The position numbers were made by a program, and so were the translations under genes. A DNA stretch of 64,000 nucleotides. Origin: Chitinophaga pinensis. Its GTDB lineage: Bacteria; Pseudomonadota; Gammaproteobacteria; Burkholderiales; Burkholderiaceae_C. A model generated the notes under the pieces. That model saw only the letters and a program-made list of their open reading frames with translations. It ran no database searches and was not told the DNA's origin. Where the stretch lies: positions 1-64,000 of the forward strand of contig CALPRQ020000010.1 in the NCBI GenBank assembly GCA_943326015.2, given 5' to 3'. Numbering within the stretch: position 1 is the first letter of the stretch; every line of letters begins with the position of its first letter. Of the stretch, positions 1 to 64,000 are shown piece after piece.

Positions 1-290
1 ACGGCGCCGGTCATGGGCACGCCGAAATGGGCCTCGAACATGGCCGGCACGTTGGGCAGCATGACGGCGACGGTGTCGCCGCGACCGATGCCGCGCGCGG
101 CCAGCGCGCTGGCCAGACGGCGGCAGCGCTCATAGGTCTGGGCCCAGTTCTGGCGCTGCTCGCCATAGATGATGGCGGTGCGATCCGGGTAGACCCGCGC
201 GGCGCGCTCGATGTAGCTGAGTGGGGACAGGGCCACGAAATTCGCGGCGTTCTTGTCCAGTCCCTGGTCGTAGGGATTGATATTCGTCAC
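1..290 (-). CDS. Acyl-CoA synthetase / AMP-binding enzyme, N-terminal fragment (continues past window start)
   Basis: Minus frame from GTG at 290 reads (V)TNINPYDQGLDKNAANFVALSPLSYIERAARVYPDRTAIIYGEQRQNWAQTYERCRRLASALAARGIGRGDTVAVMLPN, typical of the family. Confidence 0.85.
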   Translation of the reverse strand, partial: MTNINPYDQGLDKNAANFVALSPLSYIERAARVYPDRTAIIYGEQRQNWAQTYERCRRLASALAARGIGRGDTVAVMLPNVPAMFEAHFGVPMTGA

Positions 291-389
291 TGGCGTCTCC
301 TCTGGTGTGCGACAGATGCCTGGTCAAGTGCTCCAGGCTGCAATCGACACTATCATCGGAAACCTTCTTTGCACCAGTCTTCCTGAAAT

Positions 390-2507
390 GTGACGAATGT
401 TTGCAAGAAAGACAGCGGGCAGACCGCAATCCTAGAATCCGTCAACATGCCTGAACCAGGACCCATGGACGAAAACGTCCGATCCAACCCTCCATTGCCA
501 GACCCGCCGTCGCGCGGCGATGCCTTGCAGGCGGCGCTCGACCTGATTGAACAGGGCATCATCCTGATCGACAAGGATCTGCGGCTCGTGGTCTGGAACC
601 AAAGCTTCCTGCGCCTGTTCGATTTCCCGCCCGAGATGGCCTATCCCGGCGCGCACTTCGAAAGTTTCATCCGCTACAACGCCCTGCGCGGCGAATACGG
701 GCCCGGCGATCCGCAACAGCAGACGGCGGAGCGCGTCGCCATGGCCAGAAGCTTCGAGGAATACGATATCGAGCGCATCCGCCCGAACGGCACCGTGCTG
801 AGCGTGCGTGGCCTGGCGGTTCCCGGCCGGGGTCTGATCACCTTCTATTCCGATGTCACCGAAACCAGGCACCGGGAGGCATTGATCCGCGAGCAGAACG
901 CCTTGCTCGAAGCCCGGGTGGCCGAACGCACCGCTGAGCTGCTGGAAACCAACGCGCACCTGCGCCAGGCACTGGAGCACAACGAGGCCATTGCCCTGTC
1001 GCTGGTGCGCAGCGAGGGACGCATGCGGCTGATCACAGACTCGATTCCCGCGCTGCTGGCCTATTTCGGCCATGACCGCCACTATCATTACGTCAATCGC
1101 GGCTACCGCGACTGGTTCGGCATTGATCCAAGCAAGCCGGAATCCATCAAGGCCAGGGCTTTCCTCGGCGAGGATACCTATTCGCGGATCCGGCCCTATG
1201 TCATGCAGGCCGTCAAGGGAGCCGCCGTCAGCTTCGAATACGAGGTGCAGACGGTGCACCGGGGCTTGCGTGTCGCGCGCACCAGCCTGATTCCCGAAAC
1301 CAGCCCGGCGGGCGAGGTCGTCGGCTGCTTCGAGCTGACCTTCGACGTCACCGATGAACGGCTGGCGCATGACCGCATGGCCCAGGCGCAGAAGATGGAG
1401 GCGCTCGGACTGCTGACCGGCGGCCTGGCGCACGATTTCAACAACATCCTGGCCGTGGTCCAAGGCAACCTGGCGGCACTGGCGGAAATCCCCGCCCTGA
1501 GTCCCTACCTGAACGACTACCTCAAGCCGGCGCTGGTGGCCGCGCTGCGGGGGTCTGACCTCATCAGGGGCCTGCTGTCCTTTGCGCGCAAGCATCCCTT
1601 GAGCAGCCGGGTCGAGGACCTCAACCTGTGCCTGGCGCATACCGCGACGCTGTTGCGCGGCGCGCTGCCCGAGAGCCTGAGCCTGATCACCGAACCCTCT
1701 ACCCAGCCGCTGTTGGTCTGCCTGGACCCGAATCAGCTGCAGGATGCCTTGCTGAATCTGGCGCTCAATGCCCGGGACGCGACCGGTGGCAAGGGCCGGA
1801 TCACGATCCGCAGCAGCCTGGCCGTGCTGGGACCCGAATCAGCCGCCAAGCTGGACCTGGCAGCCGGCCAGTACGCCAGGATCAGCGTCGAGGACGACGG
1901 TTGCGGCATGGACCAGCTGACCATGGACCGGGTCTTCGAGCCCTTCTTCAGCACCAAGGCGCCCGGACAAGGCAGCGGCATGGGCATGGCCATGGTCTAC
2001 GGTTTCGTGCAGCAGTCGGCCGGTGCGATCGATCTGCGCAGCCAGGTCGAACAGGGCACGACCGTGTCGCTGTTCTTCCCGCTGCACGGCAGCTTGACCA
2101 CCTCCGCCGATCCGACCAGCGAGCCTCTGCTGGCGGCAGAGATCCCGTCGGAGGGCCGGCGCGGCCTGGCCCTGCTGGTCGAGGATGATCCCGGTGTGCG
2201 CCAGTTGCTGCGGCGCGAGTTGCTCGACATCGGCTTCTCGGTCATCGAGGCGGAAAACGGCGCCGAGGCCATCGATCTGATCGACCATACCCAGGGCATC
2301 GAACTGCTGCTGTCCGATGTCGTGATGCCCGGCTCCATCGATGGGCTGAAGGTCGTGGCCCATGGGCGTGCCAAGGGCAGCATCCCGCGCATCGTCCTGA
2401 TGAGTGCCTTCGTGCCCGACGGGGCCGCTGCGGCAGATGTCCCGTTCCTCCAGAAGCCGTTCTCGCGCGCCGAACTGCTGCGCGCCCTTTCCAGTGCCCG
2501 GCCATGA
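390..2507 (+). CDS. Hybrid sensor histidine kinase (PAS domains, HisKA/HATPase, C-terminal receiver)
   Basis: ORF with GGLAHDFNNILAVVQGNL H-box, NLALNARDAT N-box, LLVEDDPGVRQLL receiver. Confidence 0.9.
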   Translation: MTNVCKKDSGQTAILESVNMPEPGPMDENVRSNPPLPDPPSRGDALQAALDLIEQGIILIDKDLRLVVWNQSFLRLFDFPPEMAYPGAHFESFIRYNALRGEYGPGDPQQQTAERVAMARSFEEYDIERIRPNGTVLSVRGLAVPGRGLITFYSDVTETRHREALIREQNALLEARVAERTAELLETNAHLRQALEHNEAIALSLVRSEGRMRLITDSIPALLAYFGHDRHYHYVNRGYRDWFGIDPSKPESIKARAFLGEDTYSRIRPYVMQAVKGAAVSFEYEVQTVHRGLRVARTSLIPETSPAGEVVGCFELTFDVTDERLAHDRMAQAQKMEALGLLTGGLAHDFNNILAVVQGNLAALAEIPALSPYLNDYLKPALVAALRGSDLIRGLLSFARKHPLSSRVEDLNLCLAHTATLLRGALPESLSLITEPSTQPLLVCLDPNQLQDALLNLALNARDATGGKGRITIRSSLAVLGPESAAKLDLAAGQYARISVEDDGCGMDQLTMDRVFEPFFSTKAPGQGSGMGMAMVYGFVQQSAGAIDLRSQVEQGTTVSLFFPLHGSLTTSADPTSEPLLAAEIPSEGRRGLALLVEDDPGVRQLLRRELLDIGFSVIEAENGAEAIDLIDHTQGIELLLSDVVMPGSIDGLKVVAHGRAKGSIPRIVLMSAFVPDGAAAADVPFLQKPFSRAELLRALSSARP

Positions 2508-3244
2508 ACGAACCTACAGCCACCCCAAGGCCAGGCGCCGCCAGTCCGCTCATCTTCGTCATCGAGGATGATATCGGCGTGGCACAGCTGGTCGTCAGAA
2601 TGCTGGAGTCGTTCCAGTTCCAGGTCAGGCGCTTCGGCGATGGCGGCTCGGTGCTGCACCATATCCGGGCCGAGCATCCGGCGCTGTGCATTGTCGACCT
2701 CGGCTTGCCGGACATGGACGGGATCGAGCTGGTCCGGCAGATCGGCCAGGTCAGCTCGTGCGGCGTGCTGATTCTGACCGGGCGCGATCATCCGGTTGAC
2801 CGTGTCATGGGGCTGGAGCTCGGCGGCGATGACTACATCACCAAGCCCTTTGACCCGCGCGAGCTGGTGGCACGGGTGCGCAGCATCCTGCGCCGCCGCC
2901 AGCCCCAGGACCCTGTGCCCGAGGCCCGGCAACGCCGCTACGCCCGCTTTCTGAGCTGGAGCTGGGATTGCGCCGCCAACACCTTGCGCGATCCGGAAGG
3001 CGAGGAACATGTGCTGGGCAATGCCGAGTCACGGGTGCTGAAGGCTTTCCTGGAGCGGCCGCACCAGATCCTCACGCGCGAGCAGTTGCTGGGCCAGCGC
3101 GACCTGTCCCCGATGGACCGCAGCATCGACGTGCGGATCTCGCGCATCCGGCGCAAGCTCGAACCCGATCCGCACAACCCCAAGATCATCAAGACCGTCT
3201 ACGGCGCCGGCTACATGTTCACCGCCGCAGTTGTCTGGTCGTAA
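2504..3244 (+). CDS. OmpR-family response regulator
   Basis: Receiver domain (VIEDD...LTGRD...ITKPFDPRELVARVRSILRR) plus C-terminal winged helix; overlaps kinase stop by 4 nt. Confidence 0.9.
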   Translation: MNEPTATPRPGAASPLIFVIEDDIGVAQLVVRMLESFQFQVRRFGDGGSVLHHIRAEHPALCIVDLGLPDMDGIELVRQIGQVSSCGVLILTGRDHPVDRVMGLELGGDDYITKPFDPRELVARVRSILRRRQPQDPVPEARQRRYARFLSWSWDCAANTLRDPEGEEHVLGNAESRVLKAFLERPHQILTREQLLGQRDLSPMDRSIDVRISRIRRKLEPDPHNPKIIKTVYGAGYMFTAAVVWS

Positions 3245-3346
3245 ATCAAGTCAAACAGCCAGCTGGATCAATGACTCAGCTGGCTGCATGAAACTTGTGT
3301 GCAAGTTGCCGATCTGCATCAATCAGCGACTTGCACTTGACAACTG

Positions 3347-3362
3347 ATCATTCCCACTCGAT
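3347..3362. repeat. Prophage attachment-site repeat, left copy (16 bp)
   Basis: ATCATTCCCACTCGAT identical to 55263-55278, which covers the last codons and stop of guaA. Confidence 0.85.
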
Positions 3363-3652
3363 TATCAATAGCTTGTGTAAGCTAATGATTTTTATGGGTG
3401 ATTTTGACTTCTTAGTTACTCGGCACCATCAAGAGCACCATCAGATGACTTGCTTAAAAATCAAGCACCAAGCAGTCTCTACGCCAAGATCATACAGCAG
3501 CCGCGCGTCTGATCAGACGGTGGTGAGTCGGCGCCGCTTGCTCAGGATCAACCATGAAGGCGCGCCGCCGCTTCGCATACTCAGATCAGCTCGGCTTCAG
3601 CCTCCCGCCGCTTGACCAGCCCGGGCAACACCTCGCCTTTGGCGCGCAACCC

Positions 3653-4213
3653 CTACGCCAGCGCTCCGAGCGCTGCACTGTAGAGTGCCACCCGATCCGC
3701 CTGCCCATTCACGCCTCCGTTGATCTTGCGCGTGATGCGCTCGAAGTCGCCCACATCGGCCAGTGCCGACAGGTCGCGGCTACTCCAGTACCAGGAAGCT
3801 GACAGAGCGGCCCACTCGGGCTGCTCAAGCGCCTCAGGCTGTTGCTCGAAGTCAGGGCACCTGCTACTCACCGGCCGCAGCGCAGCAGTCACGACGCGGT
3901 AGTTGAACCGGCCCGTGATCTGCACCAGGCCGCGACCCATAAACCGCTTGCCGTCGCCCGGCATCTTGTTGCCCAGGTCGGCTCGACCCTCGTAGCGCGC
4001 CTGGGCTGGCGTCGGGCCCCAGATCTCGCGCGTGTAGCGCAGGCGGCCTGACTCGTGGCCGATTTGTGCTAGGAAGGCTGCCAGGCGCCTGGGACTGGTG
4101 ATGTCGTAGAGCGTGCAGGCACGCACGATGTGCGGCAGCCAGAGGGCGGCGCGCTCCGGCATGCAGCCCGTGGCGGCCTGCAGCTGGCTGGTGGTCAGCA
4201 TCATCGTGCTCAT
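3653..4213 (-). CDS. Glycoside hydrolase family 19-like endolysin
   Basis: LAAFLAQIGHESGRLRYTREIWGPTPAQARYEGR...GDGKRFMGRGLVQITGRFNY. Confidence 0.85.
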   Translation of the reverse strand: MSTMMLTTSQLQAATGCMPERAALWLPHIVRACTLYDITSPRRLAAFLAQIGHESGRLRYTREIWGPTPAQARYEGRADLGNKMPGDGKRFMGRGLVQITGRFNYRVVTAALRPVSSRCPDFEQQPEALEQPEWAALSASWYWSSRDLSALADVGDFERITRKINGGVNGQADRVALYSAALGALA

Positions 4214-4497
4214 TTGGACTCCTCTTGCAGCTGAAACTTTGCTGGCACGCCGTCACGCCAGCGGTGCGCCGTGACCATTTGCATCGTCACGACGCCGGCC
4301 AGCAGCGACAGCTCGAACACGGTGGGATACCAGGCGGACTGCAGCGGCTGCGCGATGCCAGCGCAGGCCGCGAAGCCGATCAGGAAGAAAGCGAATCGGA
4401 TCGATATCAGTGTGTCCTGGTTGACCCGGACAAGGCGGCAGAATGCGCCGTAGAGCATGGCGACGCACAGTGCCTCGTGAATGACGATGGGCATCAT
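4210..4497 (-). CDS. Small membrane protein, putative holin/spanin-module protein
   Basis: Hydrophobic segments; adjacent to endolysin, 4-nt overlap. Confidence 0.5.
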   Translation of the reverse strand: MMPIVIHEALCVAMLYGAFCRLVRVNQDTLISIRFAFFLIGFAACAGIAQPLQSAWYPTVFELSLLAGVVTMQMVTAHRWRDGVPAKFQLQEESK

Positions 4498-4892
4498 TTC
4501 GCACCCTCCTGGTCCTGTGTGCGCCTGGAGAGGCGTGCGGCAGCCAGGGCAATGCCGTCCGACAGCGACGCAAACACGGGCCGCCAGCCGTTGCCCAGCA
4601 CACCGATGAGCAGTGCCACCGGGGCAAGCGAGTTGTTGGGAGCCACGCCATAGGCGTTGCTCAGGTACTCGCTGATACCAGAAGTCAGCACGACGGCCAG
4701 CGTGGTGCAGCGCAGGACCAGCCAGGCGCCGGCGCGGTGCGTGAGTGTGCGGTCGGCGCTCAGCGGCCAGAGAGATCCGGCCAAGGAGGAAAACACGATC
4801 ACGGTGTAGGGGCCGGCCAGCGGCCCGAGAAAGGCCACAGCGAGCACGGCGAGACTGACAGAGCCAGATGTTGATGAGATAGGTTCAGGCAT
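4494..4892 (-). CDS. Putative holin-like membrane protein
   Basis: MPEPISSTSGSVSLAVLAVAFLGPLAGPYTVIVFSSLAGSLWPL; lysis cassette position. Confidence 0.5.
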   Translation of the reverse strand: MPEPISSTSGSVSLAVLAVAFLGPLAGPYTVIVFSSLAGSLWPLSADRTLTHRAGAWLVLRCTTLAVVLTSGISEYLSNAYGVAPNNSLAPVALLIGVLGNGWRPVFASLSDGIALAAARLSRRTQDQEGAK

Positions 4893-4933
4893 GGGATTCC
4901 TTGTTCGATGGTGCGTGCATGTCATGCGGTGAT

Positions 4934-5152
4934 TTACTGATCCGGCCACCCGAGCGCCACCAGGTACAGCTCAGCCCCATCTACCTCGTCGACGAACTCG
5001 GCGCGCATGTCAGGCGTATAGGATTTCCGCTCGAAGGATTCGCTGATGACTTCCGCATCACGAAGGATTTGATTGGACCACTGCACGTTCACCGCATTTT
5101 GAGCGGGAAGGATCGTGACTTGATTGAGGATGCGGCGTTCTGTGAGTGCCAT
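4934..5152 (-). CDS. Hypothetical small phage protein
   Basis: 72-aa ORF between tail and lysis genes. Confidence 0.4.
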   Translation of the reverse strand: MALTERRILNQVTILPAQNAVNVQWSNQILRDAEVISESFERKSYTPDMRAEFVDEVDGAELYLVALGWPDQ

Positions 5153-5172
5153 GATGGATGCTCCGTTGAAAA

Positions 5173-8121
5173 TCAGACTTCGTAATGACCGGAAACGGCG
5201 AAATAGGTAACCGCCGTATCCATAGCAATTTCTGCGTTTGTTCCGTTATTCGAATCGACGGCGGTAATGAATATTGTTGCACCACCGTAAATTGGGTAAG
5301 CAGCAACCTGTTTTCCTGCGCCGGCAGACAGGCCGCTGTAAACAACTCCGCCTGGACACAACCCGCCATTGGCTGATGCTGTGAACGGCAAGCCTGAAAT
5401 TCTCATGCCTCCGGTTCCGGTGTGTGCAGACCAGGCGAGGAGTATTTGGTAGAGAACTCGATTGCCAATCTTTGTGTATCGGCCGACTTTGGTAGAGTAA
5501 GTCCCGGACCCTGCCGTCGTCGTGCCAATGATAGTTGGGCTGAATGTTCCCTCTTCATAGTCGTCAAGGGTGTTGGCATTTGAGCTTGCAGCTTGTGTCG
5601 CCGGAAACTTGATGTTGTTGGCGACTGTAAGGATTCCCGAAACTCTGGAGTTACCTTCTAGGGAGATGGCATTCTCCATCGATGAAGCAGCGCTTCCAGG
5701 AGAAACCCTGACCGATCCGCCGTATGCTGCCGCGTCATTGCCGTAGGTGACCACTGAACCCGATTTGGATGTTCCAGTTTTTCGGATGCCGCCATCGGCT
5801 AACACCGTCGATGACGACCCGGAAAACATCGAACTATTGACAACAACAGGGTCATATGACCCGATGACAACCGATGTCTGGAACGGGATGAACGTGTACG
5901 TGCCGGAAAACTGCGGGGCAATCTCTCTGCCCTCGACGATGCTAATCACGCTTCCTGAATATGAAGAATAGCTGACCTCGATGACACTTTGCAAACCAGG
6001 CGCAGCACTGAGATCAACAAGGATCGCATTTCCGCTATTCGGGATGTATGGGCAATTCGCAGCAGACAGGTTTAATGAGCCATAAAAACCGTAGGCATTA
6101 AGATCCACCGACGGATAACCGTAGTTTGGCGTTGCAAACACAACCTCATCTTCTACAAACGGAATTGCATTGTTCACTAACCGATTGTTGAACGAGTAGG
6201 AGTAGTACAGATGTCCGCCGGCCGTCAGCTGCTCGGCATATATGCTGTCATATGATCCCGAGAAGTACCCATTCTGCACGGAATACAAAATCAGGTTTGT
6301 ATGTCCGACCGGAAAGTCGGCGCCGTCAGAGTCTCCGAAATTACCAAGAACCCCTGCCGTGCAGCGCGCCGTTGCGGTCGGCGTGCTGGGAATGATCAGA
6401 TCACCAGGCTGCAGCGACGCCGTCAGTCCAACGACAGTGAGCGCTTTCTCTGTCTTTTCCGTGAACTGCGCATACTGAACTGGGCTTGATGGTGAATATA
6501 TTCTGATGCCACCCATCGATGCAAAGTCGTCCGCGTTGCCGATGTTGACAGTCACAGGAGTGAGTCTGTCGAGCGGCGTTGCAACGACTGCCGTCACCAT
6601 GGCGCCGATGTCCGCGATGATCTGCCCGGTGATTTGCTTGCCACGGATAGCGCCTGCATCAAGTTGCTTGGCGGTGATCTTCCCGCGAATCGAGGCCGAA
6701 TCGAACTCGGCAGATCCATCATCGCCAAGTTTCCAGCCTGCACTGCCTGCAACATAGTTTGGCGACTTCATGCCATCCACATCTACTGGGTTGCCGCCGA
6801 CATAGGTCCCAGCCGGTGCGCCGACGGTTGCCCCGTCTTGCGGCTTACCGACACCAGAGACACCCGACCAGGAGGCCGTGGTGGCGGCGGTGGCGATGCC
6901 TGCTGAAACATCTGCGGGCGCAGGGCTCCATGCAGTCGCCTTGTTGCCCGGCTCGATCTTGACGTTTCGGATTCTGATCGTTGCTGACGACCCATCGGTA
7001 CTGCCGTTGTGATCCATGCGAAACCGCACGGACTTCGGGGCAGTCAGGGTTCCCCAGCCGGCCGGGGTTTTGAAAGTGACCGAGCAAGGGGTCCAGTCAG
7101 CGCTTTTGCTGAACGAGGCCGTCAGCAGGCCGGCCGTTGGGTAATCATCGGGCAGAATAAAGAAATCACGGGAGATGATTTTCGCGTCCTCCTTCGTCTC
7201 AAATGAGACAGTAATTTCTTGACCACCAGATAAGGGGAAGTATGGGCTTAAGATATAGCCATTTTCAACTGTTGATGCAGCGGTTCTGCTGAACTCTGTA
7301 CCCGAGTAAGCTGTATAAGTCCAACCAGTGCCGTTGCTAGATCCCGGAAGAATGTTCGTCCCACCAACCTTCACCATCGCATTGCTGACTGGGGTTCCGC
7401 CGCCGCCGCTGACGCCCTGAATGCTGCCATTGGCGTCGATGTAGGTGTTGTTAGCCCCGGCCGCCGCCGTACTCTTCTCCAGCCGCACAATCGACTCGGT
7501 GTCCTTGTATGAGCCGCTGACCGTGCAGGTCACGGTGGCGGACTTTGAAGTGCCGAACTGCGCCGCCGTGATAGTCTGTGTAGCCGTCGTAGAGGCCGTG
7601 GGGTTAGTTTGCAGCCCGCTGAAGGTCCAGACATAGGTCGGGCTCGCAATGCCGCTCACGGCCGCCGTGTAGGTGATGTCGGTCTGTCCACTGTCCAGTG
7701 CGCCATCGGTTGCAGTGAAGGAAGCCGCTCGGCTCGCAGTGATCGAAACTGCCGGGCCTTGGGTGCCCTGGGCGCCTGTCTTAGACTTCGACAGCGAGAA
7801 CCGCCTGGTGACACTGGTGAACCCCAGCGCCGATGCTGTCAGATCCACATAGCCGGTATCCACCGTCATGCCTGCGACGGTGTACGTCCTGCCCGACAGC
7901 GATCCCGTTACACCCGAAGAGGCTGCAGCCGTGACGGTCCAGTCTGCCGATACATCCGCCGACCCCAGAAGAACGCTCATGGTCGTCGCGCACCCGCTGT
8001 AGTCTCCATTGCCGCCGTTCGAGTCAGTGGCGATCACGAATGCGGCGTTGGAGATAAAGGCGTTCACCGGATCGCTCTGATCAGTGATGGTGAGTTGGCC
8101 GGATGTAACGAGTGTGGGCAT
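5173..8121 (-). CDS. Putative tail tip/tail fibre protein
   Basis: 982 aa downstream of tape measure region; DUF1983-like central stretch (AKQLDAGAIRGKQITGQIIADIGAM). Confidence 0.7.
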   Translation of the reverse strand: MPTLVTSGQLTITDQSDPVNAFISNAAFVIATDSNGGNGDYSGCATTMSVLLGSADVSADWTVTAAASSGVTGSLSGRTYTVAGMTVDTGYVDLTASALGFTSVTRRFSLSKSKTGAQGTQGPAVSITASRAASFTATDGALDSGQTDITYTAAVSGIASPTYVWTFSGLQTNPTASTTATQTITAAQFGTSKSATVTCTVSGSYKDTESIVRLEKSTAAAGANNTYIDANGSIQGVSGGGGTPVSNAMVKVGGTNILPGSSNGTGWTYTAYSGTEFSRTAASTVENGYILSPYFPLSGGQEITVSFETKEDAKIISRDFFILPDDYPTAGLLTASFSKSADWTPCSVTFKTPAGWGTLTAPKSVRFRMDHNGSTDGSSATIRIRNVKIEPGNKATAWSPAPADVSAGIATAATTASWSGVSGVGKPQDGATVGAPAGTYVGGNPVDVDGMKSPNYVAGSAGWKLGDDGSAEFDSASIRGKITAKQLDAGAIRGKQITGQIIADIGAMVTAVVATPLDRLTPVTVNIGNADDFASMGGIRIYSPSSPVQYAQFTEKTEKALTVVGLTASLQPGDLIIPSTPTATARCTAGVLGNFGDSDGADFPVGHTNLILYSVQNGYFSGSYDSIYAEQLTAGGHLYYSYSFNNRLVNNAIPFVEDEVVFATPNYGYPSVDLNAYGFYGSLNLSAANCPYIPNSGNAILVDLSAAPGLQSVIEVSYSSYSGSVISIVEGREIAPQFSGTYTFIPFQTSVVIGSYDPVVVNSSMFSGSSSTVLADGGIRKTGTSKSGSVVTYGNDAAAYGGSVRVSPGSAASSMENAISLEGNSRVSGILTVANNIKFPATQAASSNANTLDDYEEGTFSPTIIGTTTAGSGTYSTKVGRYTKIGNRVLYQILLAWSAHTGTGGMRISGLPFTASANGGLCPGGVVYSGLSAGAGKQVAAYPIYGGATIFITAVDSNNGTNAEIAMDTAVTYFAVSGHYEV

Positions 8122-8179
8122 GGATGCAGCTTTGGTTGATTGCCTGAATTGACTGAAAGGCGGTCGCCCGCCTATCGAA

Positions 8180-9634
8180 TCAGGACGTGGTATCCGGCTT
8201 CATGGTATCAACAGTGATAACACCCTGGCCGTCAATGTCGTCGCCCGTCACAACCAAAGTGGCGGTGGTCGGATTCTGAATGCACTTGTATGCCTTGCCG
8301 CCCGTGAATGCGTTGGCGGCGAGAGATGCCATCGGCCAGTCGGTGCTGAACACGGCCAAGCTGATAGCCACAGTAGTAGCGCTTGCCGCGTTACTGACGG
8401 CGCTGACCGCAGTAGCCACCTTGTAATACTCTGCAACGCCGTTGGACTTGACCAGCTTGACCACATCATTCGCTGCAAGGGCTGGAGTGCTCGCACCAAC
8501 AGGAACCGATACGGTCACGGCATTGGTGGTGTTCGATGCGATGCTGCAAGCGGATGAGAATGGAGCGGCTGCGTTGACGAATGCCGCAGGACGGCCTGCA
8601 GCATCAGAGAAGGACCATTTGTAGGTCCAGCCAGAGGGAATCGTGTAGGCCTTACCGGCCTTCGTGACTGACACGCTCAGCGTCGTACTGCCCTGACCGT
8701 TTTGCAGCTTGTCGCCTCGCGTGGATTTGATGGTGACCTGGTACGGATCGCCCTTGTCCTGAATAGTGAAATACTTGGTGTACGGACTGGTCGACTCGTC
8801 ATCCAGGATGTCAACGCGGTAAGCCTGCGTTCCGGATACAGCGTCGTCAAAAATGACAAGCTTCTTGCCGGTGTGATAGCCGCTCGAAGCAAGCGGTGCG
8901 ACTTCAGTATCTCCTGCCGCATTCAGGAACTTGAACTTTCTGGAGGCAACGGTCGAGCTCCAATCGGCATGCGTATTCAGAAGCTCCTGAGCTGCGCCGC
9001 CAACGATCTTGTACCACTTGTACGCGCTCGCAGCCAGGCTGGTCTCCTCATTCGCACCGCGCATCAGCTTCGCGGTCAGGGTCACACTGTTGCGGACTTC
9101 AGTGTCGGTCTTCGGCAGAACGTCATCACCTTCCATGACGATGTAGAGCGCATTGGTTCCGGTGATCAGCAGACCAATGGTGATTTGCCCCATGATGCTC
9201 GACTGCAGGGACGTGACCGGATCGGTGTAGACCGCAGTGAAATAGAAGGTCTTGGTAGGGGAGGCTTTCGTCAGCGTGTTAGTGAGGAGGGTAAGCGCGA
9301 ACGTGGTCGAGCTGAACGAATAGTTCGTGGTGTCGCCGTTCGTGCCGGCGTTGACGATGTTCGGGGTGCCAGTTGCGGCCGTGGACCAACTCACCGATGA
9401 AAGGCTCGCGGACTGGGTTGCAATCAGATCCTTCGGCCCCGTGCTAGACGAGATCATGACGACGGGCGTCAGCACGTTGTTCGTGGTCGCATAGCTCGGA
9501 CTGAACGTGGTGGTCGTGTCGTCCTTGGTGTAGTTCTGCTGAATACCCAACGATGCGGTGATGTTGGTGGTGATCGTCTTGGCATCGTTGTTGTCAACGA
9601 TGGTGAATTGACCGGTTGAGACGACTGAAGGCAT
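8180..9634 (-). CDS. Putative tail fibre/structural protein
   Basis: 484 aa; N-terminus MPSVVSTGQFTIVDNND resembles MPTLVTSGQLTITDQSD of the next gene. Confidence 0.6.
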   Translation of the reverse strand: MPSVVSTGQFTIVDNNDAKTITTNITASLGIQQNYTKDDTTTTFSPSYATTNNVLTPVVMISSSTGPKDLIATQSASLSSVSWSTAATGTPNIVNAGTNGDTTNYSFSSTTFALTLLTNTLTKASPTKTFYFTAVYTDPVTSLQSSIMGQITIGLLITGTNALYIVMEGDDVLPKTDTEVRNSVTLTAKLMRGANEETSLAASAYKWYKIVGGAAQELLNTHADWSSTVASRKFKFLNAAGDTEVAPLASSGYHTGKKLVIFDDAVSGTQAYRVDILDDESTSPYTKYFTIQDKGDPYQVTIKSTRGDKLQNGQGSTTLSVSVTKAGKAYTIPSGWTYKWSFSDAAGRPAAFVNAAAPFSSACSIASNTTNAVTVSVPVGASTPALAANDVVKLVKSNGVAEYYKVATAVSAVSNAASATTVAISLAVFSTDWPMASLAANAFTGGKAYKCIQNPTTATLVVTGDDIDGQGVITVDTMKPDTTS

Positions 9635-9666
9635 GATGGCTTCCTTGGTGTTGAGAAATTGAAGGA

Positions 9667-10329
9667 TTACGGAGAAACGATGTCACAAAAGAATGTAGCT
9701 CGCGCATTGACCTGATCCACATTCACCTCAATGGTTTTGAATCCCCTGTGGTTGGCAGACCAGGTTTCATCATCGTTGGGAGGATGCGGGTTATTTCTAG
9801 ATTTGCGACGCCAGTGAAACCAGGAATCCGGGGTGGTGTCGGTGATCTCGGCGCCGTTGCGGAACAGGCGAGCACGCATCAACGTGGTTGAGCTCTCGCC
9901 GACTCGAAACACGGTGCCGTTGCTCGATTCGATTTCAGTGGTGTAGGCCGAGCCGCCCTCCAGGTAGCGAGCCCATGCCAGCGGGGTGCCGGTCAGGATG
10001 TAGCTGGTATCGTCCAGCGTGTTTTTGTAGACCGCGTTTTGCCGCCACTGCTCACCCAGGTCGGCATCGGTCGGATGAGAGGACCACTCCCCGACGTAAG
10101 CCATGTTGGCTGGCACATCGCTCAGGCTCAGCACGTTGTCCTGCAGGGCCAGGCCCTGGCCGATAGCGACCTCGGCCGCACCGTTGGCGCCGGGGTAGCT
10201 GTGACCCAGCAGCGCCGGACCGGTCAGGATGATCTCGTGCCCATCGTTCCAGTGCGAGGGCTGGATCATGGACGGGTCGCGCGTGTCGGGCTTCTTCGAG
10301 CTGAATCGGTGCTTGATGGAAAGCGTCAC
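9667..10329 (-). CDS. Hypothetical phage structural protein
   Basis: 220-aa ORF in tail cluster. Confidence 0.5.
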   Translation of the reverse strand: MTLSIKHRFSSKKPDTRDPSMIQPSHWNDGHEIILTGPALLGHSYPGANGAAEVAIGQGLALQDNVLSLSDVPANMAYVGEWSSHPTDADLGEQWRQNAVYKNTLDDTSYILTGTPLAWARYLEGGSAYTTEIESSNGTVFRVGESSTTLMRARLFRNGAEITDTTPDSWFHWRRKSRNNPHPPNDDETWSANHRGFKTIEVNVDQVNARATFFCDIVSP

Positions 10330-10339
10330 GAATGATCCT

Positions 10340-11356
10340 TTACTGGCTGATGCCCTTGATGCTCAAACTGCCCTGGCAATACACGCCGGATCGGGTGCCC
10401 AGTACGAAATGCTCCACATGCCCCCAGGTGTTGAATGGGGTGTATCGGTAGTCGTCACTGGCCACAAAGAATGCGGCTGTGGCGCGCAAACCCATGAGCA
10501 CTGCATGCACAAATCGCACTCGCTCATGCGTGACCAGCAGTGAGCAACTGACGCTGCGGTAGTACGGTCTTGACGTCAGCTCTGCAATGCCGAATTCGTC
10601 AACCTCGACGCGGCTGTAATCATCGGCGGCGGATGACAAGTCGTCTTTGTCCACGTCGCCCAGCTCAATGAAATTACCCACCACCATTGACCCGATGCTG
10701 CCCGCCTGCGTGCCACTGACTTCTATCGTCCAGGTTTTCCCCTGCGGCCACTGCAGCGTCACATCCGTCTTTGCGGCCAGCTGAGGCGGGATGTAACCCA
10801 GATCCACTGCCGTGCTCAAGGCGTTGGTCAGAGAGACGGTAAACACCCATTTCTGCCCTCCGGCGCTTGATACCGATTTGGTGACGGTGATGTCCTCGGC
10901 ATAGACGGATGTAACCGCTGCCGAGATGGAAACATCGGCCGGCTTGGGGCGGGTGACGGTCACGGTCAGGCTGGTGACGCCCATCAGGTCTACCAGCGCC
11001 AGGCCGTCGCAGCCGTCATCGACTCCGGTCAGCTTGACCGACCAGTTGGCATCCAGCGCGGTCCTGGTGTTGACCGACTTGTCAAACATGGCCCAGCGGT
11101 TGCCCGGCGCCACCCGGACCCAATGCGCCTTGTCCTGCGCAGGGCTCTGGTTGTTGGTGCCGGCACTCACGGCAGAGATGCACTTGTAAACGCTGGCGTC
11201 TGCTGCCGTGCCGCTCAGCACCACGGCATCGACGGAGTACGCGGCAGTGGCACTCCACTGCTTTTGCCCTGTCAGCAGCTGCGCCGCGCTGGTGGAGGTC
11301 AGCATGCCGGCGGTGATGGTGGTCGGGAACAGAACCCGCATCGGTGTGACTGCCAT
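10340..11356 (-). CDS. Putative tail-associated protein
   Basis: 338 aa; carbohydrate-binding-like WSATAAYSVDAVVL...YKCISAVSAGTNNQSP segment. Confidence 0.55.
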   Translation of the reverse strand: MAVTPMRVLFPTTITAGMLTSTSAAQLLTGQKQWSATAAYSVDAVVLSGTAADASVYKCISAVSAGTNNQSPAQDKAHWVRVAPGNRWAMFDKSVNTRTALDANWSVKLTGVDDGCDGLALVDLMGVTSLTVTVTRPKPADVSISAAVTSVYAEDITVTKSVSSAGGQKWVFTVSLTNALSTAVDLGYIPPQLAAKTDVTLQWPQGKTWTIEVSGTQAGSIGSMVVGNFIELGDVDKDDLSSAADDYSRVEVDEFGIAELTSRPYYRSVSCSLLVTHERVRFVHAVLMGLRATAAFFVASDDYRYTPFNTWGHVEHFVLGTRSGVYCQGSLSIKGISQ

Positions 11357-11370
11357 GTGCTACTTCTCCA

Positions 11371-14300
11371 TCATGCGAAGGCTGCGCCTTCCTGGGCTGG
11401 CAGGCCGTTGGCCGTCCAGCTGCGCTGCACTCGCGCCACGCCGCCCACTTGCTCCTCGGTGCGTTTGTGGCCCTGGTTGTTGTCGCGCCGCATGGCCTTG
11501 ATCTCGCGCACGACGGAATCAAGCGCCTCGCGCACGAGTTGCAGTTCGGCCAGTACGCCGGTCTGCTCGCCGGGGCTGCCGCTGGCTGCTGGGACGCGGC
11601 CCGCGAAGACCGGTACGGGCACCGACGCCAGGCCCACCACGCCGCCGTCGGCATAGCCTGGCGCGCGGCCGGTGCGGATGGCTTCCACGGCGCGCACGCC
11701 ACCCAGGGCTGCAATGTCGGCCTGGCTGAACACCACCTCGCCGGCGTGGACGATGCCGGCAGCTTCGTACTTGCCGCCCGGGCCGGTGTAGCCGCCGTCG
11801 GAGAAGGCGCTGGTTGCCTTGCCCTGCAGCTGGTTGATGATCTGCTGCAGGCCGGCGGAAGTGCGGTTGGCGCCGGCCGTCACAGCCGCCGATATGCCGG
11901 CCTGGGTCGATGCGGCGCTGGCGTCCAGCGCGGCCAGCTTGCCGTCAATGGCGGTCAGCAGCGTGTTGGCTTCGGCCTGGTAGTCCTTCGGGGCCGTGGC
12001 ATCGAGCTGGCCGGCGACTTTCTCGCCCTTGGCCGACAGCTTGGCCACGGCCACCGCCCAGTCAGCACGGGTCGAATACTGGCCTGCCATGTCCTGCGCG
12101 AGCTGCGGCAGCGCGCTGGTCATCTGATCGGCATAGCTGACCTTCGTGGCACCACTGGCCGACAGCGCGAGCGTGTAGAGCTTGTCGTAGCCTGCCAGGC
12201 GCTGCGCGATCGACTCGCTGCCGGTCATGGTGTTGAGCCGGGCCTGCTGGATCGCAGAACGCATATTGGCAGCGCTGGTCAGCATCAGGCTAGATAGCGC
12301 TTTTTGCTGTTCGTAGTAATCAACCGTCGATTGACGCAGGCTATCCAGCGTCGATACCGATGTGGCAGCAGAATTCACCCAGTCGGTTACTGCTGTAGCA
12401 TATTTAGCCGTCTCAGTTTTTATATCTGAAACGCCTTTTTTTGCCTCCTTGAGCCAATACTCGTCCCGATTTACATCTTGCTGTGCTATGTAAACCGGAT
12501 CCGACCCTGACCAGTAATTGCTCTTGGCATCTTTCAAGGCAGCTTTTGATTTTGCAAGCAATCCTTGCCAATACGCGACTACAGATTCATCATTGCCATT
12601 CGCAATGGCCACATCAAGCTTGGCCCGACTCGGTGGCGCAGTTGAGATCTTCCCGACCTGGCTGGTCAAATTGGCGTAGCTCAGCGGAGTCTGGTTGGCG
12701 GTCAGATTGGCATGCGCAGCCACCACGGACGCACGCCCTTGCGTGATCGATTCTTTCAGCGAGTTGAACAGGCCACTGATGGCCTCGCCGGCCTGCCGTG
12801 CCAGGGCGGACAGATCGTCAGTGGACGGCACCAGTGCGGCAAACGCCGACTCCAGTCCTATCAATGCCGCATAGGCCTGGCGCCCGGATGCGGTGGTCAG
12901 TTCCTGCGCATCGACCAGGGCGCGGAATCCGTCGCGCGTCTCGGGCATCGAGAAGCCGAGGGATTTCAGAGCGTCTGATACCTGGGCGGTGGCGGCGGCG
13001 GTGCGCTCGGACTCGGTGTAGAAATTCTGGTAGTAGCCAGTGGTAGCAGCGTTGAATTTGTCGGTGCCACCGAACAGATCCAGCAACGAGGACGCCATGT
13101 CCCCAGCACGTGTGCTGGTGCCGTAGAGCTGCTGGCCCAGCAGCCGCAGCGCACTGTTGGCAGCCACAAGCGAGCCGGACAGCCGCGACAGCGTGCCATC
13201 GATCGTCTCGCCTGCGCGCTGGAATGGCCGCAGCGCGGCGCCATAGGCGGCCTCGGTCATGCCGGTGCCGAAACTGGACAGCGCGTCAGCGATAGCCTTT
13301 TGCTGTCCGGCCTGGTCCAGATCCTTCAGGCTGATGCTGATCGACTGGGAAAACCCGTTCACCGCCGATGCGCTCAGGCCGATGGCCTTGGCGTAGACCT
13401 GGGTAGCCGAAGTGATGGCCTGCAGTCCGCTGTCCAGCGCCGTGTCAAGCTCGGAGCTGACGGCCGAATAGTTGCGGCCGGACTTGCTGCTGCGGAACCA
13501 TCCGCCCTTTTGCGTCCAGTCCGCGTACTCCTGCACCGAGGCGCCCGACGCGGAAAACGTACCGGTGACGCCAGAGCCGTCAATTTTTTTGGCGCCCATG
13601 CCGAAGGCGCGGTTCAGGCCGGCTGAGACGGCTCCCGACAGCAGGCCTCCGGTGGGATCGAACCAGCCAGCCACCGCCGTCAGCGCATCCATGATCTTGC
13701 CGTTGCCGATCTTGTACTCGCCCGACAGCATCTTGCTGATCGAATACGCAGTCATCGCGCTACCGGCACTCTGCAGCGTGGAGCTGGCAAACTGACCGGA
13801 TTGAGTCAGCCCTCGCGTGCCGGCATCGGCGTCGTACAAGCCCAACTTCTGCCCGTACTCGGTTGACGCGAGCTTGGTGAAGCTGTTGCCGATGGAATTG
13901 CGGATGCCGCCCGACAGGAAGCGGTAGGCGTCGTACACGCTGGAAGCCTGACCCAACGCTGACCCGCCACCCTGACCTGCTGCGGCCGCAGTCGATCCGC
14001 CTATCCCCATGACCCCAGTGATGGTGCCCGCTACCGGCATGACGATGTCTTTCACGATCGGCTGCAGCACCAGCGTCTTGAACATGTTGACGACCGAGTC
14101 GCGCAGACTGCGCGCGAAGCCTTTGCCGGACTCGAAGCCGCGCATGAGCGCATCGGTGATGCTGTCGCCGATCTTCTCGCTGGTCTTGAGCCAATCGTTC
14201 TGCACCACTTTGTTCACAGCAGCGGATGACTCGATCTGGGCAGCATCCCGAGCCTTCTGGATCAAGTCCTGCTTCTTGCCGTAGTCCTGGTAGATGTTGT

Positions 14301-16881
14301 CAGAGAAAGTCTGGCGCTCGATGTCGGCGATGGTCTTAGCCAGCTTGAGCTGCACCGATCGCTGCGCTGTGATCTTTTCCTGCTCCAGCGCTGTCATGCC
14401 GACCAGCCGCAGCTCGTCCTGGTACAGCGTTGCTTGCTCAGTCGCGGCCCGGTTCCATTCCTCGATTGCCTGCGACTGCTTCTTGTAGTCGGCCTGCCCC
14501 AGGGCATCGACCCAGCGCTGCTGAGCCGCGATGGCGCGGTCGAGCTCCTCGCGGTAAGCCTGCGTCTCCTTCCCGGTCAGGTCGGCCTTCTTGAGGTGCA
14601 GCACGGCCAGCGCGGCCGACTCGATCGCAGTCTTGCTCTTGCCCCAGGCCGCGTTTTCAGACTCAAGAGCTGCAGCGGCCTCGGTGGACTTGCTGGTCTG
14701 CCGACTCAGGGTCTTGAGTGCTTCCTCGCGCGCCTGGTTGCTGGACTGCTGCTGGCCTAGTGCCTCAGCGGCAACCTGGCGACCTTCGAGTTCGGCTCGC
14801 GTCAGCGCCCACTTCGCTTTTGCCCTGGCATCATGACTGCGCGCGGCGGCTGCATCACCCTGGGCAATTTCGTAAGACAGCTTGACGGCCTGCTTTTGGC
14901 CTTCGGTCCACTCCTGCGCTTTGAGGCCTGTGGTGGAAAGCTGCTCGCCGTACTGGCGCTCGGCATCGAGCTTGGCCTTCAGGCCGGCGAGCTCGGTGTC
15001 TACTAGCTTGACGCTGGCGTCAGTCTTTTTCTTGGAAGACTTTTCTTCAATGTTTGCCAGCTCGACGCGGTACGCCGCGTTGATTGCATCCTGCTTCGCA
15101 CGGTCGTCGCCTGCCGCCGCCAGCGCCTTGTCACGATTCGCTTTGGCTTCCTCGGTCTTCAGCAGCTTCAGGCCTGCTTCGGTCTGGCGCTCCTTGCCCT
15201 TGACATACTGCGTCACCACGCCCGCGTTGTACTCGCTCTCGCGGGCCGTCAGTTCAGCGCGCTTCAGGGCCGCCCTCTCTAGCTCGGCCGTCAAAGACTT
15301 CTCGGCTGCAGCACGCTGCTGCAGGCTGAAGTTGAGGTATTCGCCAGTACCCCGCTGCGCCTGCGCGACCTGTTGCGCGAGCTTTTGCAGGTTCAGGTCA
15401 GCCTCCTTGATGCCCTTGGAGACTTCCTCGATAGGCGTTTTGGCGGTGCCCAGCGACTGGCGCTGCTTTTCCAGCATCTTGTCGTAGGCGGCAATGGCGG
15501 TATTGAGGGCCGGAACGATGCCGGCCACCAGCTTGTTCGCCACCGAACTCGCTTTGTCGGCAGCACTCTCCATCTGGTGGCCAGCCGTGGCTGACTTGTC
15601 GCCCAGCAGCTGCCATGCCGTGGCTGCCGCACCCAACCCGAGAATCAGCCATCCTGCCGGCCCCATGGCGGTCAGCACGCCGCGCAGAGCCAATCCGATG
15701 CCGCCGATTGCCACGCTGAGCCCACCTGCAGCCGCAGTGGCCGAAGTCATCCATGTGGCCAGTCCGGCAGCAGCCAGCGCGCCGGTCATCGTCAGCAGCG
15801 GACCCATGTTGTCCGATAGCCCAATGATGGCGCCTGACAGCACCCGGCTCACGCCGGACACCTCATCCATGCGACCCACAAACTCGGTGAGTCGGTTGCC
15901 GGCTACGGTCAGAGATTGCCCGACGGTGGCACCCATCTTGCCGTAGTTGGCTTCCACGGCTGCAGCCTGGCTTTGCAGCGCCTTCACCAACGCCTCGGTC
16001 GTGATCTTGCCGGCCTCAGCCAGCGCACGCATTTCACCCACCGTCCGGCCCATGCCGGCTGCAATTGCCTGCATCAGGCCTGGAGCCTGCTCCATGACGG
16101 AATTGAACTCTTCGCCGCGCAACACGCCGGAGTTGAATGCCTGCCCGAGTTGCATCAGTGCCGCCGAACCGCTGGCAGTACTGACGCCAGAAATCACCAT
16201 CGACTGACTGATGGTCTTCACGATGCCAGCCAGCTCGGAGCCGGACAGCCCCAGCGTTTTCTGGTTCGTCGCCAGACGCTGATAGAGGTCGGCCGTCTCT
16301 TTCAGCGGCTGGCGTGTGTCATTCGCAATCTGCAGGATGTTGGATTGAGCCTGGGCGAACTGCCCCTGCGTCTCCGTCACCAGCCGGATGCGGTTATTCA
16401 TGTTCGTCCAGGCATCCATCTCCTGGATTGCCTTGCTCAGCGACAGCGTGGCCGTGACGGTGGCAAGGATGCTGGACGTAAGCCCACCCACTGCTGTACT
16501 GGCCGTCGCAGCCTGCGAGCCCATCTGGCCGGACGACTGAGCCGCAGCAGCGACGGACCGAGCATGACTCTGCGCCGCTGCGGCTGCCGCACCGCCGGCC
16601 TCCGACTGCTGATGCAACGCCTGTGCCGCATTCTGAGCCGCCTGCGCCCCCGCACTGTTGGCGGCGACATTGCCCTGCATGGCGCGGGTCAGACCCTCGG
16701 TCTGACGGGAAAGCTGCTGCAGCGACCCCTCCTGACGCTCCTGTGCTGCCGCCACCTTGTCGAGCGACTGCTGCGCGCCTGACGAGAATTTCCCGAATGC
16801 CTGACCAGCCCGCTCCAATTCAGCCGGGACGGCGCGGCCATCCACCGTCAGGATGATGCCGATTTGGTTGTTGCTGGCCAT
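11371..16881 (-). CDS. Tail tape measure protein
   Basis: 1836 aa, N-terminal tape-measure domain (LTEFVGRMDEVSG...), coiled-coil body, membrane-like segment. Confidence 0.9.
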   Translation of the reverse strand: MASNNQIGIILTVDGRAVPAELERAGQAFGKFSSGAQQSLDKVAAAQERQEGSLQQLSRQTEGLTRAMQGNVAANSAGAQAAQNAAQALHQQSEAGGAAAAAAQSHARSVAAAAQSSGQMGSQAATASTAVGGLTSSILATVTATLSLSKAIQEMDAWTNMNNRIRLVTETQGQFAQAQSNILQIANDTRQPLKETADLYQRLATNQKTLGLSGSELAGIVKTISQSMVISGVSTASGSAALMQLGQAFNSGVLRGEEFNSVMEQAPGLMQAIAAGMGRTVGEMRALAEAGKITTEALVKALQSQAAAVEANYGKMGATVGQSLTVAGNRLTEFVGRMDEVSGVSRVLSGAIIGLSDNMGPLLTMTGALAAAGLATWMTSATAAAGGLSVAIGGIGLALRGVLTAMGPAGWLILGLGAAATAWQLLGDKSATAGHQMESAADKASSVANKLVAGIVPALNTAIAAYDKMLEKQRQSLGTAKTPIEEVSKGIKEADLNLQKLAQQVAQAQRGTGEYLNFSLQQRAAAEKSLTAELERAALKRAELTARESEYNAGVVTQYVKGKERQTEAGLKLLKTEEAKANRDKALAAAGDDRAKQDAINAAYRVELANIEEKSSKKKTDASVKLVDTELAGLKAKLDAERQYGEQLSTTGLKAQEWTEGQKQAVKLSYEIAQGDAAAARSHDARAKAKWALTRAELEGRQVAAEALGQQQSSNQAREEALKTLSRQTSKSTEAAAALESENAAWGKSKTAIESAALAVLHLKKADLTGKETQAYREELDRAIAAQQRWVDALGQADYKKQSQAIEEWNRAATEQATLYQDELRLVGMTALEQEKITAQRSVQLKLAKTIADIERQTFSDNIYQDYGKKQDLIQKARDAAQIESSAAVNKVVQNDWLKTSEKIGDSITDALMRGFESGKGFARSLRDSVVNMFKTLVLQPIVKDIVMPVAGTITGVMGIGGSTAAAAGQGGGSALGQASSVYDAYRFLSGGIRNSIGNSFTKLASTEYGQKLGLYDADAGTRGLTQSGQFASSTLQSAGSAMTAYSISKMLSGEYKIGNGKIMDALTAVAGWFDPTGGLLSGAVSAGLNRAFGMGAKKIDGSGVTGTFSASGASVQEYADWTQKGGWFRSSKSGRNYSAVSSELDTALDSGLQAITSATQVYAKAIGLSASAVNGFSQSISISLKDLDQAGQQKAIADALSSFGTGMTEAAYGAALRPFQRAGETIDGTLSRLSGSLVAANSALRLLGQQLYGTSTRAGDMASSLLDLFGGTDKFNAATTGYYQNFYTESERTAAATAQVSDALKSLGFSMPETRDGFRALVDAQELTTASGRQAYAALIGLESAFAALVPSTDDLSALARQAGEAISGLFNSLKESITQGRASVVAAHANLTANQTPLSYANLTSQVGKISTAPPSRAKLDVAIANGNDESVVAYWQGLLAKSKAALKDAKSNYWSGSDPVYIAQQDVNRDEYWLKEAKKGVSDIKTETAKYATAVTDWVNSAATSVSTLDSLRQSTVDYYEQQKALSSLMLTSAANMRSAIQQARLNTMTGSESIAQRLAGYDKLYTLALSASGATKVSYADQMTSALPQLAQDMAGQYSTRADWAVAVAKLSAKGEKVAGQLDATAPKDYQAEANTLLTAIDGKLAALDASAASTQAGISAAVTAGANRTSAGLQQIINQLQGKATSAFSDGGYTGPGGKYEAAGIVHAGEVVFSQADIAALGGVRAVEAIRTGRAPGYADGGVVGLASVPVPVFAGRVPAASGSPGEQTGVLAELQLVREALDSVVREIKAMRRDNNQGHKRTEEQVGGVARVQRSWTANGLPAQEGAAFA

Positions 16882-16901
16882 GGTGTTGCGTCAAAAAATG
16901 T

Positions 16902-17318
16902 TCAGGTTGAAGCCTTGCGCGCCGCTTCGGCCTCGCGCTCGTTGAGGATGCGCAGCGCCTCGTCCTCCATGACTAGGTACTGCCGCCGCAGCTCGCGCTG
17001 ATCGCGCCGGCTCACGCCCAGCCACTCCATCTCCCGCGCCACGTCGCCAGGCGGCACGGCGCCCCAGTGCGCGCCACCCATGCCCCCCAGCGTCAACTTG
17101 AAATGCCGGACGCATGCCACCAGCAGCTCGAATGCACGCTGGTTGCAGGGCCAGATCTCGCACACCTCGTCCTGCGTCGGCACAGCGATGGCGTCGAGGC
17201 TGTCGGGGTCCAATCGAATTCCAAGGCATGCAGCATCTCTTTTGAGTTCAGCTCGTTCGGTATCGGCATCACCCGCACTGCGGCGCGGCCGCAGGTAGTA
17301 GCGGGTGATGTCGGTCAG
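16902..17318 (-). CDS. DUF1799-like tail assembly protein, apparently made as the -1 frameshift extension of the upstream chaperone
   Basis: Frame is open without a conventional start from slippery site at 17318-17324 through LTDITRYYLRPRRSAGDADTERAELKRDAACLGIRLDPDSLDAIAVPTQDEVCEIWPCNQRAFELL. Confidence 0.75.
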   Translation of the reverse strand: MTDITRYYLRPRRSAGDADTERAELKRDAACLGIRLDPDSLDAIAVPTQDEVCEIWPCNQRAFELLVACVRHFKLTLGGMGGAHWGAVPPGDVAREMEWLGVSRRDQRELRRQYLVMEDEALRILNEREAEAARKAST

Positions 17319-17737
17319 TTTTTTTCCGGGGCCTGGAAGTGGTGCTTGAAGAAGCTCTCCACGATGGCTTGCTGGGCGCCATGCACACGCAGCAGCCGGT
17401 CGAGGTTGTCCGGGGTGAACGGCAGCGGCTTGCGGTCTTCGCCCTTGAGGTCATCACCGAAGCCGATCAGCACGCGCTCGATGATTTCGCGGTCGGTGAT
17501 CTCATCGGCCTCCTGATCAGTGTGGAGCGCGCCCTCGGGGTCGGCGTCCAGGCGCTTCTGGCGCGCGGCCGTCAGCAGCTTCTGGGCATCGAGGCGGCGG
17601 AACAACTCCTTGACCTCGTCGGCCGGCAGGAATCGAAACGAAACCGAGAAATCGACTTTCTGGGTCTTTCCGCCGTCAGCCGGGATGTGGAACGAGATCG
17701 GTGCAGTGAAGCTGGGCTTTTCAGTGAGAACAAACAT
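17315..17737 (-). CDS. Phage tail assembly chaperone (gpG-like)
   Basis: MFVLTEKPSFTAPISFHIPADGGKTQKVDFSVSFRFLPADE...; ends ...APEKN* directly at slippery site. Confidence 0.75.
   Translation of the reverse strand: MFVLTEKPSFTAPISFHIPADGGKTQKVDFSVSFRFLPADEVKELFRRLDAQKLLTAARQKRLDADPEGALHTDQEADEITDREIIERVLIGFGDDLKGEDRKPLPFTPDNLDRLLRVHGAQQAIVESFFKHHFQAPEKN
17318..17324 (-). promoter_or_regulatory. Programmed -1 ribosomal frameshift heptamer A AAA AAC
   Basis: Coding strand CCG GAA AAA AAC TGA; X XXY YYZ heptamer directly before the stop codon. Confidence 0.75.
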
Positions 17738-17847
17738 GGTGCGCCTGATGAGTTGAAAGCGCCTGATGAAGAAAATGCAACGCCGCTGCCGCTCAGGCAA
17801 ACTGCACGAAATGGGCACCCCCAATTCGCTGCTGCGTCGCAAATCGT

Positions 17848-18999
17848 TTACATGAAGATCAGCTGCAGATCGTTGTCGCCGAAGTTGTCGGTATCGACAT
17901 CGTTCTTGTCCAGCGTCTGGAATCGCATGTCGTAGGATGCATATGCCACGCCGTTGACGTCTTCCGCCTTCGGATTCAGGAAGCGCATGGCGGGGGCGTA
18001 GATCAAGCAGGTTTCTCCAGCAACAACAGCGCCGTCCTTGATCCCGTGAAGGAATCCGAAGCTGCGCAGCTTGTTGGCCCGGACCTGGTTGAACATGTCC
18101 CTTTCGAGATCAGCACTCAGCTCCAACTTGACATTGCCGGACACCTCGCGGTCAGAGATCAGCACCCGGTCACCGCCAAGGCGGCCGTCAAAATTGACCG
18201 AATTGCCGAAGTTGATCGTGAAGCCCTTGGACGCGATGCGCCGGCCGCCGCCCGATACGAAGTCGAATCCCGTGCTCGCCATCGTCGGGGCATCGATGCC
18301 CAGCAATATGCCGCTGGTGTTTCGAGACTGCACGACATTGGGCAGCTTGTAGTCGGGGAACTCGGGCGCTACGAAATTCTGGGTAGTGATGTCGGCGTCG
18401 AACAGACAAGTGAACGTGAACTTGAAAGCCGGGATGCCGCTTTCGGTCATGTCCAAATCCCACGTGCCGCGCGCTCCTCTGGCTCGATACATCACGCCAT
18501 CAATGGAGTAAGCCATGTCGAGGCTGGTTTTGGACCCGACGGCATTGGAGTCGGGCGAGTATTTCACGTGCGCCAACTTTGCGGGCACTGCCGCCACGGC
18601 AGGTGTAGACCCCGACGCTGGCACCGCAGCCACCGCAGCTGCCGCCGCCACCGGGGTGCGCTTCATGCCGCAGGCCTGGAACAGGAATCCGAAGTGAGGG
18701 TCCCGGCTGGGTGCCGTCGATCCGCATTGCGCCACCTTGAAACTGATCGTCACGTAGTCGTTGCCGGCCACTTCGATCTTTGCGCCCATGTACGGCCGCA
18801 GCGCGTTGAAGCTTTGGTTGTTGGCGTTGTAGTCGAGCGACAGATCCTCGACTTGAATGGCATGAGTGCTCGGAACGAATGGCTCCTCGGTACCATCCGC
18901 TTTTTTCGGGGAGGCGCCATAGTCGCTCTCCAGTCGTGCCATCAACATGGTCTTGCGCTTGTAGCGCGGCAGGACGCCGGTGTTGTCGGTGATAGCCAT
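17848..18999 (-). CDS. Major tail tube protein
   Basis: 383 aa, position between head and tail chaperone genes, tail tube-like composition. Confidence 0.75.
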   Translation of the reverse strand: MAITDNTGVLPRYKRKTMLMARLESDYGASPKKADGTEEPFVPSTHAIQVEDLSLDYNANNQSFNALRPYMGAKIEVAGNDYVTISFKVAQCGSTAPSRDPHFGFLFQACGMKRTPVAAAAAVAAVPASGSTPAVAAVPAKLAHVKYSPDSNAVGSKTSLDMAYSIDGVMYRARGARGTWDLDMTESGIPAFKFTFTCLFDADITTQNFVAPEFPDYKLPNVVQSRNTSGILLGIDAPTMASTGFDFVSGGGRRIASKGFTINFGNSVNFDGRLGGDRVLISDREVSGNVKLELSADLERDMFNQVRANKLRSFGFLHGIKDGAVVAGETCLIYAPAMRFLNPKAEDVNGVAYASYDMRFQTLDKNDVDTDNFGDNDLQLIFM

Positions 19000-19005
19000 G
19001 CCGGG

Positions 19006-19224
19006 TTACTCCTTCGTTGCGTTGGTTTTGACAGCGGGGGCCAGCACGGGAGCGGGTGTGGACATGAGTGCAGCCAGGGGTGCCAGGGGTGCCGGGGATA
19101 CCGGGGTTGCTGCGGGTGTCGGCGGCTGGTAGCGCGGCAGGCTTTCCAGGCGCTCGAAAGAGCCGTCCGGCATCCGCAGGCAAGTGCCGTCGCGCGACAG
19201 CATGGGGGCGTAGGGGGTGGTCAT
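19006..19224 (-). CDS. Hypothetical small phage protein
   Basis: 72-aa ORF with own start between capsid and tail tube genes. Confidence 0.45.
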   Translation of the reverse strand: MTTPYAPMLSRDGTCLRMPDGSFERLESLPRYQPPTPAATPVSPAPLAPLAALMSTPAPVLAPAVKTNATKE

Positions 19225-19228
19225 GTCC

Positions 19229-20212
19229 TTACGCCTTGGTCAACTTGATGATGGCGCTGGGGCGCGTGCACAGGTTCAGCGGGTTGGTTTGGGCTTCGAT
19301 GTCGAAACCCTTGCCGAACTTGCGCGGATCGGCCTTGGCATACATGGGCAGGCCGAGCGTGTTGACCGTCTCCGTGTAGTTGGCCGGGGCGTAGCGGGTC
19401 AGGAACAGGCCTGGCACACCCATCGGGATCAGGTACGCATCGTCGGCACCAATGGTGCAGCCCGAGACGCCGCGATAGCGCTCCCAGGTCACGCCCGCGA
19501 ACTGAATGGCCTGCAGCGGGTCGCCCGTCAGGCCAATGGCCGCCGGGGTGTTGAGGTAGAACTTTTCGACGTTCTGGTGGGTGCTGAGCTCATCGAAGAA
19601 CGCGCTGCCGCACAGCACACGCAGGCCCATGTACGGGGTGTCGCCCAGCTGCGATTCCAGTGCGCGAATCGCCTCGGAGACCTTCTTTTTCACCACGGTG
19701 GATGCAGTGGTCAGACCGAAGCCGACGACTTCTTGCTGCACGCCGAAAGCGCTGAACAGGTCAAGCAGCACGCTACCGTCCTTGTCCAGCACCTGGCCCT
19801 TGAGCGCGCCAATGCGGTGCGCCTCGATGGTCATTTCCAGGCCTGCGCGCATCTTGGCCAGCAGGCGGTCGCGGGCGGCGGTCACGTTGTCGCTGGTGGC
19901 TTCGGCGCCGAACTGGCGCACGCCCTGCATCTCGTCAGCATCCAGACCGGCCACGGCCGGAATGTGCGGGACAGCGAAGGTCAGCTCGCGGCGCTTGTCA
20001 GCCAGCACCACCTCACCGGGGCCGCCGCGCGGGGCGGTCGATACCAGGTTCAGGCTGCCGTTGAGCTGCTCGATCTTGGCGGTATCCTGGGCAATGCCCT
20101 GCTCCTCGAAGATGCCCAGCTGACCCAGGCGGTAGGGGCGGAAGGGCGCGGCATTGATGGCTGCGGTCAGGCTGGTGAGATCGAACGGGCTGTCGAATGC
20201 GATGGTGGTCAT
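19229..20212 (-). CDS. Major capsid protein (lambda gpE-like)
   Basis: MTTIAFDSPFDLTSLTAAINAAPFRPYRLGQLGIFEEQGI...; adjacent to decoration protein. Confidence 0.85.
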   Translation of the reverse strand: MTTIAFDSPFDLTSLTAAINAAPFRPYRLGQLGIFEEQGIAQDTAKIEQLNGSLNLVSTAPRGGPGEVVLADKRRELTFAVPHIPAVAGLDADEMQGVRQFGAEATSDNVTAARDRLLAKMRAGLEMTIEAHRIGALKGQVLDKDGSVLLDLFSAFGVQQEVVGFGLTTASTVVKKKVSEAIRALESQLGDTPYMGLRVLCGSAFFDELSTHQNVEKFYLNTPAAIGLTGDPLQAIQFAGVTWERYRGVSGCTIGADDAYLIPMGVPGLFLTRYAPANYTETVNTLGLPMYAKADPRKFGKGFDIEAQTNPLNLCTRPSAIIKLTKA

Positions 20213-20221
20213 GCTGCCTCC

Positions 20222-20599
20222 TTAGCGGGCGATGATGTTTTTGCCGGCCAGGTCGGCCAGGGCGGTGGCTTTCTGCGGCGCGGTGATGCTGCTCTTGAAC
20301 GTCAGCAGCGCGCCCTTGACCTCGGCCAGGCGGGCCAGGATCAGCGCGTTCGAGTCGGCGCCGCTGGTGTTGCAGCCGACCAGCAGCACGGCTGCGGCGG
20401 TCTGACTGCCGTCGGTAGCAGCGGGGTCGTGCAGCACGTACTTGCCGCTGTCGGCGATGCAACCCAGCACGGTGCCGGCGATCAGGATCTGGTCTGCTGC
20501 CAGCACAACCTTGTCGCGGGAGATGGAGCCGAAGTCGCTCAGCACGACTTCAAACGAGCGGATGCCTTCGGTGGCGGTATGTTTCAGCAATGAGGTCAC
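20222..20599 (-). CDS. Head decoration protein (lambda gpD-like)
   Basis: 125 aa just upstream of capsid gene. Confidence 0.75.
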   Translation of the reverse strand: MTSLLKHTATEGIRSFEVVLSDFGSISRDKVVLAADQILIAGTVLGCIADSGKYVLHDPAATDGSQTAAAVLLVGCNTSGADSNALILARLAEVKGALLTFKSSITAPQKATALADLAGKNIIAR

Positions 20600-20640
20600 A
20601 GGTCTGCCTTGTCAGAAAAGATGGATGGGAGAAGGCTGGT

Positions 20641-21357
20641 TCAGACCGTCGCGGCCTGTGGTGCCTGGGGCTGGCGAGCGGCATAGATGGCCGCCGCATC
20701 CAGCGTGGGACCGCTGGGCGTGGTGCCCGGCTGGCCCGTGGTCGCGCCCGGCTTGAACCCGCTTCCGGTCTTGCCTGCAGCAGGGGCTTTGACCAGGTGC
20801 GTCTTGGTCTTGGCAATGAAGGCGGCGCCGTCGGTCAGGGGTACGAGCTTTCCGTCGTTCGTCTCGAACAGGAAGTCGTCGCCTTCGGTCTTGATGCGGC
20901 GCTCCAGCAGTGCGCGGGCGTCTTCGGCATCAATGAACGGCTGTGAGGAAATCGCCTTCTCAACCGCCAGATCACGCCGATCCTTGCTGTACTTGCCTTG
21001 CACATCCTGCAGCGCGGCCAGGGCCTCGGCTTTTTCGCGCTCGGCCTTCTTCAGCTTGGCCTCCAGCTGCCGAGCGGAATCGGTGGCGGCCTTGCCGTCT
21101 GGGATCGCATCCAGCTCTTCCAGGGTGCCGACGCCCAGCTTCTCGAAGGCGGCATCGCGCTCGGCCTTCAACTGCTTGCGCCCGTCAATGCTTTCCTTCT
21201 GCGCGGTGCGGGCCTTGCCTTCTGCCGTCTCGGCTCGGGCGGTCAACGCGGCGACGTGATCGGTCAACTGAGCAATCAGCTCAGCGTCCACGGTTTTGCC
21301 CTTCAGCAATTCAAGATTCATGGTCGGTGCAAACAAACTGGGTTGGTATGCACCCAT
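20641..21357 (-). CDS. Putative scaffold protein
   Basis: Coiled-coil, charged, upstream of decoration and capsid genes. Confidence 0.65.
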   Translation of the reverse strand: MGAYQPSLFAPTMNLELLKGKTVDAELIAQLTDHVAALTARAETAEGKARTAQKESIDGRKQLKAERDAAFEKLGVGTLEELDAIPDGKAATDSARQLEAKLKKAEREKAEALAALQDVQGKYSKDRRDLAVEKAISSQPFIDAEDARALLERRIKTEGDDFLFETNDGKLVPLTDGAAFIAKTKTHLVKAPAAGKTGSGFKPGATTGQPGTTPSGPTLDAAAIYAARQPQAPQAATV

Positions 21358-21421
21358 GTTTGCGCGCGCTCGCGCATGAACTGCACCGGAATTTGCGCAG
21401 CTTCAACCCAGATTCACGGGC

Positions 21422-22792
21422 ATGAATGACCATGCCATCGAACGCTTCAACTTCCTCGGGCAGGCACTGGAAGGACGCGGAGGATTCGCGCCAAAAGTGC
21501 GCTTTGACCCCGCCAGCGGCAAACCCAGCGCGGTCGTGGGCCGGTGCGAGATCGTCAAGCACCCGCGCGAATCCGACGACAAGTACGCCGCCCGCGTGGC
21601 CTGCGCCGTGTACGAGAACCACCTCGCCCAGGCCTGCGAACGCTTTGCCGCCTACCTGGGGCGCAAGTCCCCCAGTCGGCAAGGTGCAGACAGCGACCTG
21701 GTGCAGCAGTTCTTGCGTGATGCCGACGACTGCGGCAACCCGCTCGACGTGGTGCTGCACCAGTTGGTGATCGAGACCAAGGCGCGCGGCTCCATGCTGG
21801 TTCTCGTCGACCTGCCCGCCGAGCGCCAAGACGCCACACTGGCCGATGCGCTGGCTGCGCGCGCCGTGCCTTACCTCACACCCCTGGCGCCTGAGCTGCT
21901 GGCTGACTACGTGCAGGGCGACCGAGGGCGGTTTGTGAGCGTGGGCATCCACAGCAGCATGCTGATCAACGGCAAGCCCGAGGCGGTGATCCGGCGCTGG
22001 ACGACCACACATTGGGAGATCTGGCGCGGCACTCAGCTGGTCGACAGCGGCGAGCACCCGTTCGGTGAATGCCCGGTGCTGGCCTTGACCGAAAACGGCG
22101 GCATCTTTCCGACGATCGGCAAGTTCAGTCAGATTGCCGATCTGAGCAAGCGGCTCTACAACGCCAACAGCGAGCTTGACGAGATCTTGCGCAGCCAGAC
22201 CTTCAGCGTGCTGACGCTGCACATCCCGCCCGAAGTTCATGACCCCAGCCAGTCCGCTGTGGACGCGGTGGCCACCATCGGCACCCACAGCATGCTGATC
22301 CACCAGGGCAACACCCCCGCCTTCATCGCTCCCGACAGCGGCCCGGCTCAGGTGTACATGGCGCGCATTGCAGCGCTACAGGATGCCATCGACCGCATCG
22401 GCATGGAAACCGCCAACCAGCCCGGGCAGCAACAGGAAAGCGGTGTGGCGCGCAAGATGCGCTTCGAAGCCTTGAATGCCGACCTGGCCGGGTTTGCCCG
22501 CCTGCTGCAGGGGCTTGAAGCGCGCATCTGGCACCTGTTCCACTACGGCCTGGGGCTGCAAAACCGCGTCGAGGTGGAGTACCCCACCGACTACAACCTG
22601 ACCGACACGGCCGCCGAGCTCGACATCCTGTCCTTGATGCAGGCCACCGGCTTCGAGCCTGACATCCAGCGCGAAAAGCGCCGTGCCGTGGTGTTGTCCG
22701 AATTCGACCGCGCCGACCCCGACGTGCTGGTGCGCCTGCTGTCCGCGATCGACGAAAGCGCACAGGCTCAAGCCACGGGGGGCCCGGCATGA
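21422..22792 (+). CDS. Portal protein (DUF4055-like)
   Basis: 456-aa portal-like ORF; opposite strand to the rest of the structural cluster. Confidence 0.75.
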   Translation: MNDHAIERFNFLGQALEGRGGFAPKVRFDPASGKPSAVVGRCEIVKHPRESDDKYAARVACAVYENHLAQACERFAAYLGRKSPSRQGADSDLVQQFLRDADDCGNPLDVVLHQLVIETKARGSMLVLVDLPAERQDATLADALAARAVPYLTPLAPELLADYVQGDRGRFVSVGIHSSMLINGKPEAVIRRWTTTHWEIWRGTQLVDSGEHPFGECPVLALTENGGIFPTIGKFSQIADLSKRLYNANSELDEILRSQTFSVLTLHIPPEVHDPSQSAVDAVATIGTHSMLIHQGNTPAFIAPDSGPAQVYMARIAALQDAIDRIGMETANQPGQQQESGVARKMRFEALNADLAGFARLLQGLEARIWHLFHYGLGLQNRVEVEYPTDYNLTDTAAELDILSLMQATGFEPDIQREKRRAVVLSEFDRADPDVLVRLLSAIDESAQAQATGGPA

Positions 22793-23226
22793 TCGAGGTC
22801 AATGTCACCGGCACCGAAGCCCTGCGCGCCAAGCTGCAGCGCATCGGCGCAGTGCTGACCCAGCAGGCACTGGAAAGCACCGCGCTGGAGCTGGAGCAGT
22901 TCATTGGCAATGAGGCTGCGAAGCACCATAAGACCGGCGCGCTGGTGCGCAGCGTGTACAAGGCGCGCACCCCGGACGGCTGGTTCATCGGCCACGACTT
23001 GCAGCACGCGCCGCACGCACGCTTTGTGATTGAGGGCACGCGGCCACACCTCATCACACCCAAGAACAAGAAGACCCTGCGCTGGCCGGTCGGAGGCAAG
23101 TTCGCCTTTGCCAAAGAGGTCGAGCACCCCGGCTACAAGGGCGACAACTACCTGCGGCGCGCCGCCGCACTGGCGCCAGCAGTGTTCGAGCGCCACGTCA
23201 ACCAGAAACTGAAAGCACTGCAATGA
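22789..23226 (+). CDS. HK97 gp10-like head-tail completion protein
   Basis: MIEVNVTGTEALRAKLQRIG...HKTGALVRSVY...HARFVIEGTRPH; 4-nt overlap with portal. Confidence 0.7.
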   Translation: MIEVNVTGTEALRAKLQRIGAVLTQQALESTALELEQFIGNEAAKHHKTGALVRSVYKARTPDGWFIGHDLQHAPHARFVIEGTRPHLITPKNKKTLRWPVGGKFAFAKEVEHPGYKGDNYLRRAAALAPAVFERHVNQKLKALQ

Positions 23227-23534
23227 CCACCCACACCTACTTCGACGCCTACCTCAAGACCCACGTCACCGACGAACGCGAGGCCCGCGCCACCGCCGAG
23301 GTCGCCACCTTCGGCGGCTTTGCCAGCGACTGGACGGCCCGCCTGGTGGTGCTGCGCGCCTACGTCATCACCTGTCTGGAATGCCAGGCCACGCCCGACG
23401 ACCTGTTCGCGCAGAAGCTCAAGCACTACCGCCAGGAGTTCGATGCGCTGCTGGTGCAGGCCCGCAATGCCACCCCGGCAGCCGACGGCAAACCCGCGCG
23501 CGCGCTGTTCAGCATCAACCTGGAGCGCTCGTAA
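23223..23534 (+). CDS. Head-tail connector-type protein (putative)
   Basis: 103 aa, translationally coupled to neighbour. Confidence 0.5.
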   Translation: MTTHTYFDAYLKTHVTDEREARATAEVATFGGFASDWTARLVVLRAYVITCLECQATPDDLFAQKLKHYRQEFDALLVQARNATPAADGKPARALFSINLERS

Positions 23535-23942
23535 ATGGCCAGCCACAACGTCATGGGCCAGCTGGAGAACCTGCGCCGCCAGCTGGGCGCCCTGCCTGGC
23601 GTCAAGACCTGCAAGATCGGCATGGAGGCCAACATCAGCCCGGACGACTACCCGATCGTGCGGCTGGTGCCCAGCGATTTGAAGCCCCACGGCACCATCG
23701 GCTACCGGCTCGACTGCGAGGCGCTGATCTATTTCGGCCAGCCCATCCAGCCGTTTGACGACACCCCTGACGACGGCGGCCGCGTGCGGCTGGAAAAGCT
23801 CTACGCAGCCCTGTTCGACATGGATGACGCGATCCGGGGGGTGGTGTACGACCATGGCGGCCAGTGCTTCGAGACCGTGCTCGACGAGGACCGGCTCGAC
23901 ACCTACAAGCTCATGGCGCTGCGGGTGCGGTTGGTGGGGTGA
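23535..23942 (+). CDS. Tail terminator-like/minor tail protein (putative)
   Basis: 135 aa, position after gp10-like gene. Confidence 0.5.
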   Translation: MASHNVMGQLENLRRQLGALPGVKTCKIGMEANISPDDYPIVRLVPSDLKPHGTIGYRLDCEALIYFGQPIQPFDDTPDDGGRVRLEKLYAALFDMDDAIRGVVYDHGGQCFETVLDEDRLDTYKLMALRVRLVG

Positions 23943-24045
23943 GTCACCGCAGAAACCGTCGCTTGATGAGTCCTATCCGGGGCGGCTACCCGGTGGCGGG
24001 CGGGCATGAAAAACCCGGCGCGGGGCCGGGTCGGTTGGATCGGTG

Positions 24046-24070
24046 AAAGCTCCTGTTTGAAACAGGAGCT
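24046..24070. terminator. Perfect inverted repeat between convergent operons
   Basis: AAGCTCCTGTTTGAAACAGGAGCTT, 12-bp arms. Confidence 0.5.
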
Positions 24071-24078
24071 TCGGGGCA

Positions 24079-24930
24079 TCAGGCGGCGCTCAGGAAGAAG
24101 TCCGGCTGCTCGGGCGTGTAGGCTGTGTCGTGGCCGTAGGCCGCCCGGCGCTCGGTGAAGCTGATCAGCTCGCCCTCCATCCAGGTCGGGAACTCGGCCA
24201 CCTGGTCATTCAACTGCTTCATGCTGCGTGCGGCTTCGACGGCCATCTGTGCGAGCACCTTCTCGGTAGTTTCTCCATCGCGGAAGATGCGCTTGACGGC
24301 CTGCGCCTCAATGCTTCGGGTGATCTGGCCGACCTGATCGCACAAGGCCAGCACGCGACGCAGTTCGGCAGCCAGCACGGGGATGTGCTCGACGCCGTAG
24401 GCGTTGGGTGCCGGGTTGCCGGTGATCTGACGAAGGTAGTGCCAGATACCCTGGGTAGCCGATTCCTGGCTGTGGAAGTTGCGTCCCGCGAACCAGACGA
24501 TGCGCTTCATGTGCCGCATGTCCGTGGTGTTGAGCTTCTCGCGGGCAGCGGCCGGGGCCGGCTGGGGTTCGGGGCGGGTGGCCGGAATCTCGTAGCGGCC
24601 AGTTTTGCGGATCGCGGGCAGGACTTCCGACGTAACCCACTTCTTGAACTTCTTGGCCTCGGGCTTGCGACTCTTGAGGATGCAGGCGTAGAGGCCGGAC
24701 TCGTTGATGACCGTCATTTCTTGCTCGCCGCCAGGGGTACGCACAATCTGCGTACCCTTTTCGTCGTCGTCAAGGTTGCGCGTCATGTCGGGCGCATTGC
24801 GGTACGCCAGCGCATCGGCAACGTCAGCAGCAACGAACCATGGTTCGCTGTCGATCATCACGACGCGCAGGGCTTGAGTGGAGAAGGAGAAGGTGAGCGC
24901 GCTCGCGCTCGAAGTGCGGATGTCAGCCAT
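24079..24930 (-). CDS. BRO-N domain antirepressor
   Basis: SFSTQALRVVMIDSEPWFVAADVADALAYRN...TVINESGLYACILKSRKPEAKKFKKWVTSEVLPAIRKTGRY. Confidence 0.85.
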   Translation of the reverse strand: MADIRTSSASALTFSFSTQALRVVMIDSEPWFVAADVADALAYRNAPDMTRNLDDDEKGTQIVRTPGGEQEMTVINESGLYACILKSRKPEAKKFKKWVTSEVLPAIRKTGRYEIPATRPEPQPAPAAAREKLNTTDMRHMKRIVWFAGRNFHSQESATQGIWHYLRQITGNPAPNAYGVEHIPVLAAELRRVLALCDQVGQITRSIEAQAVKRIFRDGETTEKVLAQMAVEAARSMKQLNDQVAEFPTWMEGELISFTERRAAYGHDTAYTPEQPDFFLSAA

Positions 24931-25200
24931 GATGGCTCCTTGGGGACGAGTTGTGAACCTGTCACCCCCATCGCCAAACGAGGGTGGCAGACCGTGCGGG
25001 GTTGGCGAACCGGCCCAAGGTGCCGGCACACGCTTGCGCGTGTCCCCACACGGCCCGCCAAAAGGGAATCCGTGCGTGCCTCACGCAGCATGAGGACATG
25101 AAAAAACCGCTGTCACGCGAAAGTGGCGAGCGGTTGCTGCGCCTTGGATTGTCCGGGTCGCCAAACCCGTGTGCCGAAGCACGGGTGCAAGTGTAGCGCA
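24931..25200 (-). ncRNA. C4 antisense RNA-like structured leader upstream of the antirepressor
   Basis: Minus strand ...CGGGTTTGGCGACCCGGACAATCCAAGGCGCAGCAACCGCTCGCCAC...GTGACAGCGGTTTTTT then ...CTGCCACCCTCGTTTGGCGATGGGGGTGACAGG before the ant start; resembles the P1/P7 c4-ant arrangement from memory, includes an intrinsic terminator hairpin. Confidence 0.5.
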
Positions 25201-25293
25201 GATTTTCAGCCCAGGGGTAAGGTCGAGCTACGCGCGGGAGCTCAAGCAAGAGGCGATGCGGCTGGTGGGGTGATTGCCGGCAAGCGCTGCTTC

Positions 25294-25488
25294 TCAGACG
25301 ACAGGTCTCATGTCTTCCTCGTGGAGCGTGACCATGGCAATGGTCTCTCCGTTGGGATTGCAGAACTCGACCTCGTAAGCGGTATCCGGCCTGGAGAAAA
25401 CATGAACAACCACGCCGATCTGCCCACTGGACAGGCCATGCTCCGGCAAGTCTTTGTTCAGCACAACGGTTTGCAATTCTGAAATCAT
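25294..25488 (-). CDS. DUF4926-like protein, probable immunity/antitoxin partner of the preceding DUF6883-like domain
   Basis: MISELQTVVLNKDLPEHGLSSGQIGVVVHVFSRPDTAYEVEFCNPNGETIAMVTLHEEDMRPV; 4-nt overlap with upstream CDS. Confidence 0.7.
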   Translation of the reverse strand: MISELQTVVLNKDLPEHGLSSGQIGVVVHVFSRPDTAYEVEFCNPNGETIAMVTLHEEDMRPVV

Positions 25489-27749
25489 GTCTTTTCCTTC
25501 AAGACGAACATAGTAACCAATCTTGGTGCAATTGAGCCACTTTCCAGAATCCACCCAGTTCTGACAACGCCAGACCCCAGCGAGCCGACAACAGGGACGT
25601 CAACATTGAACGTCTTCCCGTATTGACTAACCTTACCCTCTGCGGCGGGCAGCGTTGGCAATTTTTCCAGGATCTGGGCCACCAGCGCGTCAGCATTTTC
25701 CGCAGTGAACCCTAGGGCTGCAAAAACCCTTGCCTTGTCTTTTCCAACCGGATGGCTGGAATTCAATGCGTACCCTACGATCTTCCCCATTGGGATAACA
25801 GCCTGATTTGCCCCAGGAATGGCCGTGTCAACAATGGCAGCCCGAACCTCCCCCGCCCTCCTCAACCGATACTCCGCCCGCACGCTGGCCTGAGTCACCC
25901 TCTCCCAGTCCGCCCCGCCCAGCACCAGATCCAGTCGCTGGCGATTGCCCAGGATGCGCGCGGCCTCTGCCAGAGGTAGGCTGCGCAGGAACTCGCGTGC
26001 ACCGTCCTCACGCTGCTCCTTGACCCGTGCGGCGTCGATATCGGGGCGTGTGACCAGCTTGCACCAGCAATTGTGCGTCACAATGTCATTGCCGGTATAA
26101 TGACCACTTTCAGTTTCAAGGTTGTACACATGACCAGAGAACGCGTGTCGGTGGATGCTGATTACCTTGTCAGGGAATACGGGGCCGGTCGCTCCGTCTT
26201 GGATTTGTCGCGCGAGCTGGGCATCTCCAGACCAACTGTCACCCAAAGGCTCGTCAAAGCCGGGGTTGTTTTGCGCACCCAAGGACAACAAAACGTCATC
26301 AGTTTCGAGCGCATAGGCCCAGAGAGGCGCTCCGCCATGACCAAGGCCGCGCATGATGCGGTACGCGGTGTGCCGAAGTCTTTCGCGAACAAGGTTAAGA
26401 ACGCTATCGCCAAGCAGCGCAGCCATGCTGGTATCAGCGAGCACGAGAGGCTGGTTACTGCAGCCTTGCGCGGTAGTGGCATCGATCCGATCCCACAACT
26501 TGCGATTGGCCCCTATAACTGCGACCTTGCTTGCTACCCCGTCGCCGTGGAAATCTTCGGCGGCCACTGGCACTTCTCTGGTCGCCACCTCGCCCGAACG
26601 CAAGAACGCATCCGCTATCTCGGCGATGCAGGTTGGCACGTTTTGATGTTGGTCATGAATGACAACGTCAGCGTCTACCGATTCGGTGACAACACGCGAG
26701 ATCACATCACCTCCTACGTTCAGCAGGCCCGCGCGAACCCATCCACTGCTCGTGAGTATCGGGTGATTGATTGTCGCGGTGAGACACTTGCCGCTGGCCG
26801 TTGTGATGACGACAACATTTCCATCGAACCAGCGTTTACTAACCGCCGTGATCCTGCCACTGGCCGTTATAAGCGCGTCGCCCGTTAGGCAATGCGGATG
26901 GAACGGCGGCTTGGGCGCTTTGGCTTTCGGGTACAGGCCCGGACCCAGACCCCACAGATTGGCCTTGGCATGCAGGTCGCAGATGTCGGGCAGCGGGTGG
27001 CGCGGATTCAGTCGTACCTCCACCACAGCGATGCTGTCGTCCGCCATGATCTGGCCGGCCACCTTGTCCTGGTGGGCGCGTGCCAGCTCGGTCTGAGCGA
27101 TGCGGTCAGCCATGTAGCGGGTCTTTTCACGCTCGGCCACCCAGAGACGCTTCGCCAGCACCTCGCGACCCTTGCCCTGCTCCCAGGCCTTGAGCGCTTC
27201 CAGGTAGCCAGCCTTGAGCGCGGGCGACTTGAGCCGACCGGCCTGGCACTGCATCTGGTCGAGCAACTGAGTCAGATCCTGCCGGGGCCCGGGGTTGGCG
27301 GTCAACTCGCGCAAGGCCTTGGGCAGGTGGGCGCGCGCGGCGCCTTCCAGCGGTCGCTTGACGCCGTCCTGTGGGTTGTAGCCGTCGTAGAGCTGGCGTG
27401 CCAGCTGGCGCGCGTCGTGCAGGCCCTGCGCATGCTGGCGCACGATGGCTGCCACCTCACCCTGGGTCTGCTGCACCATGTCGTACAGCCGGGCACTCAA
27501 GAACACCTCACCCACCGGCATGGCCAGCACGCTTTGCGGTGTGACGCGCTGCTGCATCACCACGCTGAAGGCCTCGCTCAGGGCTGTGATGTACGTGCCG
27601 TTGAAGGTGGTCAGCACCTGCTCCACGGCCTGACGCGGGTCGGCGCCCTCTTCGATCAGGCGCAGCAGCTCATCGTAGGAAGCCTGGGCGGCCTGCTCGA
27701 TCTGAGCCGAAAGATTGCCAGCAGTGGGGCTAATGCTGGGTAGCGTCAT
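25485..27749 (-). CDS. MuF/SPP1 gp7-like minor head protein with in-frame intein and C-terminal DUF6883-like domain
   Basis: PPFHPH|CLTGDALI...DIVTHN|CWCKLVTRP: intein splits the HPxCxC motif; C-terminus VDTAIPGANQAVIPMGKIVGYALNSSHPVGKDKARVFAALGF resembles DUF6883. Confidence 0.85.
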   Translation of the reverse strand: MTLPSISPTAGNLSAQIEQAAQASYDELLRLIEEGADPRQAVEQVLTTFNGTYITALSEAFSVVMQQRVTPQSVLAMPVGEVFLSARLYDMVQQTQGEVAAIVRQHAQGLHDARQLARQLYDGYNPQDGVKRPLEGAARAHLPKALRELTANPGPRQDLTQLLDQMQCQAGRLKSPALKAGYLEALKAWEQGKGREVLAKRLWVAEREKTRYMADRIAQTELARAHQDKVAGQIMADDSIAVVEVRLNPRHPLPDICDLHAKANLWGLGPGLYPKAKAPKPPFHPHCLTGDALITASGRITAVSKRWFDGNVVVITTASGKCLTATINHPILTSSGWVRAGLLNVGGDVISRVVTESVDADVVIHDQHQNVPTCIAEIADAFLRSGEVATREVPVAAEDFHGDGVASKVAVIGANRKLWDRIDATTAQGCSNQPLVLADTSMAALLGDSVLNLVRERLRHTAYRIMRGLGHGGAPLWAYALETDDVLLSLGAQNNPGFDEPLGDSWSGDAQLARQIQDGATGPVFPDKVISIHRHAFSGHVYNLETESGHYTGNDIVTHNCWCKLVTRPDIDAARVKEQREDGAREFLRSLPLAEAARILGNRQRLDLVLGGADWERVTQASVRAEYRLRRAGEVRAAIVDTAIPGANQAVIPMGKIVGYALNSSHPVGKDKARVFAALGFTAENADALVAQILEKLPTLPAAEGKVSQYGKTFNVDVPVVGSLGSGVVRTGWILESGSIAPRLVTMFVLKEKT
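26070..26891 (-). mobile_element. Intein (274 codons) within the MuF gene
   Basis: Block A CLTGDALI, block B GKCLTATINHPILTSSGW, block F/G VYNLETESGHYTGNDIVTHN followed by Cys+1. Confidence 0.88.
26073..26888 (+). CDS. HTH plus Vsr/EDxHD-like homing endonuclease encoded antisense inside the intein (likely start ATG 26130 or 26100)
   Basis: SVLDLSRELGISRPTVTQRLVKAGV (HTH); EHERLVTAALRGSGIDPIPQLAIGPYNCDLACYPVAVEIFGGHWHFSGRHLARTQERIRYLGDAGWHVLMLVM (Vsr-like fold signature); TATAAT at 26096-26101 and AAGG before ATG 26130. Confidence 0.8.
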   Translation: MRHNVIAGIMTTFSFKVVHMTRERVSVDADYLVREYGAGRSVLDLSRELGISRPTVTQRLVKAGVVLRTQGQQNVISFERIGPERRSAMTKAAHDAVRGVPKSFANKVKNAIAKQRSHAGISEHERLVTAALRGSGIDPIPQLAIGPYNCDLACYPVAVEIFGGHWHFSGRHLARTQERIRYLGDAGWHVLMLVMNDNVSVYRFGDNTRDHITSYVQQARANPSTAREYRVIDCRGETLAAGRCDDDNISIEPAFTNRRDPATGRYKRVAR

Positions 27750-28123
27750 GCGAGAAAGAAGTCCTGCTGCGCCCTGCGCAGGGTTTCGGCACGTTGCTGG
27801 CCACGCTCTCTGATGGCTTTGCCGATGAGGTTGTAGGCCGTGCGCGGGCAGCAGTCGTACAGCTCGCACAGCCGGTCACGCACCAGCGGCATGGGGTTGC
27901 CCGCGTCGAGCAGCTCGCGCGCCTGCCGCACCTGGTCAGGCCGCACCAGTACGCGGTAGCTGAAGCGGATGACACGCCCGGCCTGCGCCTTGATGAGCTG
28001 GATGAACCGAGCCTTTGCAACTTCGCAGCATTCCATGCGCTCAACCTCCAACAGGAACCACTCCAAGTCCGTGACCTCGTCGGGGCGCTGAAACTGCAAC
28101 TTCGGGGGCAAGCCGTGCGGCAT
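27746..28123 (-). CDS. Hypothetical phage protein (HTH-like)
   Basis: 125 aa, coupled by 4-nt overlaps to both neighbours. Confidence 0.55.
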   Translation of the reverse strand: MPHGLPPKLQFQRPDEVTDLEWFLLEVERMECCEVAKARFIQLIKAQAGRVIRFSYRVLVRPDQVRQARELLDAGNPMPLVRDRLCELYDCCPRTAYNLIGKAIRERGQQRAETLRRAQQDFFLA

Positions 28124-29377
28124 TTACAAACCTTTCACGTTCATGGTGGACAGCGCGGTGGTGCGCTTGCGAATCAACGGAGCCAGCGCATAGCGGATCG
28201 CGTCCATGTGGTGGTTGTTCGCGTCGATGATGGTGGTCAGCACGTCGCCACTCAGTCGGTCGGTCTTGTAGCTGTAGAGCCTCGCCTCGCGCAGCGTCTG
28301 GGTGCAGCGTGGGTGAATGACGATCTCGCGGTAGCTGCGCAGGTGCGCGATGCCGTCCTCGACCGATCCGGGCCACTTCTGCACCGCCACAATCCGCGGC
28401 AAGGCCTTGCGCCTGTCTTGTCCTGTGCTGCCGACGTGGCTGATGGTCTCCGGTCTGGCTGAGTCCGCCCGAACAACGTGCTTTTCGATGGCCGGCAGGC
28501 GCTGGATCATGAATTCGGCAATGTCGTCGTTTTCCAGGCCGACCTTGCTGGCCTCGTGCTCGACGTAGAGCCGCTGATCGTTGATCCACAGCTTGATGCC
28601 TGCGGTCGGGTCTTGCGAGAAGCCCCAGTCGATGCCGTAGTAAGGCCCATTCCAGTCCGGCTGCGGCGTGAAGTCGTCGACCCGGTACTTGCCGGCCAGG
28701 ATCTGCGCGTCGCTGTTCTCGCGGTAAGCGCCTTCCCAGATCCAGGCATAGGACTGATCATCGAGCCGATCCCGGTCATCCTGGCGCTCCTGCTCCAGCA
28801 CGCCTGGAAACCACGGGTTGTCCGTGTAGTTCATCTCGACAATGCGGCTGTTCTTTGGCGCAGCCTTGCGGAACCGCTGATCGGTCGGACTGCCATCGCG
28901 CTCCGGGTTCCAGGTGATCCACACCTCGGAATTCGCCTCGCGAACAGTGGGGCGCAGCTTCATCCAGGCGATTTCGCTCACGCTCTCGGCCTCGTCGATC
29001 CAGGCGATCAGGACGCGTGCCTTGGACTTGAGGCTGTCCACGTTATGCCGCAGGCCGACGAACACATAGGATACGCGCCGGTTCTTCGTCCTGATGTAGC
29101 GCTCGCCCATCTCGAAGTAGGCATCGAGCCATGGCACCGACCGGATCGCCTGCTTGACCTCCTCCATCGAGGAGTCCTCCAGGCTGTTCATGAACTCCCG
29201 GCCGCACAGGATGACGCCAGAGACGCCGGCCTGAGCGAACATCATCGCGCGCACCGCCGTCATCAGCGCAAAGGTGCGGGTCTTGCCTGAACCCCGCCCG
29301 CCGTGGGCACCCCGGTAGCGCGCCGGCCCGGTGAAGACCGGGATCAGCTTCGGCGGGAGTTCAATCTGCGCGCGCAT
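28124..29377 (-). CDS. terL: Terminase large subunit
   Basis: ARYRGAHGGRGSGKTRTFALMTAV Walker A; VLIAWIDEAESVSE Walker B. Confidence 0.92.
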   Translation of the reverse strand: MRAQIELPPKLIPVFTGPARYRGAHGGRGSGKTRTFALMTAVRAMMFAQAGVSGVILCGREFMNSLEDSSMEEVKQAIRSVPWLDAYFEMGERYIRTKNRRVSYVFVGLRHNVDSLKSKARVLIAWIDEAESVSEIAWMKLRPTVREANSEVWITWNPERDGSPTDQRFRKAAPKNSRIVEMNYTDNPWFPGVLEQERQDDRDRLDDQSYAWIWEGAYRENSDAQILAGKYRVDDFTPQPDWNGPYYGIDWGFSQDPTAGIKLWINDQRLYVEHEASKVGLENDDIAEFMIQRLPAIEKHVVRADSARPETISHVGSTGQDRRKALPRIVAVQKWPGSVEDGIAHLRSYREIVIHPRCTQTLREARLYSYKTDRLSGDVLTTIIDANNHHMDAIRYALAPLIRKRTTALSTMNVKGL

Positions 29378-29903
29378 CGGGTGCCACCAGTTCGATGACG
29401 GTCGGCTGCAGGCCATCTGCCGTTCCGTCGTTGAGCTTCTGGATCTGCTCTTTGTTCGCCGCCAGCAGGTTCAGCCCGATACTGGCCGACTCGTTCGCCA
29501 GCTTCGTGAGTGCGGCCACGCCCTTGAGGTTCTCGACCGACGCCAACGGCTCGGCGTCATCCACCTTGGCCACCTCGCTGTTCGCCAGCGCGCTCAGGCG
29601 GTGCGCGGTGGCTGCGCCCAGCTCGGCAGCCGATGCGAGGCTTGTGCTGATGTTGCGCAGCTTGTCGGCCAGGCTGACGGCTACATACTGCTGACGGACT
29701 GGCAACTCGGCCAAGGCGGTTTGAGCCTCGGCGAGTTTTTCCGCGACGATCCGCACCTGCGGAGTTTGCGGAGAAACCCTGCGGCGAATCGCGGCCTCGT
29801 CCACCCCGAACTCTTTGGCAATTGCCCGAATCGACTCCCCTTCTACTGCTCGGCGCTCGACTTCCTTCCACTGCTCCGGGCTTAGCTTCGACGGCCTAGC
29901 CAT
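29361..29903 (-). CDS. Terminase small subunit-like protein
   Basis: N-terminal HTH (SIRAIAKEFGVDEAAIRRRV), directly upstream of terL. Confidence 0.7.
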   Translation of the reverse strand: MARPSKLSPEQWKEVERRAVEGESIRAIAKEFGVDEAAIRRRVSPQTPQVRIVAEKLAEAQTALAELPVRQQYVAVSLADKLRNISTSLASAAELGAATAHRLSALANSEVAKVDDAEPLASVENLKGVAALTKLANESASIGLNLLAANKEQIQKLNDGTADGLQPTVIELVAPDARAD

Positions 29904-29924
29904 TGCCGGCCTCTTTGCTCTTGC

Positions 29925-30191
29925 TCATGCGTTCAATCCCTCATGTGTCTTGTTGATCGCCTGCAGCTCGTTGATGCGGCGCAGGGTCCAGCGCAGGCGG
30001 GTGCCGTGCCATCCTTCAGGCCCACGGTGGCAGGCTGGGCACAGCGGCATGGACGCGAACCACAGGCCCTGTTCGGGCTCGTGCACCTCGCTGGGGCCTG
30101 CAGCGCCGCAGACCACGCAGTCCATGGCGGCCACGCGCTCGATATGGCGCTTTTCAGCCGCAGTCGGCGCCGGCTTGTTCTTGATTCTCAT
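29925..30191 (-). CDS. HNH/DUF968-like small zinc-binding protein
   Basis: AMDCVVCGAAGPSEVHE...MPLCPACHRGPEGWHG. Confidence 0.7.
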   Translation of the reverse strand: MRIKNKPAPTAAEKRHIERVAAMDCVVCGAAGPSEVHEPEQGLWFASMPLCPACHRGPEGWHGTRLRWTLRRINELQAINKTHEGLNA

Positions 30192-30694
30192 GCATGCTCC
30201 TGCAGGTCATAGAACGTGACGCCCAACTCGGTCGCGGCGTAGGCGCCGTGAATTTCGGATGCAGCCTCTTGATAGGCGCGCGCAGCATCTTCAAGCGACG
30301 AGTACCGTCCCAGGCTGCGCTGCTTTCCGTTCACAGTGATGGCTGCCCTCCACTTGTTGGCTGTCTTGCACCAACTCACGCCCTTGACGCCGGATTTACT
30401 GGTTGCCCTTGCGCCAGTGTTGGCGATGTTTTGCGCCATCGTGGCCTTGCGCAAGTTGTCCCAATGGTTGTCGTCCTTCACTCTGTTCTGGTGATCTATG
30501 CTGGCGTCAGGCCAATCACCAGTCATCCACAGCCAAGCAAGGCGATGAGCAAGAAACAGCCGTCCGTCAATCCCAATGACGACGTATCCGTTATTCGTTT
30601 TGCAGCCTGCCGGCCTTCCGCTTTCCCGCCAACAGAAAACCCCTGTCTGCTGGTCATAGACAAGCAACCGACGCGCACGGTCAGCATCAACCAT
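30188..30694 (-). CDS. HNH + AP2-type homing endonuclease with NinB-like C-terminal tail
   Basis: FLAHRLAWLWMTGDWPDASIDHQNRVKDDNHWDNLRKATMAQN...SGVKGVSWCKTANKWRAAI; C-term AYAATELGVTFYDLQEHA. Confidence 0.85.
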   Translation of the reverse strand: MVDADRARRLLVYDQQTGVFCWRESGRPAGCKTNNGYVVIGIDGRLFLAHRLAWLWMTGDWPDASIDHQNRVKDDNHWDNLRKATMAQNIANTGARATSKSGVKGVSWCKTANKWRAAITVNGKQRSLGRYSSLEDAARAYQEAASEIHGAYAATELGVTFYDLQEHA

Positions 30695-31106
30695 GGCGAT
30701 CTTCCTCAAGGTCACAAAACACAACACCCAATTCGATTGCAGCGAATGCCTCCACCTGGGTGCAAAAATCACTGAATTCAGCGGTAGTGAGGTTTGTCGA
30801 ACTGGCGCCAATGACAGATCCATCGGGGAGCTCGATCACACCGATGAACTTCTTTTTCAGGAACTCATGCCATACCTCGGCGCCGTAGAGCCTGCCGCCC
30901 ACGACGGCCTGCTCAGCAATCTGCTTGAGCACTCCGCCTCCCCAATACCGCCTGTTCTGCGCCTTGGTGCGCTTGCGCCGGCTGACAGTCAGCACCCAGC
31001 GTCCACCCGACTGCAGGACGGCGGCCAGGAACGGGAACAGCTGCGCCTTGATCGCGGCCCAGGCCTGCTGCCGGCTGAACAGTTCGATGGTCAGCGTCTC
31101 AGGCAT
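30687..31106 (-). CDS. ninB: NinB-family recombination protein
   Basis: AIKAQLFPFLAAVLQSGGRWVLTVSRRKRTKAQNRRYWGGGVLKQIAEQ... Confidence 0.8.
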   Translation of the reverse strand: MPETLTIELFSRQQAWAAIKAQLFPFLAAVLQSGGRWVLTVSRRKRTKAQNRRYWGGGVLKQIAEQAVVGGRLYGAEVWHEFLKKKFIGVIELPDGSVIGASSTNLTTAEFSDFCTQVEAFAAIELGVVFCDLEEDRHG

Positions 31107-31524
31107 GGGCCCTCCTGAACTGCCAGGCCAGGGCGGCAGCGTCACGCGTGTGCTCATTGCTGCGCCCGGACCACCCCGTTAGTGCCTTGAACTGCCCGGC
31201 GTCGAGCTTCGCCCCCTTGGCCTTCGGGCTGATGCTGTGAGCCGGGATGCCCAGGCGCTCGCATGTCGCGACGATCAGCCGGCACCAGGCGTCGATCTGG
31301 CCGACATCCCTGGCGACTTTGAGCTGAGCGGCGGCGCTGAGATTGCGGGACCAGGTGTGCGACTGCAGGCGGCTGTCCTCGTACACGACGCGGGTCGGGA
31401 AAACGGTCTCGATCACCTCGACCAGCTGGAAAGGCTCGATAGTCTGCAGGTCGGCCAGCGCGCCGGCCCGATAGATAGCGATGCCGGTGTGGGTGCCTGG
31501 GTCGATGCCCATGATGGTGCTCAT
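31099..31524 (-). CDS. RuvC-like Holliday junction resolvase
   Basis: MGIDPGTHTGIAIY...VVYEDSRLQ...TRDAAALAWQ. Confidence 0.75.
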   Translation of the reverse strand: MSTIMGIDPGTHTGIAIYRAGALADLQTIEPFQLVEVIETVFPTRVVYEDSRLQSHTWSRNLSAAAQLKVARDVGQIDAWCRLIVATCERLGIPAHSISPKAKGAKLDAGQFKALTGWSGRSNEHTRDAAALAWQFRRAHA

Positions 31525-31532
31525 GCTCGACA

Positions 31533-32051
31533 TCACTGAAGCCACAGCCCCGGTTGAATCTTCGACTCCAGCGACAGGCGCTCTCCCTCCAGCGACGGTT
31601 TTTCGGCCTTGCGCTTGAGCATCAGGTGCGAGCCGAACGAGGCCTTCACCTTGGACTCGACCTCTCGGGCAATCACGGTCTGGAGCTGCTGCCACAGGCT
31701 GGCGTGGCGAGACTGCAGTGCGGCCTTCATGCGGGAGAACTCTTTGACCAGGCGCAGCTTGAAGCGCACCACTTCTTCGCTGTTTCGCATCAACGTCATC
31801 AGGAAGGCTGCCTGGTCTTCGTTGAGGAAGGCGAACTCAGTGCGGCGACCCCTCGTTGAATTCCGGATTTCAAATCCAGAATTCGAGACTTCAAATCTGA
31901 GCACCCCAAGCTCAGTCATCTCGGCCTGGTAGCGCCGCACCAGCTTGATGACGGTGGGGTGTGGCAAGTTGACGTTCACAGCAACGGCCACCGATGTGGT
32001 GCGCAGCTCTCCGTCGATGTCAAGTACCACAGGAAGCATGGGTGCGCTCAT
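31533..32051 (-). CDS. Rha-family phage regulatory protein
   Basis: TTSVAVAVNVNLPHPTVIKLVRRY...TEFAFLNEDQAAFLMTLMRNSEEVVRFKLRLVKEFSRMK. Confidence 0.85.
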   Translation of the reverse strand: MSAPMLPVVLDIDGELRTTSVAVAVNVNLPHPTVIKLVRRYQAEMTELGVLRFEVSNSGFEIRNSTRGRRTEFAFLNEDQAAFLMTLMRNSEEVVRFKLRLVKEFSRMKAALQSRHASLWQQLQTVIAREVESKVKASFGSHLMLKRKAEKPSLEGERLSLESKIQPGLWLQ

Positions 32052-32097
32052 CGCTTCCTTTCCTTCAGTTTGAAATTGGTGTTTCTTGGTCACTCCG

Positions 32098-32352
32098 TCA
32101 TCCCCCATGCCGATGCCGTGATCCCGGCAACGGCTGCAGCTCGCGCTCGAACGGCGCCAGATCGCTCTGAGCCGACCGAAAGCCCGCCGCCTTGATCCGC
32201 CTGCCCACCTCGGCCCGCAGGCCCAGCCACAGGCCGCTCTGCTCCCGCTCCAGCTCGGCCACCCTTGCCTGGGCGTACTGCCAGCAGCCGGGCGTCATGG
32301 CCATGGCCGTGTAATGCGCTGCGATGCGCTCGAAGGTTTGCAGCCATGTCAA
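32098..32352 (-). CDS. Hypothetical phage protein
   Basis: 84-aa ORF coupled to upstream gene. Confidence 0.45.
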   Translation of the reverse strand: MTWLQTFERIAAHYTAMAMTPGCWQYAQARVAELEREQSGLWLGLRAEVGRRIKAAGFRSAQSDLAPFERELQPLPGSRHRHGG

Positions 32353-32552
32353 GCTGCCTCCCGCGGGGCATCCCAGTACGCCAGGATCTGGCGCGCGTAC
32401 AGCAGCTCAGCCGGGTCAACGCGCAGGCCGCGCTCGTGGTTGCCGATGACCATGTGGGCGTAGCGGCGGCCATCTGCGCCGGCCGTATCGACGGCGGAAA
32501 GTTGGCGCGCAGTCAGTAGTGGCAGGTGGAGCGCAGTGGCGGCACGGCTCAT
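32349..32552 (-). CDS. Hypothetical phage protein
   Basis: MSRAATALHLPLLTARQLSAVDTAGADGRRYAHMVIGNHERG...; 4-nt overlaps. Confidence 0.5.
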   Translation of the reverse strand: MSRAATALHLPLLTARQLSAVDTAGADGRRYAHMVIGNHERGLRVDPAELLYARQILAYWDAPREAA

Positions 32553-33013
32553 ACTGCAATCCCCTTTGCTGCAGCCGCCTCGCGGATCATTCGCTCGACA
32601 GTCGGAGACCGCTTCACGCCAGCCTGCAAGTCGGACAGGCCGGCGCGAATCCAGTCGGTGTAGCGGCTCGCCTGAGACGGAGTGCGACTGACCTTGCTCA
32701 GCACCTGCCTGGCGAACGCCGGGTTCGCAGCTGGCTCTGGCAGCGCCGGTAGATTGGGTTTCGGCGCGAGGTAACAGATCGCTCGAAACTCGAACACAGT
32801 CGGCGGCTTGCCAGCGGGCAGGTGTTGCAGCGCGTAGGAGATCGCTTCGGGCCAGTTGGCGAATCCAGCCAGCTCGTGCGACCAATCTTCAATCACGTCG
32901 GCGGTCTCGATGCCCTCCCATCGCGCGGTGAAGTCGCGGCCATAGGCCAGCGTCAGCTTCTTGAAAATCTTCTCGACCCAGGCCAGCGGCAGGGCTTCGG
33001 TTTGGTTGATCAC
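32549..33013 (-). CDS. Lambda P-like replication protein (helicase loader)
   Basis: AWVEKIFKKLTLAYGRDFTARWEG...VIEDWSHELAGF...AISYALQHLPAGKPPTVFEFRAIC; adjacent to O-like gene. Confidence 0.75.
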   Translation of the reverse strand: MINQTEALPLAWVEKIFKKLTLAYGRDFTARWEGIETADVIEDWSHELAGFANWPEAISYALQHLPAGKPPTVFEFRAICYLAPKPNLPALPEPAANPAFARQVLSKVSRTPSQASRYTDWIRAGLSDLQAGVKRSPTVERMIREAAAAKGIAV

Positions 33014-34221
33014 TTGAGGGCTCCCACGGTGCGGGCAGGCACTTCGATGGCGTTGAAGAAGTCGGCGGCGGATTGCGCCTTGGGCGCGTCGGGTGCCTTG
33101 CGGGCGATAGAGGGCGCGAACTCCTGCACCCGCTCACGCATGGAGCGCTGGTATGCGGTTTCGGCGGCAGGCGCCGACTTGGCGGCAGCCACGGCCTGGT
33201 CACGCTTGGCGAACTTGGCCGCGTTGCGAATCCAGGTTCGCAAGCCGGCCTGCCAGTCCTTGAACTTCGTGCCCTGGGCGGCGTGGTAGTCCTCGAAGCG
33301 GGCCAGCTCGCCGTCAATGCCGCCGAGGGTCACGCCGAGCTCGGTTGCCAGTGCGATGCAGGCAGCGTTCGGCTCGAAGTCGGCCGGGAACTCGGTAGCG
33401 AGGGAGGGAGCTGATTTGGCGGCCTTGGCGGGCTTTTCAGCCTTGGCTGGTGCCTGGGCCTTGGTTTTGGTCTTTGCGGCCTCCTGGGCGGCATCCTGGG
33501 TTGCTGCTGCGGCTTTCTGTTCGGCAGCCAGTCGATCGGCTTCGGCAGCGGCGACTTGGCGGTCGAGTTCGGCAATCCGAGCCTGGGCTTCGGCGGCTTG
33601 GGCTTTCGCTGCTTCCAGCTCGTCGATCAGCATGTCGTCCAAGCGGGGGAAGGTGGTTGCGGGCGCTTGCGCACGCTCTCCCCCTATTGACGGTTCTATG
33701 ACGGTTCCCATGGTGGATAGGCTCCCATGGGTGGGAGCCCTCTCGGGACGCCGGTGGGAGCCGTCTTGGACACCCATGGGAGGGGTCCCATCGGTGGGAG
33801 GGGTCCCATCGGTGGGAGGGGTCCCATCGGTGGGAGGGGTCCCATCGGTGGGAGGGGTCCCATCGGTGGGAGGGGTCCCATCGGTGGGAGGGGTCGGCGG
33901 CGCATAGGCCGTCGGGTGCTTGGACGGCAGATCGGGCAGAAAGGCCAGCTTGCGGACGTTGAGCCTGAACTGCTTTGTGGTGCCAGGAGCGCCGCCGTGC
34001 TCGTTGCCGACGACCTGCAAGAAACCCGTGTGGACGAAGCCTTGCACGATCCTACGGGCCTGCTTCTCACTCAGGCGGATCTTGGCGGCGAGCGCAGCCA
34101 TGGATGGGTAGAGGCTGCCGCCGTCATCAGCAGCCCAGTCGGCCATGGCAAGCATGGCCAGCAGCTCGCTGCCGGATGCCGGGTATTTGTCCCACACCAG
34201 GGTCATGACCTTGATGCTCAT
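33010..34221 (-). CDS. Lambda O-like replication initiator with N-terminal HTH
   Basis: HTH (SLYPSMAALAAKIRLSEKQARRIVQGFVHTGFL); internal 18-bp iterons. Confidence 0.75.
   Translation of the reverse strand: MSIKVMTLVWDKYPASGSELLAMLAMADWAADDGGSLYPSMAALAAKIRLSEKQARRIVQGFVHTGFLQVVGNEHGGAPGTTKQFRLNVRKLAFLPDLPSKHPTAYAPPTPPTDGTPPTDGTPPTDGTPPTDGTPPTDGTPPTDGTPPMGVQDGSHRRPERAPTHGSLSTMGTVIEPSIGGERAQAPATTFPRLDDMLIDELEAAKAQAAEAQARIAELDRQVAAAEADRLAAEQKAAAATQDAAQEAAKTKTKAQAPAKAEKPAKAAKSAPSLATEFPADFEPNAACIALATELGVTLGGIDGELARFEDYHAAQGTKFKDWQAGLRTWIRNAAKFAKRDQAVAAAKSAPAAETAYQRSMRERVQEFAPSIARKAPDAPKAQSAADFFNAIEVPARTVGALK
33787..33894. repeat. Six perfect tandem 18-bp repeats (candidate origin iterons) inside the O-like gene
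   Basis: CCCATCGGTGGGAGGGGT x6, encodes PPTDGT repeats on minus strand. Confidence 0.95.
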
Positions 34222-34853
34222 GCTGCCACCCCCATCTGAGCCTGCAGCTTCGCCAGACGCGCGGTCTGCGCCTGCTCCATCTGCATGGCGCTCGATGCGC
34301 CCAGCACCGTCTCGTAGATGTCCAGCGCCTCGCGCAGCGGCTCGATGGCCGGGTCATCCAATCCCCAGCAACCCATCTTCTCGTAGCGCTGGCGAGCGCG
34401 CGCCAGGCCCTGAGCGGCTGCGTTGAGTGTGGCCATCAGCTCGTTGGCCAACTGGATTCCGCCGTGCGTGCGGTTGGCGACGCCGATGTCACAGACGCGG
34501 ATCTGCGAGATTCCAACGACGTGGCACAGGTAGTCGTGCGTCTCCTCGTCGCCAGGTGGCACGGTGCCGCGCACCAGCATGTCGAGGTGCATGCGGGCTT
34601 TGAGCATGATCCGCTCGACCTCGCGCGGCATCGCCTCGCCCATGGGCTGGCTGCGCTCAAGTGCCCTGGTGGCGCGCTCGCCTTTGACGATCCGCACCGC
34701 CTTCTTGAGATGGCCGCGGTGGAGCCAGAGCACGAAGTCATCGGCCATGCGGCGGCGGGCGCATGGCATGCTGCCGAAGTTGGTGCGCTGCTGGTTGCGG
34801 CAGAGCGCACGAGCCTGGATGCGGTTGGTGACAAGGGGTTGGAGTTTTGGCAT
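34218..34853 (-). CDS. Hypothetical early phage protein
   Basis: MPKLQPLVTNRIQARALCRNQQ...; coupled to O-like gene. Confidence 0.6.
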   Translation of the reverse strand: MPKLQPLVTNRIQARALCRNQQRTNFGSMPCARRRMADDFVLWLHRGHLKKAVRIVKGERATRALERSQPMGEAMPREVERIMLKARMHLDMLVRGTVPPGDEETHDYLCHVVGISQIRVCDIGVANRTHGGIQLANELMATLNAAAQGLARARQRYEKMGCWGLDDPAIEPLREALDIYETVLGASSAMQMEQAQTARLAKLQAQMGVAA

Positions 34854-34862
34854 AATCGACCT

Positions 34863-34918
34863 CGAAGTTTTGGATTGGCCCGGTAGGTGTTGATGCACCG
34901 TTGACCGGGCCTTTTTTT
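34863..34918 (+). ncRNA. Putative OOP-like antisense small RNA
   Basis: Promoter GTGACA-N17-CATAAT (34828-34856), then hairpin GGCCCGGT...ACCGGGCC and T7 at 34877-34918. Confidence 0.5.
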
Positions 34919-35424
34919 CAAAATGAAGCAAACTCTTTGTGGAGCTGCTTCGCCGCCCGCTGATAAGCCAGCGAGGCATCCTCAGGGGAGCGGAAACTCC
35001 CCAATCTCACCTTTTTGTTGTTGATTGCTATGCAAGCGCGGAATCTCCCCGACTCCTCGCACACGCCCTTGAAGCCCGTCTTGTTCGAGTTGGCCTTCGG
35101 GCGGTTTCTCATGTTTTCCGCGTGAGTGCATTCGCGGAGGTTCTCGATACGGTTGTCGCTGCGGTCGCGGTTCTTGTGATCGAGAAACATTGCAGGCCAT
35201 GCCCCGTAGTAGAGTGCCCATGCAACCCTGTGGGCGGAAAGAAGTTCGCCCTTGTATTGGATGCGGACGTATCCATTGGCCTTGACTGAGCCGGCGACAT
35301 CGCCAGGCTTGACCTTGGTTTGTTTTGGCTTGATCTTCCAAAACACACTTCCAGTTGTTGCGTCATACGAAAAAATCATCGACAGCTGTTCGATGGTCAT
35401 TTTTTGCTTGGGCTGTAGAGGCAT
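34918..35424 (-). CDS. HNH + AP2-type endonuclease
   Basis: LLSAHRVAWALYYGAWPAMFLDHKNRDRSDNRIENLRECTHAENMRN...KTGFKGV. Confidence 0.85.
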   Translation of the reverse strand: MPLQPKQKMTIEQLSMIFSYDATTGSVFWKIKPKQTKVKPGDVAGSVKANGYVRIQYKGELLSAHRVAWALYYGAWPAMFLDHKNRDRSDNRIENLRECTHAENMRNRPKANSNKTGFKGVCEESGRFRACIAINNKKVRLGSFRSPEDASLAYQRAAKQLHKEFASF

Positions 35425-35466
35425 GTGTCTTTACGTACTTGGGTGGCGACGGACGCAAGCCATGGA

Positions 35467-35760
35467 TCAGGACGGGATGTCGGCAGGGGCTCGTGCGGCT
35501 TGGGCCTCAGCAGGCCCAACGCTGGTCCTGTCTTGGGCGTGGAGACGCCCTTGATCGCCGGCGCGGACTTTGCGACGATGGCTCATCATCAATTCGTCGT
35601 AGGTGGCACCATGGGCATCCAGGCAGACCAAGTCGCGCAGGTACTCGCTGAGCGTCATGCCCATCTGCGCAGCCCGGCGAGCAGCGACCAACTTGGTCGC
35701 ATCGGGCACGTGGGTCTTGACCTCTTCGGTCAACTTGCTGGGCTCGAACGGCAGATACAT
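35467..35760 (-). CDS. Small regulator, possible ribbon-helix-helix protein
   Basis: VAARRAAQMGMTLSEYLRDLVCLD. Confidence 0.5.
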   Translation of the reverse strand: MYLPFEPSKLTEEVKTHVPDATKLVAARRAAQMGMTLSEYLRDLVCLDAHGATYDELMMSHRRKVRAGDQGRLHAQDRTSVGPAEAQAARAPADIPS

Positions 35761-35875
35761 GGCTGCTCCTTGGTGGTCGAAAAAAATCATGTGGGGTCAG
35801 GGGTAAAGGGCGGGTCGGTCCAGCCCGATAAGATGGAAGTCCCTCAACGACCACCTTTTGGAAAAGGACCGACCC

Positions 35876-36205
35876 ATGAATACAGAAGAGCGCGAGCAAG
35901 AGTTCGAGCTGCTGCAGCTGCAGGTGCAAGCACTGGAAGAAACCGTGGAGCGCATGGCGGACTTCATCAACGCGCTTTCGGCGGATCGCGTCGCGCACAA
36001 GATGGCGCTGGTGTCGTTTGCTGGGCTTGCTGCATCAACGTCCGGGACTGCGCTTCAAAAATGGCAGCGCAGCTTCCAAGAGCTTTGCGCAGCCCAGATG
36101 GCCGCTGCTGCAATGTCCGAAGAAGGTCTGCAAACAGCATCAGGCCTTCGGCGCGCGTTTGTAGAGCTGTCCGGCTTGCTTTTTCAGTCGAAAAGCGAAG
36201 GCTAG
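35876..36205 (+). CDS. Hypothetical protein in immunity region
   Basis: MNTEEREQEFELLQLQVQALEETVERMADFINAL coiled-coil start; RBS AAAAGGA. Confidence 0.5.
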   Translation: MNTEEREQEFELLQLQVQALEETVERMADFINALSADRVAHKMALVSFAGLAASTSGTALQKWQRSFQELCAAQMAAAAMSEEGLQTASGLRRAFVELSGLLFQSKSEG

Positions 36206-36342
36206 AGGCGGCACTCCCAGTGCTCGGATGCGCCGCGCTCGCCGCCAGGTACACCTGGGCCACGCTGCGGCCGAACTCGGCCGAATTCTGGAACTTGTCC
36301 GCGTTCGCGCGCGCCCACTCGGCAGCCGCCATGAAGGCCAGC

Positions 36343-36609
36343 TCATGCATGGTTCGTCTCCTGTGCCGTGGTCGGCGCTTGGGGGGTGGGGGTGGTACCG
36401 CACGGCTTGCCGGTGAGATGCTTGCTGTTTTGGGTGTCGCCGTTCGACAGGTCGAGCAGACGCTGGCCAAGGCTGTAGCGCGGCTCGCGTGTGCGACCTC
36501 GCAACAGGTCGGTGATGCTCGCCTGGCTGCAACCGACCTGTTGCGCAAGCCGCGTCTGTGTCAGGCCATTCCTTGCCTGCGCCTGTGTGATGACGGTTTT
36601 CCAGTCCAT
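36343..36609 (-). CDS. Cro-like HTH regulator
   Basis: ITQAQARNGLTQTRLAQQVGCSQASITDLLRGRTREPRYSLGQRLL; divergent from repressor. Confidence 0.8.
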   Translation of the reverse strand: MDWKTVITQAQARNGLTQTRLAQQVGCSQASITDLLRGRTREPRYSLGQRLLDLSNGDTQNSKHLTGKPCGTTPTPQAPTTAQETNHA

Positions 36610-36621
36610 GCTCTCGATGTT

Positions 36622-36671
36622 AGCGGAATTCCGTTATTTTATCAACGGGTATCCGCTACCGCTTTTCCGTA
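36622..36671. promoter_or_regulatory. Divergent immunity operator/promoter region
   Basis: AGCGGAATTCCGTT (36622-36635) and AACGGGTATCCGCT (36644-36657); minus-strand promoter TTGATA-N17-TAACAT for cro. Confidence 0.65.
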
Positions 36672-36681
36672 GAGTTACACT

Positions 36682-37131
36682 ATGGCTACTGAATATGGAC
36701 TTCGGCTTCGGGCCGCCAGGAAGCACGCAGGAATGACGCAGGTGGAAGCGTCCAAGGCTTCCGGCATACCGCAAAGCACAATCTCAACCTCTGAGCGCGA
36801 AAGCGGCGGCTCATCGGATACAGCCGTCTACGCAAAGCTCTACGGCGTGAGTGCCCACTGGTTGGCCACCGGTGAGGGCGATATGCTGCCGGCGAAATGG
36901 GGGTCTGGGACCTTGGAGACGACGGAGCCCGCTGCTCGGGCAGAGCTGGGGACGACGCTGTCCAATCTTGGGGAGGCATTGATGCGCGCCAGCCCTCAGA
37001 CGCGCGCCGCTGTCGCTGACCTGTTGGGTCGCTACGCTCAAGACCCGGCCAGCAGTCAGTCGCTGCTTCCGGCTATCCAGATGCTGATCGAGGCCGATCG
37101 AGGGACTGGCAAGCAGGAGCCATCTGCATGA
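36682..37131 (+). CDS. CI-like repressor, HTH_XRE, no LexA/S24 protease domain
   Basis: YGLRLRAARKHAGMTQVEASKASGIPQSTISTSERES; only 149 aa. Confidence 0.8.
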   Translation: MATEYGLRLRAARKHAGMTQVEASKASGIPQSTISTSERESGGSSDTAVYAKLYGVSAHWLATGEGDMLPAKWGSGTLETTEPAARAELGTTLSNLGEALMRASPQTRAAVADLLGRYAQDPASSQSLLPAIQMLIEADRGTGKQEPSA

Positions 37132-37601
37132 TTCCACCACTCGATGAGCGCGGCCTGCTTCCACCGGGAACGCATACCTGCGATGGCTTGGGCGATGTGG
37201 AACGACATTTCGCCACCAACGCCAGGAGAGCGCACTTGCTTAGCGGGCTGAAGGCCTTCTTGCATGATGAGTTGTCCGCGGCAGCTTTCGACCTCGATCT
37301 GTACCTGGCGGGCAGCTACTTCAGCGACAAATCACATCCCGGCGACATCGACTGCACCATCGTGCTACCCTTCGAGCAACTGGCGTCCTTCGGGCTACTG
37401 ATCGGGCTCGCCGCTGATGGTGCAAAGGGTCGCATCCATCAACAATACGAGGTCGAGTTCTACGTGACATTTGAGTCCCTGGGCGGAAACGACTTCAGGC
37501 AGTTTTTTTCCTATGTGGGAGAAAAGACAGCGCAGGCAAAGGGCATTGACGCCAAGGATCTGCGCGGGATTGTGAAGGTGAATTCATGGACAACGCTGTA
37601 A
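37128..37601 (+). CDS. DUF6932-like nucleotidyltransferase-fold protein
   Basis: LPPGTHTCDGLGDVERHFATNARRAHLLSGLKAF...LYLAGSYFSDKSHPGDIDCTIVL (GS..DxD motif). Confidence 0.7.
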   Translation: MIPPLDERGLLPPGTHTCDGLGDVERHFATNARRAHLLSGLKAFLHDELSAAAFDLDLYLAGSYFSDKSHPGDIDCTIVLPFEQLASFGLLIGLAADGAKGRIHQQYEVEFYVTFESLGGNDFRQFFSYVGEKTAQAKGIDAKDLRGIVKVNSWTTL

Positions 37602-38584
37602 ACAGCCTTCATCAGCGCACGAACATTCTGTTCGGCCAAATCGCCCAGGCCATGCAGGCGCAGGCTAGCACCGGCATGGACATGAGTGGCTTCATTGCCG
37701 TCTATCAGAAAAAATTGCAGCAGGTTTACAGCGAAGACCTGCCGCTAGCCATGCTGCGCGACTCTAGTGACATCATTCTGCATGCCGAAGGGCCTGCTGC
37801 GCGCCATCACGCAGCCGGCACATCGGCCGTTGCATGGCTGTGTCAAGAGGCTGAGCGACGCATCCGGCAGCTTGGCATGGCTGCGCTCAAGCTGGGCCAG
37901 TCCAGCCTGAATGCTGCCGAGAAGGATCTGCGCGTACTCTTGAACGGCCTGGCTCCTGGCAGCTTGTACCTGGGATTCTCGGTGGACTCGGCTATCCGAA
38001 TGGCCGCCACTCAAGATGATCTGGCGATCGAAAATACCGGAGAGATGATGGTCATCACCACGATCCGGGATACCGTGCGTTCCCTGCCAAGGGTGCCAAC
38101 CTTCGTCGGTGACGAGGGGGTGCACGCAGAAATCACCGAGGAATTTACGGATGCCGAAACGCGCGACGCTATGCTGATGGCGGCCTACCACCTATCGCCC
38201 ACAGGAAAAAGAGGCATCCATACCATCGAGATCAGTGCGCCAGGCTCGCATGAGAAGGCGGGTTCGTTTACGAATCGCGAGCGTACCGTGTTGCGGGAGA
38301 GTGTCGTGCGCTCCCCTGTGATGCGCAACCTCCGACATGGAGACTTTGTCGGCCAGCTGCGCGAAGTGGATCTGGACGCGCAGCGTTTCACATTGCGTGA
38401 TGTGCCGGGCATCGGCAGCATTCGGTGCGTGATGGGCGATCTGAGCGCTGATACCGCACGCAAACTGATCGGTCATGGAGCTCGGGTGTTCGGGGAGTAC
38501 GAAGCCGACCGTGATGGCCGGCCTCGTCTGATCCGAGTGGCTCATGTTGAGCCCTACCAAGTTCAAACGAAGCTGGCTTGCTGA
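37586..38584 (+). CDS. Uncharacterised partner protein of the nucleotidyltransferase
   Basis: 332 aa; overlaps preceding gene by 16 nt. Confidence 0.65.
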   Translation: MDNAVNSLHQRTNILFGQIAQAMQAQASTGMDMSGFIAVYQKKLQQVYSEDLPLAMLRDSSDIILHAEGPAARHHAAGTSAVAWLCQEAERRIRQLGMAALKLGQSSLNAAEKDLRVLLNGLAPGSLYLGFSVDSAIRMAATQDDLAIENTGEMMVITTIRDTVRSLPRVPTFVGDEGVHAEITEEFTDAETRDAMLMAAYHLSPTGKRGIHTIEISAPGSHEKAGSFTNRERTVLRESVVRSPVMRNLRHGDFVGQLREVDLDAQRFTLRDVPGIGSIRCVMGDLSADTARKLIGHGARVFGEYEADRDGRPRLIRVAHVEPYQVQTKLAC

Positions 38585-38607
38585 TCGAGCTCTAAAACCT
38601 AGCGCCA

Positions 38608-38629
38608 ACCGCCCTCGGGCGGTTTTTTT
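38608..38629 (+). terminator. Intrinsic terminator after repressor operon
   Basis: ACCGCCCTCGGGCGGTTTTTTT. Confidence 0.85.
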
Positions 38630-38637
38630 GTGCCTGG

Positions 38638-38952
38638 TCAGGCCGGCGAGTGCTTCAGCGGCTGCGCGACCAGCTTCACACCCAGCGCCTTGCAGACGCG
38701 GCTGATGGTGTCGAAGCGCGGCTTGGCACTGGGGCGCAACGCCTTGTACAGTGCCTCGCGCGTGATCCCGCTGGATTCGGCAATCTGACCCATGCCGCGC
38801 GCTCGGGCCACCACGCCCAGCGCATGAGCCAGCTCCCCCGGATCACCCTCTTCCAGCACCAGGGACAGGTACATGGCGACATCCTCGTCCGTCTGGAGGT
38901 GTTCTGCCATGTCGAACTCAGGCAGATCGTTCACGTTCACTTTCTTGCTCAT
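38638..38952 (-). CDS. HigA-like antitoxin (addiction module antidote)
   Basis: LAHALGVVARARGMGQIAESSGITREALYKALRPSAKPRFDTISRVCKALGVKL. Confidence 0.85.
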   Translation of the reverse strand: MSKKVNVNDLPEFDMAEHLQTDEDVAMYLSLVLEEGDPGELAHALGVVARARGMGQIAESSGITREALYKALRPSAKPRFDTISRVCKALGVKLVAQPLKHSPA

Positions 38953-38964
38953 CTTCCTTCTCCT

Positions 38965-39261
38965 TCAGAGGGTGCCCGATAGGGCAATGGCTGCAGCGAT
39001 GTCGGTGCTCTGGCTGGACTTGTCGCCACCGCCCAGCATCACGATCAGCAGGCCGTCGTGCTCGACGTAGTACATCCGCCAGCCGGGGCCGAAGAACTCG
39101 CGCATTTCCCACACACCTTCTCCCACGGGTGCCACGTCGCCCAGCAACCCGCGCTGCGCCTTGTCCAGGCGCCTGGCGAGGCGAATCCGCGTCATCGGGT
39201 CTTTCAGCCGGGATAGCCAGTCATCGAAGGCCGGCATGCGTTTGATCGTGTACATGGGCAA
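38965..39261 (-). CDS. HigB/RelE-like toxin
   Basis: FDDWLSRLKDPMTRIRLARRLDKAQRGLLGDVAPVGEGVWEMREFFGPGWRMYYVEHDGLLIVMLGGGDKSSQ. Confidence 0.85.
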   Translation of the reverse strand: MPMYTIKRMPAFDDWLSRLKDPMTRIRLARRLDKAQRGLLGDVAPVGEGVWEMREFFGPGWRMYYVEHDGLLIVMLGGGDKSSQSTDIAAAIALSGTL

Positions 39262-39437
39262 ATTGTAATCAAACGATTACAGATAGCCAAGCGTTTACGG
39301 CGCCACCCTTCGCCGCCCGAAGCCCCTCCCCGTCTCCGCACCCAGGCCGGCGGCTGGCTTGGACCTGGCTTGCTGCACCTCCCCTGTTGGGGTTCTCCCT
39401 TGGTTTTGGCTTGCTTGGAAAAAAACTTCGCCAAAAT

Positions 39438-39478
39438 AACGGAAAACCGTTGACACGATAAAACGGTTTCCCGATAAT
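39438..39478 (+). promoter_or_regulatory. Repressor-controlled sigma70 promoter of the + strand early operon
   Basis: TTGACA (39450-39455)-N17-GATAAT (39473-39478) overlapped by AACGGAAAACCGTT (39438-39451) and AACGGTTTCCCGAT (39462-39475). Confidence 0.7.
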
Positions 39479-39484
39479 CCATCC

Positions 39485-39911
39485 CATGCCGCAGCGAAAC
39501 CAAAGCGCAGCGGCAAGGGCCAACGGATCGACGTAGCCCGGCAGGCAAGGATCAGCGCAGAGGCAATGTGTAGCGCCCGATCCGTCCGGAGGTAGAGCGC
39601 TCAAGCCATGCGCCCGGACTGCCAGCACAGGCCCCTTAACAAGCAGCAACCGGGTGTCCAGACCCTCCATCTAGCCAAAGAGCAGTAACGGTAAACCTGG
39701 TGATGGGAATGCAGCCCTAGATCAGAAACATCCCGCACTTCGTGGGTGAGGCGCAAACGGCCAAGAGCAGTAACGGTGTAAGCCGGATGGAATACCGGTA
39801 AGTCCTTCGCAAGAGGGGCGAAACCCGAGTGCCTTGGATCAGGGTGCTGGGGTTTTCCCATGAGGCAACCGGGTCGGCCTCCATCAACGGCCCATTCCAC
39901 CAAATCGACAC
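39485..39911 (+). ncRNA. Long untranslated leader, possibly structured RNA
   Basis: ~430 nt without convincing ORF downstream of the promoter; contains AGAGCAGTAACGGT twice. Confidence 0.35.
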
Positions 39912-40514
39912 ATGAGCAACATCAATAAACTCTCCGAATACGACTTCATCGTCGCGATCGACACCAGCGGCTCGATGGGCGAGCCCGTCAAGGCCGGCTC
40001 CAACATCACCCGCTGGGAGGCGGTGCAGGAATCGGCGCTGACCATCGTCCGCGACGTCGAAAAGCTCGACAGCGACGGCATCGGCCTGGTGCTGTTTGGC
40101 GGCCCGACCATCAAGAGCTTCGACAGCGTGACCAGCGACAAGGTGAGCAAGGTGTTCGCCGGCACCAGCCCGCGCGGCTCGACCCCGCTGGCCGAGGCGC
40201 TGACCGCCTCCCTGGCCCTGGCCGGCAAGTCGGACAAGAAGGATTTCGTCATCGTCTTCACCGACGGCGTGCCGGATGACCGCGCTGCAGCCGCCAGCGT
40301 CATCACCAAGGCATCCAACGCCCAGGAAAGCGACGACGCCCTGACCATCCTGTTCGTCCAGGTGGGCGACGACCGCAGCGCGACCGCCTACCTCAAGAGC
40401 CTGGACGATGACCTCAAGGGCTGCAAGTTCGACATCGTGGACGCCAAGACTGTGCCCGAGGTCGACGCCTTCGCCAGCACGGTCGACCTGATCCTGGCGG
40501 CTATTGCCGACTGA
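39912..40514 (+). CDS. von Willebrand factor A domain protein
   Basis: FIVAIDTSGSMGEPV MIDAS; VIVFTDGVPDD. Confidence 0.85.
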   Translation: MSNINKLSEYDFIVAIDTSGSMGEPVKAGSNITRWEAVQESALTIVRDVEKLDSDGIGLVLFGGPTIKSFDSVTSDKVSKVFAGTSPRGSTPLAEALTASLALAGKSDKKDFVIVFTDGVPDDRAAAASVITKASNAQESDDALTILFVQVGDDRSATAYLKSLDDDLKGCKFDIVDAKTVPEVDAFASTVDLILAAIAD

Positions 40515-40517
40515 TCC

Positions 40518-40640
40518 ATGGTCGACCTGATCCTGATCACCTTCACCGCCTGCACGTTTGCTGGTGGCTTCTGGCTCGGCAAGACCTACGGCAGCGCGGC
40601 TGCGGTGGTCGCAGCCGTCAAGGCCAAGCTGAAGGACTGA
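40518..40640 (+). CDS. 40-aa single-pass membrane protein
   Basis: MVDLILITFTACTFAGGFWLGKTYGSAAAVVAAVKAKLKD. Confidence 0.55.
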   Translation: MVDLILITFTACTFAGGFWLGKTYGSAAAVVAAVKAKLKD

Positions 40641-40792
40641 CGACATAGCCCCTCGCGAGAGGGGCATCAAGCAAGCCCACTGGGCCGACCGACTGGATAG
40701 GCCAGAAGGCGGCGTGGTTGTTCAGCCAGTGGGCTTGCTTGAGCGCATAAACGCTTTCCCTTTTCGCCGATCCCTGTCTCCTGGGGTCTTTC

Positions 40793-40827
40793 GCCTGCCG
40801 GCTTCAAACCCGGCGGGCTTTTTTTTT
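40793..40827 (+). terminator. Intrinsic terminator-like hairpin upstream of next gene
   Basis: GCCTGCCGG..CCGGCGGGC + T9. Confidence 0.75.
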
Positions 40828-40839
40828 GGACACAACACC

Positions 40840-41103
40840 ATGTATCAACAGCTTTTGAAGATCGGAGGTGGCGACATGCCGGTCTCCGTCGAATACGGCA
40901 TCGACAAAGACTGCAACGTCCTGTTCATCGAGTCGATCAAAGCTGACAGCTTCGAGCTGATCGGCTACTTCGAGCCGCCGCAGATCAGCAGCATCGAGGG
41001 CCAACTCTGGAAGCTCCACGACAACGTGGTGCGCGAGATGAACCTGCAGGCGCGCGCCGACCGCGCAGCCGACAACGCCGCATTCCGGGAGGTCTACGCA
41101 TGA
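40840..41103 (+). CDS. Hypothetical phage protein
   Basis: 87 aa; coupled to next ORF. Confidence 0.5.
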   Translation: MYQQLLKIGGGDMPVSVEYGIDKDCNVLFIESIKADSFELIGYFEPPQISSIEGQLWKLHDNVVREMNLQARADRAADNAAFREVYA

Positions 41104-41336
41104 ACGCCAGATTCATCCCCGCCGCCGCCCAGCCGGCACTCGATCCGCAGGATGCCAGCGCACTGCTGACCGAAAACAAGCTGATGTTCGCTGCGCTGCA
41201 GGCCATTTCCAACACAGACTTCCGCTACGGCCTGGACATGAAGGAGTCCGCAAAAAGCGTCATCAACCACGTGCTCGAAGCCCGCCTCGATCGCAAGTTT
41301 GAGAAAAAGCACCGGGAGGCAGCATGCATAGGCTGA
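41100..41336 (+). CDS. Hypothetical phage protein
   Basis: 78 aa, overlaps neighbours. Confidence 0.5.
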   Translation: MNARFIPAAAQPALDPQDASALLTENKLMFAALQAISNTDFRYGLDMKESAKSVINHVLEARLDRKFEKKHREAACIG

Positions 41337-41629
41337 TCAAGAACTGGGCGATCCTGATTGCCGTCGCCGGGGCTCTGGCTGTCGCTGTCAACGCACCCAA
41401 CGGGCCGGGAGAAGCCGATGTGGCATCGGCCCGTGCCGCTGATCTGGCTGACGCTCAAGCGCGCGCCCAGCATCTCGCCGCGCTGGTGCGCAAGTGCCAC
41501 AAGTCGCTCGGGCCGAGTGCTGAACTGATGCAGGCGCGCGGTGATGACTACGTGTGCCGGGAGGGCCAGATAGAGCCGACGCCGGAAGTGATGTTGCAGC
41601 GGTATGCGCTGCTGGGAGGTGGTGAATGA
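41324..41629 (+). CDS. Small exported/membrane protein
   Basis: N-terminal hydrophobic WAILIAVAGALAVAVNA. Confidence 0.5.
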   Translation: MHRLIKNWAILIAVAGALAVAVNAPNGPGEADVASARAADLADAQARAQHLAALVRKCHKSLGPSAELMQARGDDYVCREGQIEPTPEVMLQRYALLGGGE

Positions 41630-41913
41630 GCGCGCCGCAGCACACGCCGGGGCCGTGGATGCCCCACCACGACAAGGGCCGGCTGTACGTCGAGACGCAT
41701 CGTGACGATGTGATCTGCATGGTGGCCAGGGGACTTGGCACCCCGGAAGATCAAGCCAACGCCCGCCTGATCGCCGCTGCACCCGAGATGCTTGCAGCGC
41801 TGAACGAAATCGCAGCCTGGGGCGACGGGGAGGTTGGTCCGCACATGGATGAGCCTGGCGCGGCATGCATTGCCCGCGCCGCCATCACCAAGGCAACCGG
41901 GAGTGCGAAATGA
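41626..41913 (+). CDS. HTPGPW...ANARLIAAAP family phage protein, copy 1
   Basis: MSAPQHTPGPWMPHHDKG...ANARLIAAAPEMLAALNEI. Confidence 0.6.
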   Translation: MSAPQHTPGPWMPHHDKGRLYVETHRDDVICMVARGLGTPEDQANARLIAAAPEMLAALNEIAAWGDGEVGPHMDEPGAACIARAAITKATGSAK

Positions 41914-42230
41914 GCGCGCCGAAACACACGCCGGGGCCGTGGGTTGTTTGTGAGCAAGAAGACGACTTCGGGGCGTTTACCGTGTTCCCTGAGTCGATGC
42001 TTGTGGATGAAGTGATTGCCGCGAAAGACTGGGATCGCTTCGTTGTGCGGGCCGGGCTTGATCATCCGGAATTCGAGGCCAATGCCCGCCTGATTGCCAG
42101 CGCGCCGGATCTGCTGGAGGCGCTGCGCAATCTGGCAGACCTCTACGACACCGATGAAGGCTGCCGCTCGCTGCCCGAATACATTGCAGCCCGCGCCGCA
42201 ATCGCCAAAGCCACCGGAGGCGAATCATGA
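41910..42230 (+). CDS. HTPGPW...ANARLIASAP family phage protein, copy 2
   Basis: MSAPKHTPGPWVVCEQ...ANARLIASAPDLLEALRNL. Confidence 0.6.
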   Translation: MSAPKHTPGPWVVCEQEDDFGAFTVFPESMLVDEVIAAKDWDRFVVRAGLDHPEFEANARLIASAPDLLEALRNLADLYDTDEGCRSLPEYIAARAAIAKATGGES

Positions 42231-42412
42231 GCGATCCGCAACCCTTGTCCCCATTCGCCAAGGCCATGCGCCGCTCCCACGCCAGCAGCCGGGCCGGCAC
42301 CCTGGCTGCCGAGCGCGTCAACGTCGTGCAGACCGGTGCGCTGCGCCCGTTCACTGCCGCGCAGCGCACCGGTCAGCCGCCCAAGTCCGCTGACTGGCGG
42401 GAGGGTGCGTGA
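42227..42412 (+). CDS. Hypothetical small phage protein
   Basis: 61 aa, 4-nt overlap. Confidence 0.4.
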   Translation: MSDPQPLSPFAKAMRRSHASSRAGTLAAERVNVVQTGALRPFTAAQRTGQPPKSADWREGA

Positions 42413-42547
42413 TGCGCGACACACCCGTCATTTTCTGGCGCCTGTACCAGGCCTGGCGCTGCATCACACACCGCTTTTGAGTCTCCATCGCCCAGGCCCT
42501 GCGCCTGGTCAATGCGGATTCCGCCGCAGAAAACCGGAGTTGAAATC

Positions 42548-43654
42548 ATGGAAGTCACCCAAGCCGAACAGGCCGCCGTCAGCGCGGCCATGCCGCCCGC
42601 CGAGCGCGCAGCGCTGGCCCTCAACAGCTCGCAGACCGAGCGCGACCTGCGCGAGCTGGCCGTCAAGCACACCGGCATCCAGGCGATCAAGGACAAGGCC
42701 GGCCGCGACCAGGCCCACGGCGCCGCGATGGAAGTCAAGCGCGCCCGCACCACGATCGAGCGCACCGGCAAAGAGGCGCGCGACGACGCGACGAAGTTCA
42801 GCAAGGCAGTCATCACTGAGGTGAATCGGCTGGTTGCCATCATCATCGAAGAAGAGCGCCGCCTGACTGCCCTGCGCGACGCCTGGGACGCCGAGCAGGA
42901 GCGCATCAAGGAGGCCGAAGCCGCGGCCGAGCGCTTCCGGGTCGAGCAGATCATGGGCCGCATCGACGCGATCAAGGGCTTTGAGCGCATGGCGCGCGAC
43001 TGCCGCACCAGCGGCGCCGTGCAGCGCCTGCAGGAGGCCATGAGCAAGATCGATATGACTGGCCTGCAGGAGTTCGAGGACCAGGCGCAGCGCACGCTCA
43101 ACGAGGTCACGGAAGCTGTGCAGCAGATCCTGACCCAGCGCCAGGCCGACGAAGCCGAGCGCGCCCGCATCAAAGCTGAACAGGAAGCCGAGGCCGCCCG
43201 CATCGCGCAAGAGCGCGCCGAGCTGGAGCGCCAACGTGCCGAAGCTGTCGCAGCAGCGCAAGCCGCCCAGGCAAAAGCCAAGGCCGAAGCTGACAAGCTC
43301 GCTGCCGAGCGTGCAGCACTGGAGGCCGCGCGCACTGAGTTCGAGCAGCGCCAGAAGGTGCACGAAGAGCGCGAACGGGCTGAGCTGGCCGCGCGGGAGG
43401 CTGCCGCCTGGGCGGCGCTGGAAGCGCAGGAGGCCGAGCAGGAAGCCGTGCCGCAGGTCAACGAGGTCATCGACGTGCCGCTGATTGCCGCCCCGCTCCC
43501 CGAGCCCATCGGGATTGATCAGCCGGCCGAAGCAGCCACCCCGAGCGCCGCGCAGCTGATCCAGGCGGTGGCCGAGATGTTCGGCGCCACCACCTGTGAA
43601 GCGCGTGACTGGCTGATCGAGCGCGCGGCTGACATTGAAGCCGCACAGCCCTGA
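42548..43654 (+). CDS. Coiled-coil recombination-module protein
   Basis: MEVTQAEQAAVSAAMPPAERAALALNSSQTERDLRELAVKHTGIQAIKDKAGRDQ...; upstream of RecT. Confidence 0.65.
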   Translation: MEVTQAEQAAVSAAMPPAERAALALNSSQTERDLRELAVKHTGIQAIKDKAGRDQAHGAAMEVKRARTTIERTGKEARDDATKFSKAVITEVNRLVAIIIEEERRLTALRDAWDAEQERIKEAEAAAERFRVEQIMGRIDAIKGFERMARDCRTSGAVQRLQEAMSKIDMTGLQEFEDQAQRTLNEVTEAVQQILTQRQADEAERARIKAEQEAEAARIAQERAELERQRAEAVAAAQAAQAKAKAEADKLAAERAALEAARTEFEQRQKVHEERERAELAAREAAAWAALEAQEAEQEAVPQVNEVIDVPLIAAPLPEPIGIDQPAEAATPSAAQLIQAVAEMFGATTCEARDWLIERAADIEAAQP

Positions 43655-43674
43655 AGCGACGCCGATTCCATTCC

Positions 43675-43699
43675 AGCCCGCCACCCAGCGGGCTTTTTT
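43675..43699 (+). terminator. Intrinsic terminator-like hairpin upstream of recT
   Basis: AGCCCGC..GCGGGCTTTTTT. Confidence 0.75.
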
Positions 43700-43719
43700 C
43701 ATCCCAACGGAGTCATGCC

Positions 43720-44820
43720 ATGAACACCATTACCCGCCCCGAGGCCGCCGCACTCGCCGAAGTGCCCGCCTACAACCCGCCCGCGCCGGCTGCCGGCTCC
43801 ACCAGCAGCATTGCCCTGCTGATGGATGACCGCAGCATGGACAAGCTGATGCGCGTGGCCGACATGATGGCTACCGCCAAGGCCACCGTCCCGGCGCACT
43901 TCCGGGGCAGCCCTGGCGACTGCCTGGCGGTCTGCATGCAGGCGGCCACCTGGGGCATGAACCCCTTCGCAGTGGCACAGAAGACGCACCTGGTCAATGG
44001 CACGTTGGGCTACGAGGCTCAGCTGGTGTCGGCTGTGATCAACAACTCAGGCGCTGTCAATGATCGTTTCCAGTTCGAGTGGTTTGGTCCTTGGGAGCGC
44101 GTCGTGGGCAAGGTCAAGGAGGTGCCGAGCAAGAAAAATCCTGCGGAAACCTACCGAAAGCTAGCGTCAAGCGTCGCCGACGAGGATGGGTGCGGCGTGC
44201 GCGTCTGGGCCACGATCAAAGGTGAAGCCAAGCCTCGCGTGCTGGAGCTGCTGCTGGTTCAAGCCGGCGTGCGCAACTCAACCCTGTGGGCTGATGACCC
44301 GAAACAGCAGCTGGCCTACCTGGCACAGAAGCGCTGGGCTCGCCTCCATGCACCCGACGTGATCCTGGGCGTCTACACCCCGGACGAGTTCGAGCAGCCG
44401 GCGCCGAGGGACATGGGGCAAGCACAGGTTGTGCGGCCGGCTGGTGCGTCGCTGGAGCTTGTCGAGCGCGCCGAAGCTGCAGCATCCCAGGGCATGAAGG
44501 CTTACCAGCAGTTCTGGGGAGCTATCACCCCAGCCGACCGCAAGGCGCTGACCGGCGCTGGCGAGCACGACCGGCTGAAGGATGTCGTAACGAAGATCGA
44601 CGCTGCGCGCACCGTGGACACCTCCCCGGCCTTCCCGCCCATGCCCGAGCAGCCGGCCAGCAAGACCTTCGAGGAGGTGATGCAGATGCTGTGCAGCGCC
44701 AAGACCGAGGATGCGCTGTACGTCGCCGCCGATTGGGTGAGCAGCATAGAGCCAGAGGAAGCCAAGATCCTAGATGCGAAGTTCAAGGAGCGCCTGGCGC
44801 AGATGAGGGGTGAGGTATGA
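43720..44820 (+). CDS. recT: RecT family recombinase
   Basis: CLAVCMQAATWGMNPFAVAQKTHLVNGTLGYEAQLVSAVINNSGAV... Confidence 0.88.
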   Translation: MNTITRPEAAALAEVPAYNPPAPAAGSTSSIALLMDDRSMDKLMRVADMMATAKATVPAHFRGSPGDCLAVCMQAATWGMNPFAVAQKTHLVNGTLGYEAQLVSAVINNSGAVNDRFQFEWFGPWERVVGKVKEVPSKKNPAETYRKLASSVADEDGCGVRVWATIKGEAKPRVLELLLVQAGVRNSTLWADDPKQQLAYLAQKRWARLHAPDVILGVYTPDEFEQPAPRDMGQAQVVRPAGASLELVERAEAAASQGMKAYQQFWGAITPADRKALTGAGEHDRLKDVVTKIDAARTVDTSPAFPPMPEQPASKTFEEVMQMLCSAKTEDALYVAADWVSSIEPEEAKILDAKFKERLAQMRGEV

Positions 44821-45059
44821 GCAAGATAGACAACGGCGGGCCGGCGTTTCCGGTTCCATTGAATCCCGGCGAAACCTGGCGTGAGATGGCGTCATGTGAT
44901 GGGATGACCCTGCGAGACTACTTTGCGGCCAAGGCAATGCAGGGGATTCTGGCGGCAGGACGCGATGCTCAATTTGATGGCAGCGACATGTACGGCTACG
45001 CAAGAGCATCATATGGGCTTGCCGACGCCATGCTGAAAGCGCGGGAGGTTTCATCATGA
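44817..45059 (+). CDS. Hypothetical phage protein
   Basis: GMTLRDYFAAKAMQGILA motif common in phage genes. Confidence 0.6.
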   Translation: MSKIDNGGPAFPVPLNPGETWREMASCDGMTLRDYFAAKAMQGILAAGRDAQFDGSDMYGYARASYGLADAMLKAREVSS

Positions 45060-45727
45060 CCCGCATAACCATCCACCGAGGCGGCCAGCAGGACGACGCC
45101 TGGCGCAAGCTGCGCCTCGGCTGCGCGACCGGCAGCGGCTTTGCCGATGTCCTGTCCAAGCCGCGCACCGGCAGCAGCGAATCCACGGGCCGGCGCAACT
45201 ACCGCGTGCGCCTGGCGCTGGAACTGCTGACCGGCCAGCCCGAAGAAAACAGCTTCACCACGAAGGCGATCCAAACCGGCATCGAGCGCGAACCTCTGGC
45301 GCGCGCCCGATTCGAGGAAGAAACCGGCCACCTGGTCGAGGAGGTCAGCTTCATCAAGTTGAACCACATGCCGGTGGGCTGCTCGCCAGACGGCCTAATC
45401 GACGACGACGCCGGGATGGAAATCAAATGTCCGAGCAAGGCGGTGCATCTCGAATATCTGAGCCTGACCGATCAGCCCCCGGCTGAGTACGTCGCGCAGG
45501 TGCAGGGGTGCATGTTCGTCACGGGACGCAAGCGCTGGCACTTTGTGTCATTCAACCCGGACTTCCCGCCCGAGCTGCAGATGCACCACATCGTCGTGCA
45601 GCGCGATGACCTCTACATCAAGCGGCTTGAGGATGAGCTGTGGCGCTTTACCGCTGACGTAAAAGCCACCATCCGCGAGATCGAGCAGCTGGTCGAGCAG
45701 CGCCGGCAGCTGGCGCGCGCGGCCTGA
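45056..45727 (+). CDS. YqaJ-type viral exonuclease
   Basis: AWRKLRLGCATGSGFADVLSK...PVGCSPDGLIDDDAGMEIKCPSKAVH. Confidence 0.88.
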   Translation: MTRITIHRGGQQDDAWRKLRLGCATGSGFADVLSKPRTGSSESTGRRNYRVRLALELLTGQPEENSFTTKAIQTGIEREPLARARFEEETGHLVEEVSFIKLNHMPVGCSPDGLIDDDAGMEIKCPSKAVHLEYLSLTDQPPAEYVAQVQGCMFVTGRKRWHFVSFNPDFPPELQMHHIVVQRDDLYIKRLEDELWRFTADVKATIREIEQLVEQRRQLARAA

Positions 45728-46022
45728 CCAAACACAGCGGGAGCCGCCTTCAAAACGCTGGCCTGATCCACCAGCGAGCAAGCCCTCGATGGCCATCCGA
45801 GTCTGACCCGCGCAGTGATTACATCGGACTCGGCGCGCGACACGGCGGGGCAGCTCGAAAGTTAATTGCCGCCGAATCGAGGGACACGGATCGCACCCAA
45901 TACCGCCCGCACTCGCGGGCCTTACCGCGCAGCGCCTTCATCGCGAGGGCGCTGCCCAGTGAAATCCACCCACCAGACCCGGCCCAGCGCCGGGTTTCCT
46001 GTTTCCAACCACTAGGATAGCC

Positions 46023-47381
46023 ATGAACCCGATTCCCCTGCCCCGCTGGGCGCGGATCAGCATCGCGCTGGCTTGCGTCGGCATCGGCCTGGCCAGCAGC
46101 ACTGTGGCCGGCTGGTTGCTGGTACGCGGGCTTGAGTTGACCGAGCCAGACGACAAAGCCCGACTGATCCTGACTGCTGCTGGCGTGCTGATGATCCTGA
46201 CGGAGCTCACGGCGTTTTTCCTGACGGCGCTGCTGCCGACGGCCCGTCTGTACCAGCTGCGCATCATGGGCATCGCCCTACTGGTGTTCGAGGTCGTGAC
46301 GATCTTCGGCACCCGCCTGGTGCTTACCGACAGCGCCGAATCCGCTGCCATCGCCCACGCCACCCGGATCGAGAACGTGCAGCGATCCATCAAAGCGCGC
46401 AAGGCGGACGCAGACCGGGTGCGCGCCGTGGGCGAGCGCCAGGCTGCCAGCGACCACGCCTGGACCCGCCACCTCGGTACGCTAGCCATCAAGCAGGCCG
46501 ACGCTATGGAGCGTGAAATCGAGCCGCTGCGCGAGCAGCTGGCCGAGCTGCAAGCCCAGCGCCGCCCCACCTTTCAGCATGCCTTGGGGCCGCAGTTGGC
46601 CCTGGCGCACAGCATCGCCACCCCGGTGCTGATCAGCTCGACCGGCCTGGTCCTGTTCGGTGTCGCAGGCTTGATGCTGCGCCGGAACAGGGATGAGGTG
46701 CAGCTGGTACAGCCTGCGGTACAGGATCAGCCAGACCCGGTACAGCCGGTACAGGCCACACCGGTACAGTCGATCAGCCCGGTACAGACCGTACCGGAGT
46801 ACCGTACCGCCGTACCGATGGGCGCTGTACCGGCTGTACCGCAAGCTGTCAGCGCACTGCATCACTGGCGATCGATTGCCGCAGTCGCCCCACTGGCGGC
46901 GATGTCGGTGGCGCCTGTCGCTGTTGCGGCTCCCGCTGCCAAGGCGACGGCCGAAGCCCCGGCAGAAGCCGCAACCACCCCCGAGATTGAGCCTGCTACG
47001 CCCGTGGAGGTACGGTCAGAAGCAGCGCCGGTACAGTCCGCGGTACAGGTGCAGACTGACGCGGTACAGCCTGCGCAGCCGGTACAGCTTGAGTCGGTAC
47101 AGGTTTCCGATGATGCCGGTACAGACAAACAGGAGATCGGTACGGTCGAGCCTGAGGCCGGAACAGGCGGTGATGACTGTTACCAGCGCCTGCGCGCCGC
47201 CGTGATGGCCGGCGAGGTCAAGCCAAACGTGCGAACGCTGCGGGAGGCCCGGTACGGCGGCACCGACGCGGTTCGCCGCTACCTGCAGCAGCTCGCTGCC
47301 GAGGGATTGATCACCAAGACCACCAAGGGGTACGCCCTGGCCCAGCATCCACCAGTCCACATCAAAGACCTGTTTGTTTGA
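46023..47381 (+). CDS. Multi-pass membrane protein with V/Q/P-rich linker and C-terminal winged-helix-like domain
   Basis: Several N-terminal TM segments; C-term CYQRLRAAVMAGEVKPNVRTLREARYGGTDAVRRYLQQLAAEGLITKTTKGY. Confidence 0.65.
   Translation: MNPIPLPRWARISIALACVGIGLASSTVAGWLLVRGLELTEPDDKARLILTAAGVLMILTELTAFFLTALLPTARLYQLRIMGIALLVFEVVTIFGTRLVLTDSAESAAIAHATRIENVQRSIKARKADADRVRAVGERQAASDHAWTRHLGTLAIKQADAMEREIEPLREQLAELQAQRRPTFQHALGPQLALAHSIATPVLISSTGLVLFGVAGLMLRRNRDEVQLVQPAVQDQPDPVQPVQATPVQSISPVQTVPEYRTAVPMGAVPAVPQAVSALHHWRSIAAVAPLAAMSVAPVAVAAPAAKATAEAPAEAATTPEIEPATPVEVRSEAAPVQSAVQVQTDAVQPAQPVQLESVQVSDDAGTDKQEIGTVEPEAGTGGDDCYQRLRAAVMAGEVKPNVRTLREARYGGTDAVRRYLQQLAAEGLITKTTKGYALAQHPPVHIKDLFV
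46706..47145 (+). repeat. Cluster of GGTACAG / CTGTACC motifs inside the coding sequence
   Basis: 12 GGTACAG and 2 CTGTACC by eye, plus further GTAC-centred variants. Confidence 0.85.
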
Positions 47382-47390
47382 CCCCAACCC

Positions 47391-47412
47391 GCCCTCCCAG
47401 TGAGGGCTTTTT
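47391..47412 (+). terminator. Intrinsic terminator-like hairpin
   Basis: GCCCTCCCAGTGAGGGCTTTTT. Confidence 0.7.
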
Positions 47413-47426
47413 CTTGAAAGACCACC

Positions 47427-47951
47427 ATGAAGATTTACATCGGCACCAAGATCATCCAGGCCGCGCCCATGACGCGCCTGGCCTACAACGACTTCCGAGG
47501 CTGGACGCTGCCGGCCGACGAGTGTGGCGCGGACAAGGGCTACCTGGTCGAATATCTCGACGGCGGAAAGCCGAACACCGCCACGCACACCGGCTATGTC
47601 AGCTGGAGTCCGAAGGAGCAGTTTGAGAACGCTTACCGACCCGCCACCGGACTGACGTTCGGCCTGGCCATTGAAGCGATGAAGGCCGGAAAGCGCGTCG
47701 GGCGTGCCGGCTGGAACGTAAAGGGTATGTGGGTGCGCTACATCGACCCATATGCGCCGCACCCGGACACGGTGGCCGGTCGCTGCGATGGGGTGTATAC
47801 CAACCCTTACTTCAAGGCTTCCGACAACAACGCCGATGCGCAAGGCACGATGCTCCCCTGGATTGGCATGAAGACCGCCGACAACAAGTTCGTGCCATGG
47901 CTCGCCAGCCAGACCGACATGCTCGCTGAAGACTGGCAGATCGTCGAGTAA
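47427..47951 (+). CDS. DUF2829/Tad2-like protein (possible Thoeris inhibitor) with N-terminal extension
   Basis: LTFGLAIEAMKAGKRVGRAGWNVKGMWVRYI...MKTADNKFVPWLASQTDMLAEDWQIVE. Confidence 0.75.
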   Translation: MKIYIGTKIIQAAPMTRLAYNDFRGWTLPADECGADKGYLVEYLDGGKPNTATHTGYVSWSPKEQFENAYRPATGLTFGLAIEAMKAGKRVGRAGWNVKGMWVRYIDPYAPHPDTVAGRCDGVYTNPYFKASDNNADAQGTMLPWIGMKTADNKFVPWLASQTDMLAEDWQIVE

Positions 47952-47970
47952 CTGCACCACATGCAGCCCA

Positions 47971-47995
47971 AGCCCGCCAAAGAGCGGGCTTTTTT
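47971..47995 (+). terminator. Intrinsic terminator-like hairpin
   Basis: AGCCCGCCAAAGAGCGGGCTTTTTT. Confidence 0.75.
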
Positions 47996-48013
47996 ACACA
48001 CACACCAACCGCC

Positions 48014-48244
48014 ATGACCACTCATCCTGCGCCCTTCGCCCACATCTTCCCGGCGTCCATCAGATCCCGCCTGCTGAGGCTGTCCATCAAGGCCGAACTG
48101 GCCGCGCAAGAGTCGCCGTTCGGTCGCAATGGCGCCGCATACCAAGCCGTCATCGAAAAGATCGATCAGACCCAAGAGGAGGCGCGCAAGCGCTGCCCAC
48201 ACCTCTTTTGCTACGACTACGCCCCCACCAAGGTGCATGCATGA
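48014..48244 (+). CDS. Hypothetical phage protein
   Basis: 76 aa. Confidence 0.5.
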   Translation: MTTHPAPFAHIFPASIRSRLLRLSIKAELAAQESPFGRNGAAYQAVIEKIDQTQEEARKRCPHLFCYDYAPTKVHA

Positions 48245-48486
48245 ACTGCTGCGACGGCTTCGGTAACTGCCGGCAGGGCCGGGACTGCCCGGTGCGCCGC
48301 CAGGCGCCATACCCGGCCACGCTGCCACCAGATCTTCCGGTCTGGCCTGATCGCGACCAAGACGCGCTCTGCCGCCGGCGGCTGCAGGCCATTTCCTCGG
48401 TGGCCGGCCATGCCGCCGTCACGATTCTGATGCTGGTCTGCGCCGCCATGGCTGCAGCTGGCTGGGTGCAGCTGCTGACCAGCTGA
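48241..48486 (+). CDS. Small Cys-rich membrane protein
   Basis: MNCCDGFGNCRQGRDCPVRRQ... C-terminal TM. Confidence 0.55.
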   Translation: MNCCDGFGNCRQGRDCPVRRQAPYPATLPPDLPVWPDRDQDALCRRRLQAISSVAGHAAVTILMLVCAAMAAAGWVQLLTS

Positions 48487-48510
48487 CGCACCACCAGCCC
48501 TCAAACCCCA

Positions 48511-48532
48511 GCCCGCCGCCTGCGGGCTTTTT
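48511..48532 (+). terminator. Intrinsic terminator-like hairpin
   Basis: GCCCGCCGCCTGCGGGCTTTTT. Confidence 0.7.
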
Positions 48533-48559
48533 CATGCCGAGACATCGGCCAAGGACAGA

Positions 48560-48712
48560 ATGAACATCATCCCGAAAGAGAAGATCACGGCGGCCGTTGA
48601 GCGCTGCCTGGCGCTGCACAGCGACCAGGAGGCCGCGATCGAGGCTGTGGCGCAGTCGCTGCACCTGCCGGTCGAGACGGTCCTGGAGTGCGTCGAGGGG
48701 GGTGCGAAGTGA
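48560..48712 (+). CDS. Hypothetical 50-aa phage protein
   Basis: MNIIPKEKITAAVERCLALHSDQEAAIEAVAQSLHLPVETVLECVEGGAK; coupled to methyltransferase. Confidence 0.5.
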   Translation: MNIIPKEKITAAVERCLALHSDQEAAIEAVAQSLHLPVETVLECVEGGAK

Positions 48713-49617
48713 AGGCGATCGACCTGTTCGCAGGCGCTGGCGGCTTCTCGACCGGCGCAGCAATGGCCGGCTGCAATGTCGTCTGGGCTGCCGATCACTG
48801 GCCTGCCGCCGTGCAGGTGCATGCCAACAACCACCCCGGCACTGAGCATGTCTGCCAAGACCTACAACAAGCCGACTGGACCGCAGTCCCGGCCCATGAC
48901 CTGCTCATGGCAAGCCCGGCTTGTCAAGGCCATAGTCGCGCTCGCGGCAAAGAGCGCGCGCACCACGACGCACAGCGATCCACCGCCTGGGCAGTCGTAT
49001 CGGCCGCAGAGTGCCACCGACCTGCCGTCGTCCTCGTCGAGAACGTGCCCGAGTTTGCCAAATGGGTGCTCTACCGGGCCTGGTGCGCGGCGATGCACGC
49101 ACTTGGATACGCACTGGCTCCGATGGTACTTGACGCGGCAGATCACGGCGTCCCGCAGCATCGCCGCAGGCTGTTCATCGTCGGCACACGGTCTAAGAAC
49201 CCGATCGAGCTGGCCCTGCCGCAGCGCGAGCACACGCCGGCCGCGCAGATCATCGATTTCGAGGCTGGCCGTTGGTCGCCGATTGAAAAGCCCGGGCGCA
49301 GCGCGAACACGCTCGCGCGCATCGCTGCCGGACGTGCAGCGCATGGATCGCGGTTCCTGACGGCGTACTACGGCAACGAACGCGGTGGGCGCAGTGTCAG
49401 CCGCCCGGTCGGGACGATCACCACGCGCGACCGCTGGGCCGTGATCGACGGCGAGCGCATGCGAATGTTGACCGTTGATGAATGTCGCGCAGCGATGGGA
49501 TTCCCTCATGGCTACCAGCTGCCCGAGACGCACAGGGAGGCAATCCACATGCTCGGAAATGCCGTGGTCCCGCCTGTGGCACGCGATGTCATCGAAGCAC
49601 TCAAGGAGGCAGTATGA
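48709..49617 (+). CDS. C5 cytosine DNA methyltransferase
   Basis: KAIDLFAGAGGFSTGAAMAG; SPACQGHS; VLVENVPEF. Confidence 0.9.
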   Translation: MKAIDLFAGAGGFSTGAAMAGCNVVWAADHWPAAVQVHANNHPGTEHVCQDLQQADWTAVPAHDLLMASPACQGHSRARGKERAHHDAQRSTAWAVVSAAECHRPAVVLVENVPEFAKWVLYRAWCAAMHALGYALAPMVLDAADHGVPQHRRRLFIVGTRSKNPIELALPQREHTPAAQIIDFEAGRWSPIEKPGRSANTLARIAAGRAAHGSRFLTAYYGNERGGRSVSRPVGTITTRDRWAVIDGERMRMLTVDECRAAMGFPHGYQLPETHREAIHMLGNAVVPPVARDVIEALKEAV

Positions 49618-49955
49618 ACGCAAACACCAAGCTCTACATCGTCCACATCCCCGGCCCTGACGACATCTACGCAGCCCCGAGTCATCGGGTGGCGCAGCTG
49701 ATGAAGGCTGCCCACGACAGGTCGATGATTGAATGGATCGCTGGCATGCGCGCCAAGGGCGAGATGCTGAGAATTTGCGCTGAAGACATGCTGGCCGTCA
49801 TCGAGGAGTGCGACGACCCGGAGGGGCATGCCGAACTTCTGACTGAGTTCAAGTATTCGGACTGGGGCATCACCGAGGACGATCTTCTGATCGAGACCGA
49901 GCTAGGGGACGCTTCGCAGGCGCAGCTTTTTGCACAGGAAGGAGAAACGAAATGA
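49614..49955 (+). CDS. Hypothetical phage protein
   Basis: MNANTKLYIVHIPGPDDIYAAPSHRVAQLMKAAHD... Confidence 0.55.
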   Translation: MNANTKLYIVHIPGPDDIYAAPSHRVAQLMKAAHDRSMIEWIAGMRAKGEMLRICAEDMLAVIEECDDPEGHAELLTEFKYSDWGITEDDLLIETELGDASQAQLFAQEGETK

Positions 49956-50191
49956 CCGAACAACAACCCAAGGCGCTGCAGCTAGCCGACAGGCTACGGA
50001 ACGAATACTGCGACGGCATGGCGTTTGATGCGGCAAAAGAGCTGCGCCGACTACATGCTCTGAACCAAGAGCTGTTGGAAGCGGCAAAGCTCTGCCGGCC
50101 TCATATGTACGACCACGCCAGCAACACGCAGGACTGCGCATTTGAAAAGCTGTGTGTTGTCATCGCAAAAGCTGAAGGAGAAATTAAATGA
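49952..50191 (+). CDS. Hypothetical phage protein
   Basis: 79 aa, 4-nt overlap. Confidence 0.5.
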   Translation: MTEQQPKALQLADRLRNEYCDGMAFDAAKELRRLHALNQELLEAAKLCRPHMYDHASNTQDCAFEKLCVVIAKAEGEIK

Positions 50192-50234
50192 CTGACCGCG
50201 AACTGCTGGATGCTGAAATTGGAAGGAACATGCA

Positions 50235-50933
50235 ATGACTAAAAAGTTTTTGGTGGATCACCGCCTACTGGAAATCATGAAGGAGGCGCTAGATGATGGC
50301 TTGAAAATTAGCCCAAATTCAGTTTTGCATGATCGACTCAGCGCAGAACTGGAGCAGCCGCAAGTCCATATCCCTGACGCCGGCACCAGCTTCCACCCTG
50401 CTGGGGCGACGCTGCTGCCGGTGGAGCTGACGCCTGAGATGCTGAAAGCAGGAGTGGAGGCTACCGAACGCTGTAAGCAGCGTTCGTTCAAAGGCGCTGT
50501 TCAGTGGGACTATGTGTTCCGTGCCATGCTTGCCGCCGCACCGCAGCCGCCATCTCGTCAGTCGGAGCCGACTGACAGCATGGGAATACCGCTGTCGTGT
50601 GGCAAACCGCTTTGCGCGCCCGGCCAGCACCATTCACTGTGCGTGCTGGCATCTGCGCCGCAGCCGCCAGTGGTGGAGCAGCCTCCGGTGGCGTGGACTG
50701 TTGCCGGGCAGGTGCAAAACTGGGAACGAGACTTCAGCGCATACCGTACCAAGCACTATGTACGTCCCGTTTACACCCACCCCCAGCCCCGGCGCAAGCC
50801 GCTGACGGATGAGCAGATCAACACCATCGTTACCGAGCAGTGGGGTAGTCGGGTTGTTCATGCAGCCCATAGGGCATTCGCCCGAGCCATCGAGCGCGCC
50901 CACGGGATCGGCCAGGAAGGCGGCGCAGCATGA
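50235..50933 (+). CDS. Hypothetical phage protein
   Basis: 232 aa, VELTPEMLKAGVEATERC... Confidence 0.55.
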   Translation: MTKKFLVDHRLLEIMKEALDDGLKISPNSVLHDRLSAELEQPQVHIPDAGTSFHPAGATLLPVELTPEMLKAGVEATERCKQRSFKGAVQWDYVFRAMLAAAPQPPSRQSEPTDSMGIPLSCGKPLCAPGQHHSLCVLASAPQPPVVEQPPVAWTVAGQVQNWERDFSAYRTKHYVRPVYTHPQPRRKPLTDEQINTIVTEQWGSRVVHAAHRAFARAIERAHGIGQEGGAA

Positions 50934-51001
50934 AAGAGCGTCCGATCATTTTCAGCGCACCGATGGTGCGCGCGATCCTGGCTGGAGTCCTACATGGGTA
51001 G
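50930..51001 (+). pseudogene. Truncated 5' end of the gene now at 51455, interrupted by HNH insertion
   Basis: MKERPIIFSAPMVRAILAGVLHG* versus MKERPILFSGAMVRALLAGTKTQ at 51455. Confidence 0.8.
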
Positions 51002-51458
51002 GCCCCGCAAAGGTGGTGGTAACGATGAGCGCCGCATTGTGTTCGATGACAAGTTGCTGCGTCGTTTACATGACGATGGAAAGACCATTGCCGAAATATC
51101 GGCTCTGCACGGGTGCAGCACTCACCCGGTGAAGATGGCTATACGGAGGCTCGGGCTATCAAGGCCGGCAAGACCTCGGACCGGAATGCTAGATGGCCCG
51201 AAGAACCCATCATGGAAGGGGGGTCGTCGGCAGCGCAGCGATGGCTACATCGAGGTCTGGACGCCGGCCGGCGTTCGCCTTGAGCACCAGGTCGTCATGG
51301 AGCGGAAACTCAGGCGCCCTCTCGTGGCTGGCGAGGTGGTACACCACATTGATGAGAACAAATCGAACAACGATCCGACCAACCTGAAGCTCACCACACA
51401 ATCCGAGCACATCCGAGAGCACTTGGTAGACATGCAAAAAGCGAGGTATGGGCGATGA
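50994..51458 (+). CDS. HNH homing endonuclease
   Basis: RLEHQVVMERKLRRPLVAGEVVHHIDENKSNNDPTNLKLTTQSEHIREH. Confidence 0.88.
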   Translation: MGRPRKGGGNDERRIVFDDKLLRRLHDDGKTIAEISALHGCSTHPVKMAIRRLGLSRPARPRTGMLDGPKNPSWKGGRRQRSDGYIEVWTPAGVRLEHQVVMERKLRRPLVAGEVVHHIDENKSNNDPTNLKLTTQSEHIREHLVDMQKARYGR

Positions 51459-52108
51459 AAGAACGGCCTATTCTGTTTTCTGGGGCCATGGTTCGGGCCT
51501 TGTTGGCCGGTACGAAGACGCAGATGCGGCTGGCCGTAAAACTCGACGCAACGCCCGAGCCCAAGCACTCACGAGATGTCATCCTGCGCTACCGCTGTCC
51601 ATACGGCCAGCCCGGAGACAGGCTGTGGGTGCGGGAGACGTGGCAAGGGCCGCTACTCGATGACGACGCAATCGAGAACCCGGAGGACATCGAAAGCCCG
51701 AAATACTGCTTCTACGCGGCAAACGGTGGGCCAGCGCCGGAGTACGAGGATGCAGACGGCGATCTGCATTGCCGCTGGAGGCCAAGCATTCACATGCCCC
51801 GCTGGGCCAGCCGCATCACGCTGGAGATCGTCAGCGTGCGCGTGGAGCGGCTGCAGGACATCAGCGAAGCGGATGCGCGAGCAGAGGGTGCGCGTTACCG
51901 GAAAATCAGCACAGGTGACGCACGCATAGGACTTATGGACTGGTGGTTTTTTGGCACAGACACTGCAGGCAATGACATTGGCGCAGGGTTGTGCGCAAAA
52001 GACGGGTACGAGCTTTTTTGGGAATACATCAACGGCGCGGGCTCATGGGATGCGAATCCCTGGATCTGGGTCATCGAGTTCAAGCGCGCGGAAGGAGAGG
52101 CAGCATGA
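51455..52108 (+). CDS. Phage protein of the MKERPILFSGxMVRALLxGTKTQ family
   Basis: 217 aa, CRYGQPGD-type motif YRCPYGQPGDRLWVRETW. Confidence 0.7.
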   Translation: MKERPILFSGAMVRALLAGTKTQMRLAVKLDATPEPKHSRDVILRYRCPYGQPGDRLWVRETWQGPLLDDDAIENPEDIESPKYCFYAANGGPAPEYEDADGDLHCRWRPSIHMPRWASRITLEIVSVRVERLQDISEADARAEGARYRKISTGDARIGLMDWWFFGTDTAGNDIGAGLCAKDGYELFWEYINGAGSWDANPWIWVIEFKRAEGEAA

Positions 52109-52440
52109 GAGTCACCGAACAATTCCAGGTGGATGCGTTCACCATTTACGAAGCGCCCATGCCGCCCGGCAAGAGCGTGCTGGACCCGATCACGGTGCTG
52201 CTGCGCGACTTCGGCGGCAGCGGCCAGGTCATCGTCGAATGCTACGGCGCGGCCTGGTCGTGCTGGTTCGGCGCGATCGGCAGCTACACGCTGCGCCTGT
52301 TCCTGGCCGGATGCGACGAGCACTACCTGGCCGGCAAGCTGGGTTGCGTCACGCACCGCTCGACAACGAAGCGCGAAGAGGCCTATCTGCGGCACATCGC
52401 ACGCGCCGTCATCGCAGCACTGAAAGGAGATGCAGCATGA
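52105..52440 (+). CDS. Hypothetical phage protein
   Basis: MRVTEQFQVDAFTIYEAPMPPGKSVLDPITVLLRDFGGSGQVIVECYGAAW. Confidence 0.6.
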   Translation: MRVTEQFQVDAFTIYEAPMPPGKSVLDPITVLLRDFGGSGQVIVECYGAAWSCWFGAIGSYTLRLFLAGCDEHYLAGKLGCVTHRSTTKREEAYLRHIARAVIAALKGDAA

Positions 52441-52802
52441 AACGCTGGGACGCCCAAGGCCTCACGGCCACCCAGCGCGCCATCCTAGACCGCCTCCAAG
52501 CCATCGGCCCGATGACGATACAGGAGCTGTGCGCTGAGCTGGATTTGTCCAGGGAAGGCGCTCGTAAAGCGGTCAACGGCCTGCACGAGATGAAGCGCAT
52601 CTACGTGCGCGACTGGCCCTACCTGGGCACCCAGCGCTCTCGGCAGTGGGCGCTGCGCACGGCAGGCCAGCGCGACGCCCAGAAGCCAACTGCCTGCACC
52701 AGGCCGGAATACGACAGGCGCTTTCGCGAGCGCCACAAGATCACGATTGCTCGGCGCAAGTCGCTACTGCCGCCGAGCCCGTTTCAAGGACTTATAACAT
52801 GA
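52437..52802 (+). CDS. Winged-helix DNA-binding protein
   Basis: TATQRAILDRLQAIGPMTIQELCAELDLSREGARKAVNGLHEMKRIYV. Confidence 0.65.
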   Translation: MKRWDAQGLTATQRAILDRLQAIGPMTIQELCAELDLSREGARKAVNGLHEMKRIYVRDWPYLGTQRSRQWALRTAGQRDAQKPTACTRPEYDRRFRERHKITIARRKSLLPPSPFQGLIT

Positions 52803-53062
52803 GCCGAAAACTCATCAACCGAAAAACCCTGCTTGGCATGATCACTTTTTGTGCCCGGACGATCGACTCGAAGGAGGCGGCCGGCGAGTTCCCGCGCCGC
52901 ATCGTGCTGTCGGCGCGCAGCGTGGCCTGGGATCTCGCCGAGGTCGAGGCATGGATTCAGGCCAGGCGGCAGGCCGGCGGCAAGGCGATCCGGCCTCTCG
53001 CCCCCCCAGCGGCCGCCAATGCCTCTCAGGTGGCCTGTGGCGCGCAGCAGCAGTCCAGGTGA
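52799..53062 (+). CDS. AlpA-like excisionase/regulator
   Basis: RKTLLGMITFCARTIDSKEAAGEFPRRIVLSARSVAWDLAEVEAWIQARR. Confidence 0.8.
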   Translation: MSRKLINRKTLLGMITFCARTIDSKEAAGEFPRRIVLSARSVAWDLAEVEAWIQARRQAGGKAIRPLAPPAAANASQVACGAQQQSR

Positions 53063-53688
53063 TCCGCCCACCGCTGCAGCAGATCGGCCTGCACGTCGAT
53101 GTGGCGGTCTGCATCGTACCGGGCCAGCGACCGCTCGCCCAGCGTCAGCGAAGAACCCGTGGCTCGCACGACGGTGCCGGGTTCATGGCTGTGATCAAGC
53201 AGCCACTCGACGCCCGTGTGCCGAATGTCGTACATGCTGGCGGAACCAACACGCGCACCGGCCATTGCCGCCATGCTGACCGCGCGCGCCAACACCTTGC
53301 CCAGTGCATCTGACGACACATGCGCACCAGCCACCCTGAAAGCGGGCACCACATAGCGCGTCGCCGGCGCGCCTGGTGTCAGTCGGCCCCGGGCCTGATC
53401 CAGCTTGCGCAGCGCATCGAGCAGCGCGCGCGCCTGGCGCGAGAGCGGCATGCGCCGCGCCGGAAACAGGACGCTGCGGCGCTTGTCGTGCTGGATCAAC
53501 CAGCGACCCGCGCCAAGGTCCACATCATCCCAGGTCGCAGCGACAAGCTCCTGCGGCCTCAAAAGCGTCACCGCCTGCAAATGCAAGGCCAGGCGGTACT
53601 GTGCGACCGACGTTGCTCGGTCCACATGGGACATCACAGCGCCGATTTCATGATCGGCCAGCCTGATGGACTTCATTGAACGCGCCAT
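53026..53688 (-). CDS. Second, short tyrosine recombinase-like catalytic domain
   Basis: LHLQAVTLLRPQELVAATWDDVDLGAGRWLI...YDIRHTGVEWLLDH...ERSLARYD. Confidence 0.65.
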   Translation of the reverse strand: MARSMKSIRLADHEIGAVMSHVDRATSVAQYRLALHLQAVTLLRPQELVAATWDDVDLGAGRWLIQHDKRRSVLFPARRMPLSRQARALLDALRKLDQARGRLTPGAPATRYVVPAFRVAGAHVSSDALGKVLARAVSMAAMAGARVGSASMYDIRHTGVEWLLDHSHEPGTVVRATGSSLTLGERSLARYDADRHIDVQADLLQRWADHLDCCCAPQAT

Positions 53689-53692
53689 ATCT

Positions 53693-53702
53693 CCCCCCCC
53701 CC
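53693..53702. repeat. C10/G10 homopolymer between the two recombinase genes
   Basis: ATCTCCCCCCCCCCTCC; G-rich in the minus-strand RBS region of the 53688 start. Confidence 0.85.
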
Positions 53703-53707
53703 TCCTC

Positions 53708-54919
53708 TCACTGCTGAGTCCACTCGTCGATCTTGTCGGCCCAGTCCTGCAGCATCTGGCGCCGCTGGGTACTCCACTTCGCGCGGTTGTAGGTTCCCTC
53801 GACCGTGTTCCCCTTCGTGTGCGCCAGGCAGTATTCGATCCAGCGCCAGTCGTATTCGAGCTCGTTGAGCTGCGTCGATGCGGTGCGCCGCAGGTCATGC
53901 ACGCTGAATGGTTCGATCTTCACGCCGTCAGCGGCCGCTGCGTCCAAAATGGCCTGAATGGAGCGGTTGAGCGTAGCGTCCGATAGGTGTTCGTCGGGCT
54001 TGTAGCGGGCCGGCAGCACATAGTCCGAGATCCCGGCGAACGTGCGCAGGCTTTGCAGCAGCTCGACCGCCTGGCGCGACAGATGGACGACGTGCGGCAG
54101 CCGGTTTTTCATGCGCTCGCCCGGAATCTCCCAGACCGCGCGATCCAGGTCGAACTCCGACCAGGGCGCCTGGATCAGCTCCCCCTTGCGCGCCAGGGTC
54201 AGCAAGATCAACTTGAGCGCGGCGATGTTGGCCAAGTGGGTGCTAGCCCGGCCCATGTAGCGGTAGACAAGGCCGATCTCCGTGGGCGTCAGGTGGCGGC
54301 TGCGCGACCTGAACGTCGCAATGGTCGACGGCCTGATCTTCGCGGCCGGCGAGGCGTGCTCCTGGCCGCGGTCGCCCGCCCAGGTGTAGATGTTCGCGAT
54401 CAGGTTGCGCGCCGCCACGGCGACGGACGGCGCCCCGCGCGTTCGGATCTCGTCGGTCAGGCGCCGCACGTCCGCAGGCTCGATTTCGGCCATGCTGCGA
54501 CTTGCCCAGCGACTGAGCTCGCGCTCGTAGACCGCGCGCCGGTTCGCGCGTGTGCTTTCCGCGCAGGCCGCGTTGGTCAGCCAGTCCTCGGCCCACTGGC
54601 CAAAGCTCAGCGCCTCGCTGACATGGCGTTTGGTTCGCGACTTTTTCAGCGCCGGCGAGACGCCATCCCGGACCATTCGCTTGGCTTCGTGCAGCCGGTC
54701 GCGCGCTTCGAGCAGCGAGATGCCGCCAACACCCCAGGCGCCCAGCGTCAACGTCTCCTGCCGGCCGCCCAGGCGGTAGTTGTAGCGAAACGAAATCGCC
54801 CCAGTCGGCGCCACCTCGGCGTACATGCCGTCGCGGTCGCTGACCCGGTAGCGTTTCTCCTTGGGCTTGAGGCTGCGCAGCTTGGCCTCAGACAGCGGGC
54901 CTGTGATCGTCTTTTCCAT
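53708..54919 (-). CDS. int: Prophage tyrosine integrase (DUF4102 N-terminus)
   Basis: LSEAKLRSLKPKEKRYRVSDRDGMYAEVAPTGAISFRYNYRLGGRQETLTLGAWG...HDLRRTASTQLNE...RAKWSTQRRQML. Confidence 0.92.
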   Translation of the reverse strand: MEKTITGPLSEAKLRSLKPKEKRYRVSDRDGMYAEVAPTGAISFRYNYRLGGRQETLTLGAWGVGGISLLEARDRLHEAKRMVRDGVSPALKKSRTKRHVSEALSFGQWAEDWLTNAACAESTRANRRAVYERELSRWASRSMAEIEPADVRRLTDEIRTRGAPSVAVAARNLIANIYTWAGDRGQEHASPAAKIRPSTIATFRSRSRHLTPTEIGLVYRYMGRASTHLANIAALKLILLTLARKGELIQAPWSEFDLDRAVWEIPGERMKNRLPHVVHLSRQAVELLQSLRTFAGISDYVLPARYKPDEHLSDATLNRSIQAILDAAAADGVKIEPFSVHDLRRTASTQLNELEYDWRWIEYCLAHTKGNTVEGTYNRAKWSTQRRQMLQDWADKIDEWTQQ

Positions 54920-54951
54920 GGATCCACTCTTCATCACGACTCCATTCGCAA

Positions 54952-55124
54952 TGATGGTACTGAGCGCCTTTTCAGGCCCTCGAAATACCATCACCACCCG
55001 ATACCATCAGATCACTCTACGCGATTGTTTTTCAAAGACTTTTCAAGAAATCACGAGGGAAGAACTGAATGATGGTTTGATGGTATCTGAAATCCTGGCT
55101 GTAAACCATGCTGCAATACCATCA
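54952..55124. repeat. Cluster of ATACCATCA/TGATGGTAT motifs upstream of integrase
   Basis: Exact at 54985, 55001, 55078 (inverted), 55116; near matches at 54952 and 55070. Confidence 0.75.
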
Positions 55125-55191
55125 GGATCGCCATGAAAAAAAGCTGCTTGTCTTTGCGCGACATTGCGCGACATTGCGCGACAGAAAAAGA

Positions 55192-55228
55192 AAAACCCCT
55201 TGAAGTTCAATACCTTACAAGGGGTTTT
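55192..55228. terminator. Strong intrinsic terminator between prophage and guaA
   Basis: AAAACCCCTTG...CAAGGGGTTTT, 11-bp arms. Confidence 0.85.
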
Positions 55229-55263
55229 TTGCGTGACGTTGCGCGTCACTGCGAGTCGTTAAA

Positions 55264-56883
<1,620 letters not shown>

Positions 56884-56921
56884 GGCGTGGTAAGGATTGA
56901 GCGCTGCAAGAAAAGCGAAAA

Positions 56922-56942
56922 GGCCGTCCAGACTGGACGGCC
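56922..56942 (-). terminator. Terminator hairpin after guaB
   Basis: GGCCGTCCAGACTGGACGGCC; T-run on minus strand. Confidence 0.75.
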
Positions 56943-56968
56943 CCCTGGGGCCTGTTCAATCGACCCGG

Positions 56969-58471
<1,503 letters not shown>

Positions 58472-58514
58472 CTAAACTGTAGCCGTCGAACAAGACGGAT
58501 CTGGGGAGGACGGG

Positions 58515-59105
58515 ATGAAGGATTTTTCTTCGCTTCGCAACGCCAATCGCGCGGGACTGACGGGCATCAGGCTTGGCGGGTTGATGCTGGCGGCCAGTTG
58601 TTGTCTGGTCGCCACGCCACTGGCACAGGCCGATTCCGGCTGGCTGTGGCTGGATGGCAACGGGCACAAGGTCTACAGCGACATGCCGCCGCCACCCTCG
58701 GTACCGCCCAGGAGCATCCTGCGCCGACCTGCCGATACGGGCTCATCGCTCCCGCAGTCGGCAGTGGAGCCAGCGACGGCGGGCACGGCCTCCCCTGCCA
58801 CCGGAGCGCCAACCACAGGCCAGACTGGCACCGCCTCAAGCCTCGACCGGCCCGCCTCGCCAAGCGCGGCGCTGTCGGACGCGCAGCTGCGGGCCGCAGT
58901 CGAGAAACGCAATGCCGAAATCCGCCAGCAGAACTGCAAGCAGGCGCGCGAGGCGCTGACGACGCTGAACTCGGGAGAGCCGCTGATCACGACCGATGCC
59001 AGGGGCGAGCAGGTGCTGCTTGGCACCGAGGCGCGCGCCGCCGAGATCCGCCGCCTGCGCCAGGCCGAACAGGACAACTGCAGGCCGAAATCAGCCGATC
59101 AATAG
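58515..59105 (+). CDS. DUF4124 domain protein
   Basis: Signal-like N-term, WLWLDGNGHKVYSDMPPPPSVPPRSILRRP. Confidence 0.8.
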   Translation: MKDFSSLRNANRAGLTGIRLGGLMLAASCCLVATPLAQADSGWLWLDGNGHKVYSDMPPPPSVPPRSILRRPADTGSSLPQSAVEPATAGTASPATGAPTTGQTGTASSLDRPASPSAALSDAQLRAAVEKRNAEIRQQNCKQAREALTTLNSGEPLITTDARGEQVLLGTEARAAEIRRLRQAEQDNCRPKSADQ

Positions 59106-59109
59106 CCCC

Positions 59110-59442
59110 TCAGTAGCCCCACTTGGCACCCGGTCGACGCTGCGCGAACAGGCCCGCCGTCTTGGCGCCCTGGGACTTGAAACGCTCGCGCCGGGCCACC
59201 TTGGGGTCGACGCGCAGCGGGCGCCAGAACTCGATGCGGTCGCGCTCGCGCAGGACTGCATCAGGCGGCGCCTTGCGCCCCCAGATGCCGCAGCTGACCG
59301 ATGCCTCGGACCCCAGTTCAGGATGCAAGTCGAGCCAGCCGCTCAGGCGCAAGGCGTCTTCGAGCATGCTGCCGACAGGTAGTTCGAGCTCGCACTCCAG
59401 CACCTGGCGTGCTGCCGGCGAATAGACCAGGGTGACCTTCAT
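59110..59442 (-). CDS. RnfH/RatB-family ubiquitin-like protein
   Basis: KVTLVYSPAARQVLECELELPVGSMLEDALRLSG...VGIWGRK-like CGIWGRKAPPDAVLRERDRIEFWRPLRVDPK. Confidence 0.88.
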   Translation of the reverse strand: MKVTLVYSPAARQVLECELELPVGSMLEDALRLSGWLDLHPELGSEASVSCGIWGRKAPPDAVLRERDRIEFWRPLRVDPKVARRERFKSQGAKTAGLFAQRRPGAKWGY

Positions 59443-59445
59443 GCT

Positions 59446-59892
59446 TCAGGACTCGCCATAGACCTGGTCGGCGCGCTTGACGAAGGCATCGACCAGGCTG
59501 CCGGCGATCTTGTCGAACACCGGCCCGACCAGCGACTCCAGCGTGCGGCTCGAGAAGGCATAGTTGAGGGTAAACAGGATCTTGCAGGCCTTTTGCTCCG
59601 GGCCGCCCAGCGGAATGAACTCCCAGGTGCCGTCGAGATGCGAGAACGGCCCGTCGACCAGCTCCAGGTTGATGCTGCGCCCCTCGACTTGGATGTTGCG
59701 GGTGGTGAAACTCTTCCTGATGCCGCTGATGGACATGCCGACGCGGGCGACAACGACCTCGCCCTGCTCTTCGAGCACAGCGCCTTCGTTGCACCAGGGC
59801 AGGAATTCGGGATAACGGGACACATCGGCCACCAGCGCGAACATTTCGGACGCGCCGTGCCAGAGCAATACAGTTTTGTTAACGCTTTTCAT
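59446..59892 (-). CDS. RatA-family START/SRPBCC protein
   Basis: [34 protein letters not shown]. Confidence 0.9.
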
Positions 59893-59948
59893 ACAATCGC
59901 CGATCGCCCCGGCATTGTATGGGTCCGGGGCACCCCCATTTGAGCAGC

Positions 59949-60434
59949 ATGGCCACTAACAAGAAATCCACCGCCGCGAGCAACTCGCGCATCGCCGACA
60001 ACAAGAAGGCAATCTACAACTACCACATCGAGGAGCGGTACGAATGCGGCATGGTGCTCGAAGGCTGGGAGGTCAAGGCGCTGCGCGAGGGCAAGGTCCA
60101 GCTGACCGACGGCTACGTGCTGATCCGCGAGGGCGAGCTGTTCCTGATCGGCTGCCAGGTCAATCCGCTGCGCGGCACCTCGCCCTTCGTGAGCGCCGAC
60201 AGTGCCCGCATCAAGAAGCTGCTGCTGCACCGCGAGGAGATCAAGCGCCTGGTCGGCAAGGTCGAGCAGAAGGGCTACACCCTGGTGCCGCTCAACCTGC
60301 ACTGGAAGAACGGCCGGGTCAAGTGCGAGATCGCACTGGCCAAGGGCAAGGCCGAGCACGACAAGCGCGACACGATCAAGGAACGCGAAGGCAAGCGCGA
60401 GGTGGAACGCGCGCTCAAGAGCCGCAACCGCTGA
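59949..60434 (+). CDS. smpB: SsrA-binding protein
   Basis: [45 protein letters not shown]. Confidence 0.97.
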
Positions 60435-60443
60435 ACAGCAAGC

Positions 60444-60529
60444 GGCCCCCAGGGTGGCATCCGGATTCCGATGCCGCCCTGGGGGCCGAAACCCGGCCGG
60501 GATGCGCTGCAGCAGCGCATCCCGGCCGG
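60444..60529. repeat. Two tandem very stable hairpins between smpB and typA
   Basis: GGCCCCCAGGGTGGCATC...GATGCCGCCCTGGGGGCC then CCGGCCGGGATGCGCTG...CAGCGCATCCCGGCCGG. Confidence 0.85.
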
Positions 60530-60539
60530 ACAAGGACGA

Positions 60540-62359
<1,820 letters not shown>

Positions 62360-62363
<4 letters not shown>

Positions 62364-63322
62364 GATTGGCTCTCCAGGATTTGTTGAATTTCGATAGGGC
62401 TCAACAGACGCCCCGGGATCAGTTCGCCGGCCTCGACATGGGCAGTACCCAGCAAGGCGGCGGGATGATCGGCATAGACGGCGACCTGCGCGGCGTCGGG
62501 CCAGGGGCCGCGACGGCGCATGCCGCTGAGGAAACGGCCTGCATTCTGCTCGTCGAGCGTGACACGCTCGTGGCGAGCCAGCAGGCTGTCGACCGGCAGC
62601 AAGGCGCTCAGGCGCTCGCTATCGGCCATGGATTCGATGGATTCGATCGAGATGCACTGCGAAAGTTCAAATTCGCCCGTTTGGGTGCGGCGCAGCGCCG
62701 ACAGGTGGGCACCGCAGCCCAGCGCCCGGCCGATGTCCTCGGCCAGGGTGCGGACGTAAGTGCCCTTGCTGCAGAGCACCTGCAGTTCGAGTTCGATCTG
62801 CTCATCTTCTGGCGGCAGCAGGCGCAGCGACAGCTCGCGGATCACGATCTGGCGCGGCTCGCGCTCGACTTCGATGCCAGCGCGGGCGTACTCGTAGAGC
62901 GCCTTGCCGTCCTTCTTGAGCGCGCTGTACATCGGCGGCAGCTGGCTGATCGGACCCGTGAAGCGGGCCGCCAGCGCTTGCAGCTTGTCCGGCGTCAGCA
63001 GATCGAGGTCGACCTCGGTGGTCGAGCTGATCTCGCCCTCCAGGTCGCCAGTGCTGGTCGTGGCGCCCAGGCGCAGCACGGCCGTGTAGCCCTTGTCGGC
63101 ATCGAGATGCAGCTGGCTGAACTTGGTCGCGGCGCCAAAGCACAGCGGCAGCACACCAGTGGCCAGCGGATCGAGGGTGCCGGTATGACCGGCCTTCTCG
63201 GCCCGCAGCAACCACTTGACCTTCTGCAAGGCCTGGTTGCTGGAGAGACCGATGGGCTTGTCGAGCAGCACCACCCCGTGCACGGGGCGACGCTGCACCC
63301 GTGCGCGAGGTGCGGTCGTCAT
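62360..63322 (-). CDS. truB: tRNA pseudouridine(55) synthase
   Basis: VHGVVLLDKPIGLSSNQALQKVKWLLRAEKAGHTGTLDPLATGVLP. Confidence 0.97.
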
Positions 63323-63323
63323 C

Positions 63324-63692
63324 TCAGTCCTCGTCCTTGGAACGGGATGCGACCGCCTTGGCGATCAGGGAACTCATGTCGGCCGCACGCTCGGAGGTGC
63401 GATCGAAATGGAAATGCAGCGTCGGCACGGTGTGGATGTGCAGGCGCTTGAACAGGCCGTTGCGCAGGAAACCGGCGGCCTGGTTCAAGGCCGCCTCGGT
63501 GTCCTGCGGATTGCCCGTCAGCAGGCTGAACCAGATCTTGGCATGAGCGTAATCAGGCGTGACTTCCACGGCCTGCAACGTGATCATGCCCAGACGCGGG
63601 TCCTTGAGCTCGCGGATCAGCTCGGTCAGATCACGCTGGATCTGATCGGCGACCTTGAAGCTGCGGTGGGTCGGTGACTTCTTGGCGGCCAT
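63324..63692 (-). CDS. rbfA: Ribosome-binding factor A
   Basis: [47 protein letters not shown]. Confidence 0.96.
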
Positions 63693-63695
63693 GAC

Positions 63696-64000
63696 TTACA
63701 GCGTACGAGCGATTTCCTTGATCTCGAAGACTTCGAGGATGTCGCCTTCCTTGATGTCGTTGTAGTTCTTGAGCTTGATGCCGCACTCGAAGCCTTCCTT
63801 GACTTCCTTGACGTCATCCTTCATGCGCTTGAGGGACTCGAGCTCGCCGGTGTAGACCACCACGTTCTCGCGCAGCAGGCGGAAATGCGCGTTGCGGGTG
63901 ACATGACCGTGGGTGATCATACAGCCCGCGATGGTGCCGATCTTGGTCGCGACGATCACATTGCGGATCTCGGCGGTACCGATGATTTCCTCGCGCTTTT
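63696..64000 (-). CDS. infB: Translation initiation factor IF-2, C-terminal fragment
   Basis: [70 protein letters not shown]. Confidence 0.97.

Follow-up and report, generated by a model that had tools for sequence, protein, structure and literature searches.

An intein that interrupts the phage capsid gene muF carries, on the strand opposite to its own coding strand, a gene for a putative homing endonuclease. Our best explanation, which we hold at a probability of about 0.86, is a mobile phage intein whose homing endonuclease lies on the antisense strand. Sequence comparison and structure prediction support open frames in both directions, a partition of selection between the strands, a nuclease fold with conserved candidate catalytic residues, and expression signals for the antisense gene; splicing, antisense expression, site-specific cleavage and homing are inferred. 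Against this explanation stand the absence of transcript, protein, splicing or cleavage data, and a last acidic residue of the EDxHD set that is not assigned. The features of the locus, in coordinates of the window (the whole 64,000-nucleotide stretch of DNA analysed here), are as follows:

25485..27749, minus strand: MuF (head morphogenesis) host gene, from the ORF and a PHROG head morphogenesis match
26892-27749, minus strand: MuF N-extein
26070..26891, minus strand: intein of 274 aa, C1 ... H273-N274 with +1 Cys; PF14890 Intein_splicing, junctions conserved in homologues, empty site in L158
26688..26891, minus strand: N-terminal Hint splicing blocks, intein residues 1-68, TxxH at 40-43; TIGR01445 match, sense-dominated substitution at 1-20 and 41-60
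26178..26687, minus strand: intein middle in the sense frame, without a domain and predicted from pLDDT to be largely disordered; substitutions peak at sense position 1
26070..26177, minus strand: C-terminal Hint splicing blocks, intein residues 239-274; weak TIGR01443 match, sense pos1/pos3 ratio 0.60
25488-26069, minus strand: MuF C-extein
26096..26101, plus strand: TATAAT, likely -10 of the antisense promoter; exact TATAAT enriched in homologues
26118..26121, plus strand: Shine-Dalgarno core AAGG, inside codons of the Hint motif VYNLE
26130..26888, plus strand: putative antisense homing endonuclease gene, 252 aa, ATG start, TAG stop; conserved in >100 loci, AF2 pLDDT 92.5
26157..26291, plus strand: predicted helix-turn-helix (HTH) DNA-binding domain of the antisense protein; PF19575/HTH matches
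26427..26675, plus strand: predicted Vsr-like / EDxHD nuclease domain of the antisense protein; PF18741 MTES_1575, PDB 3hrl, 3r3p and 1vsr/1cw0, Foldseek 3r3p

The MuF ORF spans 25485-27869 on the minus strand, with a likely ATG start at 27749 and its stop at 25485-25487. The first-pass annotation had placed a 274-codon intein at 26070-26891 inside this ORF and had read the plus strand as open over 26073-26888, codon against codon within the intein DNA. Both are confirmed, with the junctions as claimed (PPFHPH/CLTGDALI ... GNDIVTHN/CWCKL, slashes marking the insertion boundaries); the insertion point is the HPxCxC motif of MuF, split as HPx/CxC. The antisense TAG stop (26886-26888) faces intein codon 2, so the antisense gene lies wholly within the intein. 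Of its candidate starts, ATG 26130 is the conserved one (252 aa) and stands, while GTG 26073 does not. No Rfam match to an RNA element was found at 25400-27900. The C-terminal part of MuF matches DUF6883 (PF21814, E 3.5e-24) and is followed by a DUF4926 gene (25294-25554, minus strand), the two looking like a phage-encoded toxin/immunity pair; the C-terminal end of the near-identical MuF in the homologous locus L158 differs from that of the window. A Bro-N domain gene (24079-25029, minus strand) lies near the muF/terminase region of what appears to be a prophage.

Motifs, profile, predicted fold and empty alleles identify the MuF insert as an intein, its splicing being inferred. The residues C1, T40-x-x-H43 (block B TxxH), H273-N274 and C+1 are intact in the window proteins (P0001/P0003), which upholds at residue level the earlier claim for C1, N274 and C+1; C1, H43 and N274 are invariant in alignment A2. 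The window protein alone scores below the Pfam cut-off for Intein_splicing, PF14890 is present in 45/45 members, and the intein profile matches PDB inteins at E 7e-11. An in-frame position in a host gene, together with intein-free alleles, meets the criterion for an intein. In the AF2 model, pLDDT is about 83-98 per block in the N-terminal Hint blocks and >90 in the C-terminal ones; it is mostly about 31-60 over residues ~101-230, with its minimum at 173-218. Neither the window protein nor alignment A2, whose members have Intein_splicing as their sole common family in the sense frame, revealed a LAGLIDADG or HNH endonuclease domain in that frame. A hidden sense-frame endonuclease is rejected given this lack of a domain and the predicted disorder.

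The antisense ORF had been read as an HTH followed by a Vsr/EDxHD-like nuclease, and profiles, AF2 and Foldseek bear this out with a fold that matches I-Bth0305I. Taken as a single sequence, the window's antisense protein (P0002) gives weak matches to HTH and to the MTES_1575 nuclease family, its own Pfam score lying below the gathering cut-off; PF18741 MTES_1575 is found in 45/58 members of the antisense family. Antisense profiles match PDB 3hrl and 3r3p (the A3 profile reaching E 9e-4 against 3r3p) and, weakly, Vsr (1vsr/1cw0). The AF2 model built on alignment A1 has a pLDDT of 92.5, and its best PDB match in Foldseek is 3r3p, the I-Bth0305I catalytic domain, with a probability of 1.00 and a modest E of 3.7e-3. 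Pfam Vsr (PF03852) is absent from the matches of the window protein and from the 25 most frequent families of A1. The conserved residues are, in P0002 numbering, E125 (26445), D151 (26523), E160 (26550) and H167 (26571), with D151 and E160 invariant in A1; E125, D151 and H167 align to the Vsr core, and the second D of the E,D,H,D set is unassigned. The antisense protein as an HTH joined to a Vsr-like (EDxHD-type) nuclease is thus supported by sequence and model, and its cleavage activity is inferred.

The overlap allows the selected strand to be read from codon positions. In the codon-on-codon register, sense position 1 is antisense position 3, and antisense stops correspond to sense TTA, CTA and TCA. 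Among Leu/Ser codons, they account for 3 of 2,414 in intein bodies and for 570 of 3,273 in the exteins of the same genes; the three occurrences in inteins belong to L054, a deleted intein, and L066, and such codons reappear at the intein extremes, where the antisense gene starts and stops. For close non-redundant pairs, we divided the number of substitutions at sense position 1 by the number at position 3. Exteins give a ratio of 0.57 (1031/1793); within the intein it is 0.86 for the N-terminal Hint region, 1.27 for the middle and 0.63 for the C-terminal Hint region. In 20-codon bins the ratio runs from 0.70 (1-20) through 1.11 (21-40) and 0.66 (41-60) to 1.26-1.84 across 61-240, and is about 0.60 from 241 on. 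By this pattern, it is chiefly the antisense gene that shapes evolution in the middle, and chiefly the intein at the ends. Selection is partitioned: residues ~61-240 are mainly under antisense constraint, and most of the Hint blocks are governed by splicing. Genuine constraint on both frames at once is found only at the ends, in the promoter, ribosome-binding site and start, and where the C-terminal ~60 antisense codons lie near the N-terminal Hint blocks. The proposal that both strands code over the same DNA therefore holds in that both frames are open and the antisense frame is under selection; it does not hold as dual selection throughout.

The register also invites the suspicion that only the sense intein is selected and that its reverse translation merely looks conserved, since a conserved sense frame can yield a conserved-looking antisense frame codon on codon, and tblastn with either strand matches the same loci. 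We give this practically no credence. It is ruled out by the codon-position bias (across residues 61-240, the antisense wobble position takes the most substitutions), by the folding contrast between a poorly folding sense middle and an antisense protein at pLDDT 92.5, and by the enrichment of Shine-Dalgarno, ATG and -10 over their nulls; moreover, a free-standing homologue occurs without a sense intein, and antisense similarity is far above a sense-fixed null, albeit a rough one that ignores shared ancestry. The similarity test against the synonymous-codon null agrees with the substitution ratios, and we treat it as supporting only, because it ignores shared ancestry and had no extein control.

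Conversely, the sense middle (residues ~70-238) could itself be a functional domain, so that independent functions would run full-length on both strands. The similarity of residues 101-160 (0.86-0.88 against an antisense-fixed null of 0.41-0.44) and the conserved sense motif AAEDFHGDG point that way, but the motif mirrors antisense PVAVEIFGG, the similarity null ignores shared ancestry, the pos1/pos3 ratio is 1.26-1.84, and the region has no domain and a pLDDT mostly of 31-60. We consider a second full-length function very improbable, and keep to an intein whose middle is conserved mainly as an antisense gene.

The expression signals of that gene lie inside codons for the splicing motifs. TATAAT (26096-26101), AAGG (26118-26121) and ATG 26130, all singled out by the first-pass annotation, are present, and each signal is well above a synonymous-codon null among homologues, expression itself being inferred. 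An exact TATAAT occurs upstream of the start in 45/109 homologues (4.7 expected). The Shine-Dalgarno core, which is GGAGGT in many homologues and sits within the codons for VYNLE/VYDLQ, is seen in 91/113 (28.7 expected). The conserved start column holds ATG, GTG or TTG in 99/113 homologues and stands opposite His in 98; ATG itself is seen 83 times, against 42 expected. No good -35 candidate was found in the window, where a generic scan detects no full sigma-70 promoter.

The antisense-gene intein is not a single case: it forms a widespread phage family of >100 non-redundant loci. The antisense protein matches 127 phage records by tblastn, at about 30% identity and E down to 4e-29, including phages of Salmonella, Gordonia, Pseudomonas, Klebsiella, Vibrio and others, and sense and antisense queries match the same loci. 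Scans of IMG/VR gave 53 loci with the antisense query and, with the sense query, 80 loci fetched out of at least 96. An antisense homologue is present in 80/80 loci fetched by the sense protein alone, so the pattern was not made by searching with the antisense query; antisense stops in two of these loci (L083 and L139) were traced to wrong profile boundaries. Removal of loci with >85% nucleotide identity left 115, of which 109 have a usable start near the conserved site, and the codon-on-codon register is the same in every locus where both frames can be aligned. An antisense ORF lost from homologous MuF inteins would have counted against the first-pass reading; the ORF is open and homologous in >100 diverse loci. 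In the host's bacterial family, no full-length match was found beyond the window's own genome among 401 genomes. One family member lies not in MuF but in a UDG-DNA polymerase A fusion protein (L052:188-3643).

Another locus, L031, has a second intein (3476-4642, 389 aa) in the same MuF ORF, with an antisense zinc-finger + DUF559/Vsr gene at 3599-4435, and because of this second pairing we suggest that inteins may have acquired antisense endonucleases on more than one occasion. Relatives of that gene in L182-L184 appear free-standing. In Acinetobacter phage P1068 (L063:2405-3298), a free-standing homologue of the antisense nuclease lies directly downstream of, and opposite to, an intein-free muF.

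Sequence comparison indicates precise empty alleles and lateral spread of the MuF intein. L158 is 90.8% identical to the window over 2,567 bases up to the junction and then resumes, with the ~820-base intein absent. The MuF N-extein has matches in 291 records of Jersey-like phages and the intein in 70; muF measures 1044 nt in the intein-free MA12 and buks but 1860 nt in dunkel. L054 and L153 resemble inteins from which much of the endonuclease gene has gone, with the splicing ends kept. In distant phages, antisense proteins are about 43-60% identical, against about 15-27% for MuF N-exteins. The Salmonella phages sam and dunkel share an identical intein (816/816 bases) between a 5' extein of 73.8% and a 3' extein of 96.8% identity, which we read from sequence as a recent transfer; given the 3' value, a longer recombination tract that stops at the intein on one side could explain it as well.

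That last possibility lends some weight to a nuclease that is expressed and does not home, serving instead in exclusion of rival phages or regulation of muF, with the intein moved by general phage recombination; a phage-phage cutter would show similar conservation. We regard this as unlikely: the gene is restricted to an intein with a conserved insertion site, the insertions are exact, divergence between 5' exteins reaches almost to the junction, and the best match to the predicted fold is a homing endonuclease. A homing cut would also exclude intein-free rivals, and the two roles therefore overlap.

The proposal of an opposite-strand splicing and cutting unit of ~820 bp is accordingly supported as an interpretation, with splicing and cleavage inferred. 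On the homing-intein reading, the sense strand would be read with the MuF capsid gene and the Hint domain would splice itself out, the middle of the sense product probably being a disordered, tolerated loop that owes its existence to the need for a gene on the opposite strand. The antisense gene, whose own -10, Shine-Dalgarno and start all lie within the C-terminal splicing motif, would yield the HTH and Vsr-like nuclease, which would cut intein-free muF alleles at HPx/CxC; recombinational repair would then copy the intein in.

EDxHD homing endonuclease genes are known as free-standing or group I intron genes. In the fractured genes of Dassa et al. 2009 (cited in PMC10448857), the two halves of a split intein are reportedly separated by a free-standing ORF for an endonuclease of the same broad family; they differ from the MuF case in that the intein is split and the endonuclease sits in a separate intervening gene, not overlapping in antisense. 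EDxHD enzymes such as I-Bth0305I (Taylor et al. 2011 as cited in PMC3943268) share with the antisense protein a Vsr-like core with DNA-binding modules. Like the antisense gene they are phage-borne, with 3r3p as the best fold match, and they differ in that the gene described here runs antisense to an intein and inside it. Canonical inteins with in-frame LAGLIDADG or HNH domains (e.g., PMC8966425) likewise have a Hint domain interrupted by a segment that encodes an endonuclease, sit at a conserved site of the host gene, and occur with empty alleles and HEG-deleted forms; in MuF, however, the endonuclease is on the opposite strand, has its own start signals and stays outside the spliced protein. 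The ShiLan element, an out-of-frame HNH endonuclease in phage methylases (PMC11855218), also hides its enzyme in an overlapping frame of an insertion whose host-frame reading is disordered, but it is no intein, uses another frame of the same strand, encodes an HNH enzyme and has no detectable ribosome-binding site. The antisense homing endonuclease genes of Didymium nuclear group I introns (PMC9548176) similarly run antisense to the host gene within a splicing element, but there the element is an RNA intron in rDNA, not protein-coding on both strands, and the enzyme is of the His-Cys box type.

No published intein with an antisense gene was found in the literature. The preprint bioRxiv 2025.01.02.630785 on non-canonical actinobacteriophage inteins, cited by PMC11855218 for overlapping frames, could pre-empt the claim; Gordonia MuF inteins of this architecture could be in its dataset. 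We lean towards an undescribed, widespread class of inteins, in which splicing and homing are on opposite strands and the endonuclease start signals lie in splicing-motif codons.

Conserved opposite-strand overlap of two unrelated protein genes has rarely been documented so clearly, and with >100 natural variants, selection at the codon level can be followed in each frame. In PHROGs, the antisense family is matched through HTH or generic nuclease families, with no dedicated family, and in a few phage records the ORF, whole or in part, is annotated as hypothetical. Standard annotation mostly overlooks the gene, and many phage 'hypothetical' or 'head' proteins may therefore hide it. For further study, these loci provide compact two-strand elements as well as new EDxHD-type enzymes. 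An endonuclease encoded in antisense would escape both the late timing and the splicing fate of the host protein, a different solution to expressing a selfish element.
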